Assembly: GCA_016744695.1 (NCBI GenBank)
Contig: JADGDV010000010.1
Location: 1-64,000 of the forward strand
DNA length: 64,000 bases
From: Hahellaceae bacterium
GTDB lineage: Bacteria; Pseudomonadota; Gammaproteobacteria; Pseudomonadales; Oleiphilaceae
Reading direction: 5' to 3'
Positions 1 through 64,000 of the stretch are shown here, piece after piece. A model generated the notes under the pieces. It saw only the letters and a program-made list of their open reading frames with translations. It was not told the DNA's origin and did no database searches. Within the stretch, counting starts at the first letter, position 1, and each line of letters opens with the position of its first letter. The translations under genes and the position numbers were made by a program.

Positions 1-1125
<1,125 letters not shown>

Positions 1126-1252
1126 TCAATTCTTTTATCATTATTCACAGTGTGCCTTGATCTGGAATACATTGCCTTATCATTTGTTAATGAGATGAGT
1201 GTAGCCATTGAACATAATTATACCAAATACGGAATCAACACCTGAGGATGCC

Positions 1253-2983
1253 ATGTATAACTATAAAGCCCCATTAAAAGACATGAACTTTCTGCTTAAC
1301 AGCATGAGCGATAGCGATGATTCACACGATGCAGCTTTAGTGCTTGATCAGGCTGCTCTGTTTGTTGAAAAAGAATTGGCACCCATTAACCGAACATGTG
1401 ACGAGCAAGGGTGCACCTTTATAGACGGCAAGGTTTCACTGCCCAAAGAGATGAGTGAGGCTTTTTTACATTATGCCGGTGCCGGCTGGATGGGGATGTC
1501 TATGCCTGAAACGTGGGGCGGACAGGGTTTGTCGAGCCAAATGGCCGCTTGTGCGGGGGAGATGATCACCTCGGCTCATCATGCCTTTAGTATGATTCCT
1601 GCTTTGAATATGTCTGCTATTAGAGTACTGCTTAAATTTGGTTCTGATGAACTTAAGTCTCGATATTTACCTAATATGATCAGTGGGAAGTGGCTTGGTT
1701 GCATGTCATTAACTGAGGCTCATAGTGGTTCTGATCTTGGCTTAATCAGAACGTCAGCAACACCTGATGGTGATGCTTATTCTATAAATGGCAATAAAAT
1801 ATTTATTTCAGCGGGGGCGCATGACGCTTGTGAGAATGTTATTCATTTGGTATTGGCTAGGGTAAAGGGCGCGCCAGAGGGAATAAAAGGCTTATCTCTA
1901 TTCTTGGTTCCGTCAATTCTGGCTGATAATGCGTTTAATAATGTTCACTGCATTGGCATAGAAGAAAAAATGGGTATTCACAGTAACCCAACCTGTGCGA
2001 TAAATTATGAAAATGCCAAAGGCTTTTTAGTGGGCGACCTCAATAAAGGCATTAAGGCGATGTTCATCATGATGAATGAAATGCGCATGGGGGCTGCATC
2101 CCAAGGCGTTGGTTTAAGTGAGGTGTGTTACCAGCATAGTTATCACTACGCCTCTGAAAGACGACAGGGAAGAAGCCTTAAAGGCATTGTTGAGCCTAAT
2201 CATGAAGCAGATACGTTACTGGTACACGCTGATATTCGGAGAATGCTACTTACCCAAAAAGCATTTGCCGAAGGGGGGAGGGCATTGAATCAATATTGCT
2301 CTCAATTGCTTGATCACGTTGAAGGCGCTGGCAACCCGATTGCTGATTTGAATGTAGATGAAAGTAATCAGTTGTTGAACTTTTTAACCCCTATTGCCAA
2401 AGCATTTTGTACTGAAACCGGTTTGGAATCATCTAGTTTAGCTATTCAGGTGTTGGGTGGACATGGCTATATTCGCGAGTCTGGGGTTGAGCAGCTGTAT
2501 AGAGATGGTCGAATTGCTACGCTTTATGAAGGCACAACGGGTATACAAGCATTAGACTTGTTAGGGCGAAAAGTACTTGGGTCACAAGGTAAAAGCTTAC
2601 TTTTATTTACGAAAAAACTTCATAAACTATGCCAGCTAGAAAAAGGCAATACTAAGCATAAAGCAATGATTAACCAGCTGGCCGCTTATACAAAAGAGTG
2701 GCCTAAACTAACGCAAACAATTGGCATGAAAGCCATGCGTGACCATGAAGAGGTTGGGGCGGCTGCGTATGATTATTTGATGTATTGTGGTTATGTGGCC
2801 TTAGCCTATTTTTGGTTGGATATGTCGATCAAGGCAAGCGCTTTGTTGGCAGATGCACAGCATGACGAGGCGTTTTTAAAGGCAAAAATAAATACCGCTG
2901 TATTTTATTTTTCACGTTTATTACCTAGAGCTGAGTCGCACAAAAGTGCCTTATTAACTGGTACTGAAACCCTTAAGCTGTAA
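1253..2983 (+). CDS. Acyl-CoA dehydrogenase, large DmdC/FadE-like type
   Basis: The protein is about 576 residues when started at the ATG of MYNYKAPLKDMNF, which has TGAGGA 5 to 8 bases upstream. The ORF track start at 1208 adds 15 residues without family character and no good ribosome site. The order is N-terminal helical domain, beta-barrel with CMSLTEAHSGSDLG (FAD/substrate site), C-terminal helical domain with QVLGGHGYIRESGVEQLYRDGRI, and a C-terminal extension typical of the roughly 590-residue subfamily. The catalytic glutamate is expected in LYEGTTGIQA. It catalyses FAD-dependent alpha,beta-dehydrogenation of an acyl-CoA and passes electrons to ETF. Substrate length cannot be read from sequence. 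The family also contains 3-methylmercaptopropionyl-CoA dehydrogenase (DmdC), so DMSP degradation is possible, but the divergent fadH favours fatty acid oxidation. Confidence 0.9.
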   Translation: MYNYKAPLKDMNFLLNSMSDSDDSHDAALVLDQAALFVEKELAPINRTCDEQGCTFIDGKVSLPKEMSEAFLHYAGAGWMGMSMPETWGGQGLSSQMAACAGEMITSAHHAFSMIPALNMSAIRVLLKFGSDELKSRYLPNMISGKWLGCMSLTEAHSGSDLGLIRTSATPDGDAYSINGNKIFISAGAHDACENVIHLVLARVKGAPEGIKGLSLFLVPSILADNAFNNVHCIGIEEKMGIHSNPTCAINYENAKGFLVGDLNKGIKAMFIMMNEMRMGAASQGVGLSEVCYQHSYHYASERRQGRSLKGIVEPNHEADTLLVHADIRRMLLTQKAFAEGGRALNQYCSQLLDHVEGAGNPIADLNVDESNQLLNFLTPIAKAFCTETGLESSSLAIQVLGGHGYIRESGVEQLYRDGRIATLYEGTTGIQALDLLGRKVLGSQGKSLLLFTKKLHKLCQLEKGNTKHKAMINQLAAYTKEWPKLTQTIGMKAMRDHEEVGAAAYDYLMYCGYVALAYFWLDMSIKASALLADAQHDEAFLKAKINTAVFYFSRLLPRAESHKSALLTGTETLKL

Positions 2984-3029
2984 CATATGAGTATTTACGC
3001 ATTCTCATGAAAGGTTAAAAGGGTAAAAC

Positions 3030-3467
3030 ATGCTGACGTATGAGCAATTAGATTTTATAGCTGACTTATACATACCGATTATCGGCATCATGTCGCTCTG
3101 TTTTTTAGTGAACGTAGTGCGTGTTGCTGGATTATTAAACGCAGTAACCTATTTGGGTTTGTTAGGTGCTGGGGTTGTTTATATTTATGGCTTAATGTTC
3201 GTTGATCGGTATTTTTTAATATGGCCATCGTTAGGGCTTGATTACAGTACTCACACCGCATTAGCGTTAGTATTCGTTGTATTTTTGGCTTTAAAAAGTG
3301 TTCGGTTGATGATTTTTTCTGTGCTGTCGATGCTTTTTTACGCGGGGTTGATGGTCTATCAGGGTTATCATTCGGTATTAGATATTGTTAGTACGGCCTT
3401 GATTGTTACGCCTGTACTGGTCTGGTTATTTACAAGCAAGGTATCCTGCGGTCAAACCGCAGGATAA
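3030..3467 (+). CDS. Small integral membrane protein, degenerate PAP2-like
   Basis: This 145-residue protein consists almost entirely of about five hydrophobic segments (roughly residues 12-30, 35-57, 75-90, 92-112 and 115-136). I do not recognise a named family. Two short motifs recall the PAP2 phosphatase fold: DYSTHTALA in the position of a PSGH motif, and YHSVLDIVST, which keeps the H-x3-D spacing of PAP2 motif 3. The first PAP2 motif (K-x6-RP) and the arginine of motif 3 are absent, so activity is doubtful. It has a GGG-containing ribosome site and follows the acyl-CoA dehydrogenase by 46 bases on the same strand, so co-transcription is possible. Its last codons form one arm of a perfect hairpin. 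It converges on rhlE. Confidence 0.7.
   Translation: MLTYEQLDFIADLYIPIIGIMSLCFLVNVVRVAGLLNAVTYLGLLGAGVVYIYGLMFVDRYFLIWPSLGLDYSTHTALALVFVVFLALKSVRLMIFSVLSMLFYAGLMVYQGYHSVLDIVSTALIVTPVLVWLFTSKVSCGQTAG
3442..3466. repeat. Perfect 11-bp hairpin overlapping a stop codon
   Basis: TATCCTGCGGT and ACCGCAGGATA form a perfect 11-bp stem around a CAA loop at the 3' end of the small membrane protein gene and just before the convergent rhlE stop. No run of T follows on either strand, so it is not a canonical intrinsic terminator. It could protect mRNA ends or block convergent transcription. It resembles the hairpin at 36300-36326. Confidence 0.6.
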
Positions 3468-3475
3468 TAAAGTGC

Positions 3476-4765
3476 CTACCTTTTTTTCTTCGGTGATTTG
3501 CTTTTTACCGGTTTGTTTTTAGAGGGGCTACTCTTTGACACTTTGTTTCGAACGATTTTGGTTTGGCTTACTTTGTTTTTGCGTGCCGGTTTGTGCTGTT
3601 CTGCCAAGTTATTCCAAAGGCTTTCACGGCTACTGACTTCAAACCCTGGTAAGCTCACGCGCTCAATAACCCCACCAATTAAACGTTCGATATTATCTAA
3701 GGCGCGTTCTTCTTCTCTGCTTACAAATGAGATAGCTTGGCCTTTTTGACCGGCTCTGCCAGTACGACCAATACGGTGAACATAGTCTTCTGGAAGGTAA
3801 GGTAAGTTGAAGTTAACCACATGGTCTAAGCCTTGTATGTCTAAGCCTCGTGCAGCTACTTCTGTCGCGATTAACACCTGGATTTTAGCGGTTTTAAAAT
3901 CAGCTAATGCTCTTCGGCGCGAACCCTGACTTTTATCACCATGGCATATGGCTACATCGACCTTCTCTTTTTTAAGCTTTCGCAAGAGTGCGTCGGCCTG
4001 GTCTTTGGTGCTGGTAAATACTAACACTTGAAACCAGTTGTATTTATTAAGTAGCTCTAAAAATAAATCATTCTTACGTCGTTCTTCTACTGGGTAAACT
4101 ACATGCTCTACGGTATCGGCCGTTGCATTTTGTTTTGCCATACTTACTGTTTGGTGCTTGATGAGTAGCTTGTGTGCTAACTCATTAACAGTAGGTGAAA
4201 TAGTGGCAGAAAAGAGCAGTGTCTGACGCTTTTTAGGTGTTTTTTGCAGTAGTGATTGAACATCTGCAATGAAGCCCATATCAAGCATTCTGTCGGCTTC
4301 GTCGAGTACAACAAACTCAACCTTAGAAAGGTTTACATTGCATTGTTCCATATGTTCAAGCAAGCGACCGGGGGTTGATATGATGATATCTACACCGGCT
4401 TGCAGTTTTTTCTGCTGACCACCCATTTTTACGCCGCCGTATAACGCGACGATTTTTAAGGGTAAAAACTGAGCATAACGATTAATGGTTTCTGCTAATT
4501 GCTCTGCTAATTCTCGAGTAGGCGTGAGAATTAATGTACGTGCGTTGCCTGGCAAAGTGGGTTTTGGCTTATCAACCATTTGCTGCAGAATAGGAATCGC
4601 GAAGGCCGCTGTTTTACCGGTTCCTGTTTGCGCGTTGGCAAGAATGTCTTTACCCCGTCTGGCTGGGATAATGGCATTTTGTTGTACGGGCGTCATTTCA
4701 GTATAGCCGCACGCGTCTAAGGCTTTTTGAATTTCAGGAGTCAGGTCTAAAGATGAAAATATCAT
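3476..4765 (-). CDS. rhlE: DEAD-box ATP-dependent RNA helicase, RhlE type
   Basis: The protein has about 429 residues from the ATG of MIFSSLDLTPEI. The ORF track begins two codons earlier at a TTG that is unlikely to be used. All helicase motifs are present in order: the Q motif in YTEMTPVQQNAI, motif I AQTGTGKTAAF, Ia PTRELAEQ, Ib TPGRLLEH, II DEADRMLDMGF, III SAT, and motif VI HRIGRTGRAGQKG. The C-terminal tail (last 45 residues) is very basic with repeated K, S and P, as in RhlE proteins that use such tails for RNA binding. It unwinds short RNA duplexes in ribosome assembly or RNA decay. It is transcribed alone toward the membrane protein gene. The exact paralogue (RhlE rather than SrmB) is a judgement from the FSSL N-terminus and the short C-terminus. 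Confidence 0.9.
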   Translation of the reverse strand: MIFSSLDLTPEIQKALDACGYTEMTPVQQNAIIPARRGKDILANAQTGTGKTAAFAIPILQQMVDKPKPTLPGNARTLILTPTRELAEQLAETINRYAQFLPLKIVALYGGVKMGGQQKKLQAGVDIIISTPGRLLEHMEQCNVNLSKVEFVVLDEADRMLDMGFIADVQSLLQKTPKKRQTLLFSATISPTVNELAHKLLIKHQTVSMAKQNATADTVEHVVYPVEERRKNDLFLELLNKYNWFQVLVFTSTKDQADALLRKLKKEKVDVAICHGDKSQGSRRRALADFKTAKIQVLIATEVAARGLDIQGLDHVVNFNLPYLPEDYVHRIGRTGRAGQKGQAISFVSREEERALDNIERLIGGVIERVSLPGFEVSSRESLWNNLAEQHKPARKNKVSQTKIVRNKVSKSSPSKNKPVKSKSPKKKR

Positions 4766-4804
4766 GTTCAATTCACTATTCGAGCAAAGTTATTAATTTA
4801 GCGT

Positions 4805-5023
4805 TTAGCTAAATACAAAGTAGTCAGCATCGTAATTTAGAGTGCTTTCACCCACTATTTCTTCAATGGGGCCTGGGTCTGACTCTTTTTTGAATACTTC
4901 GTAAGCAGCAACGCTTACCACTAAGTCGCCGTTATCTTCTTGAAATAAAACATGACTTTTGTTTACGGCTTTTAGTAATTGTTTTTTCTGGTTGTTAGAT
5001 ACGGCTATTTCTTGAATACTCAT
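4805..5023 (-). CDS. Small uncharacterised protein (72 aa)
   Basis: This short ORF begins with an ATG preceded by AGGAAAAC at good spacing and lies 39 bases upstream of rhlE on the same strand. The product is acidic in its C-terminal half (DPGPIEEIVGE, YDADYFVF) and has no signal peptide or membrane segment. I do not recognise a family. The ribosome site, the absence of a competing ORF and the clean intergenic gaps on both sides support a real gene. Confidence 0.6.
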   Translation of the reverse strand: MSIQEIAVSNNQKKQLLKAVNKSHVLFQEDNGDLVVSVAAYEVFKKESDPGPIEEIVGESTLNYDADYFVFS

Positions 5024-5217
5024 AGTTTTCCTGGCAGATTGGCTGCGCGAAGAGGGTACACTTAATGATGCGCATTATACTGTAGTTTGTGATTGGTACA
5101 AAGGTCTGGGGAAAAGAGTGTATTTTAGTTATAGTGTGCCCCCGTTTTTTTAATGAATATTACCATGCAACCGCAAGCGGCGACGTTTATTTATAAGATG
5201 TTAAAGAAGGCTTGGAT

Positions 5218-5820
5218 ATGAACTTACAAGAATCAATTACGTTAATTAAAGGGTTTAACCCAAACGAGTTAACTTTAACAATGGCTACAGGGGGCTCTTT
5301 AAGTATAGAGCTAGAACAAAAGCGGACGGTGGTATTACCCCCTGAGCTTAAAGAGTATCTTGATAGTGTATGCCCGTTATTGAGTTTAAATATTGAGAGT
5401 GTTGGGCACCCAGTAGAGCTATTATCTAGAGATGAAATATCTTGGGATATGCCTGGTTATAATGTTAACCCTGCAACAAAAGAGTCCATACCAGACTGGG
5501 ATGATGCTTGGTTTTTAATCGCAACGGAAGGGGGAGACCCCATTATAGTTAACCTGAGTGAGCACAATGAATCATCCGTTGTTTATAGTGCCATGCGAGG
5601 CGCAGGGGCCTGGGAATTTTGCCCGATTGCTGACTCTATTGCTCAATTTTTACTGTGTGCGGTAGCCGTTGAACATGCCTTGAATTTCCCTGGTATTAAA
5701 GAGCCTTTGGATGATGAGTTTAATTTGGTAGGAGAGGCGGCTCGTTGGTTGTTTCCTTTTTTAAAAGCACATGCTGAAGAATATTATGATGAGTGGGCGT
5801 CTGTTTTTGAAAATTATTAA
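5218..5820 (+). CDS. SUKH/SMI1-KNR4-like domain protein
   Basis: The protein has about 200 residues from the ATG of MNLQESITL. AAGG lies about 7 bases upstream, while the ORF track start at 5212 is a TTG too close to that site. The fold clues are LPPELKEYLDSVCPLLS in the first third, then WDDAWFLIATEGGDPIIVNLS and AMRGAGAWEFCPIADSIAQFL, the pattern of a SUKH (SMI1/KNR4) domain. SUKH proteins often serve as immunity proteins in contact-dependent or polymorphic toxin systems, but no toxin lies nearby, so that role is not supported here. Its 3' end overlaps the start of the DUF481 gene by about 35 bases and hrpB follows directly, so the three look like one transcript. The domain call is from pattern memory and is moderately sure. 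Confidence 0.6.
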   Translation: MNLQESITLIKGFNPNELTLTMATGGSLSIELEQKRTVVLPPELKEYLDSVCPLLSLNIESVGHPVELLSRDEISWDMPGYNVNPATKESIPDWDDAWFLIATEGGDPIIVNLSEHNESSVVYSAMRGAGAWEFCPIADSIAQFLLCAVAVEHALNFPGIKEPLDDEFNLVGEAARWLFPFLKAHAEEYYDEWASVFENY

Positions 5821-6838
5821 TCGTCGTTTACAGTCTCTTTGTCTCATATTCTTATGGGCTGTGAGTGCATTTACTTTTGCGGATAAACTTGAACTAGTAA
5901 AAGGTGATGTGATTAATGGTCGCTTTGTATCGGCTACGTTTGAAAATGTTATTTTTGAGTCAGATAGCTTTGGTTCCATTACGATAGCGTCTAATAGAGT
6001 AAAAAAGCTGAGCCTAAGCGATGGGATTCAAGTAGAGAATGTGGGGCGTTGCTCGCTTGAACACTTCTCTCCTGAGAAAGTGTGGATCTTATGTGGTTTT
6101 GAAATCTATTCGGTATCACATGCCTTTTTGTCTCCCTCCATAAGAATGGAAGCATTGGAAGACATTAATCCACCGTGGAGAAGTTCTGGTAAGCTCTCTG
6201 TAGCGGGTGAGAAAGAACGAGGTAATGCTAATGGAAATGAATGGGAGGTTGAGTTTAATTACAGTCTTCAAAAAGAAGTGCATCGTAATCGCTTCGCTTT
6301 AGAGTATGAAAATGACATTAGTGAGGAAGGTGCTAATGAAGAAGAGTATTACCTCGCGTATAACTATGACTGGTTTTTCACAGACAATTGGTTTTTAAAC
6401 GGCAATACCTCTTGGGAAAAAGATGACACCGATAATATTGCTGAAGAGTTTCATTATGGTGTGGGTGCCGGTTACCAGTTCTGGCAAACACCGGTTCACA
6501 ATTTAGGTGTAGAGTTTGGTTATGCTTATATTACGCAAGAGTTTACAGATACAAGCCCTAAGTGGGGCGATAACAAAGAATACAATGCATTAACCTGGTC
6601 GGTAGATTGGTGGTGGATGCCGGTTGAGAAAATAAAATTATTTCATAATCACCAGTTAACTCAGTCATTGAAGCACACCTCCGATTATCAGTTTGATACT
6701 GAAACAGGCTTTAGGCTTTTTATGACGACTGCATTATATGCTCAGATAAAATATGAATGGGATATAAAAGGTGAGCCTGCTGAGGGTAATACAAAAACAG
6801 ATGAAACCTGGACCTTAGGGCTTGGGGTTAAGTGGTAA
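5786..6838 (+). CDS. DUF481-family outer membrane protein
   Basis: I start it at the ATG-ATG pair (5786/5789) preceded by GAAGAA. The ORF track begins 5 codons earlier at 5771. A Sec signal peptide is clear: basic FLKIINRRL, hydrophobic LCLIFLWAVSAF, and a likely cut after FTFA. Residues about 40-85 (KGDVINGRFVSATFENVIFE) look like a small beta domain often found before DUF481. The C-terminal 200 residues alternate aromatic and polar residues as beta strands (EYYLAYNYDWFF, YGVGAGYQFW, LGVEFGYAYI) and end in KW, as in the outer-membrane barrel DUF481 (YdiY-like). Function is unknown; some family members are salt- or acid-induced. It overlaps the upstream gene, and its TAA overlaps the ATG of hrpB, so translation is probably coupled. 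Confidence 0.82.
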   Translation: MMSGRLFLKIINRRLQSLCLIFLWAVSAFTFADKLELVKGDVINGRFVSATFENVIFESDSFGSITIASNRVKKLSLSDGIQVENVGRCSLEHFSPEKVWILCGFEIYSVSHAFLSPSIRMEALEDINPPWRSSGKLSVAGEKERGNANGNEWEVEFNYSLQKEVHRNRFALEYENDISEEGANEEEYYLAYNYDWFFTDNWFLNGNTSWEKDDTDNIAEEFHYGVGAGYQFWQTPVHNLGVEFGYAYITQEFTDTSPKWGDNKEYNALTWSVDWWWMPVEKIKLFHNHQLTQSLKHTSDYQFDTETGFRLFMTTALYAQIKYEWDIKGEPAEGNTKTDETWTLGLGVKW

Positions 6839-9393
6839 TGGCTAGTAGTAATGTGCTTCCCATAACTCAGTTTTTGCCGCAAGTAGCTTGTAGCTTATCA
6901 AATCAAAATAACTTGGTGCTACAGGCTGAGCCAGGAGCGGGTAAGTCAACCGCTCTGCCATTAAGTTTGATCAATGCTGAATGGTTAGGTGATAAAAAAA
7001 TTGTGATGCTTGAGCCTAGGCGTGTAGCGGCTAAATCAATCGCTTATTATTTGGCAAAGCAATTGGGAGAAAGCGTTGGGGGCAGGGTTGGTTATCAAGT
7101 AAAAAATGATCGAAAAATATCTGAGAACACGGTTTTAGAGATTGTAACCGAGGGTATTCTAACAAGACGGCTTCAAAGCGACCCTGAGTTGACCGATGTG
7201 GGTCTTATTATTCTTGATGAGTTCCACGAGAGGTCTATTCATACAGACTTAGCCTTAATGCTCGCGCTGGAAGTTCAGCAGACGATACGTGAAGACTTAA
7301 AAATACTCGTCATGTCAGCTACTATAGACACCGATGCGATATCTCGCTATTTAGATAATGCCCCTATCATCAAGTGCCCGGGGCGGGCTTATCCCGTCAG
7401 TGTTGATTATATGCATGGTGGCTCTTCTCAAGAGAATAGTTTTCTTAGTGTAAAGGTGATGAAAGCCTTAAGGTCAGTTTTATCGACCAGTACAACGGGA
7501 GACACGCTTGTCTTTCTCCCTGGCCAAGCGGACATAAAAAGGTGTCTCTCTGAGGCAGGCCGTACATTTCATGAAGAAAGGGATTTAGTTTTTCTCCCGC
7601 TATATGGTGGTTTATCCATTGGCCAGCAAGAGCAAGCCTTACTGCCTGACCCTTCAGGTAAACGACGTGTCGTTTTTACTACTAACATTGCAGAAACAAG
7701 TTTAACCATAGAGGGTGTGACTTGTGTCATTGATAGTGGTTTAGAGAAAGTCTCGGTTTATGACCCTTTGAGCTGTATGACTCGCTTAGAAACGTCTTAT
7801 ATTTCTAAGGCTTCAGCGGACCAACGTAAAGGTCGGGCAGGGCGATTGCAAGAAGGGGCGTGTATTCGCTTATGGAGTGAGTCTAAGCAGTACTCCCTTA
7901 AAGACTTTCAAGGCGAAGAAATATTATCGGCTGATTTAGCCAGCTTAACACTCGACTTGCTTGCTTGGGGCTTAACTGATTATCAAACAATAAACTGGTT
8001 AACTCCACCGCCCTCAGCTCATTTTGAATCAGCTAAACAACTATTAACATCGTTAGGCTTGGTTAATGAAGGAATAGGCAGTGACTTAGGTAAGATCACT
8101 CCACTAGGCACCAAAGCCTCCAAGTTAGGGCTGCACCCTAGGCTGGCTGCTATGTTACTTCAGGCGCAAAATCCTTTAGAAAAAGGAATGGCGTGTGAGT
8201 TGTCGGCCTTGTTGTCAGAGAATGATATTTTTTACAATCGACGAGGTGTCGATATTATTGAGCGTATGATTGCGCTACAAGATTATAAAACCCAGAAAAA
8301 ATCAGCCCTTCAACAATGGCCCCTCAAGGCGGCTATTGTCGAGCAAGCCCTCAGTACGACAAGATCGTTAAAAAGCAGTTTAAAAACATCCACTAAAGCG
8401 ACTATTTATTCGCTGACTGATTTACAAGACAATATTGGCAAGCTTCTCTTAATGGCTTATCCAGACCGCTTAGCTAAACGGCGTTCTGAACATTGTGGTC
8501 GATATCAACTCGCGAATGGACGGGGTGTGCAGTTATTTGATGATGACCCTTTATTTGGCTCTGATTGGTTGGTTATTAGTGACTGTAATGCGCAAAAAAA
8601 AGAAGGCCATATTTTTAGCGCATCAGCCATTACACTTGAAGATATACATGAGTGTGTCGGGCACTTAATGACAGAAAATGATGAATATCGACTTGATGAC
8701 AAAAAGCAAAATATCATAGGACGAAGGGTTTCTAAATATCGGTCTATAACGCTAAGGTCACAACCTTTAACTAATATCCCCGCGGAAGAGTTTCATAAAG
8801 TTTTAAGTAGTATTCTTAAATCTGAAGGCCTTAAAATACTTAACTGGTCCGCGAAGTGTGAAGGTTGGTTAGCAAGAGCGACATGGTTGGGGGATATTGT
8901 TCAGAGCTTCCCCCAGCTAACGCCAGAGTTATTAATTGAAAATGCTGATCAATGGTTACTCCCTTATATAACCCACGTAAATAGTTTGGCTCAACTTAAG
9001 CAGGTTAATGTGTTTGAGCTTATTAAAGGCTCTTTGTCTTGGGATGAACAAAAGCTGTTAGAAAAAGAAGCCCCCTTGGTTTATGTGACGCCTAGCGATA
9101 AAAAAATCCCTATTGTTTACGATAAAAACCAAGGGCCAACCGTATCTGTACGTCTTCAAGAAATGTTTGGGGAGGTTGAGTCGCCAAAAATTGGAGGCAA
9201 TACTGTTCCTCTTAGATTTGAGCTTCTATCACCTGCACAGAGACCTATTCAAACCACAAGTGATTTAGCTAATTTTTGGAATACATCCTATTTTGACGTT
9301 GCCAAAGATATGCGTGGTAAATATCCACGGCATCGATGGCCAGAAAAACCATTGCTAGAGAAACCAGGGCACTCTATTAAGAACAGAAGGTAA
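6838..9393 (+). CDS. hrpB: ATP-dependent RNA helicase HrpB
   Basis: The protein is about 851 residues from the ATG that overlaps the previous stop (TAATG). The ORF track uses a GTG two codons earlier. The DExH helicase motifs are in order: EPGAGKST (motif I), EPRRVAAKS (Ia), VTEGILTRRL, DEFHERS (II, DEFH instead of the usual DEAH, as in HrpB), SATIDTD (III), TNIAETSLTIEGV (V) and QRKGRAGR (VI). The rest matches the HrpB layout with a helicase-associated domain and a C-terminal HrpB domain ending near FWNTSYFDVAKDMRGKYPRH. Length is close to the family norm of about 820. HrpB is a bacterial DEAH/RHA helicase with RNA-dependent ATPase activity whose cellular target is not settled. No terminator is visible after it, and ferredoxin reductase converges on it. 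Confidence 0.95.
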   Translation: MASSNVLPITQFLPQVACSLSNQNNLVLQAEPGAGKSTALPLSLINAEWLGDKKIVMLEPRRVAAKSIAYYLAKQLGESVGGRVGYQVKNDRKISENTVLEIVTEGILTRRLQSDPELTDVGLIILDEFHERSIHTDLALMLALEVQQTIREDLKILVMSATIDTDAISRYLDNAPIIKCPGRAYPVSVDYMHGGSSQENSFLSVKVMKALRSVLSTSTTGDTLVFLPGQADIKRCLSEAGRTFHEERDLVFLPLYGGLSIGQQEQALLPDPSGKRRVVFTTNIAETSLTIEGVTCVIDSGLEKVSVYDPLSCMTRLETSYISKASADQRKGRAGRLQEGACIRLWSESKQYSLKDFQGEEILSADLASLTLDLLAWGLTDYQTINWLTPPPSAHFESAKQLLTSLGLVNEGIGSDLGKITPLGTKASKLGLHPRLAAMLLQAQNPLEKGMACELSALLSENDIFYNRRGVDIIERMIALQDYKTQKKSALQQWPLKAAIVEQALSTTRSLKSSLKTSTKATIYSLTDLQDNIGKLLLMAYPDRLAKRRSEHCGRYQLANGRGVQLFDDDPLFGSDWLVISDCNAQKKEGHIFSASAITLEDIHECVGHLMTENDEYRLDDKKQNIIGRRVSKYRSITLRSQPLTNIPAEEFHKVLSSILKSEGLKILNWSAKCEGWLARATWLGDIVQSFPQLTPELLIENADQWLLPYITHVNSLAQLKQVNVFELIKGSLSWDEQKLLEKEAPLVYVTPSDKKIPIVYDKNQGPTVSVRLQEMFGEVESPKIGGNTVPLRFELLSPAQRPIQTTSDLANFWNTSYFDVAKDMRGKYPRHRWPEKPLLEKPGHSIKNRR

Positions 9394-9451
9394 TAATTTA
9401 ATATTATTCAAATCAACCTAGAGTTTAAATTGGCATAGATAGGCTATTCCT

Positions 9452-10684
9452 TTAGTGTTGACTAGATAATTTCATCAACTCTTTTATCTCGATGGTTTCA
9501 TCGGCAAGTTGGGCTGGCATGATGGATAGTTTTTCAGCAATTATTTTTTTACTCAACATAAATTCTTGCGGGCGGTTAACACAATCGACTGATATCAATT
9601 GCCCGTCTTTAAAATAAAAAGCAGCGAAACTGCGGCCTGCAAGCTTATCTCCACGTATACTGATTTGGTCATAACCTAGACTTAGACCAGCAATCTGCAA
9701 TTTTAGATTGTATTGATCAGACCAAAACCAAGGCAGGCTCTTATATTCCTTGCTAACTCCACATATTGAAGCAGCAGCCGATTTACCTTGTTCGCTGGCA
9801 TTGGGTACTGATTCTAAGCGAATGCGACGATTGTAAATTTTGTTGAAGTGATTAGTGCAATCACCGGCGGCAACGATATTGGCGTCGTTGGTGCGACAGA
9901 ATTCGTCCACTATTATGCCGTTGTCTACCTCAATGCCGGCTTCAACGGCCAATTCAATATTAGGTAAAATGCCCACACCCACGATCACTAAATCAACAGG
10001 GAATTCTGTACCATCGGCACAGATGACTTTTTCAGTGTGGGTTTCGCCTGTAATTTCCGAGACAGCGATGCCAGTATGAATATGCACCCCTTCTTCCGTG
10101 TGAATACGTGTGTAAAACTCAGACAGTTCGGGTGCGGTTACCCGTTGTAAAATTCTTTCTGCCATTTCTAGAACAACCACATTCATGCCTAACTTTCTCA
10201 GTGCCGAAGCGGCCTCTAAGCCGATATACCCTCCACCAATAATCACTACATGCTTATCTTTTTCTACGTGAGCCTTAATGCCTTCAACGTCGGTGATATC
10301 GCGTAGGTAATGTACCCCTTCAAGTTCACTGCCAGGTAGAGATACTTTTCTGACGCGTGAACCCATACACAGTGCAAGCTTGTCATAAGACTGTTCTTGA
10401 CCATCACTGAGTGTGAGAGTTTGCGTGGATCTATTGATAGCTGTAACGCGGCCTTGGCGAAACTGAATGCTGTTTTTTTCATAGAATGCCGCAGGACGAA
10501 TAGCCAAACCTTCAGCGGTTTTTTCACCAGCTAAAAAGGATTTGGAAAGAGGAGGGCGATGGTAGGGGAGATAGGGTTCATCGCCTATAATTATAATGTC
10601 GCCATCCCACCCTTCTTGTCGTAGGCTTGGGGCCAATTGCGCTGCTGCGTGGCTGGCCCCGATAATGATGCACTGTTTTGTCAT
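9452..10684 (-). CDS. NAD(P)H ferredoxin reductase of the CYP153 system
   Basis: This 410-residue flavoprotein has an N-terminal FAD dinucleotide fold (CIIIGASHAAAQLAPSLRQEGW), the NADH-binding Rossmann motif HVVIIGGGYIGLEAASALRK around residue 150, and the second FAD motif ADVxxxGD-like NIVAAGDCTN around residue 275. It matches putidaredoxin/rubredoxin reductase-type enzymes. Its ATG overlaps the TGA of the P450 gene by four bases (ATGA), so translation is coupled. In context it moves electrons from NAD(P)H to the 2Fe-2S ferredoxin encoded at the head of the same operon, which reduces the P450. The partner assignment is inferred from gene order. Confidence 0.93.
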   Translation of the reverse strand: MTKQCIIIGASHAAAQLAPSLRQEGWDGDIIIIGDEPYLPYHRPPLSKSFLAGEKTAEGLAIRPAAFYEKNSIQFRQGRVTAINRSTQTLTLSDGQEQSYDKLALCMGSRVRKVSLPGSELEGVHYLRDITDVEGIKAHVEKDKHVVIIGGGYIGLEAASALRKLGMNVVVLEMAERILQRVTAPELSEFYTRIHTEEGVHIHTGIAVSEITGETHTEKVICADGTEFPVDLVIVGVGILPNIELAVEAGIEVDNGIIVDEFCRTNDANIVAAGDCTNHFNKIYNRRIRLESVPNASEQGKSAAASICGVSKEYKSLPWFWSDQYNLKLQIAGLSLGYDQISIRGDKLAGRSFAAFYFKDGQLISVDCVNRPQEFMLSKKIIAEKLSIMPAQLADETIEIKELMKLSSQH

Positions 10685-12132
10685 GATTTTTTCGCCGTGA
10701 GTTTAACCATCAGTTGGGTATAACCCCTGACGAAATTTGATTGTACATACTGTGGGTCGTCTACCACTTCAATATTTTCAAAACGCTTTAATAACTCTTC
10801 CCACAGTATGCGCAGCTGCATTTCAGCTAAACGATTACCCATGCAGCGATGAACACCAAAGCCGAAGGAAAGATGTTTTCTGGCATTTTTACGGTCAATC
10901 ATAAATTGGTCTGGCTGATCTATAGCGCGTTCATCGCGATTACCTGACGCATACCACATGACGACTTTATCGCCTTTTTTAATGGTTTGACCGTTTAGCT
11001 CAACATCTTCTTTGGCTACTCTGCGCATGTACGCCAACGGTGTTTGCCAGCGAATAATCTCAGATACCATATTGGGTATCAAACTTGGATTATCTTTCAG
11101 TTTAATAAACTCGTCAGGAAACTGATTCAATGCATGAATACCACTGGTCATTGAGTTACGTGTGGTATCATTTCCTCCCACTAATAACAATGCAATATTG
11201 CCCATAAACTCCATGGGTCTGTCTATCATGTCTTTAGTATTTTCATTGGAGAGTAGTAAGCTGATTAGGTCGAAACCAAGTTCTTTACCCGCGGCTTTTT
11301 CCGCTTCTCTTGTACGCCATAACTCAGAGAACTTTTTAGCAGCTGTCGCAGCGACAGTAAAAATTTCATCAGTTGATCCTGTTCCACCGGTAGTCTCTGG
11401 GCTGCTTGCTGCCACATCTGACCAATAGGCCAGTTTATGACGTTCTTCGTAAGGAAAGTTGAACAGTGTTGCAAGCATTCTAGATGTTAATTCAATCGAT
11501 ACGTTTTGCACCCAGTCAAAGGGGACGTCAGTAGGCAGATTATCTAATACATCTTCAGCTCGACTGCGAATAAGCGATTCCATTTCTTTTAGATTTTTGG
11601 GTGCTACAACGTCTTGTACCGCTTGTCTTTGCAGGTCATGCTTCGGTGGGTCCATCGCGATAAAGGTTTCTATCGCAAGCCCATCTGGTCGTCCTCCAAG
11701 TGAAATGATCGGCTCTGCAGAGAATAGATCATGGTGTTTATCCACAAACATGATGTCTTCGTAGCGCGTCACTGACCAGAATGGTCCGAAAGGGCTGCTC
11801 TTCTGATAGTGCACCGGGCATTCATCACGTAAGCGCTTAAAGTAGGACTGCCAACGATTCTGTTTATACAGAAAGGGACTGCTGACATCTATATCTTCTA
11901 TGGCCAGTGTTTCTACATCCGGTAAAGGCGTCTCGATGAATACAGGAATAGGTTTACCTTTTATGATTGTTTTCTTAACTTTCTGGAAGACATGAGCGCC
12001 TTTAATTTGTAGGTGTATAGGGACCAGCGCAGCCCCTTTTTCTATTGCAGGAGATAATATTTCGGCCCCTTTTTCGAGCGCGGGAGATAGCAGCTCAGTA
12101 CCTTTTTCTATAGCGGGAGATAGAATATTCAT
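10681..12132 (-). CDS. Cytochrome P450, CYP153 family alkane hydroxylase
   Basis: The 483-residue protein has the CYP153 sequence pattern throughout: FETPLPDV-like IETPLPDVETLA, SPFLYKQNRWQSYFKRLRDE, AMDPPKHDLQRQAVQDVVAP, the I-helix VGGNDTTRNSMTSG, WQTPLAYMRRVAKEDVEL and the heme loop FGFGVHRCMGNRLAE with the ligand cysteine near residue 427. CYP153 enzymes hydroxylate the terminal carbon of medium-chain alkanes and related compounds in the cytoplasm, using ferredoxin and ferredoxin reductase, both encoded beside it. An oddity is the N-terminus: residues about 3-35 are three tandem 11-residue copies of ILSPAIEKGTE-like sequence, before the conserved region. The substrate range cannot be deduced. 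It is the middle gene of the operon. Confidence 0.95.
   Translation of the reverse strand: MNILSPAIEKGTELLSPALEKGAEILSPAIEKGAALVPIHLQIKGAHVFQKVKKTIIKGKPIPVFIETPLPDVETLAIEDIDVSSPFLYKQNRWQSYFKRLRDECPVHYQKSSPFGPFWSVTRYEDIMFVDKHHDLFSAEPIISLGGRPDGLAIETFIAMDPPKHDLQRQAVQDVVAPKNLKEMESLIRSRAEDVLDNLPTDVPFDWVQNVSIELTSRMLATLFNFPYEERHKLAYWSDVAASSPETTGGTGSTDEIFTVAATAAKKFSELWRTREAEKAAGKELGFDLISLLLSNENTKDMIDRPMEFMGNIALLLVGGNDTTRNSMTSGIHALNQFPDEFIKLKDNPSLIPNMVSEIIRWQTPLAYMRRVAKEDVELNGQTIKKGDKVVMWYASGNRDERAIDQPDQFMIDRKNARKHLSFGFGVHRCMGNRLAEMQLRILWEELLKRFENIEVVDDPQYVQSNFVRGYTQLMVKLTAKKS
12034..12126 (-). repeat. Triple 33-bp coding repeat in the P450 N-terminus
   Basis: Three in-frame units encode ILSPAIEKGTE, LLSPALEKGAE and ILSPAIEKGAA. 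The DNA repeats are imperfect at third positions, which suggests that the units have been kept for their protein sequence. Boundaries are approximate. Each unit is one amphipathic 11-residue period. Confidence 0.8.
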
Positions 12133-12199
12133 GTCAAATTCTCAGTAAATAGATATGGTTTTTTTTATTATCTCTTCTCACAAACTGATCGGTTAGACC

Positions 12200-12520
12200 T
12201 TACATTTGAAATTCTGGAAGGCGTACAACCATTCCGTCCATGGCTTCAGTTGTTGTAATTTGGCAAGATAGTCGGGATGTATCGGCTTTTTCAGGCGTCA
12301 TATCTAGCATGAGTGTTTCTTCTTCTGTCACATTGCCAGTCTTGCTCGTCCAATTTGCATCTACAATTACATGACATGTTCCGCATGCACATTCGCCACC
12401 GCAATCGGCATCAACACCCGGTACGCCATTGTCCATGGCTATCTGCATTAGGGATTTACCTTCTTCGATTTCAACGGCATGTTGATCACCACTATGTTCT
12501 ATAAACGTAATACTACCCAT
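12200..12520 (-). CDS. 2Fe-2S ferredoxin, putidaredoxin/adrenodoxin type
   Basis: The protein has 106 residues. Cysteine ligands are visible at about residues 40, 46 and 49 (DCGGECACGTC) and 86 (RLSCQI), the C-x5-C-x2-C...C spacing of putidaredoxin-type ferredoxins. A further cysteine at 44 is an extra within the loop. It carries electrons one at a time from the reductase to the CYP153 enzyme. It is the first gene of the ferredoxin-P450-reductase operon, with GAGG about 6 bases before the ATG. The 67-base gap to the P450 gene contains no obvious terminator. Confidence 0.94.
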   Translation of the reverse strand: MGSITFIEHSGDQHAVEIEEGKSLMQIAMDNGVPGVDADCGGECACGTCHVIVDANWTSKTGNVTEEETLMLDMTPEKADTSRLSCQITTTEAMDGMVVRLPEFQM

Positions 12521-12600
12521 AAGATCCTCAGCTAAATTCTATTGATTATATATTTTCAAATCACTTAGCTTAGATTACGGCGTTGAGGCATTGGATAGGA

Positions 12601-12636
12601 GGTCATATCTTGACAATAGGGGGTCATTAAAAGACA
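12601..12636. promoter_or_regulatory. Two direct repeats GGTCAT-N5-GACA, 21-bp period, likely AraC-family operator
   Basis: In the spacer between the P450 operon and the regulator gene, GGTCATATCTTGACA (12601-12615) and GGTCATTAAAAGACA (12622-12636) share GGTCAT-N5-GACA and are offset by exactly 21 bp, two helical turns. Paired direct repeats of this spacing are typical operators of AraC/XylS-family activators, and the divergent gene encodes such a regulator. The site is about 80 bases upstream of the ferredoxin start. The repeat is seen directly; its function is inferred. Confidence 0.65.
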
Positions 12637-12717
12637 CTGAATGTGGCAGTTTACTTTTAAGTTCGCTATTTTTGGAATCAATATGTCCAGGGCTAATTAA
12701 TTATAAGAGGTGATATT

Positions 12718-13770
12718 GTGACAAATTATGTTGAAGATACTCGGGCAGTTGTTTCAAATGTCGCTAATATTCCCTCCAATTATTCGAGACTGATAGCACG
12801 CGTTTTAGAATTGCAAGTTCGCGACTTACCTGTGTTACTGGCGTTGACTCAGCTGACTATCGATCAGTTTATGAAGGAAGATACTCTGCTCACTACCCAG
12901 CAACAAATTCAGATACTGCACAATGCTTTGCGACTGTCTAATGATGAGGTATTTGGTTTGCGTTTAGGTAGTCGTCTAACACCGCCGACTCATGGCGCCA
13001 TGGGTTTTTTGGCTAACAGTAGCCCCAACTTGTTAATGGCGTTAAAAGCAATTCAAACGTACTCGCCTACGCGTATGAGCTTTACTCGGCTGGAGTTGGT
13101 TTCCAGTGAGGAATGGCTGGAGTGTTACTTTTATATCGATTTAGATGTAAGTGAAGATATTCGCCGCTGCGTGTCTGAGGCCTCTGCTATGACATTTTTT
13201 GAGTGCGCAGAGTTTATTGTAGGGCGACCTTTAGATGAGGCAAAATCAAGTTTTTCCCATGCAGAACCAAGTTACAGTGAGCGTTACCCTGATTATCTAC
13301 CCGGTCAATTTGAATTTTCTACACCACACATCATGGTCAAAATACCTATGGAGTTGTGTCTAGTACCTAATGCATCAGCCAATCATGAGAACTATTTATT
13401 GGCATTGAAACAATGTGAAATGATGCTGACACAACTTCACTCCAATAAGGATACATGTAAATACCAAATACAAAAAATGATGCTGTCTCACCCTCCAGGT
13501 TTTTTAAATGAAGATGAAGCGGCGGCGGCATTGTTTATAAGTAAGCGTACGTTGGCCCGAAGACTTCAAAAAGAAGATACTGCTTTTCGTCAAATTCGGG
13601 ATGAAATTTTATCGCAACAAGCAAGCGGTTATTTAAGAGATAGTCAGATGTCTGTAGAGGCGATTGCTGCTTTACTTAACTATCATGACAGTGCCAATTT
13701 TAGGCGGGCATTTAAACGCTGGTTTCAGTTATCCCCAGATCAATATCGACAGCGATTAATTAAAGAGTGA
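12718..13770 (+). CDS. AraC-family transcriptional regulator (likely controls the CYP153 operon)
   Basis: This 350-residue protein starts at a GTG with AAGAGGTG placed about 6 to 8 bases upstream. Residues about 30-210 form an Arabinose_bd-type ligand domain of the OruR/ArgR-like class (GLRLGSRLTPPTHGAMGFL, where FGLRLG and THG are typical). Residues about 250-350 are the AraC double helix-turn-helix: AAAALFISKRTLARRLQKEDTAFRQI, then MSVEAIAALLNYHDSANFRRAFKRW. It is divergent from the ferredoxin-P450-reductase operon, an arrangement known from alkane-degrading Alcanivorax and relatives, and the spacer carries two GGTCAT-N5-GACA repeats. It probably activates the operon in response to an alkane or a product; the ligand is not known. 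Confidence 0.9.
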   Translation: MTNYVEDTRAVVSNVANIPSNYSRLIARVLELQVRDLPVLLALTQLTIDQFMKEDTLLTTQQQIQILHNALRLSNDEVFGLRLGSRLTPPTHGAMGFLANSSPNLLMALKAIQTYSPTRMSFTRLELVSSEEWLECYFYIDLDVSEDIRRCVSEASAMTFFECAEFIVGRPLDEAKSSFSHAEPSYSERYPDYLPGQFEFSTPHIMVKIPMELCLVPNASANHENYLLALKQCEMMLTQLHSNKDTCKYQIQKMMLSHPPGFLNEDEAAAALFISKRTLARRLQKEDTAFRQIRDEILSQQASGYLRDSQMSVEAIAALLNYHDSANFRRAFKRWFQLSPDQYRQRLIKE

Positions 13771-13868
13771 ATTAGGTAAAGTAAGGTAAGCTACGGTTGT
13801 TTTATCGTGCTTGAAATATTAGTTCATGATGTCCGGGTAGGCTTGATTTAATGTTGACCAGAGCATCT

Positions 13869-14591
13869 TCAATGGGGCGACTTTGTGTTTATGATATTGA
13901 TCTCATAGAGATCCCCATCGGCTTCTACTTGAGTGAGTTTTACTAGTAGGTAATCCCACTCTTTGGCAAACCACAAGGTACTCTCTCTTTTATCTGACTC
14001 TGTACGTACTTTTTTTATAATAATGGTTGTTACATTGCCAAGTTCAGTGTTTATTGTTTCTTCCCCATGTCGTTTAAAGCTGAACTGTTTGAGGTAGCCT
14101 CCATCCGCGACTTGATAGCGTAAATCCTGCTTGCCTGCTTTTAGGTCGAGCCTGAGTTGTAATTGGTAGCCTAATTTATCAATTGCCCCCTCTGGGATGG
14201 ACATAGACCAAGGGATTCCTTGTACGTCATTCAGTACTTTGTGTTCCTTCCAGTTGAACTCCAATGTGGCTCTTCTATTGTTTACTGCCCAGCCACTGCG
14301 TTTAAAGTGATATGTGATGGGTAGTACTTTTTTGCCGGTCCATTGAAAGTAAACCGATTCATTAATTTCGGCGAAAAAAGAGTCAACATTAAATTGGTAG
14401 CGCCAGATTTTATTGGAAAGCTGAACTAGGGTGTGTGTGGCGGTGCCACTGATAGGAAGGCCGTTTTCGAATGAGGCTTTATATTGAGTGATGCTGGGTT
14501 TGAGCTCTAAGGCAGCTAGTGCAGACGATAGCACTAGCATAAGTAGAACGGAGCTTAATTGTTTTAAATGCAGTGTGTTAAGTAATTGCAT
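13869..14591 (-). CDS. DUF3108 domain protein, exported
   Basis: The 240-residue protein has an N-terminal signal peptide (basic HLKQL, hydrophobic SSVLLMLVLSSALAA, cut near ALA). The mature part has the DUF3108 pattern: ITQYKASFENGLPISGTATH at the start, VYFQWTGKKVLPITYHFKRSG, and a C-terminal TLWFAKEWDYLLVKLTQVE. It is predicted to be a periplasmic beta-rich protein. A DUF3108 gene directly after purN is common in pseudomonads and relatives, so it is conserved by position, but I know no established function. It follows purN by 57 bases on the same strand. Confidence 0.83.
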   Translation of the reverse strand: MQLLNTLHLKQLSSVLLMLVLSSALAALELKPSITQYKASFENGLPISGTATHTLVQLSNKIWRYQFNVDSFFAEINESVYFQWTGKKVLPITYHFKRSGWAVNNRRATLEFNWKEHKVLNDVQGIPWSMSIPEGAIDKLGYQLQLRLDLKAGKQDLRYQVADGGYLKQFSFKRHGEETINTELGNVTTIIIKKVRTESDKRESTLWFAKEWDYLLVKLTQVEADGDLYEINIINTKSPH

Positions 14592-14648
14592 TTAACTATG
14601 TTGTTCTATTTTAGATTTGGGATCAAGCGAATAAACTAAAGTTAATCG

Positions 14649-15314
14649 TTATTCGCTCGCACCATCTATATGTTGCTCACCTGACTCTGAAAGTAATGTT
14701 TGATCAAGACTGGCCTGGCTGCCTTCCATTTTTAATCGACCCTGCGCGAACCACTTTATGGCTCTGGGGTAGATTTGATGTTCTTGAATCAAGATTTTGG
14801 CTGCCAGTGTGTCGGCTGTTTCAGATGAACTGATAGGCACCCTTGCTTGTAATACATTAGGGCCTCCATCTAGTTCTTCTGTTACAAAGTGAACCGTCAC
14901 GCCATGCTCACTTTCACCGTCTTCAATGGCTCGTTGATGCGTATTCAAACCTCGGTACTTTGGCAGTAATGAGGGGTGAATATTTAGCATACGGCCACTG
15001 TAATGACGCACAAACTCGGGTGTTAGTATTCGCATAAAGCCAGCGAGTACGACTAACTCAGGTGAAAAATGATCAATTTTGGCTTGTAATGCCTGATCAA
15101 AGTCTTCTCTGCTGTCGAAGTCTTTATGAGAGATAACGACGGTAGGAATACCGGCGTCAGCCGCTCTTTTTAAACCATACGCACTTTCTTTATTACATAT
15201 AACCGCACTGATTTTTGCTGGAACTATTCCGTTTTGGGTCGCATCTATAATTGCTTGTAGATTCGACCCGCTACCGGAAATAAGAACAACCATTGATAGT
15301 TCTGGCTGGCTCAT
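14649..15314 (-). CDS. purN: Phosphoribosylglycinamide formyltransferase 1
   Basis: The protein has 221 residues, close to the family length plus a short tail. Motifs are VLISGSGSNLQAIIDA at the N-terminus (phosphate site), LAGFMRILTPEFV, the catalytic MLNIHPSLLPKYRG (Asn-x-His) and GVTVHFVTEELDGGP with the catalytic aspartate. It transfers a formyl group from 10-formyltetrahydrofolate to glycinamide ribonucleotide, step 3 of purine synthesis in the cytoplasm. The ATG overlaps the TAA of purM by one base, so the pair is translationally coupled. Confidence 0.97.
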   Translation of the reverse strand: MSQPELSMVVLISGSGSNLQAIIDATQNGIVPAKISAVICNKESAYGLKRAADAGIPTVVISHKDFDSREDFDQALQAKIDHFSPELVVLAGFMRILTPEFVRHYSGRMLNIHPSLLPKYRGLNTHQRAIEDGESEHGVTVHFVTEELDGGPNVLQARVPISSSETADTLAAKILIQEHQIYPRAIKWFAQGRLKMEGSQASLDQTLLSESGEQHIDGASE

Positions 15315-16372
15315 TAAGCATTCAGTCCTTTCAGATCAACTTGTTCTTCATCTGCTTGTGCTGTTTCTATGTTACCCATTACCCAAGGTGATTCACCTTC
15401 AGCTTCTAATAATGCAATAGCGGCATCTACGTTTTCAGCAGGTATTACAAGAACCATGCCTACACCGCAGTTTAAGGTACGGTACATTTCACGCATCTCA
15501 ACATTGCCTTTTTCCTGAATCCATTTGAATACAGGAGGGATATCCCAGCTTGTTGTGTCAACAACCGCTTTGGTTCCTTCTGGCAATACGCGTGGAATGT
15601 TTTCTAGTAAACCACCGCCAGTAATATGTGAAAGCGCATTTACTTGGCTGTCTTTAATAAGATTAAGTAAAGGCTTAACATAAATGCGTGTTGGCTCCAT
15701 TAGCGCGTCTTTTAACGGCTTGCCACCAACCACTTCATTAAGATCTGCATTAGATACTTCAATAATCTTTCTGATTAATGAGTAGCCGTTAGAATGTGGG
15801 CCTGAAGAGGGAAGGCCAATAAGTACATCGCCAGCGCCAACTTTGCTGCCGTCGATTAACTCAGATTTTTCTGCGATACCTACGCAGAATCCGGCTAGAT
15901 CATAATCACCGCCTTCATACATGCCTGGCATTTCAGCGGTTTCACCACCTACTAAAGATGCGCCAGATAACTCACAACCTGCACCAATACCTGCGACTAC
16001 GTTAGCGGCAACATCAATATCAAGTTTGCCTGTTGCATAGTAGTCAAGAAAGAATAATGGTTCTGCGCCAGCAACAATTAAGTCATTAACACACATGGCT
16101 ACAAGGTCTATGCCAATGGTGTCGTGCTGATTTAGATCCATTGCTAGGCGAAGTTTTGTGCCCACGCCATCTGTGCCGGAAACTAATACAGGCTGCTTGT
16201 AACCTGTTGGTAGTTCAAAGAGTGCACCGAATCCACCTAGCCCTGCCATTACTTCAGGACGACGTGTTTTTTTAGCAACGCCTTTAATACGTTCAATCAG
16301 GGCGTTTCCGGCATCTATATCAACACCGGCATCTTTGTAGCTTATGGACTGCGTTTCTGGCTTGTTTGTCAT
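15314..16372 (-). CDS. purM: Phosphoribosylformylglycinamidine cyclo-ligase
   Basis: About 352 residues from the ATG of [14 protein letters not shown], the start that matches the family N-terminus. The ORF track begins 10 codons earlier at 16402 with another ATG; neither site has a strong Shine-Dalgarno sequence, so 16402 remains possible. Landmarks are [64 protein letters not shown] and the C-terminal LTGGG-like [17 protein letters not shown]. The enzyme closes the imidazole ring to make AIR, using ATP, in purine synthesis. It is the first gene of purM-purN-DUF3108 and is divergent from the DUF2066 gene. Confidence 0.97.
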
Positions 16373-16536
16373 CGGTTTCTCGGCTGCTGAGGCTTTAAGC
16401 ATTTAATTAAAGCACGACTATTTTAAGGGCAAAGCGATAAAGCGCGGTATTTTAACAGTTGCTGAATAGAACAGCCAACATAGGAACAAATGTTTTATTG
16501 GTGTATTATCTCTATTCTATTGATTTGTGGTTATTT

Positions 16537-17733
16537 ATGGGTACTGATTTGATTAGAAATAATACAGAAAAGTTAATAAAAACATTGAGTAAGCTGTTTT
16601 TTGTAATTTTATTTGCTTCTTTTTCAAGTTTAATTTCTGCCTCTCAGATTCTTGGACTTTATCAATCTGAGGTTTTAGTGAGCTCTCAAGAAGCAGAAGA
16701 ACGACAAAAAGCATTTAGTTTAGCGCTAAATGAGGTCTTGGTTAGGGTCTCAGGTAAGATGTCTGTACTTGATAATACTGAGTTAATGATGGCGCTTACA
16801 CAGCCAGAAAAATTAGTACAAATATTCAGTTATAAAGCAATCGAGGCCTCCATTGACAACGATATGCCTTCAAATACTCACCCTGGCACATTACAGACGC
16901 TTCCTGACGAAGCGTTATCTGACCCGCATGTAATTTCTCATGCATTGAGTATTTCTTTTTCTCGGTTGGCGATTAATAACCTACTAAAGCAATATGGTGA
17001 ACCTGTGTGGGGAGGGAACCGGCCTGCTGTATTATTGTGGGTGGCGGCAGAAGAAAAAGGTGTTCGACGAGTTGTTAGTGCTTCCGCTGATACTGCATTT
17101 ACTTCCGCTATTAAACGGGCTGCAAAAATAAGAGGAGTGCCTCTTTATTTGCCTACGATGGATCCTCAAGATCGTCAACTAGTGAATTCTTCTGACATTT
17201 GGGGGCTTTTTATTGATTCATTAAAAGAAGCGTCTAGCCGGTATCAAGCTGATGCGCTGTTGGTGGGAAGAGTCGGCCAGAGGCAAAATGCTAATGGCGT
17301 GGAGCTATGGTCTGGCCAATGGGTCTTTGAGCTTAAGGGTGTTGTTTATAGTGGTGAGCTTGAGGCATTATCGTTAAATGAAGCGGCTATGTCTTTAATT
17401 GCGCCTATTGCTGAAAACTTATCTGAGCGTTATGCCATTCTTGGCGGGGATGCTTTGCTCAATAGTGAAATAGAGCTCGAAATCAGCGATATTAAATCAA
17501 TGGAAGACTATGTTGGGGCAACACGGTATATTGAATCGTTACCGCCGGTTAGTTCTGCCAAATTAACATGGGTGAAGGGCGAGCGAATTCGCTTTTCTGT
17601 GAGTTTAAAAGGATATTTAGAACAATTGGAAGAACATATTGAACTTGATTCAAAGTTGTCAGCTGAAATTACTCAGTCGTTCGATCTTAGTGAGCGCTCA
17701 CGACTTTACTATCGATGGTCTACGTTGAACTAG
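16537..17733 (+). CDS. DUF2066 domain protein, exported
   Basis: I prefer the ATG of MGTDLIRNN (about 398 residues) because it gives a normal signal peptide: KLIKTLSK, then FFVILFASFSSLIS, and a cut near SAS. The ORF track start at 16459 is a TTG. The body matches DUF2066: YQSEVLVSSQEAEERQKAFSLALNEVLVRVSGK after the signal, and later RPAVLLWVAAEEKGVRRVVSA. The family is periplasmic or membrane-associated with no established function, and sits beside purM and hda in many gammaproteobacteria. It is divergent from purM and starts an apparent operon with the phosphatidyltransferase and hda genes, which follow with 1-base and 0-base gaps. Confidence 0.85.
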   Translation: MGTDLIRNNTEKLIKTLSKLFFVILFASFSSLISASQILGLYQSEVLVSSQEAEERQKAFSLALNEVLVRVSGKMSVLDNTELMMALTQPEKLVQIFSYKAIEASIDNDMPSNTHPGTLQTLPDEALSDPHVISHALSISFSRLAINNLLKQYGEPVWGGNRPAVLLWVAAEEKGVRRVVSASADTAFTSAIKRAAKIRGVPLYLPTMDPQDRQLVNSSDIWGLFIDSLKEASSRYQADALLVGRVGQRQNANGVELWSGQWVFELKGVVYSGELEALSLNEAAMSLIAPIAENLSERYAILGGDALLNSEIELEISDIKSMEDYVGATRYIESLPPVSSAKLTWVKGERIRFSVSLKGYLEQLEEHIELDSKLSAEITQSFDLSERSRLYYRWSTLN

Positions 17734-17734
17734 C

Positions 17735-18289
17735 ATGATTCTTCAATGGCACTACTTACCCAATATGCTGACTCTTTTGCGGATTGTATTAGTGATCCCT
17801 TTTGCCACCAGTATATATTTCGAATCTTATCGGCAGGCGCTTTTACTCTTTTTTGTGGCTGGGGTTTCTGACGGTGTTGATGGTTTTTTAGCGCGACATT
17901 TTAACTGGAAGTCTCGCTGGGGTGAAATAGCTGACCCTTTGGCTGACAAGCTGTTACTTGTTACCGCTTATGTGATGTTAACGCTGACGGGGCATCTTCC
18001 GTTATGGTTAACGGTTTTAGTTTTTTCCCGAGACATAATTATTGTTGCAAGCGCGCTAATTTATCATTATTGGATTGGGGCTTACAAAATGAAGCCTTCA
18101 ATGCTTAGTAAAGCAAATACCTTTCTTCAAATTGTTTATGTGTTAATGATCGTTGTCTCATTAGCGGGTATTAAAATGCCTCAGTTTGCATTGGATTATG
18201 GTGCGTGGGTTGTGGCAGTAATAGCGGTGCTTAGTTGTGTTCAGTATGGAGTGGTATGGGGGCGAAAAGCCTACCAGTTAAAGATGTAG
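17735..18289 (+). CDS. CDP-alcohol phosphatidyltransferase family protein (PgsA-like)
   Basis: The protein has 184 residues with about five or six membrane segments. The signature D-G-x2-A-R-x8-G-x3-D-x3-D is complete in DGFLARHFNWKSRWGEIADPLAD, so the metal- and CDP-binding site looks intact. The N-terminus YLPNMLTLLRIVLVIP is typical of PgsA and cardiolipin synthase-like members. It should transfer a phosphatidyl group from CDP-diacylglycerol to an alcohol at the inner membrane. The gene lies one base after DUF2066 and its stop is directly followed by the hda ATG. It is probably a paralogue distinct from housekeeping pgsA, which usually sits next to uvrC. The acceptor alcohol is not known. 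Confidence 0.88.
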   Translation: MILQWHYLPNMLTLLRIVLVIPFATSIYFESYRQALLLFFVAGVSDGVDGFLARHFNWKSRWGEIADPLADKLLLVTAYVMLTLTGHLPLWLTVLVFSRDIIIVASALIYHYWIGAYKMKPSMLSKANTFLQIVYVLMIVVSLAGIKMPQFALDYGAWVVAVIAVLSCVQYGVVWGRKAYQLKM

Positions 18290-19006
18290 ATGATGAAACG
18301 AAATAGCGATATAGGTCAGCCTCAGCAACTTACTTTACCCGTTAAGCTTAGGCAAGACTTCACTTTTGATAATTTTCTTGGTGCGGCGAATACTAAGAAT
18401 AGTCATATTCTTAGTCATGCATTGAGTAATGAAGAAGCTTTCATTTATCTTTGTGGCGAGCAGGGAAGTGGTAAAACGCATTTGTTGAATGCGTGCTGCA
18501 ATATATTGGAAGCCAAGCACAAACGTGTAATGTTTATATCTTTAAAAGAATTGGATGGTTTGAGTTCAAATTTGTTTGATGAGCTTGAAATGTTTGACGC
18601 GGTTATTCTTGATGATATTGATACCTTGTTTGAAAACTCCGAAACTGAAGTGGCTTTGTTTGATCTGTATAACCGTTTAAAACTAGCCGAAAAAATGCTT
18701 ATCGTTTCGGCCGCAGGCCCTGTTGCTAATCAATGCATTATATTAGCAGATTTGAGATCTCGCCTTGGGGCAGGTTTGTTATTGCAGTTATTACGCTTAA
18801 CCGACGATGAAAAAATGCATGCTTTACAGTCTCGAGCTCAAGAAAAAGGTTTTTTCTTAGGCGATGATGTCGCGGCTTATGTTATGAAAAGAAGTGGTCG
18901 CAATTTGGGTGAGTTATTTAATGTATTAGATACATTAGATGATGCATCGCTCAGTGCAAAACGACGATTAACTGTTCCATTTGTGAAGACCGTTTTGGGC
19001 TGGTAG
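18290..19006 (+). CDS. hda: DnaA regulatory inactivator Hda
   Basis: The 238-residue protein is DnaA-like without the DNA-binding domain. The N-terminal clamp-binding motif QLTLPVKL is present at about residues 12-18. The AAA+ domain carries the P-loop CGEQGSGKTHLL near residue 57, DAVILDDIDTLF (Walker B) near 105 and the sensor/arginine region DLRSRLGAGLL. Hda bound to the DNA sliding clamp stimulates ATP hydrolysis by DnaA and prevents re-initiation. It begins immediately after the previous stop; the second ATG (18293) is an equally good start. Gene order matches Pseudomonas. Confidence 0.94.
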   Translation: MMKRNSDIGQPQQLTLPVKLRQDFTFDNFLGAANTKNSHILSHALSNEEAFIYLCGEQGSGKTHLLNACCNILEAKHKRVMFISLKELDGLSSNLFDELEMFDAVILDDIDTLFENSETEVALFDLYNRLKLAEKMLIVSAAGPVANQCIILADLRSRLGAGLLLQLLRLTDDEKMHALQSRAQEKGFFLGDDVAAYVMKRSGRNLGELFNVLDTLDDASLSAKRRLTVPFVKTVLGW

Positions 19007-19065
19007 AACTGGTTACAACTTGAGTGCATCTTGACTAAAATAATATTTTTAAAACTGGGGGAATC

Positions 19066-19857
19066 ATGAAACGCGTTGTATTTAACTTAAAAGGTGGGGT
19101 AGGGAAATCTAGCATTACCTGTAATCTAGCTGCTATTAGTGCTGCTGAAGGTTTGCGAACATTAGTTGTTGATCTAGACCCTCAAGGCAATTCAAGTCAG
19201 TATTTATTAGGCAAGCCTACCGCTGAATTGAAAGATACGGTAGGAGACCTTTTTGAACAGACGGTCGCTTTTAATATATTCAATAAAAAGCCTGAAGACT
19301 TTGTTCATGCCACCCCATTTAGTGGTCTGTATGTTTTGCCTTCTAGCCCCGAGCTTGATTACCTTGAGCGTAAGTTGGAAGCGAAGCATAAAATTTATAA
19401 ATTAAGAGATGCTTTAAGTAAGCTCGGTGAAACATTTGACCGGATTTATATCGATACGGCGCCTGCTCTAAATTTTTATACTCGATCAGCATTAATAGCT
19501 GCTGATCGTTGTTTAATTCCTTTTGATTGTGATGACTTCTCTCGCCAAGCGCTATATCAGATTTTTGGTGAAATTCAGGATCTTCAAGAAGACCATAACC
19601 CTAATCTTACTATCGAAGGTATTGTTGCAAATCAGTTTCAGCCAAGGGCTACATTACCTAGGCAGTTAATTAATGAACTGCTTGAAGAGCAGATGCCGGT
19701 GTTACCGGTTTATCTTTCGTCGTCTATTAAGATGAAAGAGTCTCATCAGGCTAAAAAACCACTTATTCACTTTGCGCCGAAGCACAATTTAACGAAACAA
19801 TTTGTTGATTTGCATAAGGTATTGAACGGTGAAGAAGTAGCGGTAGAAGCGCTTTAG
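19066..19857 (+). CDS. ParA/MinD-type ATPase, orphan
   Basis: The 263-residue protein starts at an ATG with GGGGGAA upstream. It has the deviant Walker A motif KGGVGKSSITCNLA near the N-terminus, LVVDLDPQGNSSQYLLG (Walker A'), and IYIDTAPALNFYTRSAL (Walker B region). It belongs to the ParA family of chromosome- or cargo-positioning ATPases. No parB, parS-like sequence or minC/E gene is adjacent, so the cargo is unknown. It stands 59 bases after hda on the same strand and is followed by a hairpin, then a c-di-GMP regulatory gene. A role in chromosome or polar protein placement is only a guess. Confidence 0.88.
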   Translation: MKRVVFNLKGGVGKSSITCNLAAISAAEGLRTLVVDLDPQGNSSQYLLGKPTAELKDTVGDLFEQTVAFNIFNKKPEDFVHATPFSGLYVLPSSPELDYLERKLEAKHKIYKLRDALSKLGETFDRIYIDTAPALNFYTRSALIAADRCLIPFDCDDFSRQALYQIFGEIQDLQEDHNPNLTIEGIVANQFQPRATLPRQLINELLEEQMPVLPVYLSSSIKMKESHQAKKPLIHFAPKHNLTKQFVDLHKVLNGEEVAVEAL

Positions 19858-19893
19858 TTCGCTAGAAGCTTACACCACACACTATTTTCCCAA

Positions 19894-19917
19894 AAGAAGC
19901 GACTCTGTTCGCTTCTT
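19894..19917. terminator. Hairpin after parA-like gene, weak terminator
   Basis: AAGAAGCG and CGCTTCTT form an 8-bp stem with an 8-base loop, 37 bases after the parA-like stop. The downstream sequence is ATCTAAAA, with no T run, so termination would be weak. Confidence 0.4.
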
Positions 19918-19954
19918 ATCTAAAATAGAGTTGAACCTTGGCCCGTAAAGGCTA

Positions 19955-19970
19955 TGCTTAAATTTAAGCA
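19955..19970. promoter_or_regulatory. 16-bp perfect palindrome before the response-regulator/GGDEF/EAL gene
   Basis: TGCTTAAATTTAAGCA is a perfect 16-bp palindrome ending 23 bases before the GTG start at 19994. Its position in the leader or promoter suggests an operator. No cognate regulator can be named. Confidence 0.4.
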
Positions 19971-19993
19971 GTGTCTTATCTGGAAACCTTTTT

Positions 19994-22369
19994 GTGCTAT
20001 TAGTTTTAACAAATCATATTCAACGCTATCAAGACTTAATTGATCAGCTTCATGAACAAAAATTGTCTTTGGTTGTGTTTGAAACTGTACCTGAAGTTCA
20101 GCATTGGCTTGAAGTTAATCATGAGCCGACAGGCTTGTTGATTGATTGTTCTAATTCATTGTTTGAAGCTTTTTTAGTTAGATTCTCATTACAATATACC
20201 GATACACCCACCTTATTATTGCTAGATCAATCTCATGTTCAATTGCAGTTGAGGCTTCGTGCCTTTATTGATCAGGTTGCAGTGAGAAAACAGGATCAGG
20301 GGCAAGGGCGTATATTATTTGTTGATGATTCAAAAACAGTGCGAATGCTCTATCGCCGGGAGCTTGAATTAGATGGGTTTTATGTAGATTTAGCTGAAAG
20401 TGCAGAGCAGGGATTTGAGTTAGCCCTCACAGGGCAATATGATCTGGCAATTATTGATTACTTTATGCCAGGGGATAACGGCGCTGAATTATGCCGCCTC
20501 TTAGGCGCCAAGGATGAAACTTCAGATTTGGTTCGTGCTATTCTCACTGCACAATATGACCCTGATATTGTAAATGAATGTCTCGAAGCGGGCGCCAGAG
20601 AGTGCATGTTTAAAAACGAGTCTACCGATTTATTTATCTCTCGTGTAAGAGCCTTATATAGATCTGTGCAACGAAAAATTCAGGTAGATAAAGAGAGAAG
20701 TCGTTTGATTGGGCTTTTGCACTCTGTTCCCGAAGGGGTTTACGGCGTTACACCTAATGGAACGATACAGTTTGTAAACCCTGCCACGATAAAGCTATTA
20801 GGGCGCAGTGTGGTTGAGTTACTCGGAGAGCGTCCTCATAAGTTTATACACCCGGTTGATACGGGTGGAAAACCGACCTCAGAAGAATTTTGTTTCTTAC
20901 AACAAGCCTACATGCTTAAAGATGAGTTGCGAGAGTGGCGTACATTATTTTCTCATGCTGATGGTTCGTTGTTTCCTGTTGAGTGTAATGTAACGCCTTT
21001 GGGTGGGGAAGGAAGTAATGAAGGTTCAGTTGTTGTGTTTAGGGATATCTCTGAGCAGCAGCGTTTAGAGCAAAACTGGCAATGGCAGCTTAGTCATGAT
21101 CACCTTACGGGGTTATTAAATCGTAGTGCATTTGAGGATCTTCTCGCGAGGGAGTTAAGCCATCTTAAGCGTTTTAAAGAACCGTCTTTATTGTTATTTA
21201 TTGATTTAGACAAATTTAAGCAGATTAATGACGAACTAGGTCATGCCGCCGGTGATCAGCTGCTGATAACACTCGCAGAGCAGCTTAAAACAAACGCACG
21301 AGAAACCGACCAGTTGGCTAGGCTTGCTGGGGATGAATTTACGATACTATTGAGCAGTATAAAAAATGAAAATATTGCTGATTTGGCAGAAAAGTATAGA
21401 CAGCTATTTGAGCAGGCCAGCTTAGATTGGGAAGGAAAACAATACCAAATTACAGGGTCAGTCGGGGCTGTTTTACTTGATGAAAGATCTGGTTCATTAA
21501 CCGAAATGTTAGCAAAGGCTGATGCTGCATGTCAGCAAGCTAAGCAGAAAGGCCGTAATCAATGGGCGCTTTATTCCGAGGATACTGAGTTACCGTCTAT
21601 TCAGGGTAACTGGCATGAGCGTTTAACGTACGCGATTAAAGAAAACTTATTCATCATGTTACAACAGCCCGTGTTTACTGCGAATGCACCGGTTGGTAAG
21701 GAACGGACCTTGATGGGTTATGAGTGCTTTTCAAGGCTAAAAGAAGGGAATAGCTTAGTTACACCGTCTTTGTTTATGTCCAATGCACTTCGATGTGGTG
21801 TGACCTCTGAAATTGATCAACTTTTGTTGATATTGCTAATTAATCACTGCAAGCAAGCTCGAATCTTAAAGGCTATACCTGCAGAACTGAATTGGTATTC
21901 GATCAACTTGTCTATTGAAACATTAGCGGATGATGATTTTAGAGAAACGCTTTTAGATAAGTGGAAGCACTCAGGTTTGGCTGCATCATATTTAATGATT
22001 GAGATTAGTGAAGCTGAGTTATTTAAACTACCAGAGTGGAAAAAATGTCTTCAACAACTTAAAAAGCAAGGTTTCCGCATTGCATTGGATCACTTTGGAA
22101 TGAATACAAATTCGATACTCAATTTGGCAAACATGCCTATTGATGTGATTAAATTAGATACTTCCTTAACACGCACTCTGGCCACAGACCTTGCTCGCAG
22201 AAACTTAATTGATGCCATTGTCGCAACTGCAAGGCAGTGCAATATTCAGGTGGTTGCATGCCATATGGAGACCGCCGTTGAGTTGGACCTTGTTCAAGCT
22301 AGGGATGTTGACTTTGTTCAAGGTTTTTACTTAGGTAAGCCTGATCGCTTTTACCCAGTTACTCATTAG
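19994..22369 (+). CDS. Response regulator with PAS, GGDEF and degenerate EAL domains
   Basis: The 791-residue protein starts at a GTG, which places the first beta strand LLVLTN of a receiver-like fold at the N-terminus. Domains: degenerate receiver-like region (1-95), true receiver (about 105-225, RILFVDDSKTVRMLYRREL and phosphoacceptor in AIIDYFMPGDNG), PAS (about 240-355), GGDEF (about 360-520, ARLAGDEFTILL, where A replaces the first G) and EAL (about 535-790). In the EAL domain the signature is YECFSRL, and the metal pair is DHFG instead of DDFG, while N, E, K and Q positions (INLSIE, EISEAE, VIKLD, VQGFY) remain. It is probably a phospho-controlled c-di-GMP synthase or sensor with impaired hydrolysis. 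It converges on the DUF3549 gene with overlapping ends. Confidence 0.9.
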   Translation: MLLVLTNHIQRYQDLIDQLHEQKLSLVVFETVPEVQHWLEVNHEPTGLLIDCSNSLFEAFLVRFSLQYTDTPTLLLLDQSHVQLQLRLRAFIDQVAVRKQDQGQGRILFVDDSKTVRMLYRRELELDGFYVDLAESAEQGFELALTGQYDLAIIDYFMPGDNGAELCRLLGAKDETSDLVRAILTAQYDPDIVNECLEAGARECMFKNESTDLFISRVRALYRSVQRKIQVDKERSRLIGLLHSVPEGVYGVTPNGTIQFVNPATIKLLGRSVVELLGERPHKFIHPVDTGGKPTSEEFCFLQQAYMLKDELREWRTLFSHADGSLFPVECNVTPLGGEGSNEGSVVVFRDISEQQRLEQNWQWQLSHDHLTGLLNRSAFEDLLARELSHLKRFKEPSLLLFIDLDKFKQINDELGHAAGDQLLITLAEQLKTNARETDQLARLAGDEFTILLSSIKNENIADLAEKYRQLFEQASLDWEGKQYQITGSVGAVLLDERSGSLTEMLAKADAACQQAKQKGRNQWALYSEDTELPSIQGNWHERLTYAIKENLFIMLQQPVFTANAPVGKERTLMGYECFSRLKEGNSLVTPSLFMSNALRCGVTSEIDQLLLILLINHCKQARILKAIPAELNWYSINLSIETLADDDFRETLLDKWKHSGLAASYLMIEISEAELFKLPEWKKCLQQLKKQGFRIALDHFGMNTNSILNLANMPIDVIKLDTSLTRTLATDLARRNLIDAIVATARQCNIQVVACHMETAVELDLVQARDVDFVQGFYLGKPDRFYPVTH

Positions 22370-23427
22370 CTTCTAATTTGAGTCATAAATCCGCCAATAG
22401 AGCACCCGAGCTTTTCTGATCGCTCTGGGTTACGAAACTGTGCCAGTACGAAAGGGCGCATATCTGGTACAAACATTAGGTCGGCTACTTGCTGGTTAAA
22501 CACTGTTTGCCCATTAGCTAGTGATGCTAGCTTATCAAGATAGACTTTCATTAACTCCCCTTGTTTTAGTGCTGCCCAGCAATGCAAACCAATACTCTGA
22601 AGTATCGCTGCTTGATTTCCGGCCGCCGACGTAAGTACATCATGAATACATTGAATAATCGGCTCGGCTGTTTCTGCTCGAGCAATGGCTGCTGTTCCGC
22701 TACTGAAGAAGCTATCAGGTAAGGTTTTTTCTGATGGATTTGATATGGCTTCGTTAAGTCTTGATGCAATAGTCGTAGCTAAGTGTACTGATATTTTTTT
22801 GTTTTTAAGGAAGTTGCAGAGCGCTTCAAATACGGGGGCATCAACACGGGGTATTGCGTTGGATATAAGTGAATTTATTTGTTTTTCTGATACCCGTTCA
22901 ACAATATCTGCAAAGCCCTGTAAGCCTAGTGATGACCAAGCAATATCTGAATGTTCATTCGATAAATAGTCGCTTACGGCTTGGAACCATGCGGACGGAG
23001 GCTCTGCAAGCATTTTACTGACTTTTGCATGAATGGCGGCCTTTTGTAAATCATCTGGGTCAAACGTATATAGAGAACTTTGGTTTTCTTGTTCTGTCGC
23101 TTCACTTGTTTTTTTTGTAGACAGTATGCCCAGCATAACGAGCAGTTCTTTAATTAATGTGTCCCGTGCAGGTGGAATAATCAAGCCTTGCTCATCTAAG
23201 GGGAGCTTAAAAAACCAAATAGTATGCTGCTGATCTTTACCTGGGTTCCATACAACAAGAGCGAACCAGGCCTGATAAGCAAGAGGCCAGGGGTAGGGTG
23301 TATGACAAGACTCTATAGAATCAAATAACTCATTGCTGATGCTTCGGATACCTCTGCCCATATTAATCCAGCGGTACTTCAAACCAGTTGATTCTAAGAG
23401 GGCGTTCAGTGATGATGGATAGTCCAT
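22366..23427 (-). CDS. DUF3549 family protein
   Basis: The 353-residue cytoplasmic protein begins MDYPSSLNALLESTGLKYRW and has the early block DSIESCHTPYPWPLAYQAWFALVVW that I associate with DUF3549, found in pseudomonads and related gammaproteobacteria. The rest is helical with repeated Leu/Ala-rich segments. No catalytic motif, signal peptide or membrane segment is visible, and no function is known. It converges on the upstream c-di-GMP gene (4-base overlap of ends) and lies 83 bases downstream of the end of the MASE1 gene on the same strand. The family name is from memory and is moderately sure. Confidence 0.7.
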   Translation of the reverse strand: MDYPSSLNALLESTGLKYRWINMGRGIRSISNELFDSIESCHTPYPWPLAYQAWFALVVWNPGKDQQHTIWFFKLPLDEQGLIIPPARDTLIKELLVMLGILSTKKTSEATEQENQSSLYTFDPDDLQKAAIHAKVSKMLAEPPSAWFQAVSDYLSNEHSDIAWSSLGLQGFADIVERVSEKQINSLISNAIPRVDAPVFEALCNFLKNKKISVHLATTIASRLNEAISNPSEKTLPDSFFSSGTAAIARAETAEPIIQCIHDVLTSAAGNQAAILQSIGLHCWAALKQGELMKVYLDKLASLANGQTVFNQQVADLMFVPDMRPFVLAQFRNPERSEKLGCSIGGFMTQIRS

Positions 23428-23510
23428 AAAAGTCTCAAAGTGATTAGTTGTTCAGTCGGTAGGGCGCTATTCTAAAACCTTTACTGATCCTGTCAAAGGT
23501 ATTATTGGCA

Positions 23511-26264
23511 CTAATCTAAGGGTAAGAAAATTTGGTCGCTTTCATTCAGGCGCAAACCTTTGCGAATTTCCTGAAATAATTGAGGCAGTTTATCACTGGG
23601 TAGGGGGGTAGAATATAAGAAGCCTTGCACATAACGACAACCGTTAATCTTTAAAAAGGCCTCTTGCTCTCTGGTTTCGACACCCGTAGCAAAGGTTTTA
23701 ATATTCATTTGCTGGGCGATATTAATTAATGTTTCTGTAATGGTCATATCATTCTGATCATCTGGAATACCCTTAATAAAGGTCCGATCAATTTTAATGA
23801 TATCAATGGGTAGCTTCTTCAGATGACTAAGTGATGAAATACCGGTTCCAAAGCTATCAATGGTTAATGTTAAGCCTAATTGCTTTAATTTTTTGAGTGT
23901 AATAACTGATTCATCAAGTTTGTTGGTGATGGTGTTTTCTTCAATTTCTAATACTAGGCATCGCGGGTTAAAGCGAGTTTCAATTAAAACGCGCTCTATG
24001 GTTTTGACCAGTTGCGGGTGGCTATATTGCCTGTTTGATAGGTTAAGTGTAATTTGTACCGGCGTTTCACTCATTGCTTGTACTGCTTTGCCTTGTAAGC
24101 AAGCGTTTATCAGCGCCCATTCACCGATGGCTAGAAGTTGACCTGTTTGCTCTGCTACATGTAGGAACTCATCAGGAGATAAAAGTCCCTTTTTAGGGTG
24201 CACCCAGCGAAGGAGGCATTCAAGGGCGACGATTTGTCCTGTTTCTATATCGATTATTGGTTGGTAATAAAGCTGAAACTCATGGTTTTTTATAGCCTGT
24301 CGCAACTCTTGCTCTATAGTGAGTTGTCGTTGCATTTCTTCGTTCATATCAGGGCTGTAAAATTGAATGTTATTTCGACCTGCGCTTTTGGCTCTATACA
24401 TTGCCATATCAGCGTTTTTAAGTAAGTCTGTGTAATGAATGCCGTCATTGGGTGAAATGGTTACGCCAATGCTGGAGGTGATTACTAGCTCTCCACCTGG
24501 AAGGGGGATGGGTTCCATAATGGCATCTAATATATTTCTGGCAACGATTTCTGCACCTTCTACACCATTAACATTGGCTAGTAGAACTGCAAATTCATCG
24601 CCTCCTAGCCGTGCAATAGTGTCTTCATCCCGTACACAGGATGTAAGCCGGTTGGCAATTTCTTTTAATAGTTCGTCACCTGCGTCATGACCTAAGGTAT
24701 CGTTTATTCGTTTGAAAAAATCAATATCAAGGTTGATTAAGGCAATGGGGTGTTGATGTCTTATCGCTTGTTTAATGGCTTGGTTGCAGCGATCTTCAAA
24801 TAGTCGTCTATTTGCAGTGCCGGTTAGCATGTCAAAGTGGGCGAGGTTATGAAGCTGGTCTTGGGTGATTCTTATCTCTGTAATATCTTGACCAATGAGT
24901 ATAACTTGAGCTTGCTCTTCATCAGAGTTTGAAATGCGGTTAATATTCCAAAGCATTGTATGTGATGAGCCATCATAAGCATTTGTTTCGCTTTCAAGGT
25001 TTTCTTTGCCTACACCGCTTTCAACGACTTTGGTGATTTTCCAAGCGGTTTCGTCTTGATTGTTTTTAGGCACAAAACAGGCGACATAGTTTTTGCCAAT
25101 TATCTCTTCTCGGCTATAACCAAATAGTTGTTCTGCCGCACTGTTCCACTGCTTAATAGTGTATTTTGAGTCCATTACGATAATGGGGCTGCCGGCGGTT
25201 TCAATGAGTGCTTTATATCTTCGTGAAGAGGTACGGAATGATTTTTCTGCTTGCTTGCGTACATACACTTCATCAATAAGTTCAAGGTTCGCTTCCTGCA
25301 ATTCTTGTGTTCTTTGCAGTACGGTATCTTCAAGCTTGTTAGATGTTTTTTGGCGTTCTTCAAGTAAGGCGCTGACATAGAGTGTGGTGCTGATAATAAT
25401 GGCCAAAAGCACCTCTAGCATAATAAGGTCGTATAAATTTCCTTCTGTAACGCCTAATGAATCTATTGATGTTAATGCGATGAATGATAGTGATAGTGTA
25501 ATGGTAACGGCTAGTGTACAGCCTGGTTGGCTAAACCGTGTTGCAGCCCAAATGGTAAGAGGAAGTACAAAAAAAATACTTTGGATACCCTGAAAAAAAG
25601 CTAAGTAGGTTATTAAGCCTAAGCCAATTGACCAAGCTGTCCATTCTAATAACTTTTCGGTGATATAGCTTAACCCCGGGTATTGATAATGTGACAGTAT
25701 TAAGGGGGTTATTAGTAATATGCCGGATATATCTGCAAGCACAAAAATCAGAAGCATTGACGTAGAGTCAGCGGTTGGCGTTTCAGTAAAAAAATTTGAT
25801 AAGAGAGTAAAAAGAGAGGAGCTAAGAACGGTAACAATGACTGAGCCTAGCAAGAACGCCAGAAGACTAAGGTCTTTATCAAAAGGGTATTTAAACCCTG
25901 TAATACTACTAAAAAAATGATAGATGAGATAAGGCTGAAGTGTATTTATGACGGTAAACGATAGAGTAAGTGCTAAATTATTAATAATTGAACCGGATGA
26001 AAATAGAAAGTCCAGTGCTGATGATGCTAGTGCGCCTGAAAATATACCGAGCAGTGAGCTATGCCCATAAATGAATATCATCGCCAGTGAAAATCCGGCA
26101 GGTAGCCAAATAGGTGAGATAGGCGAGTCAAAGATGGTAATTTGAACGGATAGGCGTGCGAGTATAAGGTAGATAGCGAAGATCGATATCATCCTTAGAG
26201 GGTGTTCTTTTATAGGTGAAAGCCAATTAGGCTTTGGTTGCTCGGAATGTTTACCGATAGCCAT
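23511..26264 (-). CDS. MASE1-PAS-GGDEF-EAL membrane c-di-GMP enzyme
   Basis: The 917-residue protein has an N-terminal MASE1 sensor of about eight membrane segments (residues 22-300, with the hallmark SPIWLPAGFSLAMIF), a short coiled coil (310-345), PAS (about 345-465, IETAGSPIIVMDSKYTI), GGDEF (about 475-640, ARLGGDEFAVLL) and EAL (about 655-905). GGDEF looks intact. In EAL the signature is ECLLRW; the Asn, Glu, Lys, second Glu and Gln positions are kept (LNLSN, EIEENT, IIKID, GVETREQ, VQGFLYS), but the metal pair is DSFG rather than DDFG. Net activity therefore leans toward c-di-GMP synthesis, by inference. It is monocistronic or leads into DUF3549. Confidence 0.9.
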   Translation of the reverse strand: MAIGKHSEQPKPNWLSPIKEHPLRMISIFAIYLILARLSVQITIFDSPISPIWLPAGFSLAMIFIYGHSSLLGIFSGALASSALDFLFSSGSIINNLALTLSFTVINTLQPYLIYHFFSSITGFKYPFDKDLSLLAFLLGSVIVTVLSSSLFTLLSNFFTETPTADSTSMLLIFVLADISGILLITPLILSHYQYPGLSYITEKLLEWTAWSIGLGLITYLAFFQGIQSIFFVLPLTIWAATRFSQPGCTLAVTITLSLSFIALTSIDSLGVTEGNLYDLIMLEVLLAIIISTTLYVSALLEERQKTSNKLEDTVLQRTQELQEANLELIDEVYVRKQAEKSFRTSSRRYKALIETAGSPIIVMDSKYTIKQWNSAAEQLFGYSREEIIGKNYVACFVPKNNQDETAWKITKVVESGVGKENLESETNAYDGSSHTMLWNINRISNSDEEQAQVILIGQDITEIRITQDQLHNLAHFDMLTGTANRRLFEDRCNQAIKQAIRHQHPIALINLDIDFFKRINDTLGHDAGDELLKEIANRLTSCVRDEDTIARLGGDEFAVLLANVNGVEGAEIVARNILDAIMEPIPLPGGELVITSSIGVTISPNDGIHYTDLLKNADMAMYRAKSAGRNNIQFYSPDMNEEMQRQLTIEQELRQAIKNHEFQLYYQPIIDIETGQIVALECLLRWVHPKKGLLSPDEFLHVAEQTGQLLAIGEWALINACLQGKAVQAMSETPVQITLNLSNRQYSHPQLVKTIERVLIETRFNPRCLVLEIEENTITNKLDESVITLKKLKQLGLTLTIDSFGTGISSLSHLKKLPIDIIKIDRTFIKGIPDDQNDMTITETLINIAQQMNIKTFATGVETREQEAFLKINGCRYVQGFLYSTPLPSDKLPQLFQEIRKGLRLNESDQIFLPLD

Positions 26265-26414
26265 CTGTTATTGCATCCACTGCATATAATTTTTATAGTC
26301 AATATAACGTTCTATCAATGTCACTTAATGTCCAGTCTAATCTGAAATACAATGTAGTCGTGAAACCAAATGTTTTGATATGTTACATTGTGTAATATCT
26401 AATAGGGCTATGGT

Positions 26415-27251
26415 TTAAAGCGAAAATCTCATTGATAAATCAATGGCTTTACAGTCTTTTGTTAACGCGCCTATTGAAATGTAATCAACGCCTGTTTCTG
26501 CGATAGGCACTAGGGTTTGATCGTTAATGCCACCAGATGCTTCAAGTTTTGCTCTTCCTGCTGATAAGCTAACCGAGTTGATTAACGCTTTATTGTCGAA
26601 GTTATCTAACATAATAATATCAGCACGAGCATTGAGCGCTTGTTCGAGCTCATTCATACTTTCAACTTCAACTTCAACGGGTTTTCCAGGTGCTATTTCA
26701 TGCGCTCTTGTGATGGCTTTTTTGATGGACCCACACGCCATAATATGATTTTCTTTTATTAGAAATGCATCGTATAGGCCTATGCGATGATTATGACAGC
26801 CTCCGCACTTGACTGCGTATTTTTGCGCGCGCCTTAAACCTGGGATGGTTTTGCGTGTATCGAGTAGTTTAACTTTTGTGTGGGAAACCAGTTCTGCGTA
26901 CTCTCGGCATAAGGTTGCTGTGCCGGATAAGGTCTGTAGAAAATTAAGTGCAGCCCTTTCTCCGGTTAACAAACCTCTAGCAGGCCCTTCAAGTGAAAAG
27001 AGCGTGGTATTTGCCTGAACCCGGTCTCCTTCCTTAATATGCCAGACTACTTTAATTCGCTTATCAACTTGTCTAAATACTTCGTTAACCCATTGAGAGC
27101 CACAGATAACACTGTCTTCTCTGGTTATCACGTGTGCTTTCGCTAGGGTGTCTTCAGGAATTAACTGAGCAGTAATATCTCCACTACCGATATCTTCTGC
27201 TAGTGCATCAATCACATTTTTTAGAATGACAGAGTCTAAATCGTTGGTCAT
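26415..27251 (-). CDS. nadC: Nicotinate-nucleotide pyrophosphorylase (carboxylating)
   Basis: The 278-residue protein has the full quinolinate phosphoribosyltransferase pattern: [15 protein letters not shown] at the N-terminus, [57 protein letters not shown], and IMLDNFDNK with EASGGIN at the C-terminal phosphate site. It converts quinolinate and PRPP to nicotinate mononucleotide in NAD synthesis. It is divergent from the DUF1631 gene, and in related genomes nadC, DUF1631 and ampD are commonly neighbours. Confidence 0.97.
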
Positions 27252-27422
27252 AAGGCGTTATCTGGTCTATTTATTAAGGTACTTAAATTAAAAACTAAGG
27301 TCTATTTTGAAGACAAAGGCATTATAAAGAGTTCTCAAATCAATGCTAACTATTATTTAAAAGGAGTGTGACAACAAAAAAATGACACTTATGATTATAG
27401 ATAATGTGAGCTGCTTCTCGTA

Positions 27423-27448
27423 GTGACACTTCGTGACATTTGGTGACA
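27423..27448. promoter_or_regulatory. Three GTGACA direct repeats at an exact 10-bp period
   Basis: GTGACACTTC, GTGACATTTG and GTGACACAGA follow one another without a gap at 27423, 27433 and 27443. Two further copies of the core lie upstream (GTGACA at 27368, ATGACA at 27382). The 10-bp phase puts all three on one DNA face, as in direct-repeat operators of some response regulators. The spacer lies between nadC and the DUF1631 gene, about 90 bases before the latter. Confidence 0.5.
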
Positions 27449-27540
27449 CAGACAGTCTATAAAAGATTGAATATAAATGGAAAGATGGTTTTGTAAATAA
27501 CGTCAAATACCTAGATCGCTACTTTATTAATGAAGAGATT

Positions 27541-29958
27541 ATGACAAATACAAATAATGTCGTTGATTTAAATACAGGAAGATCAAGCGCTAGCTCGCAA
27601 GCATCTGCGGCGCCTAGTAACTTGCCTGTTCCATTAGTAAAGGTGAGAGATAAAGCAATAGGGCAGCTTAAAACGCTATTGCGGAAGTTGTTTGATAGCG
27701 CTGATGACGCATTATTTGAATTAGCAGATAACGCTGCATCAAACGGTGAGCAAGCCAAGTACTTTGATGCTATGCGTGAGCTAAGACTTCAGCGTAAGCA
27801 CATTGCACTATTAATGTTGCAGTCAGCGGTTAAATCTTTTAATCAGGCGGGGCGTTTTAAGTTAAGCGCCGCTCACGATACAGATACAGCGACTAGTCTG
27901 GATTCATTGAGCTTGGTTCAAAATGATGAGCTGGAAGAGCGTGTAGCTATTGAAAGTATGGTGAGTAAAACACGTAGTGCGTGTGGACAAGAGCTCGATC
28001 ATTATGAAATTCGTGTGCTATCACTGCTTCCTAATATGAATATTGATCAGGCTCATACGCCTTGTAGCCCTGAGACTCATATTCATGGTTTTGTTGATGG
28101 TTGTAAAGATCTCGATATTGATATTACGGCCAAACTAGTTGTATATAAATTATTTGATAAATATGTATTAAGTGGCACTGATAGTATTTATCGCGAGGCA
28201 AACAAGGCGCTTATTGCTGATGGCGTGATGCCAGATCTAAAGCAAGTTAGAAAAACTACTAAGCAGTCACAAAGCGCGTCTGATCCTCAGTCAAACTCTA
28301 CTATTGACGGTGTTACAGGGGAGCTTATTAATGAATCTGTTGATGATATATATGAAGAAAACGGCGGATTATTTGAAAATTTGCGAGAAATGCTTAATGC
28401 TAAGAGGAATGGACATTCAAGTGCAGGCGGAACGGTAGGTAATAGTGCATATAGCAGTGGGAATTCATCAGCTTCAATGGCTGTAACTGAAGTAAGTCGT
28501 GAACAGGTTATTTCTGTGTTGTCTGGCGTGCAGCACAGCCTTCCTTCGGCCCAAGGAAATGGCAGTGACCTTGGTGTAATGAATTTTAAAACGCTCCTTA
28601 TTGATCAAATGAGTGCCTCAGGTATTGAAGAGCCGCAACTAAAGCGGGTTGATGATGATGTTATTAACCTGGTCTCGATGTTGTTTGAGTTTATCTTAGA
28701 TGATAGGCAGCTTCAGCCAACTATGAAGGCATTAATTGCCCGATTACAAATACCAATGCTAAAAGTGGCGATGCTTGATCGTACTTTTTTTAATAAAGAC
28801 GGACATCCCGCGCGTAAATTATTGAATGAGATTGCCACAGCGGCCATTGGTTGGAATGAAAAGCCAGAAGGCAAAAGAGATCCGTTAAAAGAAAAAGTTG
28901 AGTACATTGTTCAGCACCTCATTGATGATTTTGAAAGTGACTTTAGTGTATTTGATGAGCTATTGAGTGAATTTAAGCGTTTTGTTGATGTAGAAAGTCG
29001 CCGTGGTCAATTGGTTGAGCAGCGTACTCGCGATGCTGAAGAAGGCATGGCTAGAAATGAAACATCTAAAGAGTATGTTCAGCATAGTTTGGCGCGTATT
29101 ACCGGAAACCATGAGTTGCCAGAGCCTGTTCAAGCGTTGTTAGAAGGGTGGGGGCAGTATATGTCTCTCACTTATTTAAAGCATGGAGAACAAAGTTCCG
29201 AGTGGTTAATGGCTCAGTCTGTTGCCGAAGATCTCGTGTGGAGTGTTTGTCCTGATCATCGAGTACCTGATGCGAGAAGTAAATTACTAAAACTGATTCC
29301 CCGGTTGTTAAAAAGCGTCAGAGCAGGGCTTTCGGAAGTTTCTTTTGATTCATTTAAATCAAAAGAACTGCTTAAATCGTTGGAAGGTCTGCATGTAAAT
29401 TCGCTGCAGTTACTGGCCCCAAAGCCTATTGTTGAAAAGACGGTTGTTGAGGCTGATAAGATTGTCGCTGAGCCACCAATAACGGAGGAGCCTATTGGTT
29501 CGTCATCAATGCTAAGTGATATGGACTTAGCCTTGGATGATGTCGATTCCATACTCGATGGAATAACTGAATCTCTGGAAAAAAATGAGCTTGGTTCTGT
29601 TTCAGGTGTTCTTGATAATGTGGTGCCCGTAAATGACCTAGCAAAACCGGTTGATGCTGTGAAAATGGCAGACGTAAGTGAAGAGAGCCTTAAGATGGTT
29701 GACTCACTCCGTGTAGGTTCATGGCTTGAGTTTCATAGTGACGGTGCAACCACTCGGTGTAAATTGGCAGCGCTGATTCGGGTGGCAGATAAATACATAT
29801 TTGTTGATCGAAGTGGCATTAAAGTCGCTGAAAAAAACCGAAATGCACTACTCGAAATGGTACAGGCAGGCGAAATTAGTATGATAAATGACGGCTTGCT
29901 GTTTGACCGGGCGCTAGAGTCTGTTATTGGAAACTTGAGAGAAAGTAGAAAAGATTAA
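27541..29958 (+). CDS. DUF1631 family protein
   Basis: The 805-residue soluble protein starts at an ATG preceded by GAAGAG. It matches the DUF1631 layout: a helical N-terminal part (residues 30-260), a low-complexity Ser/Asn/Gly linker (about 295-325), a conserved helical core with FEFILDDRQLQPTMKALIARLQIPMLKVAMLDRTFF, and RKLLNEIATAAIGW, then a C-terminal beta domain (about 715-800, SLRVGSWLEFHSDGATTRCKLAALI) resembling a PilZ-like barrel found in this family. No c-di-GMP RxxxR motif is evident. Function is unknown. It is divergent from nadC and followed by ampD. Confidence 0.82.
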   Translation: MTNTNNVVDLNTGRSSASSQASAAPSNLPVPLVKVRDKAIGQLKTLLRKLFDSADDALFELADNAASNGEQAKYFDAMRELRLQRKHIALLMLQSAVKSFNQAGRFKLSAAHDTDTATSLDSLSLVQNDELEERVAIESMVSKTRSACGQELDHYEIRVLSLLPNMNIDQAHTPCSPETHIHGFVDGCKDLDIDITAKLVVYKLFDKYVLSGTDSIYREANKALIADGVMPDLKQVRKTTKQSQSASDPQSNSTIDGVTGELINESVDDIYEENGGLFENLREMLNAKRNGHSSAGGTVGNSAYSSGNSSASMAVTEVSREQVISVLSGVQHSLPSAQGNGSDLGVMNFKTLLIDQMSASGIEEPQLKRVDDDVINLVSMLFEFILDDRQLQPTMKALIARLQIPMLKVAMLDRTFFNKDGHPARKLLNEIATAAIGWNEKPEGKRDPLKEKVEYIVQHLIDDFESDFSVFDELLSEFKRFVDVESRRGQLVEQRTRDAEEGMARNETSKEYVQHSLARITGNHELPEPVQALLEGWGQYMSLTYLKHGEQSSEWLMAQSVAEDLVWSVCPDHRVPDARSKLLKLIPRLLKSVRAGLSEVSFDSFKSKELLKSLEGLHVNSLQLLAPKPIVEKTVVEADKIVAEPPITEEPIGSSSMLSDMDLALDDVDSILDGITESLEKNELGSVSGVLDNVVPVNDLAKPVDAVKMADVSEESLKMVDSLRVGSWLEFHSDGATTRCKLAALIRVADKYIFVDRSGIKVAEKNRNALLEMVQAGEISMINDGLLFDRALESVIGNLRESRKD

Positions 29959-30058
29959 AGACTTATTATACGTTCTTTATGTTAACTCTGTGACTTAAGC
30001 TAAAGGCTATGTAATACTTTTACTTAACGATGAACAGGGTGAATGTTAAAGGCTTGAT

Positions 30059-30628
30059 ATGGTAGATACAGATATAATTGATGGTTGGCTCTGTGGCGCT
30101 CGCCCAGTAGCTTCACCTAATTTTAATCAGCGCCCTGATGGTGCCGTTATTAGCCTGCTAGTTATTCATAATATAAGCCTTCCACCCGGGCAGTATGGTG
30201 GTAGTCACATCGAACATTTTTTTACTAACCAGCTTGATTGTTCCTTACACTCGTTTTATAAAGAAATTGAAGGTGTAGAGGTTTCGTCTCACCTGCTAAT
30301 TAAGCGAACAGGTGACGTTGTTCAGTTTGTTCCTTTTTCAGAAAGAGCATGGCATGCAGGGCGTTCAAGTTTTAATGCGTGTAAAGAGTGTAACGATTTT
30401 TCTATAGGTATAGAGTTAGAGGGTACTGACGATGACCCGTATACTGAGCTGCAATATCAATCTCTGGCGGCTATTACTCAAAGTATAATGGCTAAGTATC
30501 CTGAAATAACGAACGATCGCATTGTCGGGCATAGCGATATTTCTCCTGGTAGAAAAACTGATCCGGGTAAGTCTTTTGACTGGAATAATTACTTTGTGAG
30601 GTCAGGGCTGGAGAGGTCTGATTTATGA
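30059..30628 (+). CDS. ampD: 1,6-anhydro-N-acetylmuramyl-L-alanine amidase AmpD
   Basis: The 189-residue cytoplasmic amidase begins at an ATG with AAAGG upstream. Zinc ligands and catalytic residues can be read in LLVIHNISLPPGQYGG (first His), VGHSDISPGRKTDPG (second His and Asp) and IGIELEGTDDDPYTELQY. It cleaves the peptide from anhydro-muropeptides during cell-wall recycling, lowering the signal for AmpR-type beta-lactamase induction. The N-terminal residues before RPVASPNFNQRP match the family. Its TGA overlaps the ATG of ampE by four bases. No ampR/ampC is visible here. Confidence 0.96.
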   Translation: MVDTDIIDGWLCGARPVASPNFNQRPDGAVISLLVIHNISLPPGQYGGSHIEHFFTNQLDCSLHSFYKEIEGVEVSSHLLIKRTGDVVQFVPFSERAWHAGRSSFNACKECNDFSIGIELEGTDDDPYTELQYQSLAAITQSIMAKYPEITNDRIVGHSDISPGRKTDPGKSFDWNNYFVRSGLERSDL

Positions 30629-31509
30629 ATTTTTTAGCGCTTTTATTAAGCTATTTCCTCCAACAAAAAATGGACCTTTCATTAAGTCGTCAATTTGATA
30701 AGGCTGTTTTACAGTTGCTTCGCCCTCAGCAGTTTTCACTTATGGTGAAAACTAAAGGCACTGGCTTACTTTTAGTGTTACTTATTAGTGCTGCTTATTT
30801 TTCGCTAGTGTATGCGTTCTTTTTCTATATAGAATCGCTTTTTTTTGGTGTGTTAGCGCTCGCATGTAATGTGTTCCTACTTTTATTGTTGCTAGGCCAG
30901 GCGGGCTTTAAAGAAAGTCTTGTGCATTATATTGAGTCATTGCGTCGTGGAGACTTTGAAGCCTCAGCTATTAAGCAGCAGGTATTGTCGGGCATTAACT
31001 CTCGCCGGTTAAATGATCCGGTAAATATGCAAAATGAAGTGTGTACCGCCATTTTATATCATAATTTCAATCGTTTTTTTATTATCATCTTCTGGTTTGT
31101 TTTTGCCGGGCCTGCAGCGGCTGTGGCGATAAGAGTGATTGATCTTGTTTCTCAACACTCTTCTCATCAACTTAACACTTCAGCCATGTGGGTTAAAAAA
31201 ATAGTAGAGTGGATTCCTGCCCGTTTACTTGCCCTCAGCTTTGCATTAGCCGGTGATTTTAAGGGGGCTATTGGCTACTGCCTAAAAGCATTTTTTGATT
31301 TTCGTTCAGATACTTCAACGGTGCTTCGTGGTGCTGCGTCTGGTGCGCTTGATAATTACGACATGAATTTTACTGTAGACGCCACAATGTCTTTAGATAA
31401 ATTGATCGCTACGGGGGTGACGGGTATTACGGCCGTTCGTGATTTGTTGAGTCGAAGTATGGCGCTCTGGTTGGGGGTTTTTGCGATCGTTGCCATTTTT
31501 CTTGGCTGA
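30625..31509 (+). CDS. ampE: AmpE, inner membrane regulatory protein
   Basis: The 294-residue protein starts in an ATGA overlap with ampD. It has about four membrane segments, two near residues 45-85, one around 150 and one at the very C-terminus (WLGVFAIVAIFLG). Family landmarks are MNFLALLLSYFLQQ, REL-type RQFDKAVLQLL, FNRFFIIIFWFVFAGPAAAVAIRVIDLV and WIPARLLALSFALAGDFKGA. AmpE is a membrane partner of AmpD in cell wall recycling and beta-lactamase signalling, with a precise biochemical role still uncertain. Length fits the family. Confidence 0.93.
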   Translation: MNFLALLLSYFLQQKMDLSLSRQFDKAVLQLLRPQQFSLMVKTKGTGLLLVLLISAAYFSLVYAFFFYIESLFFGVLALACNVFLLLLLLGQAGFKESLVHYIESLRRGDFEASAIKQQVLSGINSRRLNDPVNMQNEVCTAILYHNFNRFFIIIFWFVFAGPAAAVAIRVIDLVSQHSSHQLNTSAMWVKKIVEWIPARLLALSFALAGDFKGAIGYCLKAFFDFRSDTSTVLRGAASGALDNYDMNFTVDATMSLDKLIATGVTGITAVRDLLSRSMALWLGVFAIVAIFLG

Positions 31510-31523
31510 CCGCATTTGTTGCT

Positions 31524-32132
31524 CTATTCGGCGCCTTCGCTGTATTCTTTTAGGGTGGGAGTTAGGGTGTTAATTAATTCGGCAATATTCTTAGCGAGTG
31601 TTTCGTGTGCTGCATAGCCTGGGCGCTCTAATACGACTTCACCGCTTTCATTGTCTATTGCAATAACCTGATCGTCGCTTGTGCAGCCAATGAAAATGGT
31701 GATGGGTAAGCGGTTTTTTATCTTCGCGAACGCATGACCTAATAAATTTTCTTTGAGCATTTCTTCGTCTTGTTGGTTCCAAATTTGAATGAGACTGACT
31801 TCCCCTCTTGGGTGTGTGGCTATAAGTCCGTCAGACCAAAAGCTGTTATAAAAACTAACAATATCTGGGTGGAATTTAAACTCGAGTGCGTTTTCAAGCG
31901 ACGAAAAAAGCTTGGTGTAAGGGCGGGCTACGGGCTGCCATTTAACTTTCCCATGCTCGTCAGGGCTTGTATTCGCTACAACACATTCAGAAGCCCATTC
32001 TTCATCCCATGTTACAAGGGGGAGGCTGTTGTTAATCTTCTCTGACAAGGCAATGAACTGTTCGAATAAGTTTTGTAGTGCCTGTAAGGCTGATTCATTT
32101 GTGTGGGGCAGTTGGTTTTTTTCGGAGGACAT
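31524..32132 (-). CDS. syd: SecY-interacting protein Syd
   Basis: The 202-residue cytoplasmic protein matches Syd: ALQNLFEQFIAL at the start, VKWQPVARPYTKLFSSLENALEF, HPDIVSFYNSFWSDGLIATHPRGEVSLIQIWNQQDEEMLKENLLGHAF, and the C-terminal ESGEVVLERPGYAAHETLAKNIAELINTL. Syd binds exposed cytoplasmic loops of the SecYEG translocon and is thought to monitor its integrity. It starts with a GGAG ribosome site and converges on ampE. It lies just downstream of the fructokinase gene on the same strand (19-base gap), so one transcript is likely. Confidence 0.9.
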   Translation of the reverse strand: MSSEKNQLPHTNESALQALQNLFEQFIALSEKINNSLPLVTWDEEWASECVVANTSPDEHGKVKWQPVARPYTKLFSSLENALEFKFHPDIVSFYNSFWSDGLIATHPRGEVSLIQIWNQQDEEMLKENLLGHAFAKIKNRLPITIFIGCTSDDQVIAIDNESGEVVLERPGYAAHETLAKNIAELINTLTPTLKEYSEGAE

Positions 32133-32151
32133 TAAATAATATTACTCATGA

Positions 32152-33069
32152 TTAAGAGGTCAAAGCAAGAGGCCAAAGCCATGCAGCACCTCTGACGCCA
32201 CTTGAATCGCCGTGCTGTGCTTTGAAAATTTTGGTGTTGACCTTATCTGAAAATACATAGTTCTTCCACTCATTTTCTACACCTTGGTAAATGGCATTAG
32301 TATTAGACATTCCCCCACCGAGAACAATGACTTCAGGGTCGAGAATATTAATGACAGTCGATAGTGAACGGGCGAGTCGGTTGATGTATCGTTCAATGGC
32401 CATATCGGCATGAGGGTCTTGGTTTAGTCGTCGAGTGATTTCAACGGCCGTTTTGTTTTCTTTGCTTAGAGAAAAGTAATCACGCTCAAAGCCTGGGCCT
32501 GATAAATAGGTTTCAATACAGCCGTTTTTACCACAATAGCAGGGTGGAAGTGGTAAGTCTGATTCGTTTGTCCAAGGGATTGGATTATGCCCCCATTCAC
32601 CGCATATGGCATTTGGGCCGCTAATGATAGATTGATTTATTGCAATGCCTCCACCTACGCCGGTACCTATGATCACCCCAAATACCGAGGAAGCACCAGT
32701 GCCTGCACCATCACTGGCTTCGGATAGCGTAAAACAATCTGCATCATTGGCTATGCGCACTTCTCGTTTAAGTCGTATTTCAATATCGTTTTTTAGGTTT
32801 TTGCCAATTAAACATGTTGAATTAGCGTTCTTAACATGACCGTGGTCAGGTGAGAGTGTGCCTGGAATACCAATGCCTAAAGACCCTTTTTCTAATAGGG
32901 TGGATTCTGCATCTTGTACTAGAGATATAATCGCGTCGAGCGTATTTTTATAAGAGCCCTGAGGTGTTGGTATTCTTTTTCTTAGTAATACTTCACCGCT
33001 TCCTGCCAAGGCGATTAATTCTATTTTAGTGCCCCCAAGATCAATGCCTAAACGCATAGTGTGACTCAT
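32152..33069 (-). CDS. mak: ROK-family fructokinase (Mak type)
   Basis: The 305-residue kinase has the ROK layout: LGIDLGGTKIELIAL (ATP phosphate site), GIGIPGTLSPDHGHVKNANSTCLIG, IANDADCFTLSEA with the catalytic aspartate, GEWGHNPIPW, the zinc motif CYCGKNGCIET, and VIVLGGGMSN near the end. The C-terminus HGDSSGVRGAAWLWPL is nearly identical to remembered E. coli Mak (manno(fructo)kinase). It phosphorylates fructose or related hexoses with ATP. NagK is an alternative family member but fits less well. An internal ATG four codons later (33057) matches the Mak start and may be the true one. Confidence 0.88.
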   Translation of the reverse strand: MSHTMRLGIDLGGTKIELIALAGSGEVLLRKRIPTPQGSYKNTLDAIISLVQDAESTLLEKGSLGIGIPGTLSPDHGHVKNANSTCLIGKNLKNDIEIRLKREVRIANDADCFTLSEASDGAGTGASSVFGVIIGTGVGGGIAINQSIISGPNAICGEWGHNPIPWTNESDLPLPPCYCGKNGCIETYLSGPGFERDYFSLSKENKTAVEITRRLNQDPHADMAIERYINRLARSLSTVINILDPEVIVLGGGMSNTNAIYQGVENEWKNYVFSDKVNTKIFKAQHGDSSGVRGAAWLWPLALTS

Positions 33070-33131
33070 TAGTTATGGTTAAATTGAATACTTAAAAAAC
33101 AATTGGTTACAAAATAATAGTAAAGTAGTAC

Positions 33132-33158
33132 TTAACTGTTAAGCCGTGATGCCGATAG
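33132..33158 (+). promoter_or_regulatory. Sigma-28 (FliA)-like promoter of the chemoreceptor gene
   Basis: TTAACTGT, 11 bases, GCCGATAG fits the FliA consensus TAAAGTTT-N11-GCCGATAA at 7 of 8 positions in the -10 and 5 of 8 in the -35, with the exact spacing. It lies about 175 bases before the chemoreceptor start, and chemoreceptors are classic sigma-28 targets. Confidence 0.5.
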
Positions 33159-33334
33159 TATATGTAAATATTAGTACGTTGATGGCTGTATATTTATGAA
33201 TTTGGCCATAAACGCTGCAATTCTTTAGAATTGAGCTAGAGTTATTATTAATATTAAATGTTACATAAGAATAAATAAAAAGCTAATAAGAACAAACTGA
33301 TAAGTTGTTTATCTTTGTTCGTTGGAGATTGTGC

Positions 33335-35365
33335 GTGAAAAATCTGTTGTTGCCAGCCATGGCGTTGATGAATAGACTGACCTATGTCTATAAATTTACT
33401 CTCATCAGTATTCTTTGGCTAATCCCTATTGTCGGACTGACTTACCTTCTTGTTAGCCAGTTAAATACCTCTATTAGCCAGGTTGCTAATGAGGTTGACG
33501 GTTTAAACGCATATAAGTCTTCTTATAAAATTCTTCTAGAAGCGACTAATTATCGTGATTATCGTACTGTAGCCAAATTAAGACCGATTGAAGGCGCAGA
33601 TATGGAATCGGTTAAAATTCGCAAACGAATTTCAACATTGCTGTCTGAGTTAGAAGAAGAGAATTTTGCTTTTGATGTAAATGGTGATCATAAGAAGCAG
33701 GTAGAGGGCTTAATTAAAGCTTGGAAGCACATAACAACAGAAGATCGATTTGAAAATACATTCGAGTATCAATTCAAATATTATAATGCCTTTGTTGAGA
33801 AAGCCCGAAGCCTATTGACAATAACCATGCAAATATCTGGTTTGGCACAAGACCCTTCAAAAGAAATTCAGCTACTACTTGAGCTTTCTAATGGATCGAC
33901 CCAGAAAGTAATTGATACATTAGGTGTTGCTCGAACTATGGGTATATTTGCCTTAAATGAAGGCACCATTAATTATGCTATGAGCGATTCACTTAATGAG
34001 ATTTTTGATCTACTGGCTACCGTAAACAGTGCATTTGAACCGGCTGTTGAAATAGCCTTGAAATCAAGCCCTGCCGTTAGCGCGAAGTTAAGCTCTCATG
34101 CAGAAACCCTTAAAGGAAGTTTGTTTCCTGTTCAGGATAGCTTAGACCAAGACATTATTACCCCTATCCGGATTGAGAAACCTTGGACTGAGTTTGACGC
34201 ATTAGTTAAGCCAGTGATTGATAAATATACTGAATTTAATGACCGCATAATGATTTATGTAGGTAATACATTACAATCTCGTCTTGATGAAGAAACACAA
34301 GCAAGGATGACTTTGTTTCTCGTGTTGAGTATGCTTCTTCTGGTTATTGTTTATCTTTATATGGGGTTCTCTGTTTCAGTAAGAACCACTATTGAAAGCT
34401 TTTCTCGTGCGGCTCGTAAAGTGGCTAGTGGTGATCTCACTGTACGTCTGGATAAGTACACCTATGATGAAATGGGTGAGTTAACTAATGAATTTAATCA
34501 TATGACTGAAAAAATGCATCAGTTAATTCAGGTCGTTAGTGGAACGGCTTCAGATGTTGATCATCAAGCGACACGTGTAAATGACACGGCTATATCAAAT
34601 AGCACAGCCGTTACAAAGCAAATGGAAGAGACCGCGCAAATATCTGAAGCAATGCATCAACTAGTTGAAACGGTTCAAGAGGTCGCTGCGTCCTCACAGA
34701 GTGTATCTGATGCGGCTAATGCAGCCGATGATGAAGCAAGTAATGGTAAATTGGTCGTCGATGAAACCCTACAGGCCATCGATAATTTGTCGGCTGAAAT
34801 TAAATATTCAGTTGATAGGATTAACCGAGTAAGTAAAGATAGTGAAGACATAAGTCATGTGATGGTTGAAATTAGGGCGATTGCCGAACAAACTAACTTA
34901 TTGGCACTTAATGCCGCGATTGAAGCAGCCCGAGCGGGTGAGCAGGGTAGAGGATTTGCTGTTGTAGCTGATGAGGTACGAACGTTATCTCAACGTACGC
35001 AAAAATCGACAGAAGAAATTGAGTCAATGATTGAGCGTTTGCAAAAAGGTGTTAAAGAGGCGGTGCATTCAATGCAAAGTAGCCAGACCACCACAGATGT
35101 ATCAGTAGATCAATCTCGTAAGGTATCTGATGCGCTGGTAAATATTGTTGGAAGCATATCGTCAATTGTTGATCAAAGTCATCAAATTGCTAGTGCGGCA
35201 GAGGAGCAGAGTGCCGTTGCTACAACGATTGATAATAATGTGACGCTTATTTCTGATTTAGGCCGAGAGACGGCTGAAAATGCGGATGATACATTAGCGG
35301 CCAGTAAAGAGCTTTCTTCTTTAACAGGTTCATTACAAAACTTGATTAACACGTTTAAAACCTAA
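33335..35365 (+). CDS. Methyl-accepting chemotaxis protein
   Basis: I start it at the GTG of (V)[14 protein letters not shown], with GGAG 7 bases upstream, giving 676 residues. The ORF track start at 33305 is a TTG. Membrane segment 1 is at about 19-40 ([18 protein letters not shown]), a periplasmic ligand domain of about 280 residues follows, membrane segment 2 is at about 325-347, then HAMP ([26 protein letters not shown]) and the signalling coiled coil with the hairpin tip [22 protein letters not shown] near 520. It senses an unknown chemical and controls CheA. A C-terminal NWETF-type CheR pentapeptide is absent. It ends in a 4-base overlap with the convergent reductase gene. Confidence 0.95.
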
Positions 35366-36279
35366 TTATTAAACTGCGTCTTCATTCTTTTGAGTAATTC
35401 AGCATTAACCGGGAACGGTATGGTATGTTCATTGGCAATCGTTTGAATATACCCATTCATAAAATCAATTTCTGTTGGTTTTCCTGCACGAACATCCTGA
35501 AGCATAGATGAAATATTATTAGCGGTTTTTTCCAATACCTCTTCAACCTTTGTTTGAATATCTTCAGCACTTAACTCTATTTTATTTAATTGTATAGCTG
35601 AGGAAAGCTCTTGGCTGAGCGGTGTTATGCTTGACTTAAAAAGTTGATGTTCTCGTATTTCTCCATTTTTACAGTTTAATAATGCTGTGAATGGGTTGAT
35701 AGCGCAGTTAATAGCTAGTTTGAGCCATAGGCGTTGCCATATGTCTTTGGTACTAAAAACATCAAGTGTTGAGCTTGAAAGTAGTGCTGTAAGATGTTCT
35801 GTTTCAATTGTGCATTCAGGCTTTTCTTTGGATATATCGCCTAGCCATGTTTCTCCTTTACCTGCATAAATAATCGTTCCTTTTGTGGGGCTGTTAGCAC
35901 CTTCTGTTGTTGATGCCGCATAAATACGATGATGGGGTAGGGTTTTGATTAATGTTTGCTGGCAACCCATACCATTCTGGAAAAGTATGATTTTACTGGA
36001 TGGACTGAGACGGTGTTCAATCTGGCTAAGTGCCAAAAGGGTGTCATAGCTTTTGGTGAAAACTAATAAAACATCGATAAGGTTGTTTGTGCTAGTTGCT
36101 GATTCGCAAGGGAGGGAAACGTCAGTTGTCAGCTCTTGTTCAATAAACTGATAGTTATGAGTTTTGTGTGTGGGGTTTCTGAGTATTAATATGACCTCGT
36201 TGCTCTTTGAGAGTTTTGCTGCCCATAAGCTACCAAGCGCCCCTGCTCCCAAAATGTGAATAGTTTGTTTCTTCGGCAT
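35362..36279 (-). CDS. panE: 2-dehydropantoate 2-reductase
   Basis: About 305 residues from the ATG of [17 protein letters not shown]. The ORF track begins four codons earlier at a TTG, which is unlikely. The N-terminal Rossmann motif [13 protein letters not shown] binds [18 protein letters not shown] and [10 protein letters not shown] give the central region, [21 protein letters not shown] carries the catalytic lysine block, and [22 protein letters not shown] is the C-terminal signature. It reduces ketopantoate to pantoate in coenzyme A synthesis. It is downstream of valS on the same strand with a strong hairpin between them. Confidence 0.93.
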
Positions 36280-36299
36280 AACCTTACGCAAAATAAGAA

Positions 36300-36326
36300 T
36301 ATATCGCGGCTCAAAGCCGCGATATA
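36300..36326 (-). terminator. Hairpin between valS and panE
   Basis: TATATCGCGGCT and AGCCGCGATATA form a perfect 12-bp stem with a CAA loop. Read on the minus strand after the valS stop it is followed by TTCTTATTTT, a modest U-rich tail. It likely acts as a terminator or partial attenuator for valS. Its core GCGGCTCAAAGCCGC resembles the hairpin at 3442-3466. Confidence 0.6.
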
Positions 36327-36336
36327 AATCAAAAAA

Positions 36337-39171
36337 TTAAATAGCTTTAATCTTTTCTAGTTGCTCATGGAGTCGATCAAAACTAGCTTGAGCATCGCTC
36401 AACTTAGCCTTTTCTTTTTCAACTACATCAGCAGGTGCCTTGCTAATAAACTTCTCGTTTGACAGCTTACCTTGCAAGCGCTGTAGTTCTTTGGAAATTT
36501 TATCCACTTCTTTACCGAGACGAGCAACTTCTGCATCTTTGTCGATTAAGCCTGCCATAGGCACTAGAACTTCCATGTCACCGACTAGCTGAGTAGCGGC
36601 TAGTGGCGCTTCTTCATCACCTAACCAATTGATTGATTCAATCTTGGCAAGCGATTTAAGGAAGGTCTCATTCTGGGTTAAACGACGCTTATCTTCATCA
36701 CTACCGTTTCTAAGTATTAATGGGATAGGCTTCGCAGGAGAAATGTTCATCTCACCACGAATATTTCTGACACCAATAATTACACCCTTAAGCCACTCAA
36801 TATCACCGTCGGCCTCGGCATCAATGCTGCTTTCATCTGCCACAGGGTAAGGTTGTGTCATAACACTATCACCCGACTTGGCGGCTAATGGTGCTATTCG
36901 CTGCCAAATTTCTTCAGTGATATAAGGCATTAATGGGTGCGCAAGGCGAAGGATTGTTTCAAGTACTCTTACCAGTGTGCGGCGAGTACCTAATAAAACT
37001 TCTGGGCTTGCGTTGTCATCCCATAAGACGGGCTTAGATAGTTCTAGGTACCAATCACAGTATTCATTCCAAACAAACTCATAAATGGCTTGAGCCACAT
37101 GGTCTAGGCGGAAATTATCCATGGCTTTGGCCACTTCAAGTTCGGTCTGTTGTAGGCGAGAAACAATCCAGCGATCTGCAAGGCTTAGAGTGTAGTTGGC
37201 ATTATCGCTCTTTTGTCCACAATCATGTTCTTCTGTATTCATTAACACATAGCGTGCTGCGTTCCAGATTTTGTTACAGAAATTTCTGTAACCTTCAACG
37301 CGGCCCATATCAAACTTTATGTCGCGACCTGTTGATGCAAGAGAGCAAAAGGTGAAGCGCAGTGCGTCAGTTCCATAGGCTGAAATACCTTCTGGGAACT
37401 CATCTTTAGTTTGCTTGGCAATCTTCTTCGCCATTTTTGGCTGCATCATGCCTGTAGTGCGTTTTTCTAATAATGTGTCGAGATCAATGCCGTCGATAAT
37501 ATCTAATGGGTCAAGTACATTACCCTTAGATTTAGACATTTTCGCGCCTTGAGAGTCTCTTACTAAGCCGTGAACGTAAACGGTTTTAAACGGTACTTGT
37601 GGCTTTCCGTTTTCATCTTTAATGAAGTGGGTCGTCATCATGATCATTCGGGCAACCCAAAAGAAAATGATATCGAAGCCGGTCACTAATACGTCGGTGG
37701 AGTGGAATGTTTTTAGATCTTCAGTTTGCTCAGGCCAGCCTAGTGTTGAGAAGGTCCATAGTGCTGAGCTAAACCAAGTATCAAGGACGTCTTCATCCTG
37801 ATGAATTTCTGCACTGGCATCTAAGTTGTACTTAGTGCGAACTTCGTCTTCATTGCGCCCAACATAAATGTTGCCGCTGTTGTCATACCATGCAGGGATT
37901 CTGTGCCCCCACCAAAGCTGACGAGAAATACACCAGTCTTGAATGTCGCGCATCCAAGAGAAATACATGTTTTCGTACTGCCTAGGTACAAATTGTATAT
38001 CACCATCTTCGACGGCTTTGATAGCGTCTTTTGCTAGCGGTTCAGTTTTTACATACCACTGATCGGTTAACCATGGCTCGATAACAACCCCTGAGCGATC
38101 ACCGCGAGGTGTCTTTAGGGTATGAGGTTCGATTTTTTCGAGAACGCCGAGTGAATCAAGTTCTTCAACGATTTTCTTGCGGGCTTCAAAGCGCTCTAAG
38201 CCTGCATAGGCTTCGGGTGCTTCTTCACCGTGCTGTGATTCATAGTTATCGAATGTGATGACGGTGAATTCAGATAGAATATTTGCATCACGATCTAGTA
38301 CGTTAATGAGTGCCAGGTTGTGACGTTTTCCCATTTCGTAGTCATTAAAATCGTGGGCCGGTGTGATTTTTACACAGCCAGTTCCAAAATCACGATCTAC
38401 ATAATCATCGGCAATGATTGGAATTAAACGATCAGTAATGGGTAGACGAATATTCTTGCCAATGAGGTGAGCATAGCGTTCGTCTTTAGGGTGTACTGCA
38501 ACGGCGGTATCACCTAACATGGTTTCTGGGCGCGTGGTGGCTACCACTAACTGGCCGGACCCATCTTCAAGAGGGTAACGGAAATGCCACATTGAACCGT
38601 TTTCTTCTTCTGAAAGTACTTCAAGGTCAGAAATGGCGGTATGTAGTTTCGGGTCCCAGTTAACCAGTCTTTTACCACGGTAAATTAGGCCTTCATCATA
38701 AAGTCGTACAAATACTTCTTGAACTGCTTTTGAAAGACCTGGGTCCATGGTGAAGCGTTCACGGCTCCAGTCTACTGATGAGCCAAGGCGACGAATTTGC
38801 TGGGTGATGGTTCCGCCTGATTTTTCTTTCCAGTCCCATACCTTGTCTAGAAATTTCTCTCGGCCAAGATCATGGCGAGTAACGCCATCGGCAGCCAGTT
38901 GGCGCTCTACAACCATTTGGGTTGCGATGCCTGCGTGATCTGTGCCGGGTTGCCAAAGTGTATTGCAGCCTTGCATGCGGTGATAACGGACTAATGTATC
39001 CATGACCGTGTTGTTAAAGCCATGCCCCATATGAAGGCTGCCAGTAACATTGGGTGGTGGGATCATAATGGAATATGACTCGCCTTCACCGGAAGGTTTA
39101 AAGTGACCGGCTGCTTCCCACGTGTTGTACCAGTGTTGTTCTATTTCGCCTGGCTGGTAAGTTTTTTCCAT
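36337..39171 (-). CDS. valS: Valine--tRNA ligase
   Basis: About 944 residues from the ATG of [15 protein letters not shown], the usual ValS N-terminus. The ORF track adds 21 residues upstream. Class I synthetase signatures are [16 protein letters not shown] (HIGH box) near residue 42 and [14 protein letters not shown] (KMSKS) near 555. The editing domain contains [17 protein letters not shown] and [17 protein letters not shown]. The C-terminal coiled-coil arm ([19 protein letters not shown]) is complete. It charges tRNA-Val and edits mischarged threonine. It is the last gene of the pepA-holC-unknown-valS row. Confidence 0.98.
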
Positions 39172-39294
39172 AATATCGTCTGCAACGCTGTATTTGAAAG
39201 TAATGAGTTGAATATGCTGAGTTGAAAAATTCAACCATTATACATGCCTCTAATAGCAACGGGTAGCATTTGAGGATGCTCTGCCGAATGATTT

Positions 39295-39705
39295 TTAGCT
39301 ATCGACACACTCATCAAGGTAGAGTGAAAGTTCTTTGTCTATTTGCGCTTCTATTGCGGGTTTAAGTTGCGATAGAACCTTCTCTGTGATTGCTTTAATG
39401 GTTGCTTCTTTTACGGTAAGCGGTTTCTCACGTATACGGTTTGATTGAAACCCTTTGTATTGGCTTTCGTGTTTCATATTTTCAGTGAAAGCATCTAACT
39501 CTTGTTTGAATTTCTGTCTTTCTTGCGCCAATCGAGCAAGATGTTCATAGGGGAGGAAAGGGTTTTCTTTAATGGTTGATTCTATTGCTTGCTTGTTAAT
39601 TAACTTGTTGGGTGTATGTGATTTATTTGATTGTTTGAGGTTTGTTTCAGCAACAAAGTCTTGAAGTAGAGGTATATCATCCATGAGTGTTTCTAAGGTA
39701 TCCAT
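39295..39705 (-). CDS. Conserved hypothetical protein between holC and valS (136 aa)
   Basis: This small protein starts at an ATG preceded by AAGAGACAAG, 12 bases after the holC stop. It is helical and highly charged, with FLPYEHLARLAQERQKFKQELDAF in the middle (probable coiled coil) and VKEATIKAITEKVLSQLKPAIEAQIDKELSLYL at the C-terminus. There is no membrane segment and I recognise no named family. Genes of this size occur at the same place in pseudomonads, so it may work with the pol III chi subunit or be a positional hitchhiker; this is inference. Confidence 0.72.
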   Translation of the reverse strand: MDTLETLMDDIPLLQDFVAETNLKQSNKSHTPNKLINKQAIESTIKENPFLPYEHLARLAQERQKFKQELDAFTENMKHESQYKGFQSNRIREKPLTVKEATIKAITEKVLSQLKPAIEAQIDKELSLYLDECVDS

Positions 39706-39717
39706 CTTGTCTCTTCT

Positions 39718-40164
39718 TTAGTTCTTACGAAAATTGTGAATAATCGCCTCAATACCTTCGTTTTTTATTTCCCGATAGTGAGTACGTAATTCTTTTAATA
39801 TTATATCGTTTTGAATGACGATTTCTGCGATTCGTTTAAAGTTATTGTAAAAGCCAGGCAATTGACTGGCAAAATTAATTAATAAGTCGTTGTGATGCTC
39901 ACAGCGTGAGGCGAACCCTATAGTAATGGGTGCGCTCGGTTTTTCTCTTGCACTTTGTTCGCTTGAGTTCAGGTTGTGAGGCAAAAAGCTTTCTATTTTA
40001 TAGGACCATAAGTAGTCGTCTATTTCGGTTGCTTGTTGCAAATCATTGGTATGTATATAAATAGAGTGGCCAAGCCCTGTCGCTTTTTCAATAAGACGAC
40101 AAAGGAATTCAAGGCGTGCGTTATGGTCACTCTTATTTAAAATATAAAAATCTGCTTTTGCCAT
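39718..40164 (-). CDS. holC: DNA polymerase III subunit chi
   Basis: The 148-residue protein matches HolC: MAKADFYILNKSDHNARLEFLCRLIEKATGLGHSIYIHTNDLQQATEIDDYLWSY in short overlapping blocks, then FLPHNL and PITIGFAS, the usual IGF strand. Chi links the clamp loader (via psi) to single-stranded DNA-binding protein at the replication fork. It lies after pepA, as in most gammaproteobacteria, but a 112-base gap with a REP-like palindrome separates the two. Confidence 0.93.
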   Translation of the reverse strand: MAKADFYILNKSDHNARLEFLCRLIEKATGLGHSIYIHTNDLQQATEIDDYLWSYKIESFLPHNLNSSEQSAREKPSAPITIGFASRCEHHNDLLINFASQLPGFYNNFKRIAEIVIQNDIILKELRTHYREIKNEGIEAIIHNFRKN

Positions 40165-40209
40165 AATTTCTTAAGTATCAGGTGTTTTTAAGCGTTTATT
40201 CAGTTGATC

Positions 40210-40270
40210 GTAGGGTGTGCCGTGCGCACCGAGCTCTTAAGCATCTTTTGGTGCGCACGGCACACCCTAC
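40210..40270. repeat. REP-like 21-bp perfect inverted repeat between pepA and holC
   Basis: GTAGGGTGTGCCGTGCGCACC (40210-40230) is matched perfectly by its reverse complement at 40250-40270 with a 19-base loop. It is GC-rich in an AT-rich neighbourhood. A shorter relative with the same GTAGGGTGTG head lies at 57976-58002. Such GTAGGGTGTGC palindromes look like dispersed REP/MITE-like elements. It may also influence pepA-holC transcript stability. Confidence 0.75.
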
Positions 40271-40276
40271 AAATTA

Positions 40277-41776
40277 TTAACCTACTTTATTCAAAATATA
40301 CTGTGTGAGCAATGGTACGGGTCTACCTGTTGCGCCTTTGTTTTTTCCTGATACCCAGGCTGTACCTGCGATATCTAAATGAGCCCATTTCATTTTCTTG
40401 GCAAAACGAGATAAGAAACAAGCTGCAGTAATGGTTCCTGCCGCTCTGCCGCCTATGTTCTGCATGTCAGCAAAATTACTGTCTAGCAGGGGTTGATATT
40501 CGTCCCACAGGGGCATTCTCCAAGCTTTGTCTTCAGCACTCATGCCAGCCTTCAGAAGTTCATCGGCTATTTCATCGTTATTTGCTAGTAAACCTGTGGC
40601 GTGGTGGCCAAGAGCAACAATGCACGCGCCTGTTAAGGTGGCAATATCTACAATGGAGGCAGGGTTGAAGTGTTGTTCTGCGTAGGTGATGGCATCACAC
40701 AATACTAAACGGCCTTCTGCGTCTGTATTAAGAATCTCTACCGTTTGACCTGATAATGTTTTAACGATATCGCCTGGTTTGGTGGCCTTACCGTCTGGCA
40801 TGTTTTCAGCGGCGGCTATAACAGCCGTTACATTGATTTTTGGTTTTAACTCAGTAATGGCGTTCATGGTACCGAACACACTGGCAGCACCACACATATC
40901 GTATTTCATTTCATCCATTGCTTCGCCAGGCTTAAGACTGATGCCTCCGCTGTCGAAAGTAACACCTTTGCCAACCAATACATGAGGTTGATCAGAGGTT
41001 GATCCACCTTTATATTCCATAATGATAAGGCGAGCGGGCTCTTCACTGCCTGCAGAAACGGACAGTAGCGAATGCATTCCTAGCGAGAGCATTTCTTTTT
41101 CTTTGAGGATGGTTGCAGAGACTAGCTCGTTATCTTTTGCCAATTGTAGAGCTTCTTTTGCCAGGTATATTGGCGTGCAAATAGCACCCGGTAGGTTACC
41201 TAAATCTTTAGCAATTGATACACCCTTTGAAATGGCAGATCCTATAGATATGGCTTCTTTAAGTTCTGTGGTATTGATTGACGCACCACAATAAAATGAG
41301 ACGTCTTTAAATGTTGGCTTATCGGATTTTTTTGTTTTGAATTGGTCAAAGCAATAAATAGAGTCATTAATGGCTTCAATGGCAAAGCGTGTCGTCAATT
41401 CTGCGGTTTTATTGTGTACGGTAATGCCGTCTAAAGAAATTAATAAACTCTCTGCTTGGCTTGTTTTAATGCTGGCTATTGCAGCTTGAATTGCTTTCTT
41501 AAAACTGGCCGCGGTAAGTTCTTCTTGTTTTCCAAGACCTAAAAGCAATAGGCGCTGATGTTGCTCTTCTTTTATGGGGAGTAATAGAGATTCGCAGGCG
41601 CTGCCTTTGAAGTCTTTGCGTTCAATAAGTGTTTGTATTATTCCATTTTCGCAATCGTTAATGAGTTTGGCTACGGGGGTGAAATCACTACTTTTAAGTT
41701 GGTCTGAAAATAATGGAATAACAATACAATCTGATTTTTGTTTTTCTGGTGTGTTAATCTCTAAAGAGTAGTTCAT
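40277..41776 (-). CDS. pepA: Leucyl aminopeptidase (cytosol aminopeptidase)
   Basis: The 499-residue M17 peptidase has a divergent N-terminal domain (1-165) and a conserved catalytic domain. Two-metal ligands are seen in VGKGVTFDSGGISLKPGEAMDEMKYDM and in the signature NTDAEGRLVLCDAITYA, with the bicarbonate-site arginine in the latter. It removes N-terminal amino acids from peptides. In E. coli PepA also binds DNA in cer/Xer recombination and carAB control, which cannot be judged here. It is divergent from lptF, the usual arrangement. Confidence 0.96.
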   Translation of the reverse strand: MNYSLEINTPEKQKSDCIVIPLFSDQLKSSDFTPVAKLINDCENGIIQTLIERKDFKGSACESLLLPIKEEQHQRLLLLGLGKQEELTAASFKKAIQAAIASIKTSQAESLLISLDGITVHNKTAELTTRFAIEAINDSIYCFDQFKTKKSDKPTFKDVSFYCGASINTTELKEAISIGSAISKGVSIAKDLGNLPGAICTPIYLAKEALQLAKDNELVSATILKEKEMLSLGMHSLLSVSAGSEEPARLIIMEYKGGSTSDQPHVLVGKGVTFDSGGISLKPGEAMDEMKYDMCGAASVFGTMNAITELKPKINVTAVIAAAENMPDGKATKPGDIVKTLSGQTVEILNTDAEGRLVLCDAITYAEQHFNPASIVDIATLTGACIVALGHHATGLLANNDEIADELLKAGMSAEDKAWRMPLWDEYQPLLDSNFADMQNIGGRAAGTITAACFLSRFAKKMKWAHLDIAGTAWVSGKNKGATGRPVPLLTQYILNKVG

Positions 41777-41927
41777 TCTTGCTCCTGTTTATTCAGGGAT
41801 AAGTAAGGATAAATTAATGTTAAATATATTTTCATCGAAGTTTACGTTAAACGAAGGTGTTTTTCATAATTCATTCACGCTAAAATATTAAATTAAATTT
41901 TGAGCCTTGGATGGCAGGTAAGACAAT

Positions 41928-43019
41928 TTGTATATTATCTTTCGTTATTTAGCTAAACAAATAATAATAAGTATGTTTGCTGTCTCTGGCATATTGCTTT
42001 TGATTTTTATGAGTGGGCGATTCATAAAATATCTTGCTCAGGCTGCTTCGGGAGGCATATCTGCCGATGTGTTGTTTATTCTTATGGGTTATCGAATGCC
42101 CGGTTTTCTTGAGTTAATACTCCCGCTTGGTTTGTTTATCGGTATATTGCTGGCTTATGGTCGCATGTATCTTGAAAGTGAAATGACGATTTTATTTGCT
42201 TGTGGGGTCAGTGAGAACCGGTTACTTGTGTTGACTATGGGGGCCTCTTTAATTGTAGCTGTTCTCGTGGGGGCAATGAGTTTGGTCGTTTCTCCATGGG
42301 GCATGCAAAATGTCGAACAAATATTTCGTGACCAATCTAAAATGACCGAGTTTGAAATGCTTGCTCCCGGAAGGTTTCAAGCCCTTAAATCGGGGCAGCG
42401 TGTCACTTACACTGAAGCGTTAAGTGCTGACAAAAAAGAACTGCGTGAAGTTTTTATCTCTGAAAAAACAAAAGATGGAAAGTCGATTATTCTAACGACG
42501 GCTAAAACAGGTACACAGTACGTAGACCCCAAAACGGGAAGCCGTTTTTTGGTTTTACATAATGGTAAGCGCTTCCAGGGAATGCCTGGTGAGCCGCAGT
42601 TTAAGGTTATTGAATTTGAATCTTATGGTTTAAAAATAGCGGAACCTCCTGCTGAGAATAAAAAACGTAAAGATGAAGCGATAGATACGATAGATTTATG
42701 GGAGTCTTCTAACCCCAAATATTCTGCGCTTCTTCAATGGCGAATATCTTTGCCCCTCCTTGTGCCTATTGTTACATTGCTGGCTGTACCCTTGAGTCGC
42801 GTTAATCCAAGGCAAGGACGATTTTTTCATTTATTTCCTGCTATGTTAATTTATATCTCTTATTTAGGTTTGTTGATCGTTGCTCGAAATGCGATTGGAA
42901 AAGAAAAAATACCAGTATGGGTCGGCGTTTGGTGGGTGCATGGTTTGTACTTTTTACTTGCAATGCTGTTGTTATTTAAAGGGAATATACAGCGCCGATG
43001 GAGAGCGAAGAATGCGTAA
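41928..43019 (+). CDS. lptF: LPS export ABC transporter permease LptF
   Basis: The 363-residue protein appears to use a TTG start (AGGT 8 bases upstream) giving (M)YIIFRYLAKQIIISMFAV, which matches the usual IIFRYL N-terminus. Three membrane segments at the N-terminus (about 15-35, 53-75, 100-120), a periplasmic beta-jellyroll (about 130-260, MLAPGRFQALKSGQRVTY) and three C-terminal segments form the YjgP/YjgQ fold. With LptG and LptB it extracts LPS from the inner membrane. The stop overlaps the lptG start by 8 bases. Confidence 0.95.
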   Translation: MYIIFRYLAKQIIISMFAVSGILLLIFMSGRFIKYLAQAASGGISADVLFILMGYRMPGFLELILPLGLFIGILLAYGRMYLESEMTILFACGVSENRLLVLTMGASLIVAVLVGAMSLVVSPWGMQNVEQIFRDQSKMTEFEMLAPGRFQALKSGQRVTYTEALSADKKELREVFISEKTKDGKSIILTTAKTGTQYVDPKTGSRFLVLHNGKRFQGMPGEPQFKVIEFESYGLKIAEPPAENKKRKDEAIDTIDLWESSNPKYSALLQWRISLPLLVPIVTLLAVPLSRVNPRQGRFFHLFPAMLIYISYLGLLIVARNAIGKEKIPVWVGVWWVHGLYFLLAMLLLFKGNIQRRWRAKNA

Positions 43020-44073
43020 GCTTGATCATTATATTATTTCTACGGTTGCTGGTTCTACGCTATTAGTACTAATGGTTGTGTTGTCTTTAGACCTAGTGTT
43101 TGGTTTTATCGCTGAACTTGAAGAGCTTAAAAATAATTATCAGGTTGTTGAGGCTTTTCAATTCATAATCACGACGCTGCCTCGCCGAATTTACGATTAT
43201 TTGCCTATGGCTGCCTTTATTGGCTCCCTTGTTGGCTTAGGCGCATTAGCTAATAGTAGTGAATTAACCGTTATTAGGGCGGCGGGAGTATCAACTCGTC
43301 GCATAGTCTGGTCTGCAATGAAACCAGCCATTGCGGTGGTTCTTGTAGGGTTGTTGTTGGGTGAGTATATCGCACCTTATACCGAGAAAATTGCTCAAAG
43401 CAAGCGTGCTGTTGCTCAGGGTACTGAGTCTAGCTTAGGTTCAAAGCGTGGAGTTTGGCACCGTGAAGGGGATACCTTTATGCATTTTAATGCCGTTGAA
43501 CCTAATGGTGAATTGCATGGGATAACCTTGTTTGAGTATACCGATGAAGGCTGGTTGAAAAGCGCCCTTTTTGCGAAACGGGCGATTTATCAGCGAGGGC
43601 AATGGTTGCTTGAGAGTGTCAACGAGACCGTGATGGATGAAGGTGGAACGTCGGTTCTTAATCATAATACGCTTGATTGGGAGACTGAACTTTCGCCCGA
43701 AGTTTTGGGTGTGCTTGTGATTAAACCAGACAATCTTTCCATCAGTGGTTTGTATACATACTCATCTTACTTGGTTGAGCAGGGTTTAAATGCCAGTGTT
43801 TATTTGATGTCTTTTTGGAAGAAAGTGTTGAGACCATTAACGACTGCCGCTTTGGTTTTGGTGGCTATTTCTTTCGTTTTTGGGCCTTTGCGATCTGTGA
43901 CCATGGGTTTTAGGGTGTTTACGGGTATTATTGTGGGGCTGATCTTTAAATATATGCAAGATTTGCTAGGGCCGTCCAGTTTGGTGTTTGGCTTTGACCC
44001 TGTATTTGCGACCTTATCCCCAATATTAATTAGTTTGGCTTTAGGGTTTTATTTATTGCGTCGCGCCGGTTAG
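43012..44073 (+). CDS. lptG: LPS export ABC transporter permease LptG
   Basis: The true start is the ATG of MRKLDHYIISTVAGS (353 residues), with GGAG upstream and 8 bases of overlap with lptF. The ORF track extends 44 codons upstream into lptF, which is wrong. Six membrane segments flank a periplasmic jellyroll (GTESSLGSKRGVWHREGDTFMHFNAVEPNGEL). LFLP-type SLDLVFGFIAELEEL and YLPMAAFIGSLVGLGALANSSELTVIRAAGVS are family landmarks. It is the second permease of the Lpt inner-membrane complex. Confidence 0.96.
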   Translation: MRKLDHYIISTVAGSTLLVLMVVLSLDLVFGFIAELEELKNNYQVVEAFQFIITTLPRRIYDYLPMAAFIGSLVGLGALANSSELTVIRAAGVSTRRIVWSAMKPAIAVVLVGLLLGEYIAPYTEKIAQSKRAVAQGTESSLGSKRGVWHREGDTFMHFNAVEPNGELHGITLFEYTDEGWLKSALFAKRAIYQRGQWLLESVNETVMDEGGTSVLNHNTLDWETELSPEVLGVLVIKPDNLSISGLYTYSSYLVEQGLNASVYLMSFWKKVLRPLTTAALVLVAISFVFGPLRSVTMGFRVFTGIIVGLIFKYMQDLLGPSSLVFGFDPVFATLSPILISLALGFYLLRRAG

Positions 44074-44084
44074 CTCGGCGTTCG

Positions 44085-44549
44085 TTAGCTCTTTTTCTTT
44101 GGGATTCTCACCACAACCGATTCTGAAAATCGGTCATGCCAAGCTTTTTTGTCTTTATCAATTAATATCCAGATGTATCCAGCACCAGCGGGTATAAACG
44201 ATATTATTGCCATAATAAAACGTAGAAGAGCCTGCAGCCAGCTAATAGAGGTTGAATCTTCATTTTGAATGCGTAAGTGCCAAACCTGCATGCCTAATGT
44301 CTGTCCACTTCGGGTCCAGAAATAAGCAAAGAACAAATAAAGAGTAATAAATAAAATGGAGGATAGTAATGGGTCCCCCGATGTGGATTCTACTCCAGTA
44401 AATTCATAAGTAATTGCCGTATAAATTCCTGTTGTCACCAGCATTAATGCAGCGCAAATCAGGGTGTCATAAAGCATCGCCATAAGCCTCTTGATAAGGG
44501 TGGCTTTGGTGATAAGGCTGCTTTCTTCAGGGAATATTTTCTTTGGCAT
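44085..44549 (-). CDS. RDD family membrane protein
   Basis: The 154-residue protein has three membrane segments (about 25-50, 65-85, 110-130). The RDD signature is altered to RLMAMLYDTLI at the first segment, and the second block TLGMQVWHLRIQNEDSTSISWLQALLRF with DKDKKAWHDRFSESVVV at the end is typical. RDD proteins have mostly unknown roles, some as cation antiporters. It converges on lptG with an 11-base gap. RDD genes near lptFG are common in this group. Confidence 0.87.
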   Translation of the reverse strand: MPKKIFPEESSLITKATLIKRLMAMLYDTLICAALMLVTTGIYTAITYEFTGVESTSGDPLLSSILFITLYLFFAYFWTRSGQTLGMQVWHLRIQNEDSTSISWLQALLRFIMAIISFIPAGAGYIWILIDKDKKAWHDRFSESVVVRIPKKKS

Positions 44550-44626
44550 AGACTTAATAAAACCTTAAAAATGTACTGTGGGGTTCAAAAATGGGCACTA
44601 TAGCATGAGTGAGAGTTTGTCTCATA

Positions 44627-45535
44627 CTATAAGAGTAGCAATACAATCTCGCTTATTCCAAACACTAAATATAGTCGGCCTGTTTTAGGGGGGAGGTTTT
44701 TATTATTTTGGTCGTTATTATATTCAGCAGAGGAGGGCAGTGCTTTTATTATATCCATAGCGAATAGTGTGGCAGGAAATAATATTAAGACCTTTAGCCA
44801 TTCGCCACTTAGGGTGATGATGGGGATGATCGAAAGAAAGCCAAAAATAATACATAAGATATAAAGTCTTTGGCCCACTCGGTAACCTAGGCGTACGGTA
44901 AGGGTTTTTATACCTTCTTTCTTATCGCTAGTGTAATCGCGTAATTCATTGGAAAGCAGAAGTGCTGAGGTGAGAAAGCTGGCTGGAAGGGATATGATTA
45001 TTGCGTATAATTGATGCTCCCCTATTGCTGCATAAAAAGCGCCATAAATCATTAATACGCCCATAAAAAAGAACACTAATATTACTCCAAGCCCCCTGCG
45101 TTTGTAGTTTATAGGTTCAGTTGTGTAAAAAAGTGCTCCGCAGCCTCCGATAATGGCCAATATAAGTAAAACCCCCCCTACCTGAGAGACTAAATAAAGA
45201 CCTATTGCTGAGCATAACAAAAAACACGTCCAGCCTACCTTATAGTTGAATGCAATATTGCTAATGTCTTTTGGGCTTAGCTTTTTTAGTGTTACTGGGT
45301 TTTTAATGTCGGCATGATCATTAATTAAATTGACGCCAGTTTGTAATAATATGCCAGCGAGAAGTATTAAAAAAACTATACTCATGTTTAATGTCTGAAA
45401 ATTGCTTGCCGCAGAGATTCCCAGGCTGCAGGTTATAAGGGCGACGGATAAAGAAAAGGGCCTTAATGCTTTTTTAAAGTGGTACTTAGGCTGAGTGATC
45501 AGAGCTTGGTTTTTATATTGAATATATTTCATCAT
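44627..45535 (-). CDS. UbiA-family prenyltransferase
   Basis: The 302-residue protein has about eight or nine membrane segments. The first aspartate-rich motif is NLINDHADIKN (near residue 70), the second block is NELRDYTSDKKEGIKTLTVRLG (near 205), both expected to bind the prenyl diphosphate through magnesium. It is closest in look to the MenA/UbiA-like branch, but no menaquinone or ubiquinone gene is next to it, and a housekeeping UbiA normally pairs with ubiC. The aromatic acceptor is therefore unknown. Two consecutive ATGs (45535, 45532) can serve as start. Confidence 0.82.
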   Translation of the reverse strand: MMKYIQYKNQALITQPKYHFKKALRPFSLSVALITCSLGISAASNFQTLNMSIVFLILLAGILLQTGVNLINDHADIKNPVTLKKLSPKDISNIAFNYKVGWTCFLLCSAIGLYLVSQVGGVLLILAIIGGCGALFYTTEPINYKRRGLGVILVFFFMGVLMIYGAFYAAIGEHQLYAIIISLPASFLTSALLLSNELRDYTSDKKEGIKTLTVRLGYRVGQRLYILCIIFGFLSIIPIITLSGEWLKVLILFPATLFAMDIIKALPSSAEYNNDQNNKNLPPKTGRLYLVFGISEIVLLLL

Positions 45536-45590
45536 TATTTACTTGTAGGTAAATGCTCTAACAGGTCGGTTTATTAAAACTAGGTGATCT

Positions 45591-45617
45591 TAAAGTTTTA
45601 CCAGAAATTGCCGATAA
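45591..45617 (+). promoter_or_regulatory. Perfect sigma-28 (FliA) promoter before the DUF5610-type gene
   Basis: TAAAGTTT, then exactly 11 bases, then GCCGATAA reproduces the complete FliA consensus with no mismatch. The ATG at 45719 lies about 100 bases further on, on the same strand, with no other gene between. This marks the downstream gene as a late flagellar or chemotaxis regulon member. Confidence 0.85.
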
Positions 45618-45718
45618 GCTCCATATGAAGGTGTGACTTAATGGTGTTTTAGAGTCGCCTAAACGTTTTTAGTGCAAATTAGAAGAATAATACTGCTCTT
45701 ATTATTGAGGATAGAACG

Positions 45719-47059
45719 ATGGACTCTATTTCAGCCTTGTTGGGAAAGTTTGATGGTTTACCGAATAAATTTCAGCATGAAGATCATGGTAAGCATTTAC
45801 AGCAATCTTCAGGGCATCATCACGACCGGCCATCCTCCTCACAATCAAATCAAGCTTCTCTGTATGAGGTGTCTCTCAGTTTTTCAAGTTCGTCGATTTC
45901 AATGCACGATAAAGGTGTGCAGGTATTAGAGCAGGAGCTTGAAGTTCATTTTACCGGTGCCCGTTTTTCTCAGACAGCCGCGCCTTTTGTGCCGACCTTT
46001 GAACCGCCTTCTGCTGATGAAGTAGCTAATAATGTTCTTGGCTTTATTGAGAATAGAATTAAGCAAGAGTCAGATTCTGGTGCATCGCCTGAGCGTATTG
46101 ATAATCTTTTGAATCAGGCTCGAATAGGCGTGGAGCGTGGGTTTGGTGAAGCTTTAGAGCAAATCGAGAAAATAGGTTTGATGACGGATGAGCTGTCTGA
46201 AGATATTGATCGGAGTTTTGAAAAAATAAATACAGGCATTGATGATCTTGCTACCCAATATGTAGTGACGGTACCTGTTGAAAATGAATCTGATGAGGCC
46301 ACCGTCTCTGCTAACCAAAGCTCTGATGTTGAGCAGGAGAAGGTTGTCACACAAAATGAATCGTCTAGGTTGCAGGGGCGTGGGGTGAATGCGGGGTATA
46401 GTGAATTTAATGCTTTATCAGAAAGTGCCGCTATTCAGATAACCACACAAGATGGTGATGTTGTTTCATTTAACCTTGAGCAAATACAGGCCTCATTTGA
46501 GCGTGGAGAAATTTCTGGAGGGCGATTTGGTTTTGAGGCAACTCAGATGGCAGGGCAGTATGCCAGCGGGAGTTACAGTTTTTCAGTTGAAGGTGAGTTA
46601 GATGAAGGTGAGATTGAAGCGTTAAATCAATTGATGGTGCAAATAGAAGGAATGTCTGATCAATTCTTTTCGGGTGACTTTCAGGGGGCTTTTCAAAGCG
46701 CAATGGAGTTAGGTTTTGATAGTCAGGAAATTGCGGAGTTCTCGGTTAATTTATCTCAAACCAGTGTTCAGCAAGTGTCTGCTTATCAGCAGGTTGCCGA
46801 TCTAGGGGGGGCGAGCGATGTAGGAAGTGCGGCGACTAGTGGGCGTTTTGATCCTTTGTCTCAGTTCTTTGATAGTCTTCAAGCTGCCTTCGATAAGGCA
46901 AATACCTTTGCCCAGCCAGCAGATCTAGTTTCTTCACTATTTGATCGAGTTGTGGGTGATAGGATGGGGCATGAGCAGGCCTCGCCAGAGGGTGTGGATG
47001 CTACTACACCGTTTGAGCAGATGAACGAGTATGTGCATGCTTTACTTGAAAATATGTAA
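45719..47059 (+). CDS. DUF5610-type uncharacterised protein, sigma-28 regulated
   Basis: The 446-residue protein starts at an ATG with TTGAGG upstream. It is rich in Gln, Ser, Glu and Phe, has no signal peptide or membrane segment, and carries a His/Ser-rich stretch near residues 20-45 (HEDHGKHLQQSSGHHHD). Residues about 95-165 (ADEVANNVLGFIENRIKQ, SPERIDNLLNQARIGVERGFGEALEQI) resemble the DUF5610 domain of gammaproteobacteria. A second helical part follows at about 240-350. The function is unknown. The perfect FliA promoter in front ties it to flagellar or chemotactic function, and a strong terminator ends the unit, so it is monocistronic. The domain name is from memory. Confidence 0.75.
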   Translation: MDSISALLGKFDGLPNKFQHEDHGKHLQQSSGHHHDRPSSSQSNQASLYEVSLSFSSSSISMHDKGVQVLEQELEVHFTGARFSQTAAPFVPTFEPPSADEVANNVLGFIENRIKQESDSGASPERIDNLLNQARIGVERGFGEALEQIEKIGLMTDELSEDIDRSFEKINTGIDDLATQYVVTVPVENESDEATVSANQSSDVEQEKVVTQNESSRLQGRGVNAGYSEFNALSESAAIQITTQDGDVVSFNLEQIQASFERGEISGGRFGFEATQMAGQYASGSYSFSVEGELDEGEIEALNQLMVQIEGMSDQFFSGDFQGAFQSAMELGFDSQEIAEFSVNLSQTSVQQVSAYQQVADLGGASDVGSAATSGRFDPLSQFFDSLQAAFDKANTFAQPADLVSSLFDRVVGDRMGHEQASPEGVDATTPFEQMNEYVHALLENM

Positions 47060-47078
47060 GAGCTCCCCTTCTTTTTTG

Positions 47079-47107
47079 AAAAAGGCCTGACTTCATCAGG
47101 CCTTTTT
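47079..47107 (+). terminator. Intrinsic terminator after the DUF5610-type gene
   Basis: AAAAAGGCCTGA and TCAGGCCTTTTT form a 12-bp stem with a CTTCA loop ending in a T run, 20 bases after the stop. Confidence 0.93.
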
Positions 47108-47221
47108 AATTCCTAGTTTTCAAATTTTTTATTCTGGTAATTTTTACTCAGTGCTTTCTATGGTAGAGTACGCCGTTTCTTTTTCGCATTAATAATTATA
47201 AGCTCGCAGACGGTTCTAATT

Positions 47222-49846
47222 ATGAAGACAGCAGCGGTACGTAAAGCGTTTCTAGACTATTTTAATCAGCAAGGGCATGAAGTTGTAGCCAGTAGTTCTT
47301 TGGTTCCGGCAGATGACCCAACGTTATTGTTTACTAATGCGGGTATGAACCAATTTAAAGATACTTTTTTAGGGCGTGAACATCGCTCTTATGTGCGGGC
47401 TACTAGCTCTCAGCGCTGTGTTCGTGCAGGCGGTAAGCATAATGACCTTGAAAATGTAGGTTATACCGCAAGGCATCATACTTTTTTTGAAATGCTGGGT
47501 AATTTCAGTTTTGGTGATTACTTTAAAAAAGAGGCGATTCGCTTTGCTTGGGAGTTTTTGACTTCTGATAAGTGGATGAATATCCCTGCAGATCGACTTT
47601 ATGTTACCGTTTATGCCACTGATGATGAGGCTTATGGTATCTGGACTAAGGATATGGGTATTCCAGAAGAGCGCATTATTCGGATTGGAGATAAGGGGGC
47701 TAAATATGCCTCTGATAATTTCTGGCAAATGGGTGATACAGGGCCTTGTGGACCTTGTACAGAGATATTTTATGACCATGGTGCTGATATTGAGGGTGGT
47801 TTACCAGGAACCCCAGAAGAAGATGGTGATCGCTTCATAGAGATCTGGAATGTGGTCTTTATGCAATTTAATCGTACCGCTGACGGTGAAATGCATCCTT
47901 TACCTAAGCCGTCTGTCGATACGGGTATGGGCTTAGAGCGTATTGCAGCCGTTATGCAGGATGTTCATAGTAACTATGAAATTGACTTGTTTCAGAGCTT
48001 ATTAGCCAGCGCATCAGCGGTGCTGGATGGCGTTGCGACCACAGAAGCGTCTTTACGTGTTATTGCTGATCACATTCGATCTTGCTCATTCTTAATTGCC
48101 GATGGTGTTATGCCTTCTAATGAGGGACGTGGTAACGTTTTACGTCGAATTATCCGACGAGCGGTACGTCATGGTAATAAATTAGGGGCTAAAACGTCTT
48201 TCTTTTATAAGCTGGTTTCTCATCTGGTTGATGTAATGGGTGAGGCTTACCCTGAGCTGGCAAAAGCCCAGCTACAAATAGAAAAAGTATTATTACAAGA
48301 AGAAGAGCAGTTTGCTAAAACCTTAGATAAAGGGCTCGCGCTGTTAGAGCAGGATATTAAAGAATTAAGTGGAACGGTTATTCCTGGGGAAACGGTATTT
48401 ACACTATATGATACTTATGGGTTTCCGGTTGATTTAACAAATGATATTGCTCGAGAGCGTGGATTAACACTTGATACTGAGGGTTATGAAAAGGCGATGG
48501 AAGCTCAGCGTGAAAGGGCTAGAGCTGCTAGTAAATTTGGCGTTGATTATAATGAAGGGCTTGTTATTGATGGCTCTACTGAATTTACAGGTTACGAACA
48601 ATTTAACGCCAAAGGTATCGTCTCTGCGGTTTTTGTAAATAGTGAGTCTGCGACGGCTGATAAAGGGCAAGAGGCTGTCGTTGTTCTTGAAGAGACACCT
48701 TTTTATGCTGAGTCTGGTGGTCAGGCGGGTGATAGCGGTATCTTGCGTTGGGATGGTGGCGAGTTTGAAGTAACGGATACGCAAAAAGAAGGGGATAATC
48801 ATCTTCATGTTGGTCGCGTGCTATCTGGTGCGCTTGCTTCAGGTCAGTCTGTAACTGCTATTGTTGACCGTGAAAAACGACAAGCAACAGCCTTGAACCA
48901 TTCCGCAACACATTTATTGCATGCCGCATTGCAAAAAGTGTTGGGTGAGCATGTGGTGCAGAAAGGTTCACTGGTTAATAGTGAGCGTTTGCGTTTTGAT
49001 TTCTCACATTTTGAGGCAGTAACGGCTGATCAATTGAAAGAAATTGAGCAAATGGTGAATCGTCAGGTGCGAGAAAATACCACGGTAGATACCGAGGTAA
49101 CTGATATGGATACGGCTCGTGAAAAAGGTGCTATGGCGCTTTTTGGTGAGAAGTATGGTGATGAAGTCCGGTTATTGAGTATGGGGACGGAATCATTTTC
49201 AGTAGAGTTATGTGGTGGTACACATGCCAAACGAACAGGTGATATTGGCAGTATTATTATTACCTCTGAGTCAGGTATCGCGTCTGGTGTGCGAAGAATT
49301 GAAGGGGTTACTGGTTGTGCTGCAGATGTATGGCTTGCCGCAGGTGAAGCTCAGTTAAAAGAAGTAGCTTCATTGGTTAAAGGTAATCGAGATAACTTGG
49401 CTGAAAAAGTTAAGAGTGCTTTAGATAAAAGCCGTTCACTTGAAAAAGAAATTGAACAACTCAAGGCTAAGTTAGCGAGTTCTGCGGGCGATGATCTAGC
49501 AGGTCAGGCTGTTGAGGTTCAGGGCGTTAATGTGCTTGCTGCAATACTTGAAGGGGCTGACCGAAAGACCTTAATGGATACTGCTGATCAGCTCAAAAAC
49601 AAACTGGGTTCTGCCGTGGTGCTTCTTGCAACCATAGATGAAGGTAAGGTTACCTTGGTGTCAGGCGTGACAAAAGACATCTCCGGAAAACTGAAAGCTG
49701 GCGACTTAATGAAAGAGGCTGCTTCAATTGTTGGTGGTAAAGGAGGTGGTCGACCTGATATGGCGCAAGGCGGCGGTACTGATCCAGCTAAGGTGCCTGA
49801 AGCGCTGGGCATGGTTAAGGCTTGGGTAGAAAGTAAGATTGGATAA
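47222..49846 (+). CDS. alaS: Alanine--tRNA ligase
   Basis: The 874-residue class II synthetase is complete. The catalytic domain has [17 protein letters not shown] and [39 protein letters not shown], and [12 protein letters not shown]. The editing domain has [13 protein letters not shown] (His pair) and [17 protein letters not shown] with the zinc ligands. The C-terminal C-Ala domain ends [17 protein letters not shown]. It charges tRNA-Ala and clears Ser/Gly mischarging. It leads the alaS-lysC-csrA row; lysC follows after 60 bases. Confidence 0.98.
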
Positions 49847-49906
49847 AGAGATATATCCCTTTTTGGGGTCAGTTGATAAAATTTTTGATAAGAAGTGAAT
49901 TAGGTA

Positions 49907-51136
49907 ATGGCATTATATGTTCAGAAGTTTGGTGGAACCTCTGTTGGGACTGTTGAGCGGATCGAAGCGGTAGCAGATAAAGTTAAATCATTTAGGGATG
50001 CGGGGCATGATATTGTCGTCGTTGTTTCTGCAATGAGTGGTGAGACTAATCGTCTTCTTGGTTTGGCTAATGCGATAATGGATGAGCCTACTCCAAGAGA
50101 GATGGATGTTTTGGTCTCAACCGGTGAGCAGGTGACGATCGCTTTGCTAAGTATGGCGCTAAATAAGCGTGGTTGTGCAGCCAAGTCTTATACTGGTGGT
50201 CAGGTAAAAATAACAACCGATGAAACTCATACAAAAGCACGTATCCGTTCAATTGATGAAAAAAATATGCGAGCTGACCTGGACGAAGGGCGAGTGGTTG
50301 TCGTTGCTGGTTTTCAGGGGGTTGATGAATATGGCAATATTACGACACTAGGTCGTGGTGGTTCAGATACTACTGGCGTGGCTTTAGCTGCAGCGCTGAA
50401 AGCGGATGAGTGTCAGATTTATACCGATGTTGATGGGGTTTATACGACAGACCCTCGAGTGGTGGATAGTGCGCGAAGAATGGAGCGCATTACCTTTGAA
50501 GAAATGATTGAAATGGCGAGTCTGGGTTCGAAAATTTTACAGATTCGTTCAGTTGAGTTTGCAGGAAAATATAATGTGCCTCTACGGGTGCTTTCCAGTT
50601 TTAAGGATGGCCCAGGTACTTTGATTACTATTGAAGGTGACGAAAAAATGGAACAGCCGGTTATATCGGGTATAGCATTCAATCGTGATGAAGCGAAATT
50701 AACGGTTCAGGGTGTGCCTGATATCCCAGGTATCGCTTCTAAAATACTACGACCCATTAGCGATGCAAATATTGAAGTAGATATGATCGTTCAGAATATG
50801 GGGGCGGATAACCATACTGATTTTACATTTACAGTGCATCGTAATGATTACAAAAAAGCAAAAGTTATATTGGATGATGTTTGTGAAGTACTAGGAGCAA
50901 GAGAGGTTTCTGGTGATGATAAAATAGCCAAGGTGTCTATTGTAGGCGTTGGCATGAGATCACATGCCGGTGTTGCGACTCAAATGTTTGACTCGCTCTC
51001 AGATGAAGGTATTAATATTCAGATGATATCTACATCTGAAATTAAAATTTCCGTTGTGATTGCGGAGAAGTATCTTGAGCTTGCTGTACGCTCTTTGCAT
51101 AGTTCATTCGATTTGAGTGAAGCTACAGAGGCCTAG
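49907..51136 (+). CDS. lysC: Aspartate kinase
   Basis: The 409-residue enzyme has the kinase signature VQKFGGTSVGTVERI, the ATP/aspartate sites TTLGRGGSDTTGVALAAAL and CQIYTDVDGVYTTDPRVV, then two ACT domains (about 265-335 and 345-405), the second with VGVGMRSHAGVATQMF and the allosteric block GINIQMISTSEIKISVVI. It phosphorylates aspartate, the first step toward lysine, methionine and threonine, with feedback control expected. The order alaS-lysC-csrA is typical of pseudomonad-like gammaproteobacteria. No lysine riboswitch is seen in the 60-base gap. Confidence 0.97.
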   Translation: MALYVQKFGGTSVGTVERIEAVADKVKSFRDAGHDIVVVVSAMSGETNRLLGLANAIMDEPTPREMDVLVSTGEQVTIALLSMALNKRGCAAKSYTGGQVKITTDETHTKARIRSIDEKNMRADLDEGRVVVVAGFQGVDEYGNITTLGRGGSDTTGVALAAALKADECQIYTDVDGVYTTDPRVVDSARRMERITFEEMIEMASLGSKILQIRSVEFAGKYNVPLRVLSSFKDGPGTLITIEGDEKMEQPVISGIAFNRDEAKLTVQGVPDIPGIASKILRPISDANIEVDMIVQNMGADNHTDFTFTVHRNDYKKAKVILDDVCEVLGAREVSGDDKIAKVSIVGVGMRSHAGVATQMFDSLSDEGINIQMISTSEIKISVVIAEKYLELAVRSLHSSFDLSEATEA

Positions 51137-51401
51137 CAGGCGCAGGTTAACTTATCTACAGCAGATGCTTTTACAAAAAATTTAAATAACTGCTATAGTT
51201 GAGGAAGTTGTAGGGGGAGGCTTACCAGTCATTGCGTTGGTGGTGGGTTTCATCCTTTTTGGGGTTTTGATAAATAATAATCACAAAGTCAGAGTCCTTT
51301 TGGTTGAAGTAATGCTTTGCTGCTGGTGTAATTTTACTATCAGTATTACAGTGTTCTTCAAATTTGGAACAGGTCTAATATCTAGTTTAAGGAGATAATC
51401 A

Positions 51402-51590
51402 ATGCTTATACTGACCCGAAGAGTGGGCGAAACATTGATGGTAGGGGATGACGTAACGGTAACTGTACTGGGCGTTAAGGGGAATCAGGTTCGTATAGGT
51501 GTAAACGCACCTAAAGAAGTTGCTGTGCATCGTGAAGAGATTTATCAGCGAATTCAAAATGAGAAAGCTAACGCCAGTCCAGAAGAGTGA
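51402..51590 (+). CDS. csrA: Carbon storage regulator CsrA
   Basis: The 62-residue RNA-binding protein is typical: [48 protein letters not shown], with the conserved RNA-contact residues L4, R6 and R44. It has a strong AAGGAG ribosome site, which is itself a GGA CsrA target, so autoregulation is possible. It controls translation of motility, biofilm and carbon storage mRNAs and in this family affects fleQ/flhDC and c-di-GMP genes. The 265-base region upstream contains no other ORF. Confidence 0.98.
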
Positions 51591-51597
51591 TATTAAG

Positions 51598-51618
51598 GTC
51601 TCTTTTAGCTGAAGAGAC
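51598..51618 (+). terminator. Possible weak terminator after csrA
   Basis: GTCTCTT and AAGAGAC form a 7-bp stem with a 7-base loop just after the csrA stop. No T run follows, so it may only be a 3' stabilising hairpin. Confidence 0.3.
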
Positions 51619-51670
51619 GCCTCTTAGTTTCATATCAAATATAAAAGTGACAATTAAACGCAAATAGCTC

Positions 51671-51698
51671 TTTGAATTTATAAAATTTGTGGTATTAT
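51671..51698 (+). promoter_or_regulatory. Promoter of the tRNA operon
   Basis: TTTGAA, 16 bases, TATTAT is a fair sigma-70 promoter just upstream of tRNA-Ser. It is followed by a GC-rich discriminator GCGTCGCG, as expected for a stringently controlled stable RNA promoter. Confidence 0.6.
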
Positions 51699-51712
51699 GC
51701 GTCGCGTTCTGT

Positions 51713-51804
<92 letters not shown>

Positions 51805-51838
51805 TAGTTATTTAAAAGTAAGTGCATAAAAAAGACAC

Positions 51839-51915
51839 GCGGATGTAGCTCAGCTGGATAGAGTACCTGGCTACGAACCAGGCGGTCGCAGGTTCGACTC
51901 CTGCCATCCGCACCA
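51839..51915 (+). tRNA. tRNA-Arg (anticodon ACG), copy 1
   Basis: The 77-base gene has acceptor arms GCGGATG/CATCCGC, encoded CCA, and the anticodon loop CTACGAA giving ACG, which is expected to be edited to ICG. It follows tRNA-Ser by 36 bases. Confidence 0.97.
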
Positions 51916-51960
51916 TTTTTTATAGTATGTTTTAGATGACAAATGTAGGGCAAAGGTTTT

Positions 51961-52037
51961 GCGGATGTAGCTCAGCTGGATAGAGTACCTGGCTACGAAC
52001 CAGGCGGTCGCAGGTTCGACTCCTGCCATCCGCACCA
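51961..52037 (+). tRNA. tRNA-Arg (anticodon ACG), copy 2
   Basis: Identical over all 77 bases to copy 1, with a different 45-base spacer in between. It is the last gene of the tRNA operon. Confidence 0.97.
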
Positions 52038-52042
52038 TTATT

Positions 52043-52072
52043 AAAAGGTCACCCAATGGGTGGCCTTTTTTT
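52043..52072 (+). terminator. Intrinsic terminator of the tRNA operon
   Basis: AAAAGGTCACCC and GGGTGGCCTTTT form a 12-bp stem (one G-T pair) with an AAT loop and a run of T, five bases after tRNA-Arg copy 2. It closes the tRNA operon before oadG. Confidence 0.93.
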
Positions 52073-52334
52073 ATGTCTGGAATTTACTTTTTGCTCTTTA
52101 TTTAGTACATATGAGTCTGTGAAGGGCTTTAATTATTTAAAAATAAGGTAAATAATGGGTATTCATGCTATCTATAGTGTTGAAAAACAATAAGATAGCC
52201 TAATGAAACACCCTGTGCGTAGCTGTTTCTGTTGATTAGGAGGCAGATAATAGGTACATTACGCAAGATTTTGTGCGTGCGGAATAATATTATTTCGTCG
52301 CAAAAGTGGAAACACAACGACAGGTTGCATAATA

Positions 52335-52574
52335 ATGACAGAATCATTGATGTCTCAAGCACTCGATCTAACAGTTGTAGGAATGGGGTTTGTTTTCGTA
52401 TTCCTGATTGTATTGATTGGCGCTACTACGCTTATGTCGAAGTTGGCTATGAAACTTGAGCCACCTGCACCGGAAACACCGGCTGCACCAGCTCATCCAG
52501 CTACTCCGATGAATGACCCTCGACTGATGGCTGTTATCACGGCAGCAGTTGCTAAGTATCGCTCACGCCCATAA
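52335..52574 (+). CDS. oadG: Oxaloacetate decarboxylase gamma chain
   Basis: The 79-residue protein has one membrane helix (about 13-35, [20 protein letters not shown]) and a Pro/Ala-rich linker ([14 protein letters not shown]) before the short C-terminal part that ends [20 protein letters not shown], as in OadG. It anchors the alpha chain to the beta chain in the membrane complex. It heads the oadG-oadA-oadB operon, with oadA 50 bases downstream. A second ATG five codons later is an alternative start. Confidence 0.94.
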
Positions 52575-52624
52575 GCAGTGAGTTTGATAGAACGGAAAAA
52601 CCTTTAACAGAAGGCTTAAATGCA

Positions 52625-54397
52625 ATGACAGATGCTAAAAAACCGTTAGGTATTACCGACGTTGTTTTACGTGACGCTCACCAGTCACTATTCGCAACGC
52701 GAATGCGTATCGACGATATGTTACCCATCGCAGAAAAATTAGATAAAGTAGGCTACTGGTCCCTTGAATCTTGGGGTGGAGCTACTTTTGATACTTGTAT
52801 TCGTTTTCTTGGGGAAGACCCTTGGGATAGAATTCGCGAATTCAAAAAAGCGATGCCTAACACTAAGCATCAAATGTTGTTGCGTGGCCAAAACCTACTA
52901 GGCTATCGCCACTATGCTGATGATGTAGTTGATAAGTTTGTAGAGCGCGCGGCGGAAAATGGCGTAGACGTATTCCGTGTGTTTGATGCGATGAATGATC
53001 CTCGCAATCTTGAAACAGCACTTAAAGCGGTTAAGAAGCAGGGTAAGCACGCACAAGGTACGTTATCTTATACCACAAGCCCTGTGCACAATACTCAGGC
53101 ATGGATCTCGCTGGCTAAGCAGATCGAAGATATGGGTGCAGACTCTATCGCGATTAAAGATATGGCGGGTATCATCTCTCCATATGAGTGTTTCGATTTG
53201 GTTTCACGCCTTAAGCAAGAAACTGATCTTGAAGTTCAGTTGCATTGCCATGCAACGGCTGGTATGTCCGATATGGCGATCCTAAAAGCTATTGAAGCCG
53301 GTGTTGATCGAGTAGATACAGCGATCTCTTCAATGTCGATGACATATGGACATTCAGCAACAGAAACTGTTGTAGCGGCTCTTAAAGGAACCGACAGAGA
53401 TACAGGTCTTGATCTCTTATTGCTTGAAGAAATTGCAGCTTACTTCCGTGAAGTTCGTAAGAAGTACGCAAAATTTGAAGGTGCATTACGCGGTACCGAT
53501 TCTCGTATCTTGGTTGCACAGGTTCCTGGTGGCATGTTAACTAACATGGAAAACCAGTTGAAAGAGCAAGGCGCTGCCGACAAATTTGATGCTGTGCTGG
53601 AAGAGATTCCAAGAGTTCGTGAAGATCTGGGGCATATTCCATTGGTAACACCTACTTCACAAATTGTAGGTACTCAAGCTGTTATCAACGTGTTAACAGG
53701 CGAGCGTTATAAGTCTATATCTAAAGAAACTCAAGGTATCCTTAAGGGTGAGTATGGCGCAGCTCCTGCACCATTTAATAAAGAGCTTCAAGATAGAGTG
53801 CTTGACGGTGCCGAAGTTATTACATGTCGTCCTGCTGACTTGCTAGAAAATGAACTTGATAAAATTGTTGCTGATGTTGAAGCGCTTGCCAAAGAAAAAG
53901 GCTTCAAGCTGGCAGACAATATTATTGATGATGCGCTTAGTTATGCGTTATTCCCTCAGGTAGCTGAAAAGTTCCTTGAGAATCGTGGTAACCCAGATGC
54001 ATTTGAGCCTGTACCTACAGGTAATGAAGTGAAGGTATCTTCTGGTCCTGAGACTTATACTATCAATGTTGAAGGTCAGAATTATGTAGTGCAAGTTGAA
54101 GAAGGTGGGGATATCTCTGCTGTAGCTCCTGCTGGTGGTGTAGCGGCTCCTGTTGGCGCACCCGCTGCAGCAGTGCCTGCAGGTGGTGGTGATCCAGTTG
54201 CAGCACCTTTAGCTGGTACTATCTTCAAAGTTATCGTTGCTGCCGGACAAGCTGTTCAAGAAGGCGATGTGTTAATAATTCTTGAAGCAATGAAGATGGA
54301 GACCGAGGTTCGAGCTGCTAAAGCTGGTACAGTCGGTAGCATCAATGTTGCAGTTGGCGATTCTGTTGCAGTTGGCGACACGCTATTAACGTTGTAA
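52625..54397 (+). CDS. oadA: Oxaloacetate decarboxylase alpha chain
   Basis: The 590-residue protein has the carboxyltransferase TIM barrel ([49 protein letters not shown]), a PycB/conserved carboxylase region (residues 290-460), a Pro/Ala/Gly-rich hinge (about 500-520) and a C-terminal biotinyl domain with the biotin lysine in [10 protein letters not shown]. It transfers the carboxyl group of oxaloacetate to biotin. In the complex, decarboxylation by OadB then drives sodium export. Confidence 0.97.
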
Positions 54398-54412
54398 TAG
54401 GGTTATAAGACG

Positions 54413-55741
54413 ATGGAGAAGATACTAAATTTATGGACCGGTAGTGGTCTATATAATATATCGATTGGGCAGGTTGTGATGATCGTCATCTGCCTTGTCC
54501 TTCTGTATATGGCTATTCGAAAAAAATATGAGCCATTACTGTTACTACCCATTGGTTTTGGCGGTATTCTTGCGAATATCCCTGAGGCAGGGCTTGCTCT
54601 TTCGGCTGTTGAAAATGCTATTCATTTTCAGAAGCCAGAAGTTTTACTTGCGTTAGCTGATGCACTAAAGGTGCCATTTGAAGCTGGGCAGAGTATAACC
54701 AATGAGGTGTTATACGCATTCAAAGACGCCTATAAGTATGCTGATAGCTCAATGTTAGCTGCTGCCAAAAATGTGGCGGCCGATAGCGGGTATACCAACG
54801 GTATGCTTACTAATTTCTACAATGTTGTTATTGGCTCAATGGCTGGTCCTCTACTTATATTTATGGGTGTAGGTGCCATGACTGACTTTGGTCCGATGCT
54901 AGCTAATCCGAAAACAATTCTACTGGGCGCTGCTGCCCAGTTTGGGATATTCGGTACGGTTGTCGGTGCAGCGTTTTTAACAAGTTTAGGTATCGAGGGA
55001 ATGGCCTTTACTATTGAAGAAGCGGCTACCATTGGTATTATCGGTGGTGCTGACGGTCCAACATCTATTTTCGTGTCGAGCATGCTTGCTCCTCACTTAT
55101 TGGGTGCTATCGCAGTTGCGGCATATTCTTATATGGCGTTGGTTCCTGTAATTCAGCCGCCTATCATGAACTTACTAACGACCAAAGAAGAACGTAAAAT
55201 CCAGATGGTTCAGCTTCGCACAGTCAGTAAATTAGAAAAGATACTTTTTCCAATTGCTGTGCTGCTTCTCGTTGCGCTGTTCCTTCCTGATGCAGCACCT
55301 CTTTTAGGTATGTTCTGTCTTGGTAACCTAATGAAAGAGTCTGGTGTTGTTGATCGCCTTTCTGATACAGCTCAGAATGCTTTGATCAATATCGTGACTA
55401 TATTCTTAGGTTTGTCGGTGGGTTCAAAGTTAAGTGCAGATAAGTTCTTAGACCTTCAAACTCTGGGTATTCTGTTCTTAGGTATGGCTGCATTTGCAGT
55501 TGGAACGGGCACGGGTGTAATGATGGCTAAATTAATGAACTTATTTAGCACACATAAAGTCAATCCACTTATTGGGTCTGCAGGAGTATCTGCTGTACCA
55601 ATGGCCGCTCGTGTATCAAATAAAGTAGGTTTGGATAATAATCCTCAAAACTTCTTGTTGATGCATGCCATGGGGCCAAACGTGGCTGGTGTTATCGGTT
55701 CTGCGGTTGCTGCTGGTGTTATGATCAAGTTTCTTGGTTAG
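54413..55741 (+). CDS. oadB: Oxaloacetate decarboxylase beta chain (sodium pump)
   Basis: The 442-residue membrane protein has about nine hydrophobic segments. The sodium/carboxybiotin site lies in [24 protein letters not shown], with the essential aspartate in GGADGPT, and a second polar block is [23 protein letters not shown]. It decarboxylates carboxybiotin and exports sodium ions. A sodium-motive role suits a marine bacterium. It follows oadA by 15 bases and is closed by a strong terminator. Confidence 0.97.
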
Positions 55742-55784
55742 GCATTAGCCACTCACGTCAGCTTATGTTGATGATTGAGTAAAC

Positions 55785-55817
55785 AAAAAGCCATTACTTT
55801 ATGAGTAATGGCTTTTT
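55785..55817 (+). terminator. Intrinsic terminator of the oadGAB operon
   Basis: AAAAAGCCATTACT and AGTAATGGCTTTTT form a perfect 14-bp stem with loop TTATG and a T run, 44 bases after oadB. It can also work on the opposite strand. Confidence 0.93.
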
Positions 55818-55921
55818 GCGTTTTTAGGTTTACAATCTAAGCAGGTTTACTATTTAACTAGGGGTCGAATGACACTTTGTCGCGTAGCCGTGATGCAGTG
55901 CAACGGAATCAAGGGGGGCTT

Positions 55922-56230
55922 ATGAATGAACAATTTATCACGCTTAAAAACTTAAGCGGTGCACTAAATAATGCTTTTCACAGTAAAGATTGGGATAAAA
56001 TTGCCAATCTTGATTTAAAAGCTCAGGCAATAATTAATGAAAGTGCACTGCTCATAAAAAGTGATGCAGATAAAGTTGTGTTTACTGCGCTTATTGCCGA
56101 GTTGCAATCATTCTACGATCAACTCACCGCTGAAAATAATAATCGTCGTTCAGAGCTTGGTTCAGAGCTTAAAAAATTGAATAGGGAGCATAATGCGATT
56201 AGTCAATACTTGAAGTCCTCAGCTTACTAG
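55922..56230 (+). CDS. FliT-like flagellar protein upstream of fleQ
   Basis: I start this at the ATG of MNEQFITLKNLS, preceded by AAGGGGGGC (102 residues). The ORF track start 15 codons earlier has no site. The product is a small, all-helical, charged protein (ALNNAFHSKDWDKIANLDLKAQ, then FYDQLTAENNNRRSELGSELKKLNRE), the size and profile of the FliT-type chaperone found before fleQ in Pseudomonas (PA1096 position). FliT-type proteins bind FliD and modulate flagellar gene control. Sequence alone is weak, so the call rests mainly on position. fliS and fliD are not in the window. Confidence 0.6.
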   Translation: MNEQFITLKNLSGALNNAFHSKDWDKIANLDLKAQAIINESALLIKSDADKVVFTALIAELQSFYDQLTAENNNRRSELGSELKKLNREHNAISQYLKSSAY

Positions 56231-56337
56231 ACTGATCTAAAATACATAGTTAGCTCTTTCCTTATCTTGTTCATTGTGCCAAAAAAATGTTCATTTTCAA
56301 TAAATGTCACAAAAATGATGAAAATCACGTCATAAAT

Positions 56338-56366
56338 TTGACCAAACCTTGTTTGCATACTTTACT
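56338..56366 (+). promoter_or_regulatory. Candidate sigma-70 promoter of fleQ
   Basis: TTGACC, 17 bases, TTTACT resembles a sigma-70 promoter in the 296-base gap before fleQ. Known fleQ genes are sigma-70 dependent and repressed by Vfr; I see no convincing CRP/Vfr palindrome here. Confidence 0.35.
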
Positions 56367-56526
56367 GTTCATATATGTGATAAGAACGATCTATAGGCCT
56401 CTGATTTAAGGGAATATTACCTTTCTTAATTCGTACGATGCCGGTCTTTGTTTCTGTCTATTTGTATTGGCTTTAGTCATTTTTTGCATAGCTAAGATAA
56501 GGGTTTGCTGTACCATGCGGAAGGAT

Positions 56527-57957
56527 ATGAAAATTTTATTAGTTCACGATGATCTTGTACTACGTCGTGATTTAAAGGTTGTTCTTGAGTTTTTAGATGA
56601 AACAGTTGTTGAGTGTGGAACACAAGAGTGGCAGGCAGCGATTGATGAAAATTTTGAGTCCGCTGAAGATCTAGCACTTATTTTTACTCAGTGTGGGTCA
56701 GAAGAGTTACCTGACTTTTTAGCCTTAGTCGATGAAATTGATGTTTCTGTGCCTGTGCTGTTATCAGGCGAGACGTCACTAGATAAAGTTGATGACGTAT
56801 TAAAGAAAAAAGTAATAGCTCAGTTAGACTCACCGCTTAACTATAATAAAACAATCGACAGCTTATACCGAGCGCAGGTTTATCGTGAGCAGTATTCAAA
56901 TAGCGTGGCACGTGGCAAACAGCGTCAGGTACAGCTATTTAGAAGTTTAGTAGGTACCAGTAGAGGGGTTCAGAGTGTTCGTGAGCTGATGTCTCAAGTG
57001 GCGGACAAAGAAGTTAGTGTGCTTATTACCGGGGAGTCTGGAACAGGTAAAGAAGTCGTTGCTCGTAATCTTCACTACAACTCGCATCGCCGAAATAAAC
57101 CTTTTGTGCCTGTGAATTGTGGGGCTATTCCTGCAGAACTTTTAGAAAGCGAATTGTTCGGCCATGAAAAAGGCGCGTTTACAGGTGCTATTACCACTAG
57201 GGCGGGTCGTTTTGAGTTGGCTGAAGGCGGTACGCTCTTTCTTGATGAAATTGGCGATATGCCTCTCAGTATGCAGGTTAAAATATTACGTGTGTTACAG
57301 GAGCGTACTTTTGAGCGAGTAGGGGGAAATAAAACCCTTAAGGCTGATGTGAGAGTTATTGCTGCAACACATAAGAGTCTTGAAGATATGATTGTTGATG
57401 GGGGCTTCAGAGAGGATTTATATTATCGATTAAACGTATTTCCTATTGAAATGCCTTCATTAAAAGAACGTGTAGAAGATATACCTTTGTTGATGAATGA
57501 GCTGATATCACGAATGGAAAAAGAAAAGCGTGGTTCAATACGCTTTAATTCAGCGGCTATTATGAGTTTGTGTCGCCATGAGTGGCCAGGTAATGTGAGG
57601 GAGTTAGCCAACCTTGTGGAGCGTCTTTCTATTACGCATCCTTATGACGTTATTGGTGTAACGGAACTGCCCAATAAGTATCGTCATATTGAAGATAGTG
57701 ATGAAGATTTCACTATTTCAGATAATGGAATGAAAGTTCCTTCTGTAATATTAGATAGTGATGCACCTGCTTTGCTTCCAGTTAATGGTGTTGATTTAAA
57801 AGAGTATTTAGCTAACTTAGAAAAAACGCTAATTCAGCAAGCGCTAGATGAGTCCTCTGGTGTGGTGGCCAGAGCGGCAGAAAAGCTTCGCATAAGAAGA
57901 ACGACCTTGGTTGAAAAGGTTAGAAAATACGGTTTAAACAATAAAGAAGACGAATAA
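56527..57957 (+). CDS. fleQ: Flagellar master regulator FleQ, sigma-54 activator
   Basis: I start it at the ATG of [15 protein letters not shown] with GGAAGG just upstream (476 residues). The ORF track adds 20 residues. The N-terminal 120 residues form an atypical receiver-like domain without a clear phosphoacceptor. The AAA+ domain (about 145-375) has [15 protein letters not shown] (Walker A), the sigma-54 contact loop [25 protein letters not shown] (Walker B) and [17 protein letters not shown]. The C-terminal Fis-type helix-turn-helix is [23 protein letters not shown]. In relatives it activates flagellar sigma-54 promoters with its ATPase inhibited by c-di-GMP. It stands alone, with fleSR 286 bases downstream behind its own sigma-54 site. 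Confidence 0.95.
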
Positions 57958-57975
57958 TAAATCCTTCATTTTTTA

Positions 57976-58002
57976 TGTAGGGTGTGCATGACACACCCTG
58001 CA
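57976..58002. repeat. REP-like short inverted repeat after fleQ
   Basis: TGTAGGGTGTG and CACACCCTGCA form an 11-bp stem (one G-T pair) with loop CATGA. It shares the GTAGGGTGTG head with the 21-bp palindrome at 40210. It has no T run. It may act as a transcript-end hairpin. Confidence 0.6.
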
Positions 58003-58122
58003 GATTTTCAATAGTCTCTCCCTCCTAGCTTTATTTCTGAATTCAATTGATAGTGCCATATTATTGACTGCTTTAGGTCTGTTTAATTTATATGGCATTG
58101 AAAATAAAGAGTATTTTTTCTG

Positions 58123-58137
58123 TGGCACGCAATATGC
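58123..58137 (+). promoter_or_regulatory. Sigma-54 promoter of fleSR
   Basis: TGGCACGCAATATGC keeps the invariant GG and GC separated by 10 bases, and the -24 element TGGCACG is exact. It lies about 106 bases upstream of the fleS start. FleQ is the expected activator. Confidence 0.75.
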
Positions 58138-58243
58138 TTTATCTCCTGTATATCAGGATTGATGACTTTTTATTGTCAGTCTAAATAATAATACGTTTTC
58201 TTAGTGGTTGTGTCTTAAACAGAAAGTAGGAAAGGTGAGCATC

Positions 58244-59536
58244 ATGAATTATCAGGAACCTATTATGTTGGCCAATGTTGCCGGTATGCCGAAAGGACAT
58301 ATCGTAGAAACACTTGGTGATATTGACGATATAGATGCATTGTTTGCCAAGACTGAATTTACCACCACTGAGTTTGATAAAAATGATTTGCCTGATGCAA
58401 ATAATGATGAGGCGCCAGTTGAGCAGGCCTTAGAGTTGTTTAGTCGCATGTCTGTGCAATTAACCGATTCGTATAGAACACTAGAGAAAAGAGTAAGTCA
58501 GCTTAATGGTGAGCTTACAACAGAGGTTGAACAGCGCAGAAACGAACTTGAAGAAAAGGAAAGAATAGCTGATAGGCTTTCAACCCTTTTAGATGTTCTT
58601 CCTGCTGGTGTTGTGTTGTTGGATGGTCACGGTGTAGTAAGTGAATCTAACCCTGCTGCAACAGGTTTGTTGGGTGAGCCACTTGAAGGTGAGAGTTGGG
58701 TAAATATTATTAAGCGTTGTTTTGCTCCTAGGCATGATGACGGGCATGAGGTTTCATTAAAAGATGGTCGACGAGTGCGAATAGAAACTCGGTCCATGTC
58801 AGAAGGGCCTGGTCAATTGGTTTTGCTAACCGACCTAACAGAAACAAGAGAGTTGCAATCAAAAGTTAGCCGAACTGAGCGCTTATCTTCATTAGGGCGA
58901 ATGGTTGCATCTTTAGCACATCAAATTAGAACACCGCTATCTACCGCTATGCTTTATACCGGTCATCTCACTCAAGATAATATTAGTGATGATATGAGGC
59001 ATAAATGTGCAGAGAAAGTGATGTCACGTCTGACCCATTTAGAGCATCAAATCAGAGATATGCTTATTTTTGCTAAGGGTGAAACACGTTTGGCCGAACG
59101 CGTTACTGCCTCAGACTTATTTGATCAACTTAAGCAGGCGGCAGAAACACCCGTTAATAATGCAAATGCGCAGGTCGAATGGGAGGATTCATCAAGAAAT
59201 GTCTCCCTTTTATGTAATAGAGACACGTTAGTAGGGGCTTGTTTAAATTTAATAAACAACAGTCTTGAGGCGTTGCCTGACGGTGCTAAGTTAAAAGTAA
59301 AAGTGGTGTCGCCAGGGAAAGGTTTTGTGAATATTGAAGTGCATGATAATGGCCCCGGTTTTACGTCGGAACAAAAGAACAAAATAATGGATGCTTTTTA
59401 TACCACTAAATCTCATGGTACAGGTCTTGGTTTGGCGGTGGTTCAGGCAGTTATCAAAGCGCATCATGGAAAGTTTTATATAACGTCTAGTGATGATGGG
59501 GCTAAAGCGGTTATTACGCTGCCCATTCATGAATAG
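58244..59536 (+). CDS. fleS: Flagellar sensor histidine kinase FleS
   Basis: I start it at the ATG of MNYQEPIMLANVAGM, with AGGAAAGGTGAG upstream (430 residues). The TTG at 58208 in the ORF track is unlikely. A coiled coil (about 85-125) leads to a PAS domain (about 125-220, LSTLLDVLPAGVVLLDGHGVV), the HisKA dimerisation domain with phosphorylated histidine in SLAHQIRTPLSTAML, and the ATPase domain with NLINNSLEAL, DNGPGF and GTGLGLAVVQAVI. There is no membrane segment, so it is cytoplasmic. It phosphorylates FleR, encoded 12 bases downstream. Confidence 0.94.
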   Translation: MNYQEPIMLANVAGMPKGHIVETLGDIDDIDALFAKTEFTTTEFDKNDLPDANNDEAPVEQALELFSRMSVQLTDSYRTLEKRVSQLNGELTTEVEQRRNELEEKERIADRLSTLLDVLPAGVVLLDGHGVVSESNPAATGLLGEPLEGESWVNIIKRCFAPRHDDGHEVSLKDGRRVRIETRSMSEGPGQLVLLTDLTETRELQSKVSRTERLSSLGRMVASLAHQIRTPLSTAMLYTGHLTQDNISDDMRHKCAEKVMSRLTHLEHQIRDMLIFAKGETRLAERVTASDLFDQLKQAAETPVNNANAQVEWEDSSRNVSLLCNRDTLVGACLNLINNSLEALPDGAKLKVKVVSPGKGFVNIEVHDNGPGFTSEQKNKIMDAFYTTKSHGTGLGLAVVQAVIKAHHGKFYITSSDDGAKAVITLPIHE

Positions 59537-59548
59537 CGGAGAATTGAA

Positions 59549-61012
59549 ATGACTAAGACAACAATATTAATTGTAGAAGATGATCGAGAGCTTAGAGAGG
59601 CTTTAGCGACTACCTTAGAGATTGCAGATTATGCATGTATAACGGCAGACTGTGCTGAGGCCGCAATCCCTTTACTAGAGAAGCGTTTGATCGACTTGGT
59701 TGTTAGTGATGTAAATATGCCGGGTATGAATGGGCATGAGTTACTTGATCATATACATCGCCAATTCCCTGCTGTACCTGCCATGTTGATAACAGCGTAT
59801 GGTCAAATAAGTGACGCAGTATCTGCTATGCAGTCTGGCGCGGTTGATTATATAGTTAAACCCTTTGAGCCAAGCGTACTTATTGATTCCGTAAAAAGAG
59901 TGCTTGGTGAAGTGTGTACCTCTAAAGAAGGGTTGCCTGTTGCTGAAGATCCTTTTAGTCGTCAGTTATTTCAGTTAGCTAAAAAAGTGGCATCATCAGA
60001 CTCTACTGTGATGATTTCAGGAGAGAGCGGTACCGGTAAAGAGGTGCTTGCACGATATATACATTCTCAGTCACCTAGAAAGAATAAGCCATTTATAGCA
60101 CTTAACTGCGCCGCTATTCCTGAGAATATGTTAGAGGCCATTTTGTTTGGGCACGAAAAAGGCGCGTATACAGGTGCTTATAACAGTGCGCCAGGAAAAT
60201 TTGAGCAAGCCAATGGTGGAACCATACTACTCGATGAAATATCTGAAATGGATATTGGTCTGCAGGCGAAATTATTGCGTGTGATTCAAGAGCGTGAAGT
60301 GGAGCGTGTCGGAGGACGAAAAACAATTTCGCTTGATGTTAGGGTGCTAGCAACAACGAATAGAGACTTAAAAGAATATGTGAGTGAAGGGCGCTTTAGA
60401 GAAGATCTTTACTATCGTCTAAGTGTTTTCCCTATGCAGTGGCGCCCGCTCAGAGAAAGGCCTTTGGATATTGTTCCTTTAGCTGAAAGGTTGCTGGATG
60501 ATCATATTAATAAAATGAAGTTGCCTTGTGTGAGTCTTGATTACTCTGCTAAAACCGCCATGCAAGCTTATCCGTGGCCGGGTAATGTAAGAGAGTTGGA
60601 TAATGCGATTCAACGCGCGCTTATTCTGCAGCAAGGTAATGTGATCTCTAGTGCCGATTTGTGCTTGGACCTCAATGGCGGGCAAGGCTTTGTAGGTGAG
60701 ACATTTTCGCCAGACCTTTCTGTGGCGCCAGGTGTGAATTACTCAGATCAAGAATCAGTTAGCCCTCCTGTTGGGTTGGTTGAGACCGCGAATCTTGAGA
60801 TGGCGAGCAGTGATGGTGACGGAGCCAGTGCTCTGGGTAACGATCTCAGGCAGCGTGAGTTTCAAATAATTATCGATATGCTTCGAAAAGAAAATGGTCG
60901 TAAAAAGCAGACGGCCGAGAAGCTGGGGATCAGTCCAAGAACACTTCGTTATAAATTAGCTAGAATGAGAGATTGTGGTATAGATCTAGATGCAGAGTTA
61001 TCTGCTGCCTAA
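59549..61012 (+). CDS. fleR: Flagellar response regulator FleR, sigma-54 activator
   Basis: The 487-residue protein has an intact receiver domain (phosphoacceptor Asp54 in VVSDVNMPGMNG), an AAA+ domain with [18 protein letters not shown], the sigma-54 loop in the variant GAYTGA, GGTILLDEISEMDIGLQAKLL, and a C-terminal Fis-type helix-turn-helix near residues 450-475 (NGRKKQTAEKLGISPRTLRYKLARMR). It is expected to activate the middle-class flagellar genes. A Pro/Ser/Asp-rich linker (about 375-420) precedes the DNA-binding end. It ends at a terminator. Confidence 0.96.
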   Translation: MTKTTILIVEDDRELREALATTLEIADYACITADCAEAAIPLLEKRLIDLVVSDVNMPGMNGHELLDHIHRQFPAVPAMLITAYGQISDAVSAMQSGAVDYIVKPFEPSVLIDSVKRVLGEVCTSKEGLPVAEDPFSRQLFQLAKKVASSDSTVMISGESGTGKEVLARYIHSQSPRKNKPFIALNCAAIPENMLEAILFGHEKGAYTGAYNSAPGKFEQANGGTILLDEISEMDIGLQAKLLRVIQEREVERVGGRKTISLDVRVLATTNRDLKEYVSEGRFREDLYYRLSVFPMQWRPLRERPLDIVPLAERLLDDHINKMKLPCVSLDYSAKTAMQAYPWPGNVRELDNAIQRALILQQGNVISSADLCLDLNGGQGFVGETFSPDLSVAPGVNYSDQESVSPPVGLVETANLEMASSDGDGASALGNDLRQREFQIIIDMLRKENGRKKQTAEKLGISPRTLRYKLARMRDCGIDLDAELSAA

Positions 61013-61034
61013 TATTTAAAACTGTTTCAGTCTG

Positions 61035-61057
61035 GGGAGCTTATGCTCCCTTTTTTT
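61035..61057 (+). terminator. Intrinsic terminator after fleR
   Basis: GGGAGC and GCTCCC with a TTAT loop followed by seven T, 22 bases after the fleR stop. It separates fleSR from the fliE operon. Confidence 0.9.
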
Positions 61058-61094
61058 ATGCCTGAATTTTCTTGTCTACCATAAATGGTTTAGT

Positions 61095-61110
61095 TGGCCT
61101 GCTTCGTGCA
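61095..61110 (+). promoter_or_regulatory. Sigma-54 promoter of the fliEFG operon
   Basis: TGGCCTGCTTCGTGCA keeps GG and GC exactly 10 bases apart, with TTGG at -24. It lies about 90 bases before the fliE ATG, right after the fleR terminator. FleQ or FleR would be the activator. Confidence 0.65.
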
Positions 61111-61197
61111 TTACTAAGAGTATATAAGGGTATTGGGTTTCTAGAAGACGAGAAACTGACAAAAAGTTGACGGGTTTGTGAATAATAGGAGGTAAGC

Positions 61198-61572
61198 ATG
61201 TCTGGTATAGGTCAAGTTACAGGCAGAGCTGATATTAATCAGGTGTTGGAAAATATGCGCAATATGAAAGCGCAGGTTCAACGCCCGGAAGAACTCCGGG
61301 AGCCTTCGCCGACGACGAGCGTCACTTCAGTTCAGCCCACAAACGGTACGCCTGATTTTGGTTCTTTACTCTCTCGTGCAGTAGATGGCGTTAACGAAAC
61401 ACAGCAAGAGGCAAGTGCCTTAAAAACATCTTATGAGCAGGGTGATCCTACGGTTGATATTACGCGTGTAATGGTTCAGGCACAAAAAGCCACCGTTTCA
61501 TTTCAAGCTTTAACACAGGTTAGAAATAAAGTAGTTCAAGCATACGAAGATATAATGAAAATGCCTATTTAA
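61198..61572 (+). CDS. fliE: Flagellar hook-basal body protein FliE
   Basis: The 124-residue protein has a perfect AGGAGG ribosome site. The C-terminal half holds the FliE pattern: [31 protein letters not shown], and [38 protein letters not shown] at the end. The first 60 residues are a variable Pro/Thr-rich tail-like region. It forms the junction between the MS ring and the rod. It is the first gene of the fliE-fliF-fliG row. Confidence 0.96.
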
Positions 61573-61641
61573 TGGCAGGTTATACGTAAAAACCATCAGC
61601 AAAAAATGATTAGTTAGAAACAAAAATAAAGGGTTAAAGTC

Positions 61642-63363
61642 ATGGCGAGTGTTCCTGTAGCAACTAACAGCGATCTACCTGGAGCGGGTACAGCATTAGC
61701 TAATACCGCTTCATCTGAGCCTGATAATGAAATGTTCATGGGCTTTAATAAACTCAACCTGATGCGTCAGGTGGGCTTAATGATAGGTCTAGCTGCCAGT
61801 GTCGCTTTAGGCTTGTCGGTGGTGTTGTGGGCGCAGGAGCCTAACTACCAGCCTGTTATGAGTAACCTAAACAATATGGATATTGGCGAAGTAGCCGATA
61901 TTCTTAATCAAAATGATATTTCTTATAATATTGATCCCGCATCAGGGGTGCTTTTAGTTGAAAGCAGTGAGATTCATCGAGCACGTTTGAAGTTAGCCGC
62001 AGCGGGTATTACTGAAGATAAGCCTCTGGGCTATGAGTTGCTAGATCAGGAGCAAGGTTTAGGCACTAGTCAGTTTATGGAAAGTTCACGTTTTAAGCGG
62101 GGTCTTGAAGGTGAGCTAGCTAAAACAATATCAAGCTTGAGGAATGTCAGAAGTGCGCGTGTTCATTTAGCGATTCCAAAGCGTTCTGTTTTTGTTCGGG
62201 ATATAAGAAAGCCCACAGCCTCTGTCTTTTTAGAGGTATTTACAGGTCGACCGTTAGTTAAAGGGCAGGTTGATTCAGTAGTGAATTTGGTGGCAGGCAG
62301 CGTGCCTGAAATGAATAAAGATGATGTGACGGTTGTAGATCAGAAAGGCAATTTATTGTCTAGAAACGATGAAAGTGATGAAGATCGTATGGCCTTGAAA
62401 GAATTTGATTACTCAAGGAAGATGGAGAAAGTGCTTAACAGCAGAGTTTCCAGCATGCTCGAGCCTATTTTAGGTAGTGGCCGTTTTAGGTCAGAGGTGA
62501 CAGCCGATGTTGATTTTACCGCCATAGAGCAAGCCGAAGAAATATATAACCCCGATATGCAAGCGATTCGAAGTGAACAAACACTCGATGAGCAACGTGG
62601 TGTTGCGGGAGCCTTAGGGGGCATACCTGGTGCTTTATCAAATCAACCTCCTGGTGCGGCTACAGTACCAGAGGTTGCAGGTGCTGCGGGAGAAGAAGGT
62701 GGGGCAGGTGGAATGTCTGACTTGCGTAAACAAACCACGCGAAACTACGAGGTTGATAGAACGGTGAGCTACACTAAGAATCAGCAAGGCACTATTAAGC
62801 GCCTTACTGTAGCCGTAGCTATTGATGATATTCGCAAAATTGACCCAGCAACAGGAGATGTTAGCTTTGTGCCATGGACAGAAAATGAACTACAGCGCCT
62901 TACCTTATTGGTTCGGAATGCCGTAGGCTATTCTGCATCAAGAGGGGATAGTGTAAATGTAATAAACACGCCTTTTGCTGCAGAAGAAATTGTGCCTTTT
63001 GAAGAAACACCGATATGGCAGCAGCAGTGGTTGCTAGATTTTGTAAAACCAATAATGGCCGGTATCGTATTATTGATTTTAGTGCTTGGTTTAGTTCGTC
63101 CAACGCTTAAAAGTCTTGCTCAAAGTGGACAGAATGCTAAAGAGCTTGCTTTGGCAGGTGATGAAGATGGCTTGGCTGAGCTAGATCAGTTAGGTGCTGG
63201 TTCGCCAGAAGGGAAAGTGACACTCAGCTCTACGGATGAATTTCTTTTACCTGGTGCCTCAGAGGGGTATGATAAACAACTAAATGCCCTTAAAGGACTT
63301 GTAGTGGAAGATCCGGCAAGAGTAGCGCAGGTAGTAAGACAATGGGTAAATGCAGATGACTGA
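61642..63363 (+). CDS. fliF: Flagellar MS-ring protein FliF
   Basis: The 573-residue protein is full length. It has a short cytoplasmic N-terminus, a first membrane segment at about 50-67 (QVGLMIGLAASVALGLSVVLW), ring-building domains with YNIDPASGVLLVESSEIHRARLKLAAAGI and SRNDESD, a Gly/Ala/Pro-rich spacer (about 325-360), a second membrane segment at about 470-490 (IMAGIVLLILVLGLV) and a C-terminal FliG-binding tail (ALKGLVVEDPARVAQVVRQWV). It forms the membrane ring on which the motor and export gate assemble. It overlaps fliG by 8 bases. Confidence 0.97.
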   Translation: MASVPVATNSDLPGAGTALANTASSEPDNEMFMGFNKLNLMRQVGLMIGLAASVALGLSVVLWAQEPNYQPVMSNLNNMDIGEVADILNQNDISYNIDPASGVLLVESSEIHRARLKLAAAGITEDKPLGYELLDQEQGLGTSQFMESSRFKRGLEGELAKTISSLRNVRSARVHLAIPKRSVFVRDIRKPTASVFLEVFTGRPLVKGQVDSVVNLVAGSVPEMNKDDVTVVDQKGNLLSRNDESDEDRMALKEFDYSRKMEKVLNSRVSSMLEPILGSGRFRSEVTADVDFTAIEQAEEIYNPDMQAIRSEQTLDEQRGVAGALGGIPGALSNQPPGAATVPEVAGAAGEEGGAGGMSDLRKQTTRNYEVDRTVSYTKNQQGTIKRLTVAVAIDDIRKIDPATGDVSFVPWTENELQRLTLLVRNAVGYSASRGDSVNVINTPFAAEEIVPFEETPIWQQQWLLDFVKPIMAGIVLLILVLGLVRPTLKSLAQSGQNAKELALAGDEDGLAELDQLGAGSPEGKVTLSSTDEFLLPGASEGYDKQLNALKGLVVEDPARVAQVVRQWVNADD

Positions 63364-64000
63364 TGAGCAGGCTGGTGGGGCGGATAAGAAAGTAACCAAG
63401 GTTGGTCGTGTGGATGCTGCCGCAATGCTATTGATGTCTTTAGGTGAAGCGGATGCCGCACAAATACTAAAGCACATGGGGCCAAAGGAAGTACAGCGAG
63501 TCGGTACGGCAATGACTCAGTTAGCCGACGTGACTCAAGAGCAGGTAGAAGCGGTTACTGGTGAGTTTCTTGAAGCCGTGGGTGATCAGACCGGAATGGG
63601 AATCGGGGCTGATGACTATATTCGTACCATGCTGACCCAAGCCTTGGGTGAAGATAAAGCGTCTAGCCTAATTGACCGTATTCTTATTGGCGGAAACACC
63701 ACCGGACTCGACACTTTAAAATGGATGGATGCGAGAGCCGTTTCAGATATTATTCGTTACGAACACCCTCAAATACAAGCTATTGTTATATCATACCTTG
63801 ACCCAGACCAGGCTGCAGAGATCCTCGCTAACTTTGATGAAAAAGTCCGTCTTGACATTGTATTGCGTGTCGCTGCGTTAGACTCCGTTCATCCGCAGGC
63901 ATTACAAGAATTAAATGCTATTCTAGAAAAACAGTTCTCAGGCAGCTCATCAACGAAAACCAGCAAAATTGGTGGTGTAAAACGTGCGGCAGATATCATG
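63356..64000 (+). CDS. fliG: Flagellar motor switch protein FliG, partial
   Basis: The ORF track misses this gene because it is cut by the right edge. It begins at an ATG 8 bases inside the fliF end and reads MTDEQAGGADKKVTKVGRVD. Then DAAAMLLMSLGEADAAQILKHM (N-terminal FliF-binding domain) and YIRTMLTQALGEDKASSLIDRIL and WMDARAVSDIIRYEHPQIQAI (middle domain, including the EHPQ motif that binds FliM) can be read. 215 residues are present; the torque-generating C-terminal domain lies outside. FliG links the MS ring to the switch and the stator. Confidence 0.96.
   Translation, partial: MTDEQAGGADKKVTKVGRVDAAAMLLMSLGEADAAQILKHMGPKEVQRVGTAMTQLADVTQEQVEAVTGEFLEAVGDQTGMGIGADDYIRTMLTQALGEDKASSLIDRILIGGNTTGLDTLKWMDARAVSDIIRYEHPQIQAIVISYLDPDQAAEILANFDEKVRLDIVLRVAALDSVHPQALQELNAILEKQFSGSSSTKTSKIGGVKRAADIM

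What the first reader, a model, noticed from the sequence alone, without database searches (positions are those of the whole stretch)
45591..47107. Uncharacterised DUF5610-type gene under a mismatch-free sigma-28 promoter
TAAAGTTT-N11-GCCGATAA matches the full FliA consensus. It drives a monocistronic unit of one gene (strong terminator at its end) whose product has no known function. This suggests a late flagellar or chemotaxis protein, for example an assembly, polar-placement or brake component. The product is a Gln/Ser-rich cytoplasmic protein with a His-rich N-terminal stretch and no transmembrane part.
Basis: partly seen in the sequence, partly recalled or inferred. Interest (0 to 1): 0.7.

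Follow-up and report, generated by a model that had tools for sequence, protein, structure and literature searches.

The report
Conserved late flagellar gene, product likely exported
An uncharacterised bacterial gene carries the switch used for late flagellum genes, the same switch precedes its relatives in nearly every genus tested, and the protein lacks cysteine as flagellum-exported proteins do, so it is probably an overlooked accessory part of the bacterial swimming apparatus.

Summary
TAAAGTTT-N11-GCCGATAA lies at 45591-45617, is unique in the 4.07 Mb genome, and precedes a 446-aa DUF5610 protein (45719-47059) followed by a strong hairpin terminator. Of 73 long DUF5610 proteins from 16 families, 61 have at least 10 of 12 core bases and 36 at least 11; shuffles of all 89 upstream regions give about 4.4 and 0.35. 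36 of 37 genera have one. In a second, named set, 56 of 78 DUF5610 genes match a FliA pattern against 5 of 620 neighbouring ORFs. Neighbours differ between families, so the promoter travels with the gene. DUF5610 co-occurs with fliA.

"Cytoplasmic assembly, placement or brake protein" is not supported. Long DUF5610 proteins are almost cysteine-free (71/73), like exported FliD (27/28) and FliK (23/24), unlike cytoplasmic FliM (13/27), CheZ (8/17) and FlhF (0/23). They have a disordered N terminus, no signal peptide, a three-helix bundle and a C-terminal beta domain with no convincing PDB match. Best reading: a lineage-patchy sigma-28 gene whose product probably leaves through the flagellar export apparatus. 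Regulation is well supported; export is inferred; the job outside is unknown.

The parts
45591..45617 (+). FliA (sigma-28) promoter, TAAAGTTT-N11-GCCGATAA
   Evidence: Exact, unique in the genome; conserved upstream of orthologues
45618..45718 (+). Predicted 5' leader with GAGGA ribosome-binding site (transcription start inferred at about 45625)
   Evidence: Sequence; start site not measured
45719..47059 (+). Long-form DUF5610 gene, 446 aa, no cysteine, no tryptophan
   Evidence: ORF, PF18433 E 4.2e-23, composition
45719..45991 (+). Residues 1-91: mostly low-confidence, disordered, Ser/Gln/His-rich N-terminal region; candidate export signal (inferred)
   Evidence: Mostly pLDDT below 50; N-terminal composition
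46013..46264 (+). Residues 99-182: three-helix bundle, most of the Pfam DUF5610 match
   Evidence: AlphaFold2 pLDDT above 90; Pfam match residues 70-177
46385..46795 (+). Residues 223-359: conserved C-terminal domain, three strands of about 21 residues, two helices, one long strand; motifs TxxGDxV, VEGELDxxE, FFxGDxxxAF
   Evidence: Separate AlphaFold2 model of residues 216-364, mean pLDDT 89.7; conserved columns
46850..47056 (+). Residues 378-446: low-confidence C-terminal helices, weakly conserved
   Evidence: pLDDT about 45-63
47079..47107 (+). Rho-independent terminator hairpin
   Evidence: -17.3 kcal/mol, z -3.0

Best explanation
The gene is a late (class IV, sigma-28/FliA-transcribed) member of the flagellar regulon, kept as its own one-gene transcription unit. 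Its product is most likely an accessory protein that the flagellar type III export apparatus sends out: made when FlgM has left and FliA is active, exported by means of its disordered N terminus without a Sec signal, and then folded outside as a three-helix bundle plus a long-stranded beta domain, either attached to the filament or hook, or released. Shown by sequence: the promoter, its conservation and its co-occurrence with fliA. Inferred from composition: export. Unknown: the job done outside.
For: Promoter: 68 of 89 DUF5610 genes have a site with at least 10/12 core bases against 4.4 expected, 38 with at least 11 against 0.35. Long forms: 61/73, 16/16 families, 36/37 genera; G at position 5, which was not scored when sites were chosen, is found in 91%. 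Named set: 56/78 DUF5610 genes against 5/620 other ORFs, Fisher p 3e-58; site-to-start distance mostly 58-59 nt in Pseudomonas. Several long forms outside the order have 10-12/12 sites. Second own-genome DUF5610 gene with a 12/12 core. Neighbours differ between families while the site stays. fliA over cut-off in 84 of 89 DUF5610-positive genomes, Fisher p 2.6e-10. Export: zero-cysteine proteins 71/73 and 69/71 against FliD 27/28, FliM 13/27, FlhF 0/23, FliK 23/24, CheZ 8/17. Most real cysteine-free neighbours of similar length are OprD-like porins. N termini rich in S, N, Q, P and poor in E and R; no signal-peptide-like or membrane stretch.
Against: No expression, secretion or localisation data. 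Short DUF5610 proteins that mostly lack strong FliA sites are also nearly cysteine-free (15/16), so cysteine loss may belong to the domain rather than to flagellar export. Cysteine exclusion is a correlate, not a test; about half of FliM and CheZ proteins also have none. No conserved export-chaperone gene next to it was noticed. The protein lacks the terminal helix pair of axial flagellar proteins. 124 of 208 fliA-positive genomes lack DUF5610, so it is not core machinery.
Confidence: 0.6

Rival explanations
1. A cytoplasmic accessory protein of motility or chemotaxis (for example a regulator, motor brake or array-associated factor), transcribed by FliA but not exported; this is the first reader's reading.
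For: Same promoter evidence. FliA also drives cytoplasmic genes such as chemotaxis genes (own knowledge). The predicted helical bundle could be an interaction module. Half of FliM and CheZ proteins also lack cysteine.
Against: Family-wide cysteine exclusion (140 of 144 long proteins, the two sets partly overlapping) matches FliD and FliK, not FlhF, FliM or CheZ. No conserved linkage to motor or chemotaxis genes. No known signalling domain.
Confidence: 0.28
2. A protein with no flagellar job that is only co-expressed with motility, for example a surface or biofilm factor needed in the swimming state.
For: Patchy distribution: absent from 124 of 208 fliA-positive genomes. Legionella's FliA regulon contains many genes of unknown or non-motility function (PMC5655016).
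Against: Strong association with fliA and preservation of the FliA site through different genomic surroundings.
Confidence: 0.12
3. The FliA site is a chance match and the gene is not FliA-dependent.
For: The bare core motif is not enriched genome-wide over its reversed control.
Against: Conservation across 36/37 genera, and recovery of the unscored G at position 5 in 91% of sites; 56/78 against 5/620.
Confidence: 0.02

Closest known systems
Pfam PF18433, DUF5610
   Same: Residues 70-177 match well above cut-off; the whole long-form family carries it
   Different: The Pfam model covers only the helical domain; the C-terminal beta domain conserved in long forms has no Pfam match; no NCBIfam model fits; no paper in the held library names DUF5610
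FliA-dependent (class IV) flagellar genes such as fliD, flgM, fliC
   Same: Same promoter type; co-occurrence with fliA; cysteine exclusion as in FliD
   Different: Stands alone outside flagellar operons; lineage-patchy; no known flagellar protein domain
FliK (hook-length control, exported by the flagellar apparatus)
   Same: Largely disordered, cysteine-free, no signal peptide (own knowledge)
   Different: No Flg_hook domain in the Pfam scan; FliK is a hook-stage, not a class IV, protein (own knowledge)
Chromobacterium violaceum CV_1783 (PDB 3sjr), unknown function
   Same: Foldseek hit to the whole model, probability 0.96-1.00, TM 0.50-0.62 on the target
   Different: 12-16% identity, E 0.03-0.16, absent when the C-terminal domain is searched alone; probably helical-bundle similarity only

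Membership tests
DUF5610 (PF18433) | Match above the curated Pfam cut-off | tested here: met
   82.5 bits against 26.4
FliA (sigma-28) regulon | Consensus FliA promoter at a suitable distance upstream | tested here: met
   Perfect site 128 nt before ATG; family median 68 nt
FliA (sigma-28) regulon | Site conserved in orthologues beyond chance | tested here: met
   61/73 long forms, 36/37 genera; 56/78 against 5/620
FliA (sigma-28) regulon | Genome encodes FliA | tested here: met
   fliA at G000:C2:87983-88639; 84/89 DUF5610-positive genomes
FliA (sigma-28) regulon | Transcription lost in a fliA mutant | not testable with these tools
   No expression data held
Flagellar type III export substrates | No Sec signal or transmembrane segment; disordered N terminus | tested here: met
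Flagellar type III export substrates | Cysteine-free composition (correlate, not a definition) | tested here: met
   71/73 and 69/71; controls FliD, FliK, FliM, CheZ, FlhF
Flagellar type III export substrates | Export dependent on flhA/fliI | not testable with these tools
   Needs a secretion assay
Axial flagellar proteins (rod, hook, filament) | Paired N- and C-terminal helices forming the D0 core | tested here: not met
   N terminus disordered in the model
FliK | Flg_hook (PF02120) C-terminal domain | tested here: not met
   No Pfam match other than DUF5610

The most novel reading that the evidence does not exclude
Long-form DUF5610 proteins are an unrecognised class of proteins exported by the flagellar type III apparatus in Pseudomonas, Marinobacter and other gammaproteobacteria: accessory filament-associated or released proteins with a previously unseen long-stranded beta domain, encoded outside flagellar operons and therefore missed.
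Probability: 0.4. Interest if true: 0.75.

Novelty: new member of a known kind. Interest (0 to 1): 0.58.

Why it matters
It adds a widespread gene of unknown function to the FliA regulon of Pseudomonas, Marinobacter and many other gammaproteobacteria on comparative evidence, which makes its function directly testable in laboratory strains. If the product is exported, the flagellar export apparatus has a whole substrate class that was overlooked because its genes lie outside flagellar operons.

Tried and rejected
Pattern-based genome search with the window protein alone found no relative, and broad alignments had no searchable motif; a closer five-sequence alignment worked. Operon or neighbour inference: neighbours differ between families (OprD, BipA, MCP, CheV, AmtB, TatD, CobN), so no function from context. 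Fold comparison: neither the whole model nor the C-terminal domain has a convincing PDB relative; hits to the C-terminal domain are pore beta-hairpins and porins with TM below 0.3. PDB sequence profiles gave nothing meaningful. Literature: no held paper names DUF5610 and the searches found no FliA study covering it. His-rich N terminus as a metal site: rejected, not conserved. Axial protein and FliK membership: rejected on domain features. Genome-wide counting of the bare motif: uninformative. Pooling short and long forms: the short DUF5610-only form is a separate group that mostly lacks strong sites (7/16 at 10 or more, 2/16 at 11 or more).

Full report
Observation. The FliA site, the gene, the Pfam hit and the terminator are all present where stated. 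The full 16-base pattern is unique in the 4.07 Mb assembly. The unit is monocistronic: a divergent UbiA-type gene lies upstream, a terminator follows the stop codon and alaS starts at 47222. fleQ, fleS/fleR, fliE, fliF and fliG follow from about 56.5 kb in the window (named from their sequences) and fliA lies at contig position 87983, so in this genome the gene sits about 9 kb from a large flagellar cluster, separated by alaS, lysC and oxaloacetate decarboxylase-type genes.

DUF5610 was searched in 295 genomes of the order; 89 carry it. Upstream regions were scored against TAAA-N14..16-GCCGATAA. Observed: 14 genes with 12/12, 24 with 11, 30 with 10. Dinucleotide shuffles: 0, 0.35 and 4.05. Split by size, the long proteins (320 aa or more) give 61/73 with 10 or more and 36/73 with 11 or more, in 16 of 16 families and 36 of 37 genera; the short DUF5610-only proteins give 7/16 and 2/16. 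Position 5 of the site was not scored, yet it is G in 91% of sites, and positions 6-8 are most often T, rebuilding TAAAGTTT. The site lies a median 68 nt before the start codon.

Second set. Eighty named loci were fetched: Marinobacter, many Pseudomonas, Stutzerimonas, Zooshikella, Marinobacterium, Exilibacterium and tubeworm endosymbionts; a few are the same genomes as in the first set. A FliA pattern precedes 56 of 78 DUF5610 genes and 5 of 620 other ORFs in the same loci. That pattern was written after seeing the first scan, so it is not blind, but the same pattern was applied to both groups. In Pseudomonas the site sits 58-59 nt before the start codon in most species. Of eight sampled long forms outside the order, five carry sites of 10-12/12, and one stand-alone C-terminal-domain protein also has one (11/12, L232).

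Context. Marinobacter mangrovi has the same arrangement as the window: two ORFs at the lptF/lptG position, RDD, DUF5610, alaS and a 416-aa ORF at the lysC position. Other families have unrelated neighbours. The promoter therefore goes with the gene. fliA passes its cut-off in 84 of 89 DUF5610-positive genomes and 124 of 206 others. Of the five exceptions, three are at most 81% complete (G011, G120, G276), one carries only the short form (G016) and one is 6% contaminated (G256).

Architecture. AlphaFold2 on 45 relatives gives a mostly disordered residues 1-91, a confident three-helix bundle at 99-182, a confident beta domain at 223-359 and weak C-terminal helices. The beta domain modelled alone has mean pLDDT 89.7 with strands of about 21 residues. 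No convincing PDB match exists.

Export inference. Long DUF5610 proteins contain 0.01% cysteine against 1.27% in neighbouring ORFs; 71/73 and 69/71 have none. As a yardstick in genomes of the order: exported FliD 27/28 and FliK 23/24 cysteine-free, cytoplasmic FliM 13/27, CheZ 8/17, FlhF 0/23. Most real cysteine-free neighbouring proteins of similar length look like OprD porins, which also leave the cytoplasm. N termini are rich in S, N, Q and P and poor in E and R, with no signal peptide or membrane segment. This favours export without Sec, for which the flagellar apparatus is the obvious route for a FliA-driven gene. It is an inference: the short forms share the cysteine exclusion without a strong FliA link.

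Verdict. Late flagellar regulon member: about 0.95. Exported by the flagellar apparatus: about 0.5. Role outside: unknown.

Noticed in passing
G000:C70:53664-53987 (-); L037:1842-3683: A second, 614-aa long-form DUF5610 gene in the same genome, with a 12/12 FliA core site (54216-54242) 60 nt before its start and no cysteine.
   Followed up: partly
G000:C42:33410-33535 (-); L038: A 42-residue DUF5610-like match with a stop codon, probably a decayed or spurious copy.
   Followed up: no
G000:C41:261748-261774; L003: FliA-like site upstream of a 382-aa protein whose N terminus looks like an HPt domain.
   Followed up: no
G000:C56:42737-42764; L004: FliA-like site (spacer 16) upstream of a 111-aa probable membrane protein next to a mutM-like gene.
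   Followed up: no
L232 (G484:C13): Stand-alone C-terminal beta domain without DUF5610, with an 11/12 FliA site; the same genome has a separate DUF5610 gene.
   Followed up: partly
L129, L141, L152: Some Marinobacter species carry only a short (about 175-aa) DUF5610 protein that keeps a FliA-like site, suggesting loss of the C-terminal domain.
   Followed up: no
G000:C2:101590-101823 (-); L239:1545-3017: A second Flg_hook-domain protein (491 aa) next to a 103-aa FlhB C-terminal-like protein, apart from the main fliK.
   Followed up: no
window 44627-45535: UbiA-type prenyltransferase gene lies between the RDD gene and the DUF5610 gene; Marinobacter mangrovi lacks it at this place.
   Followed up: no
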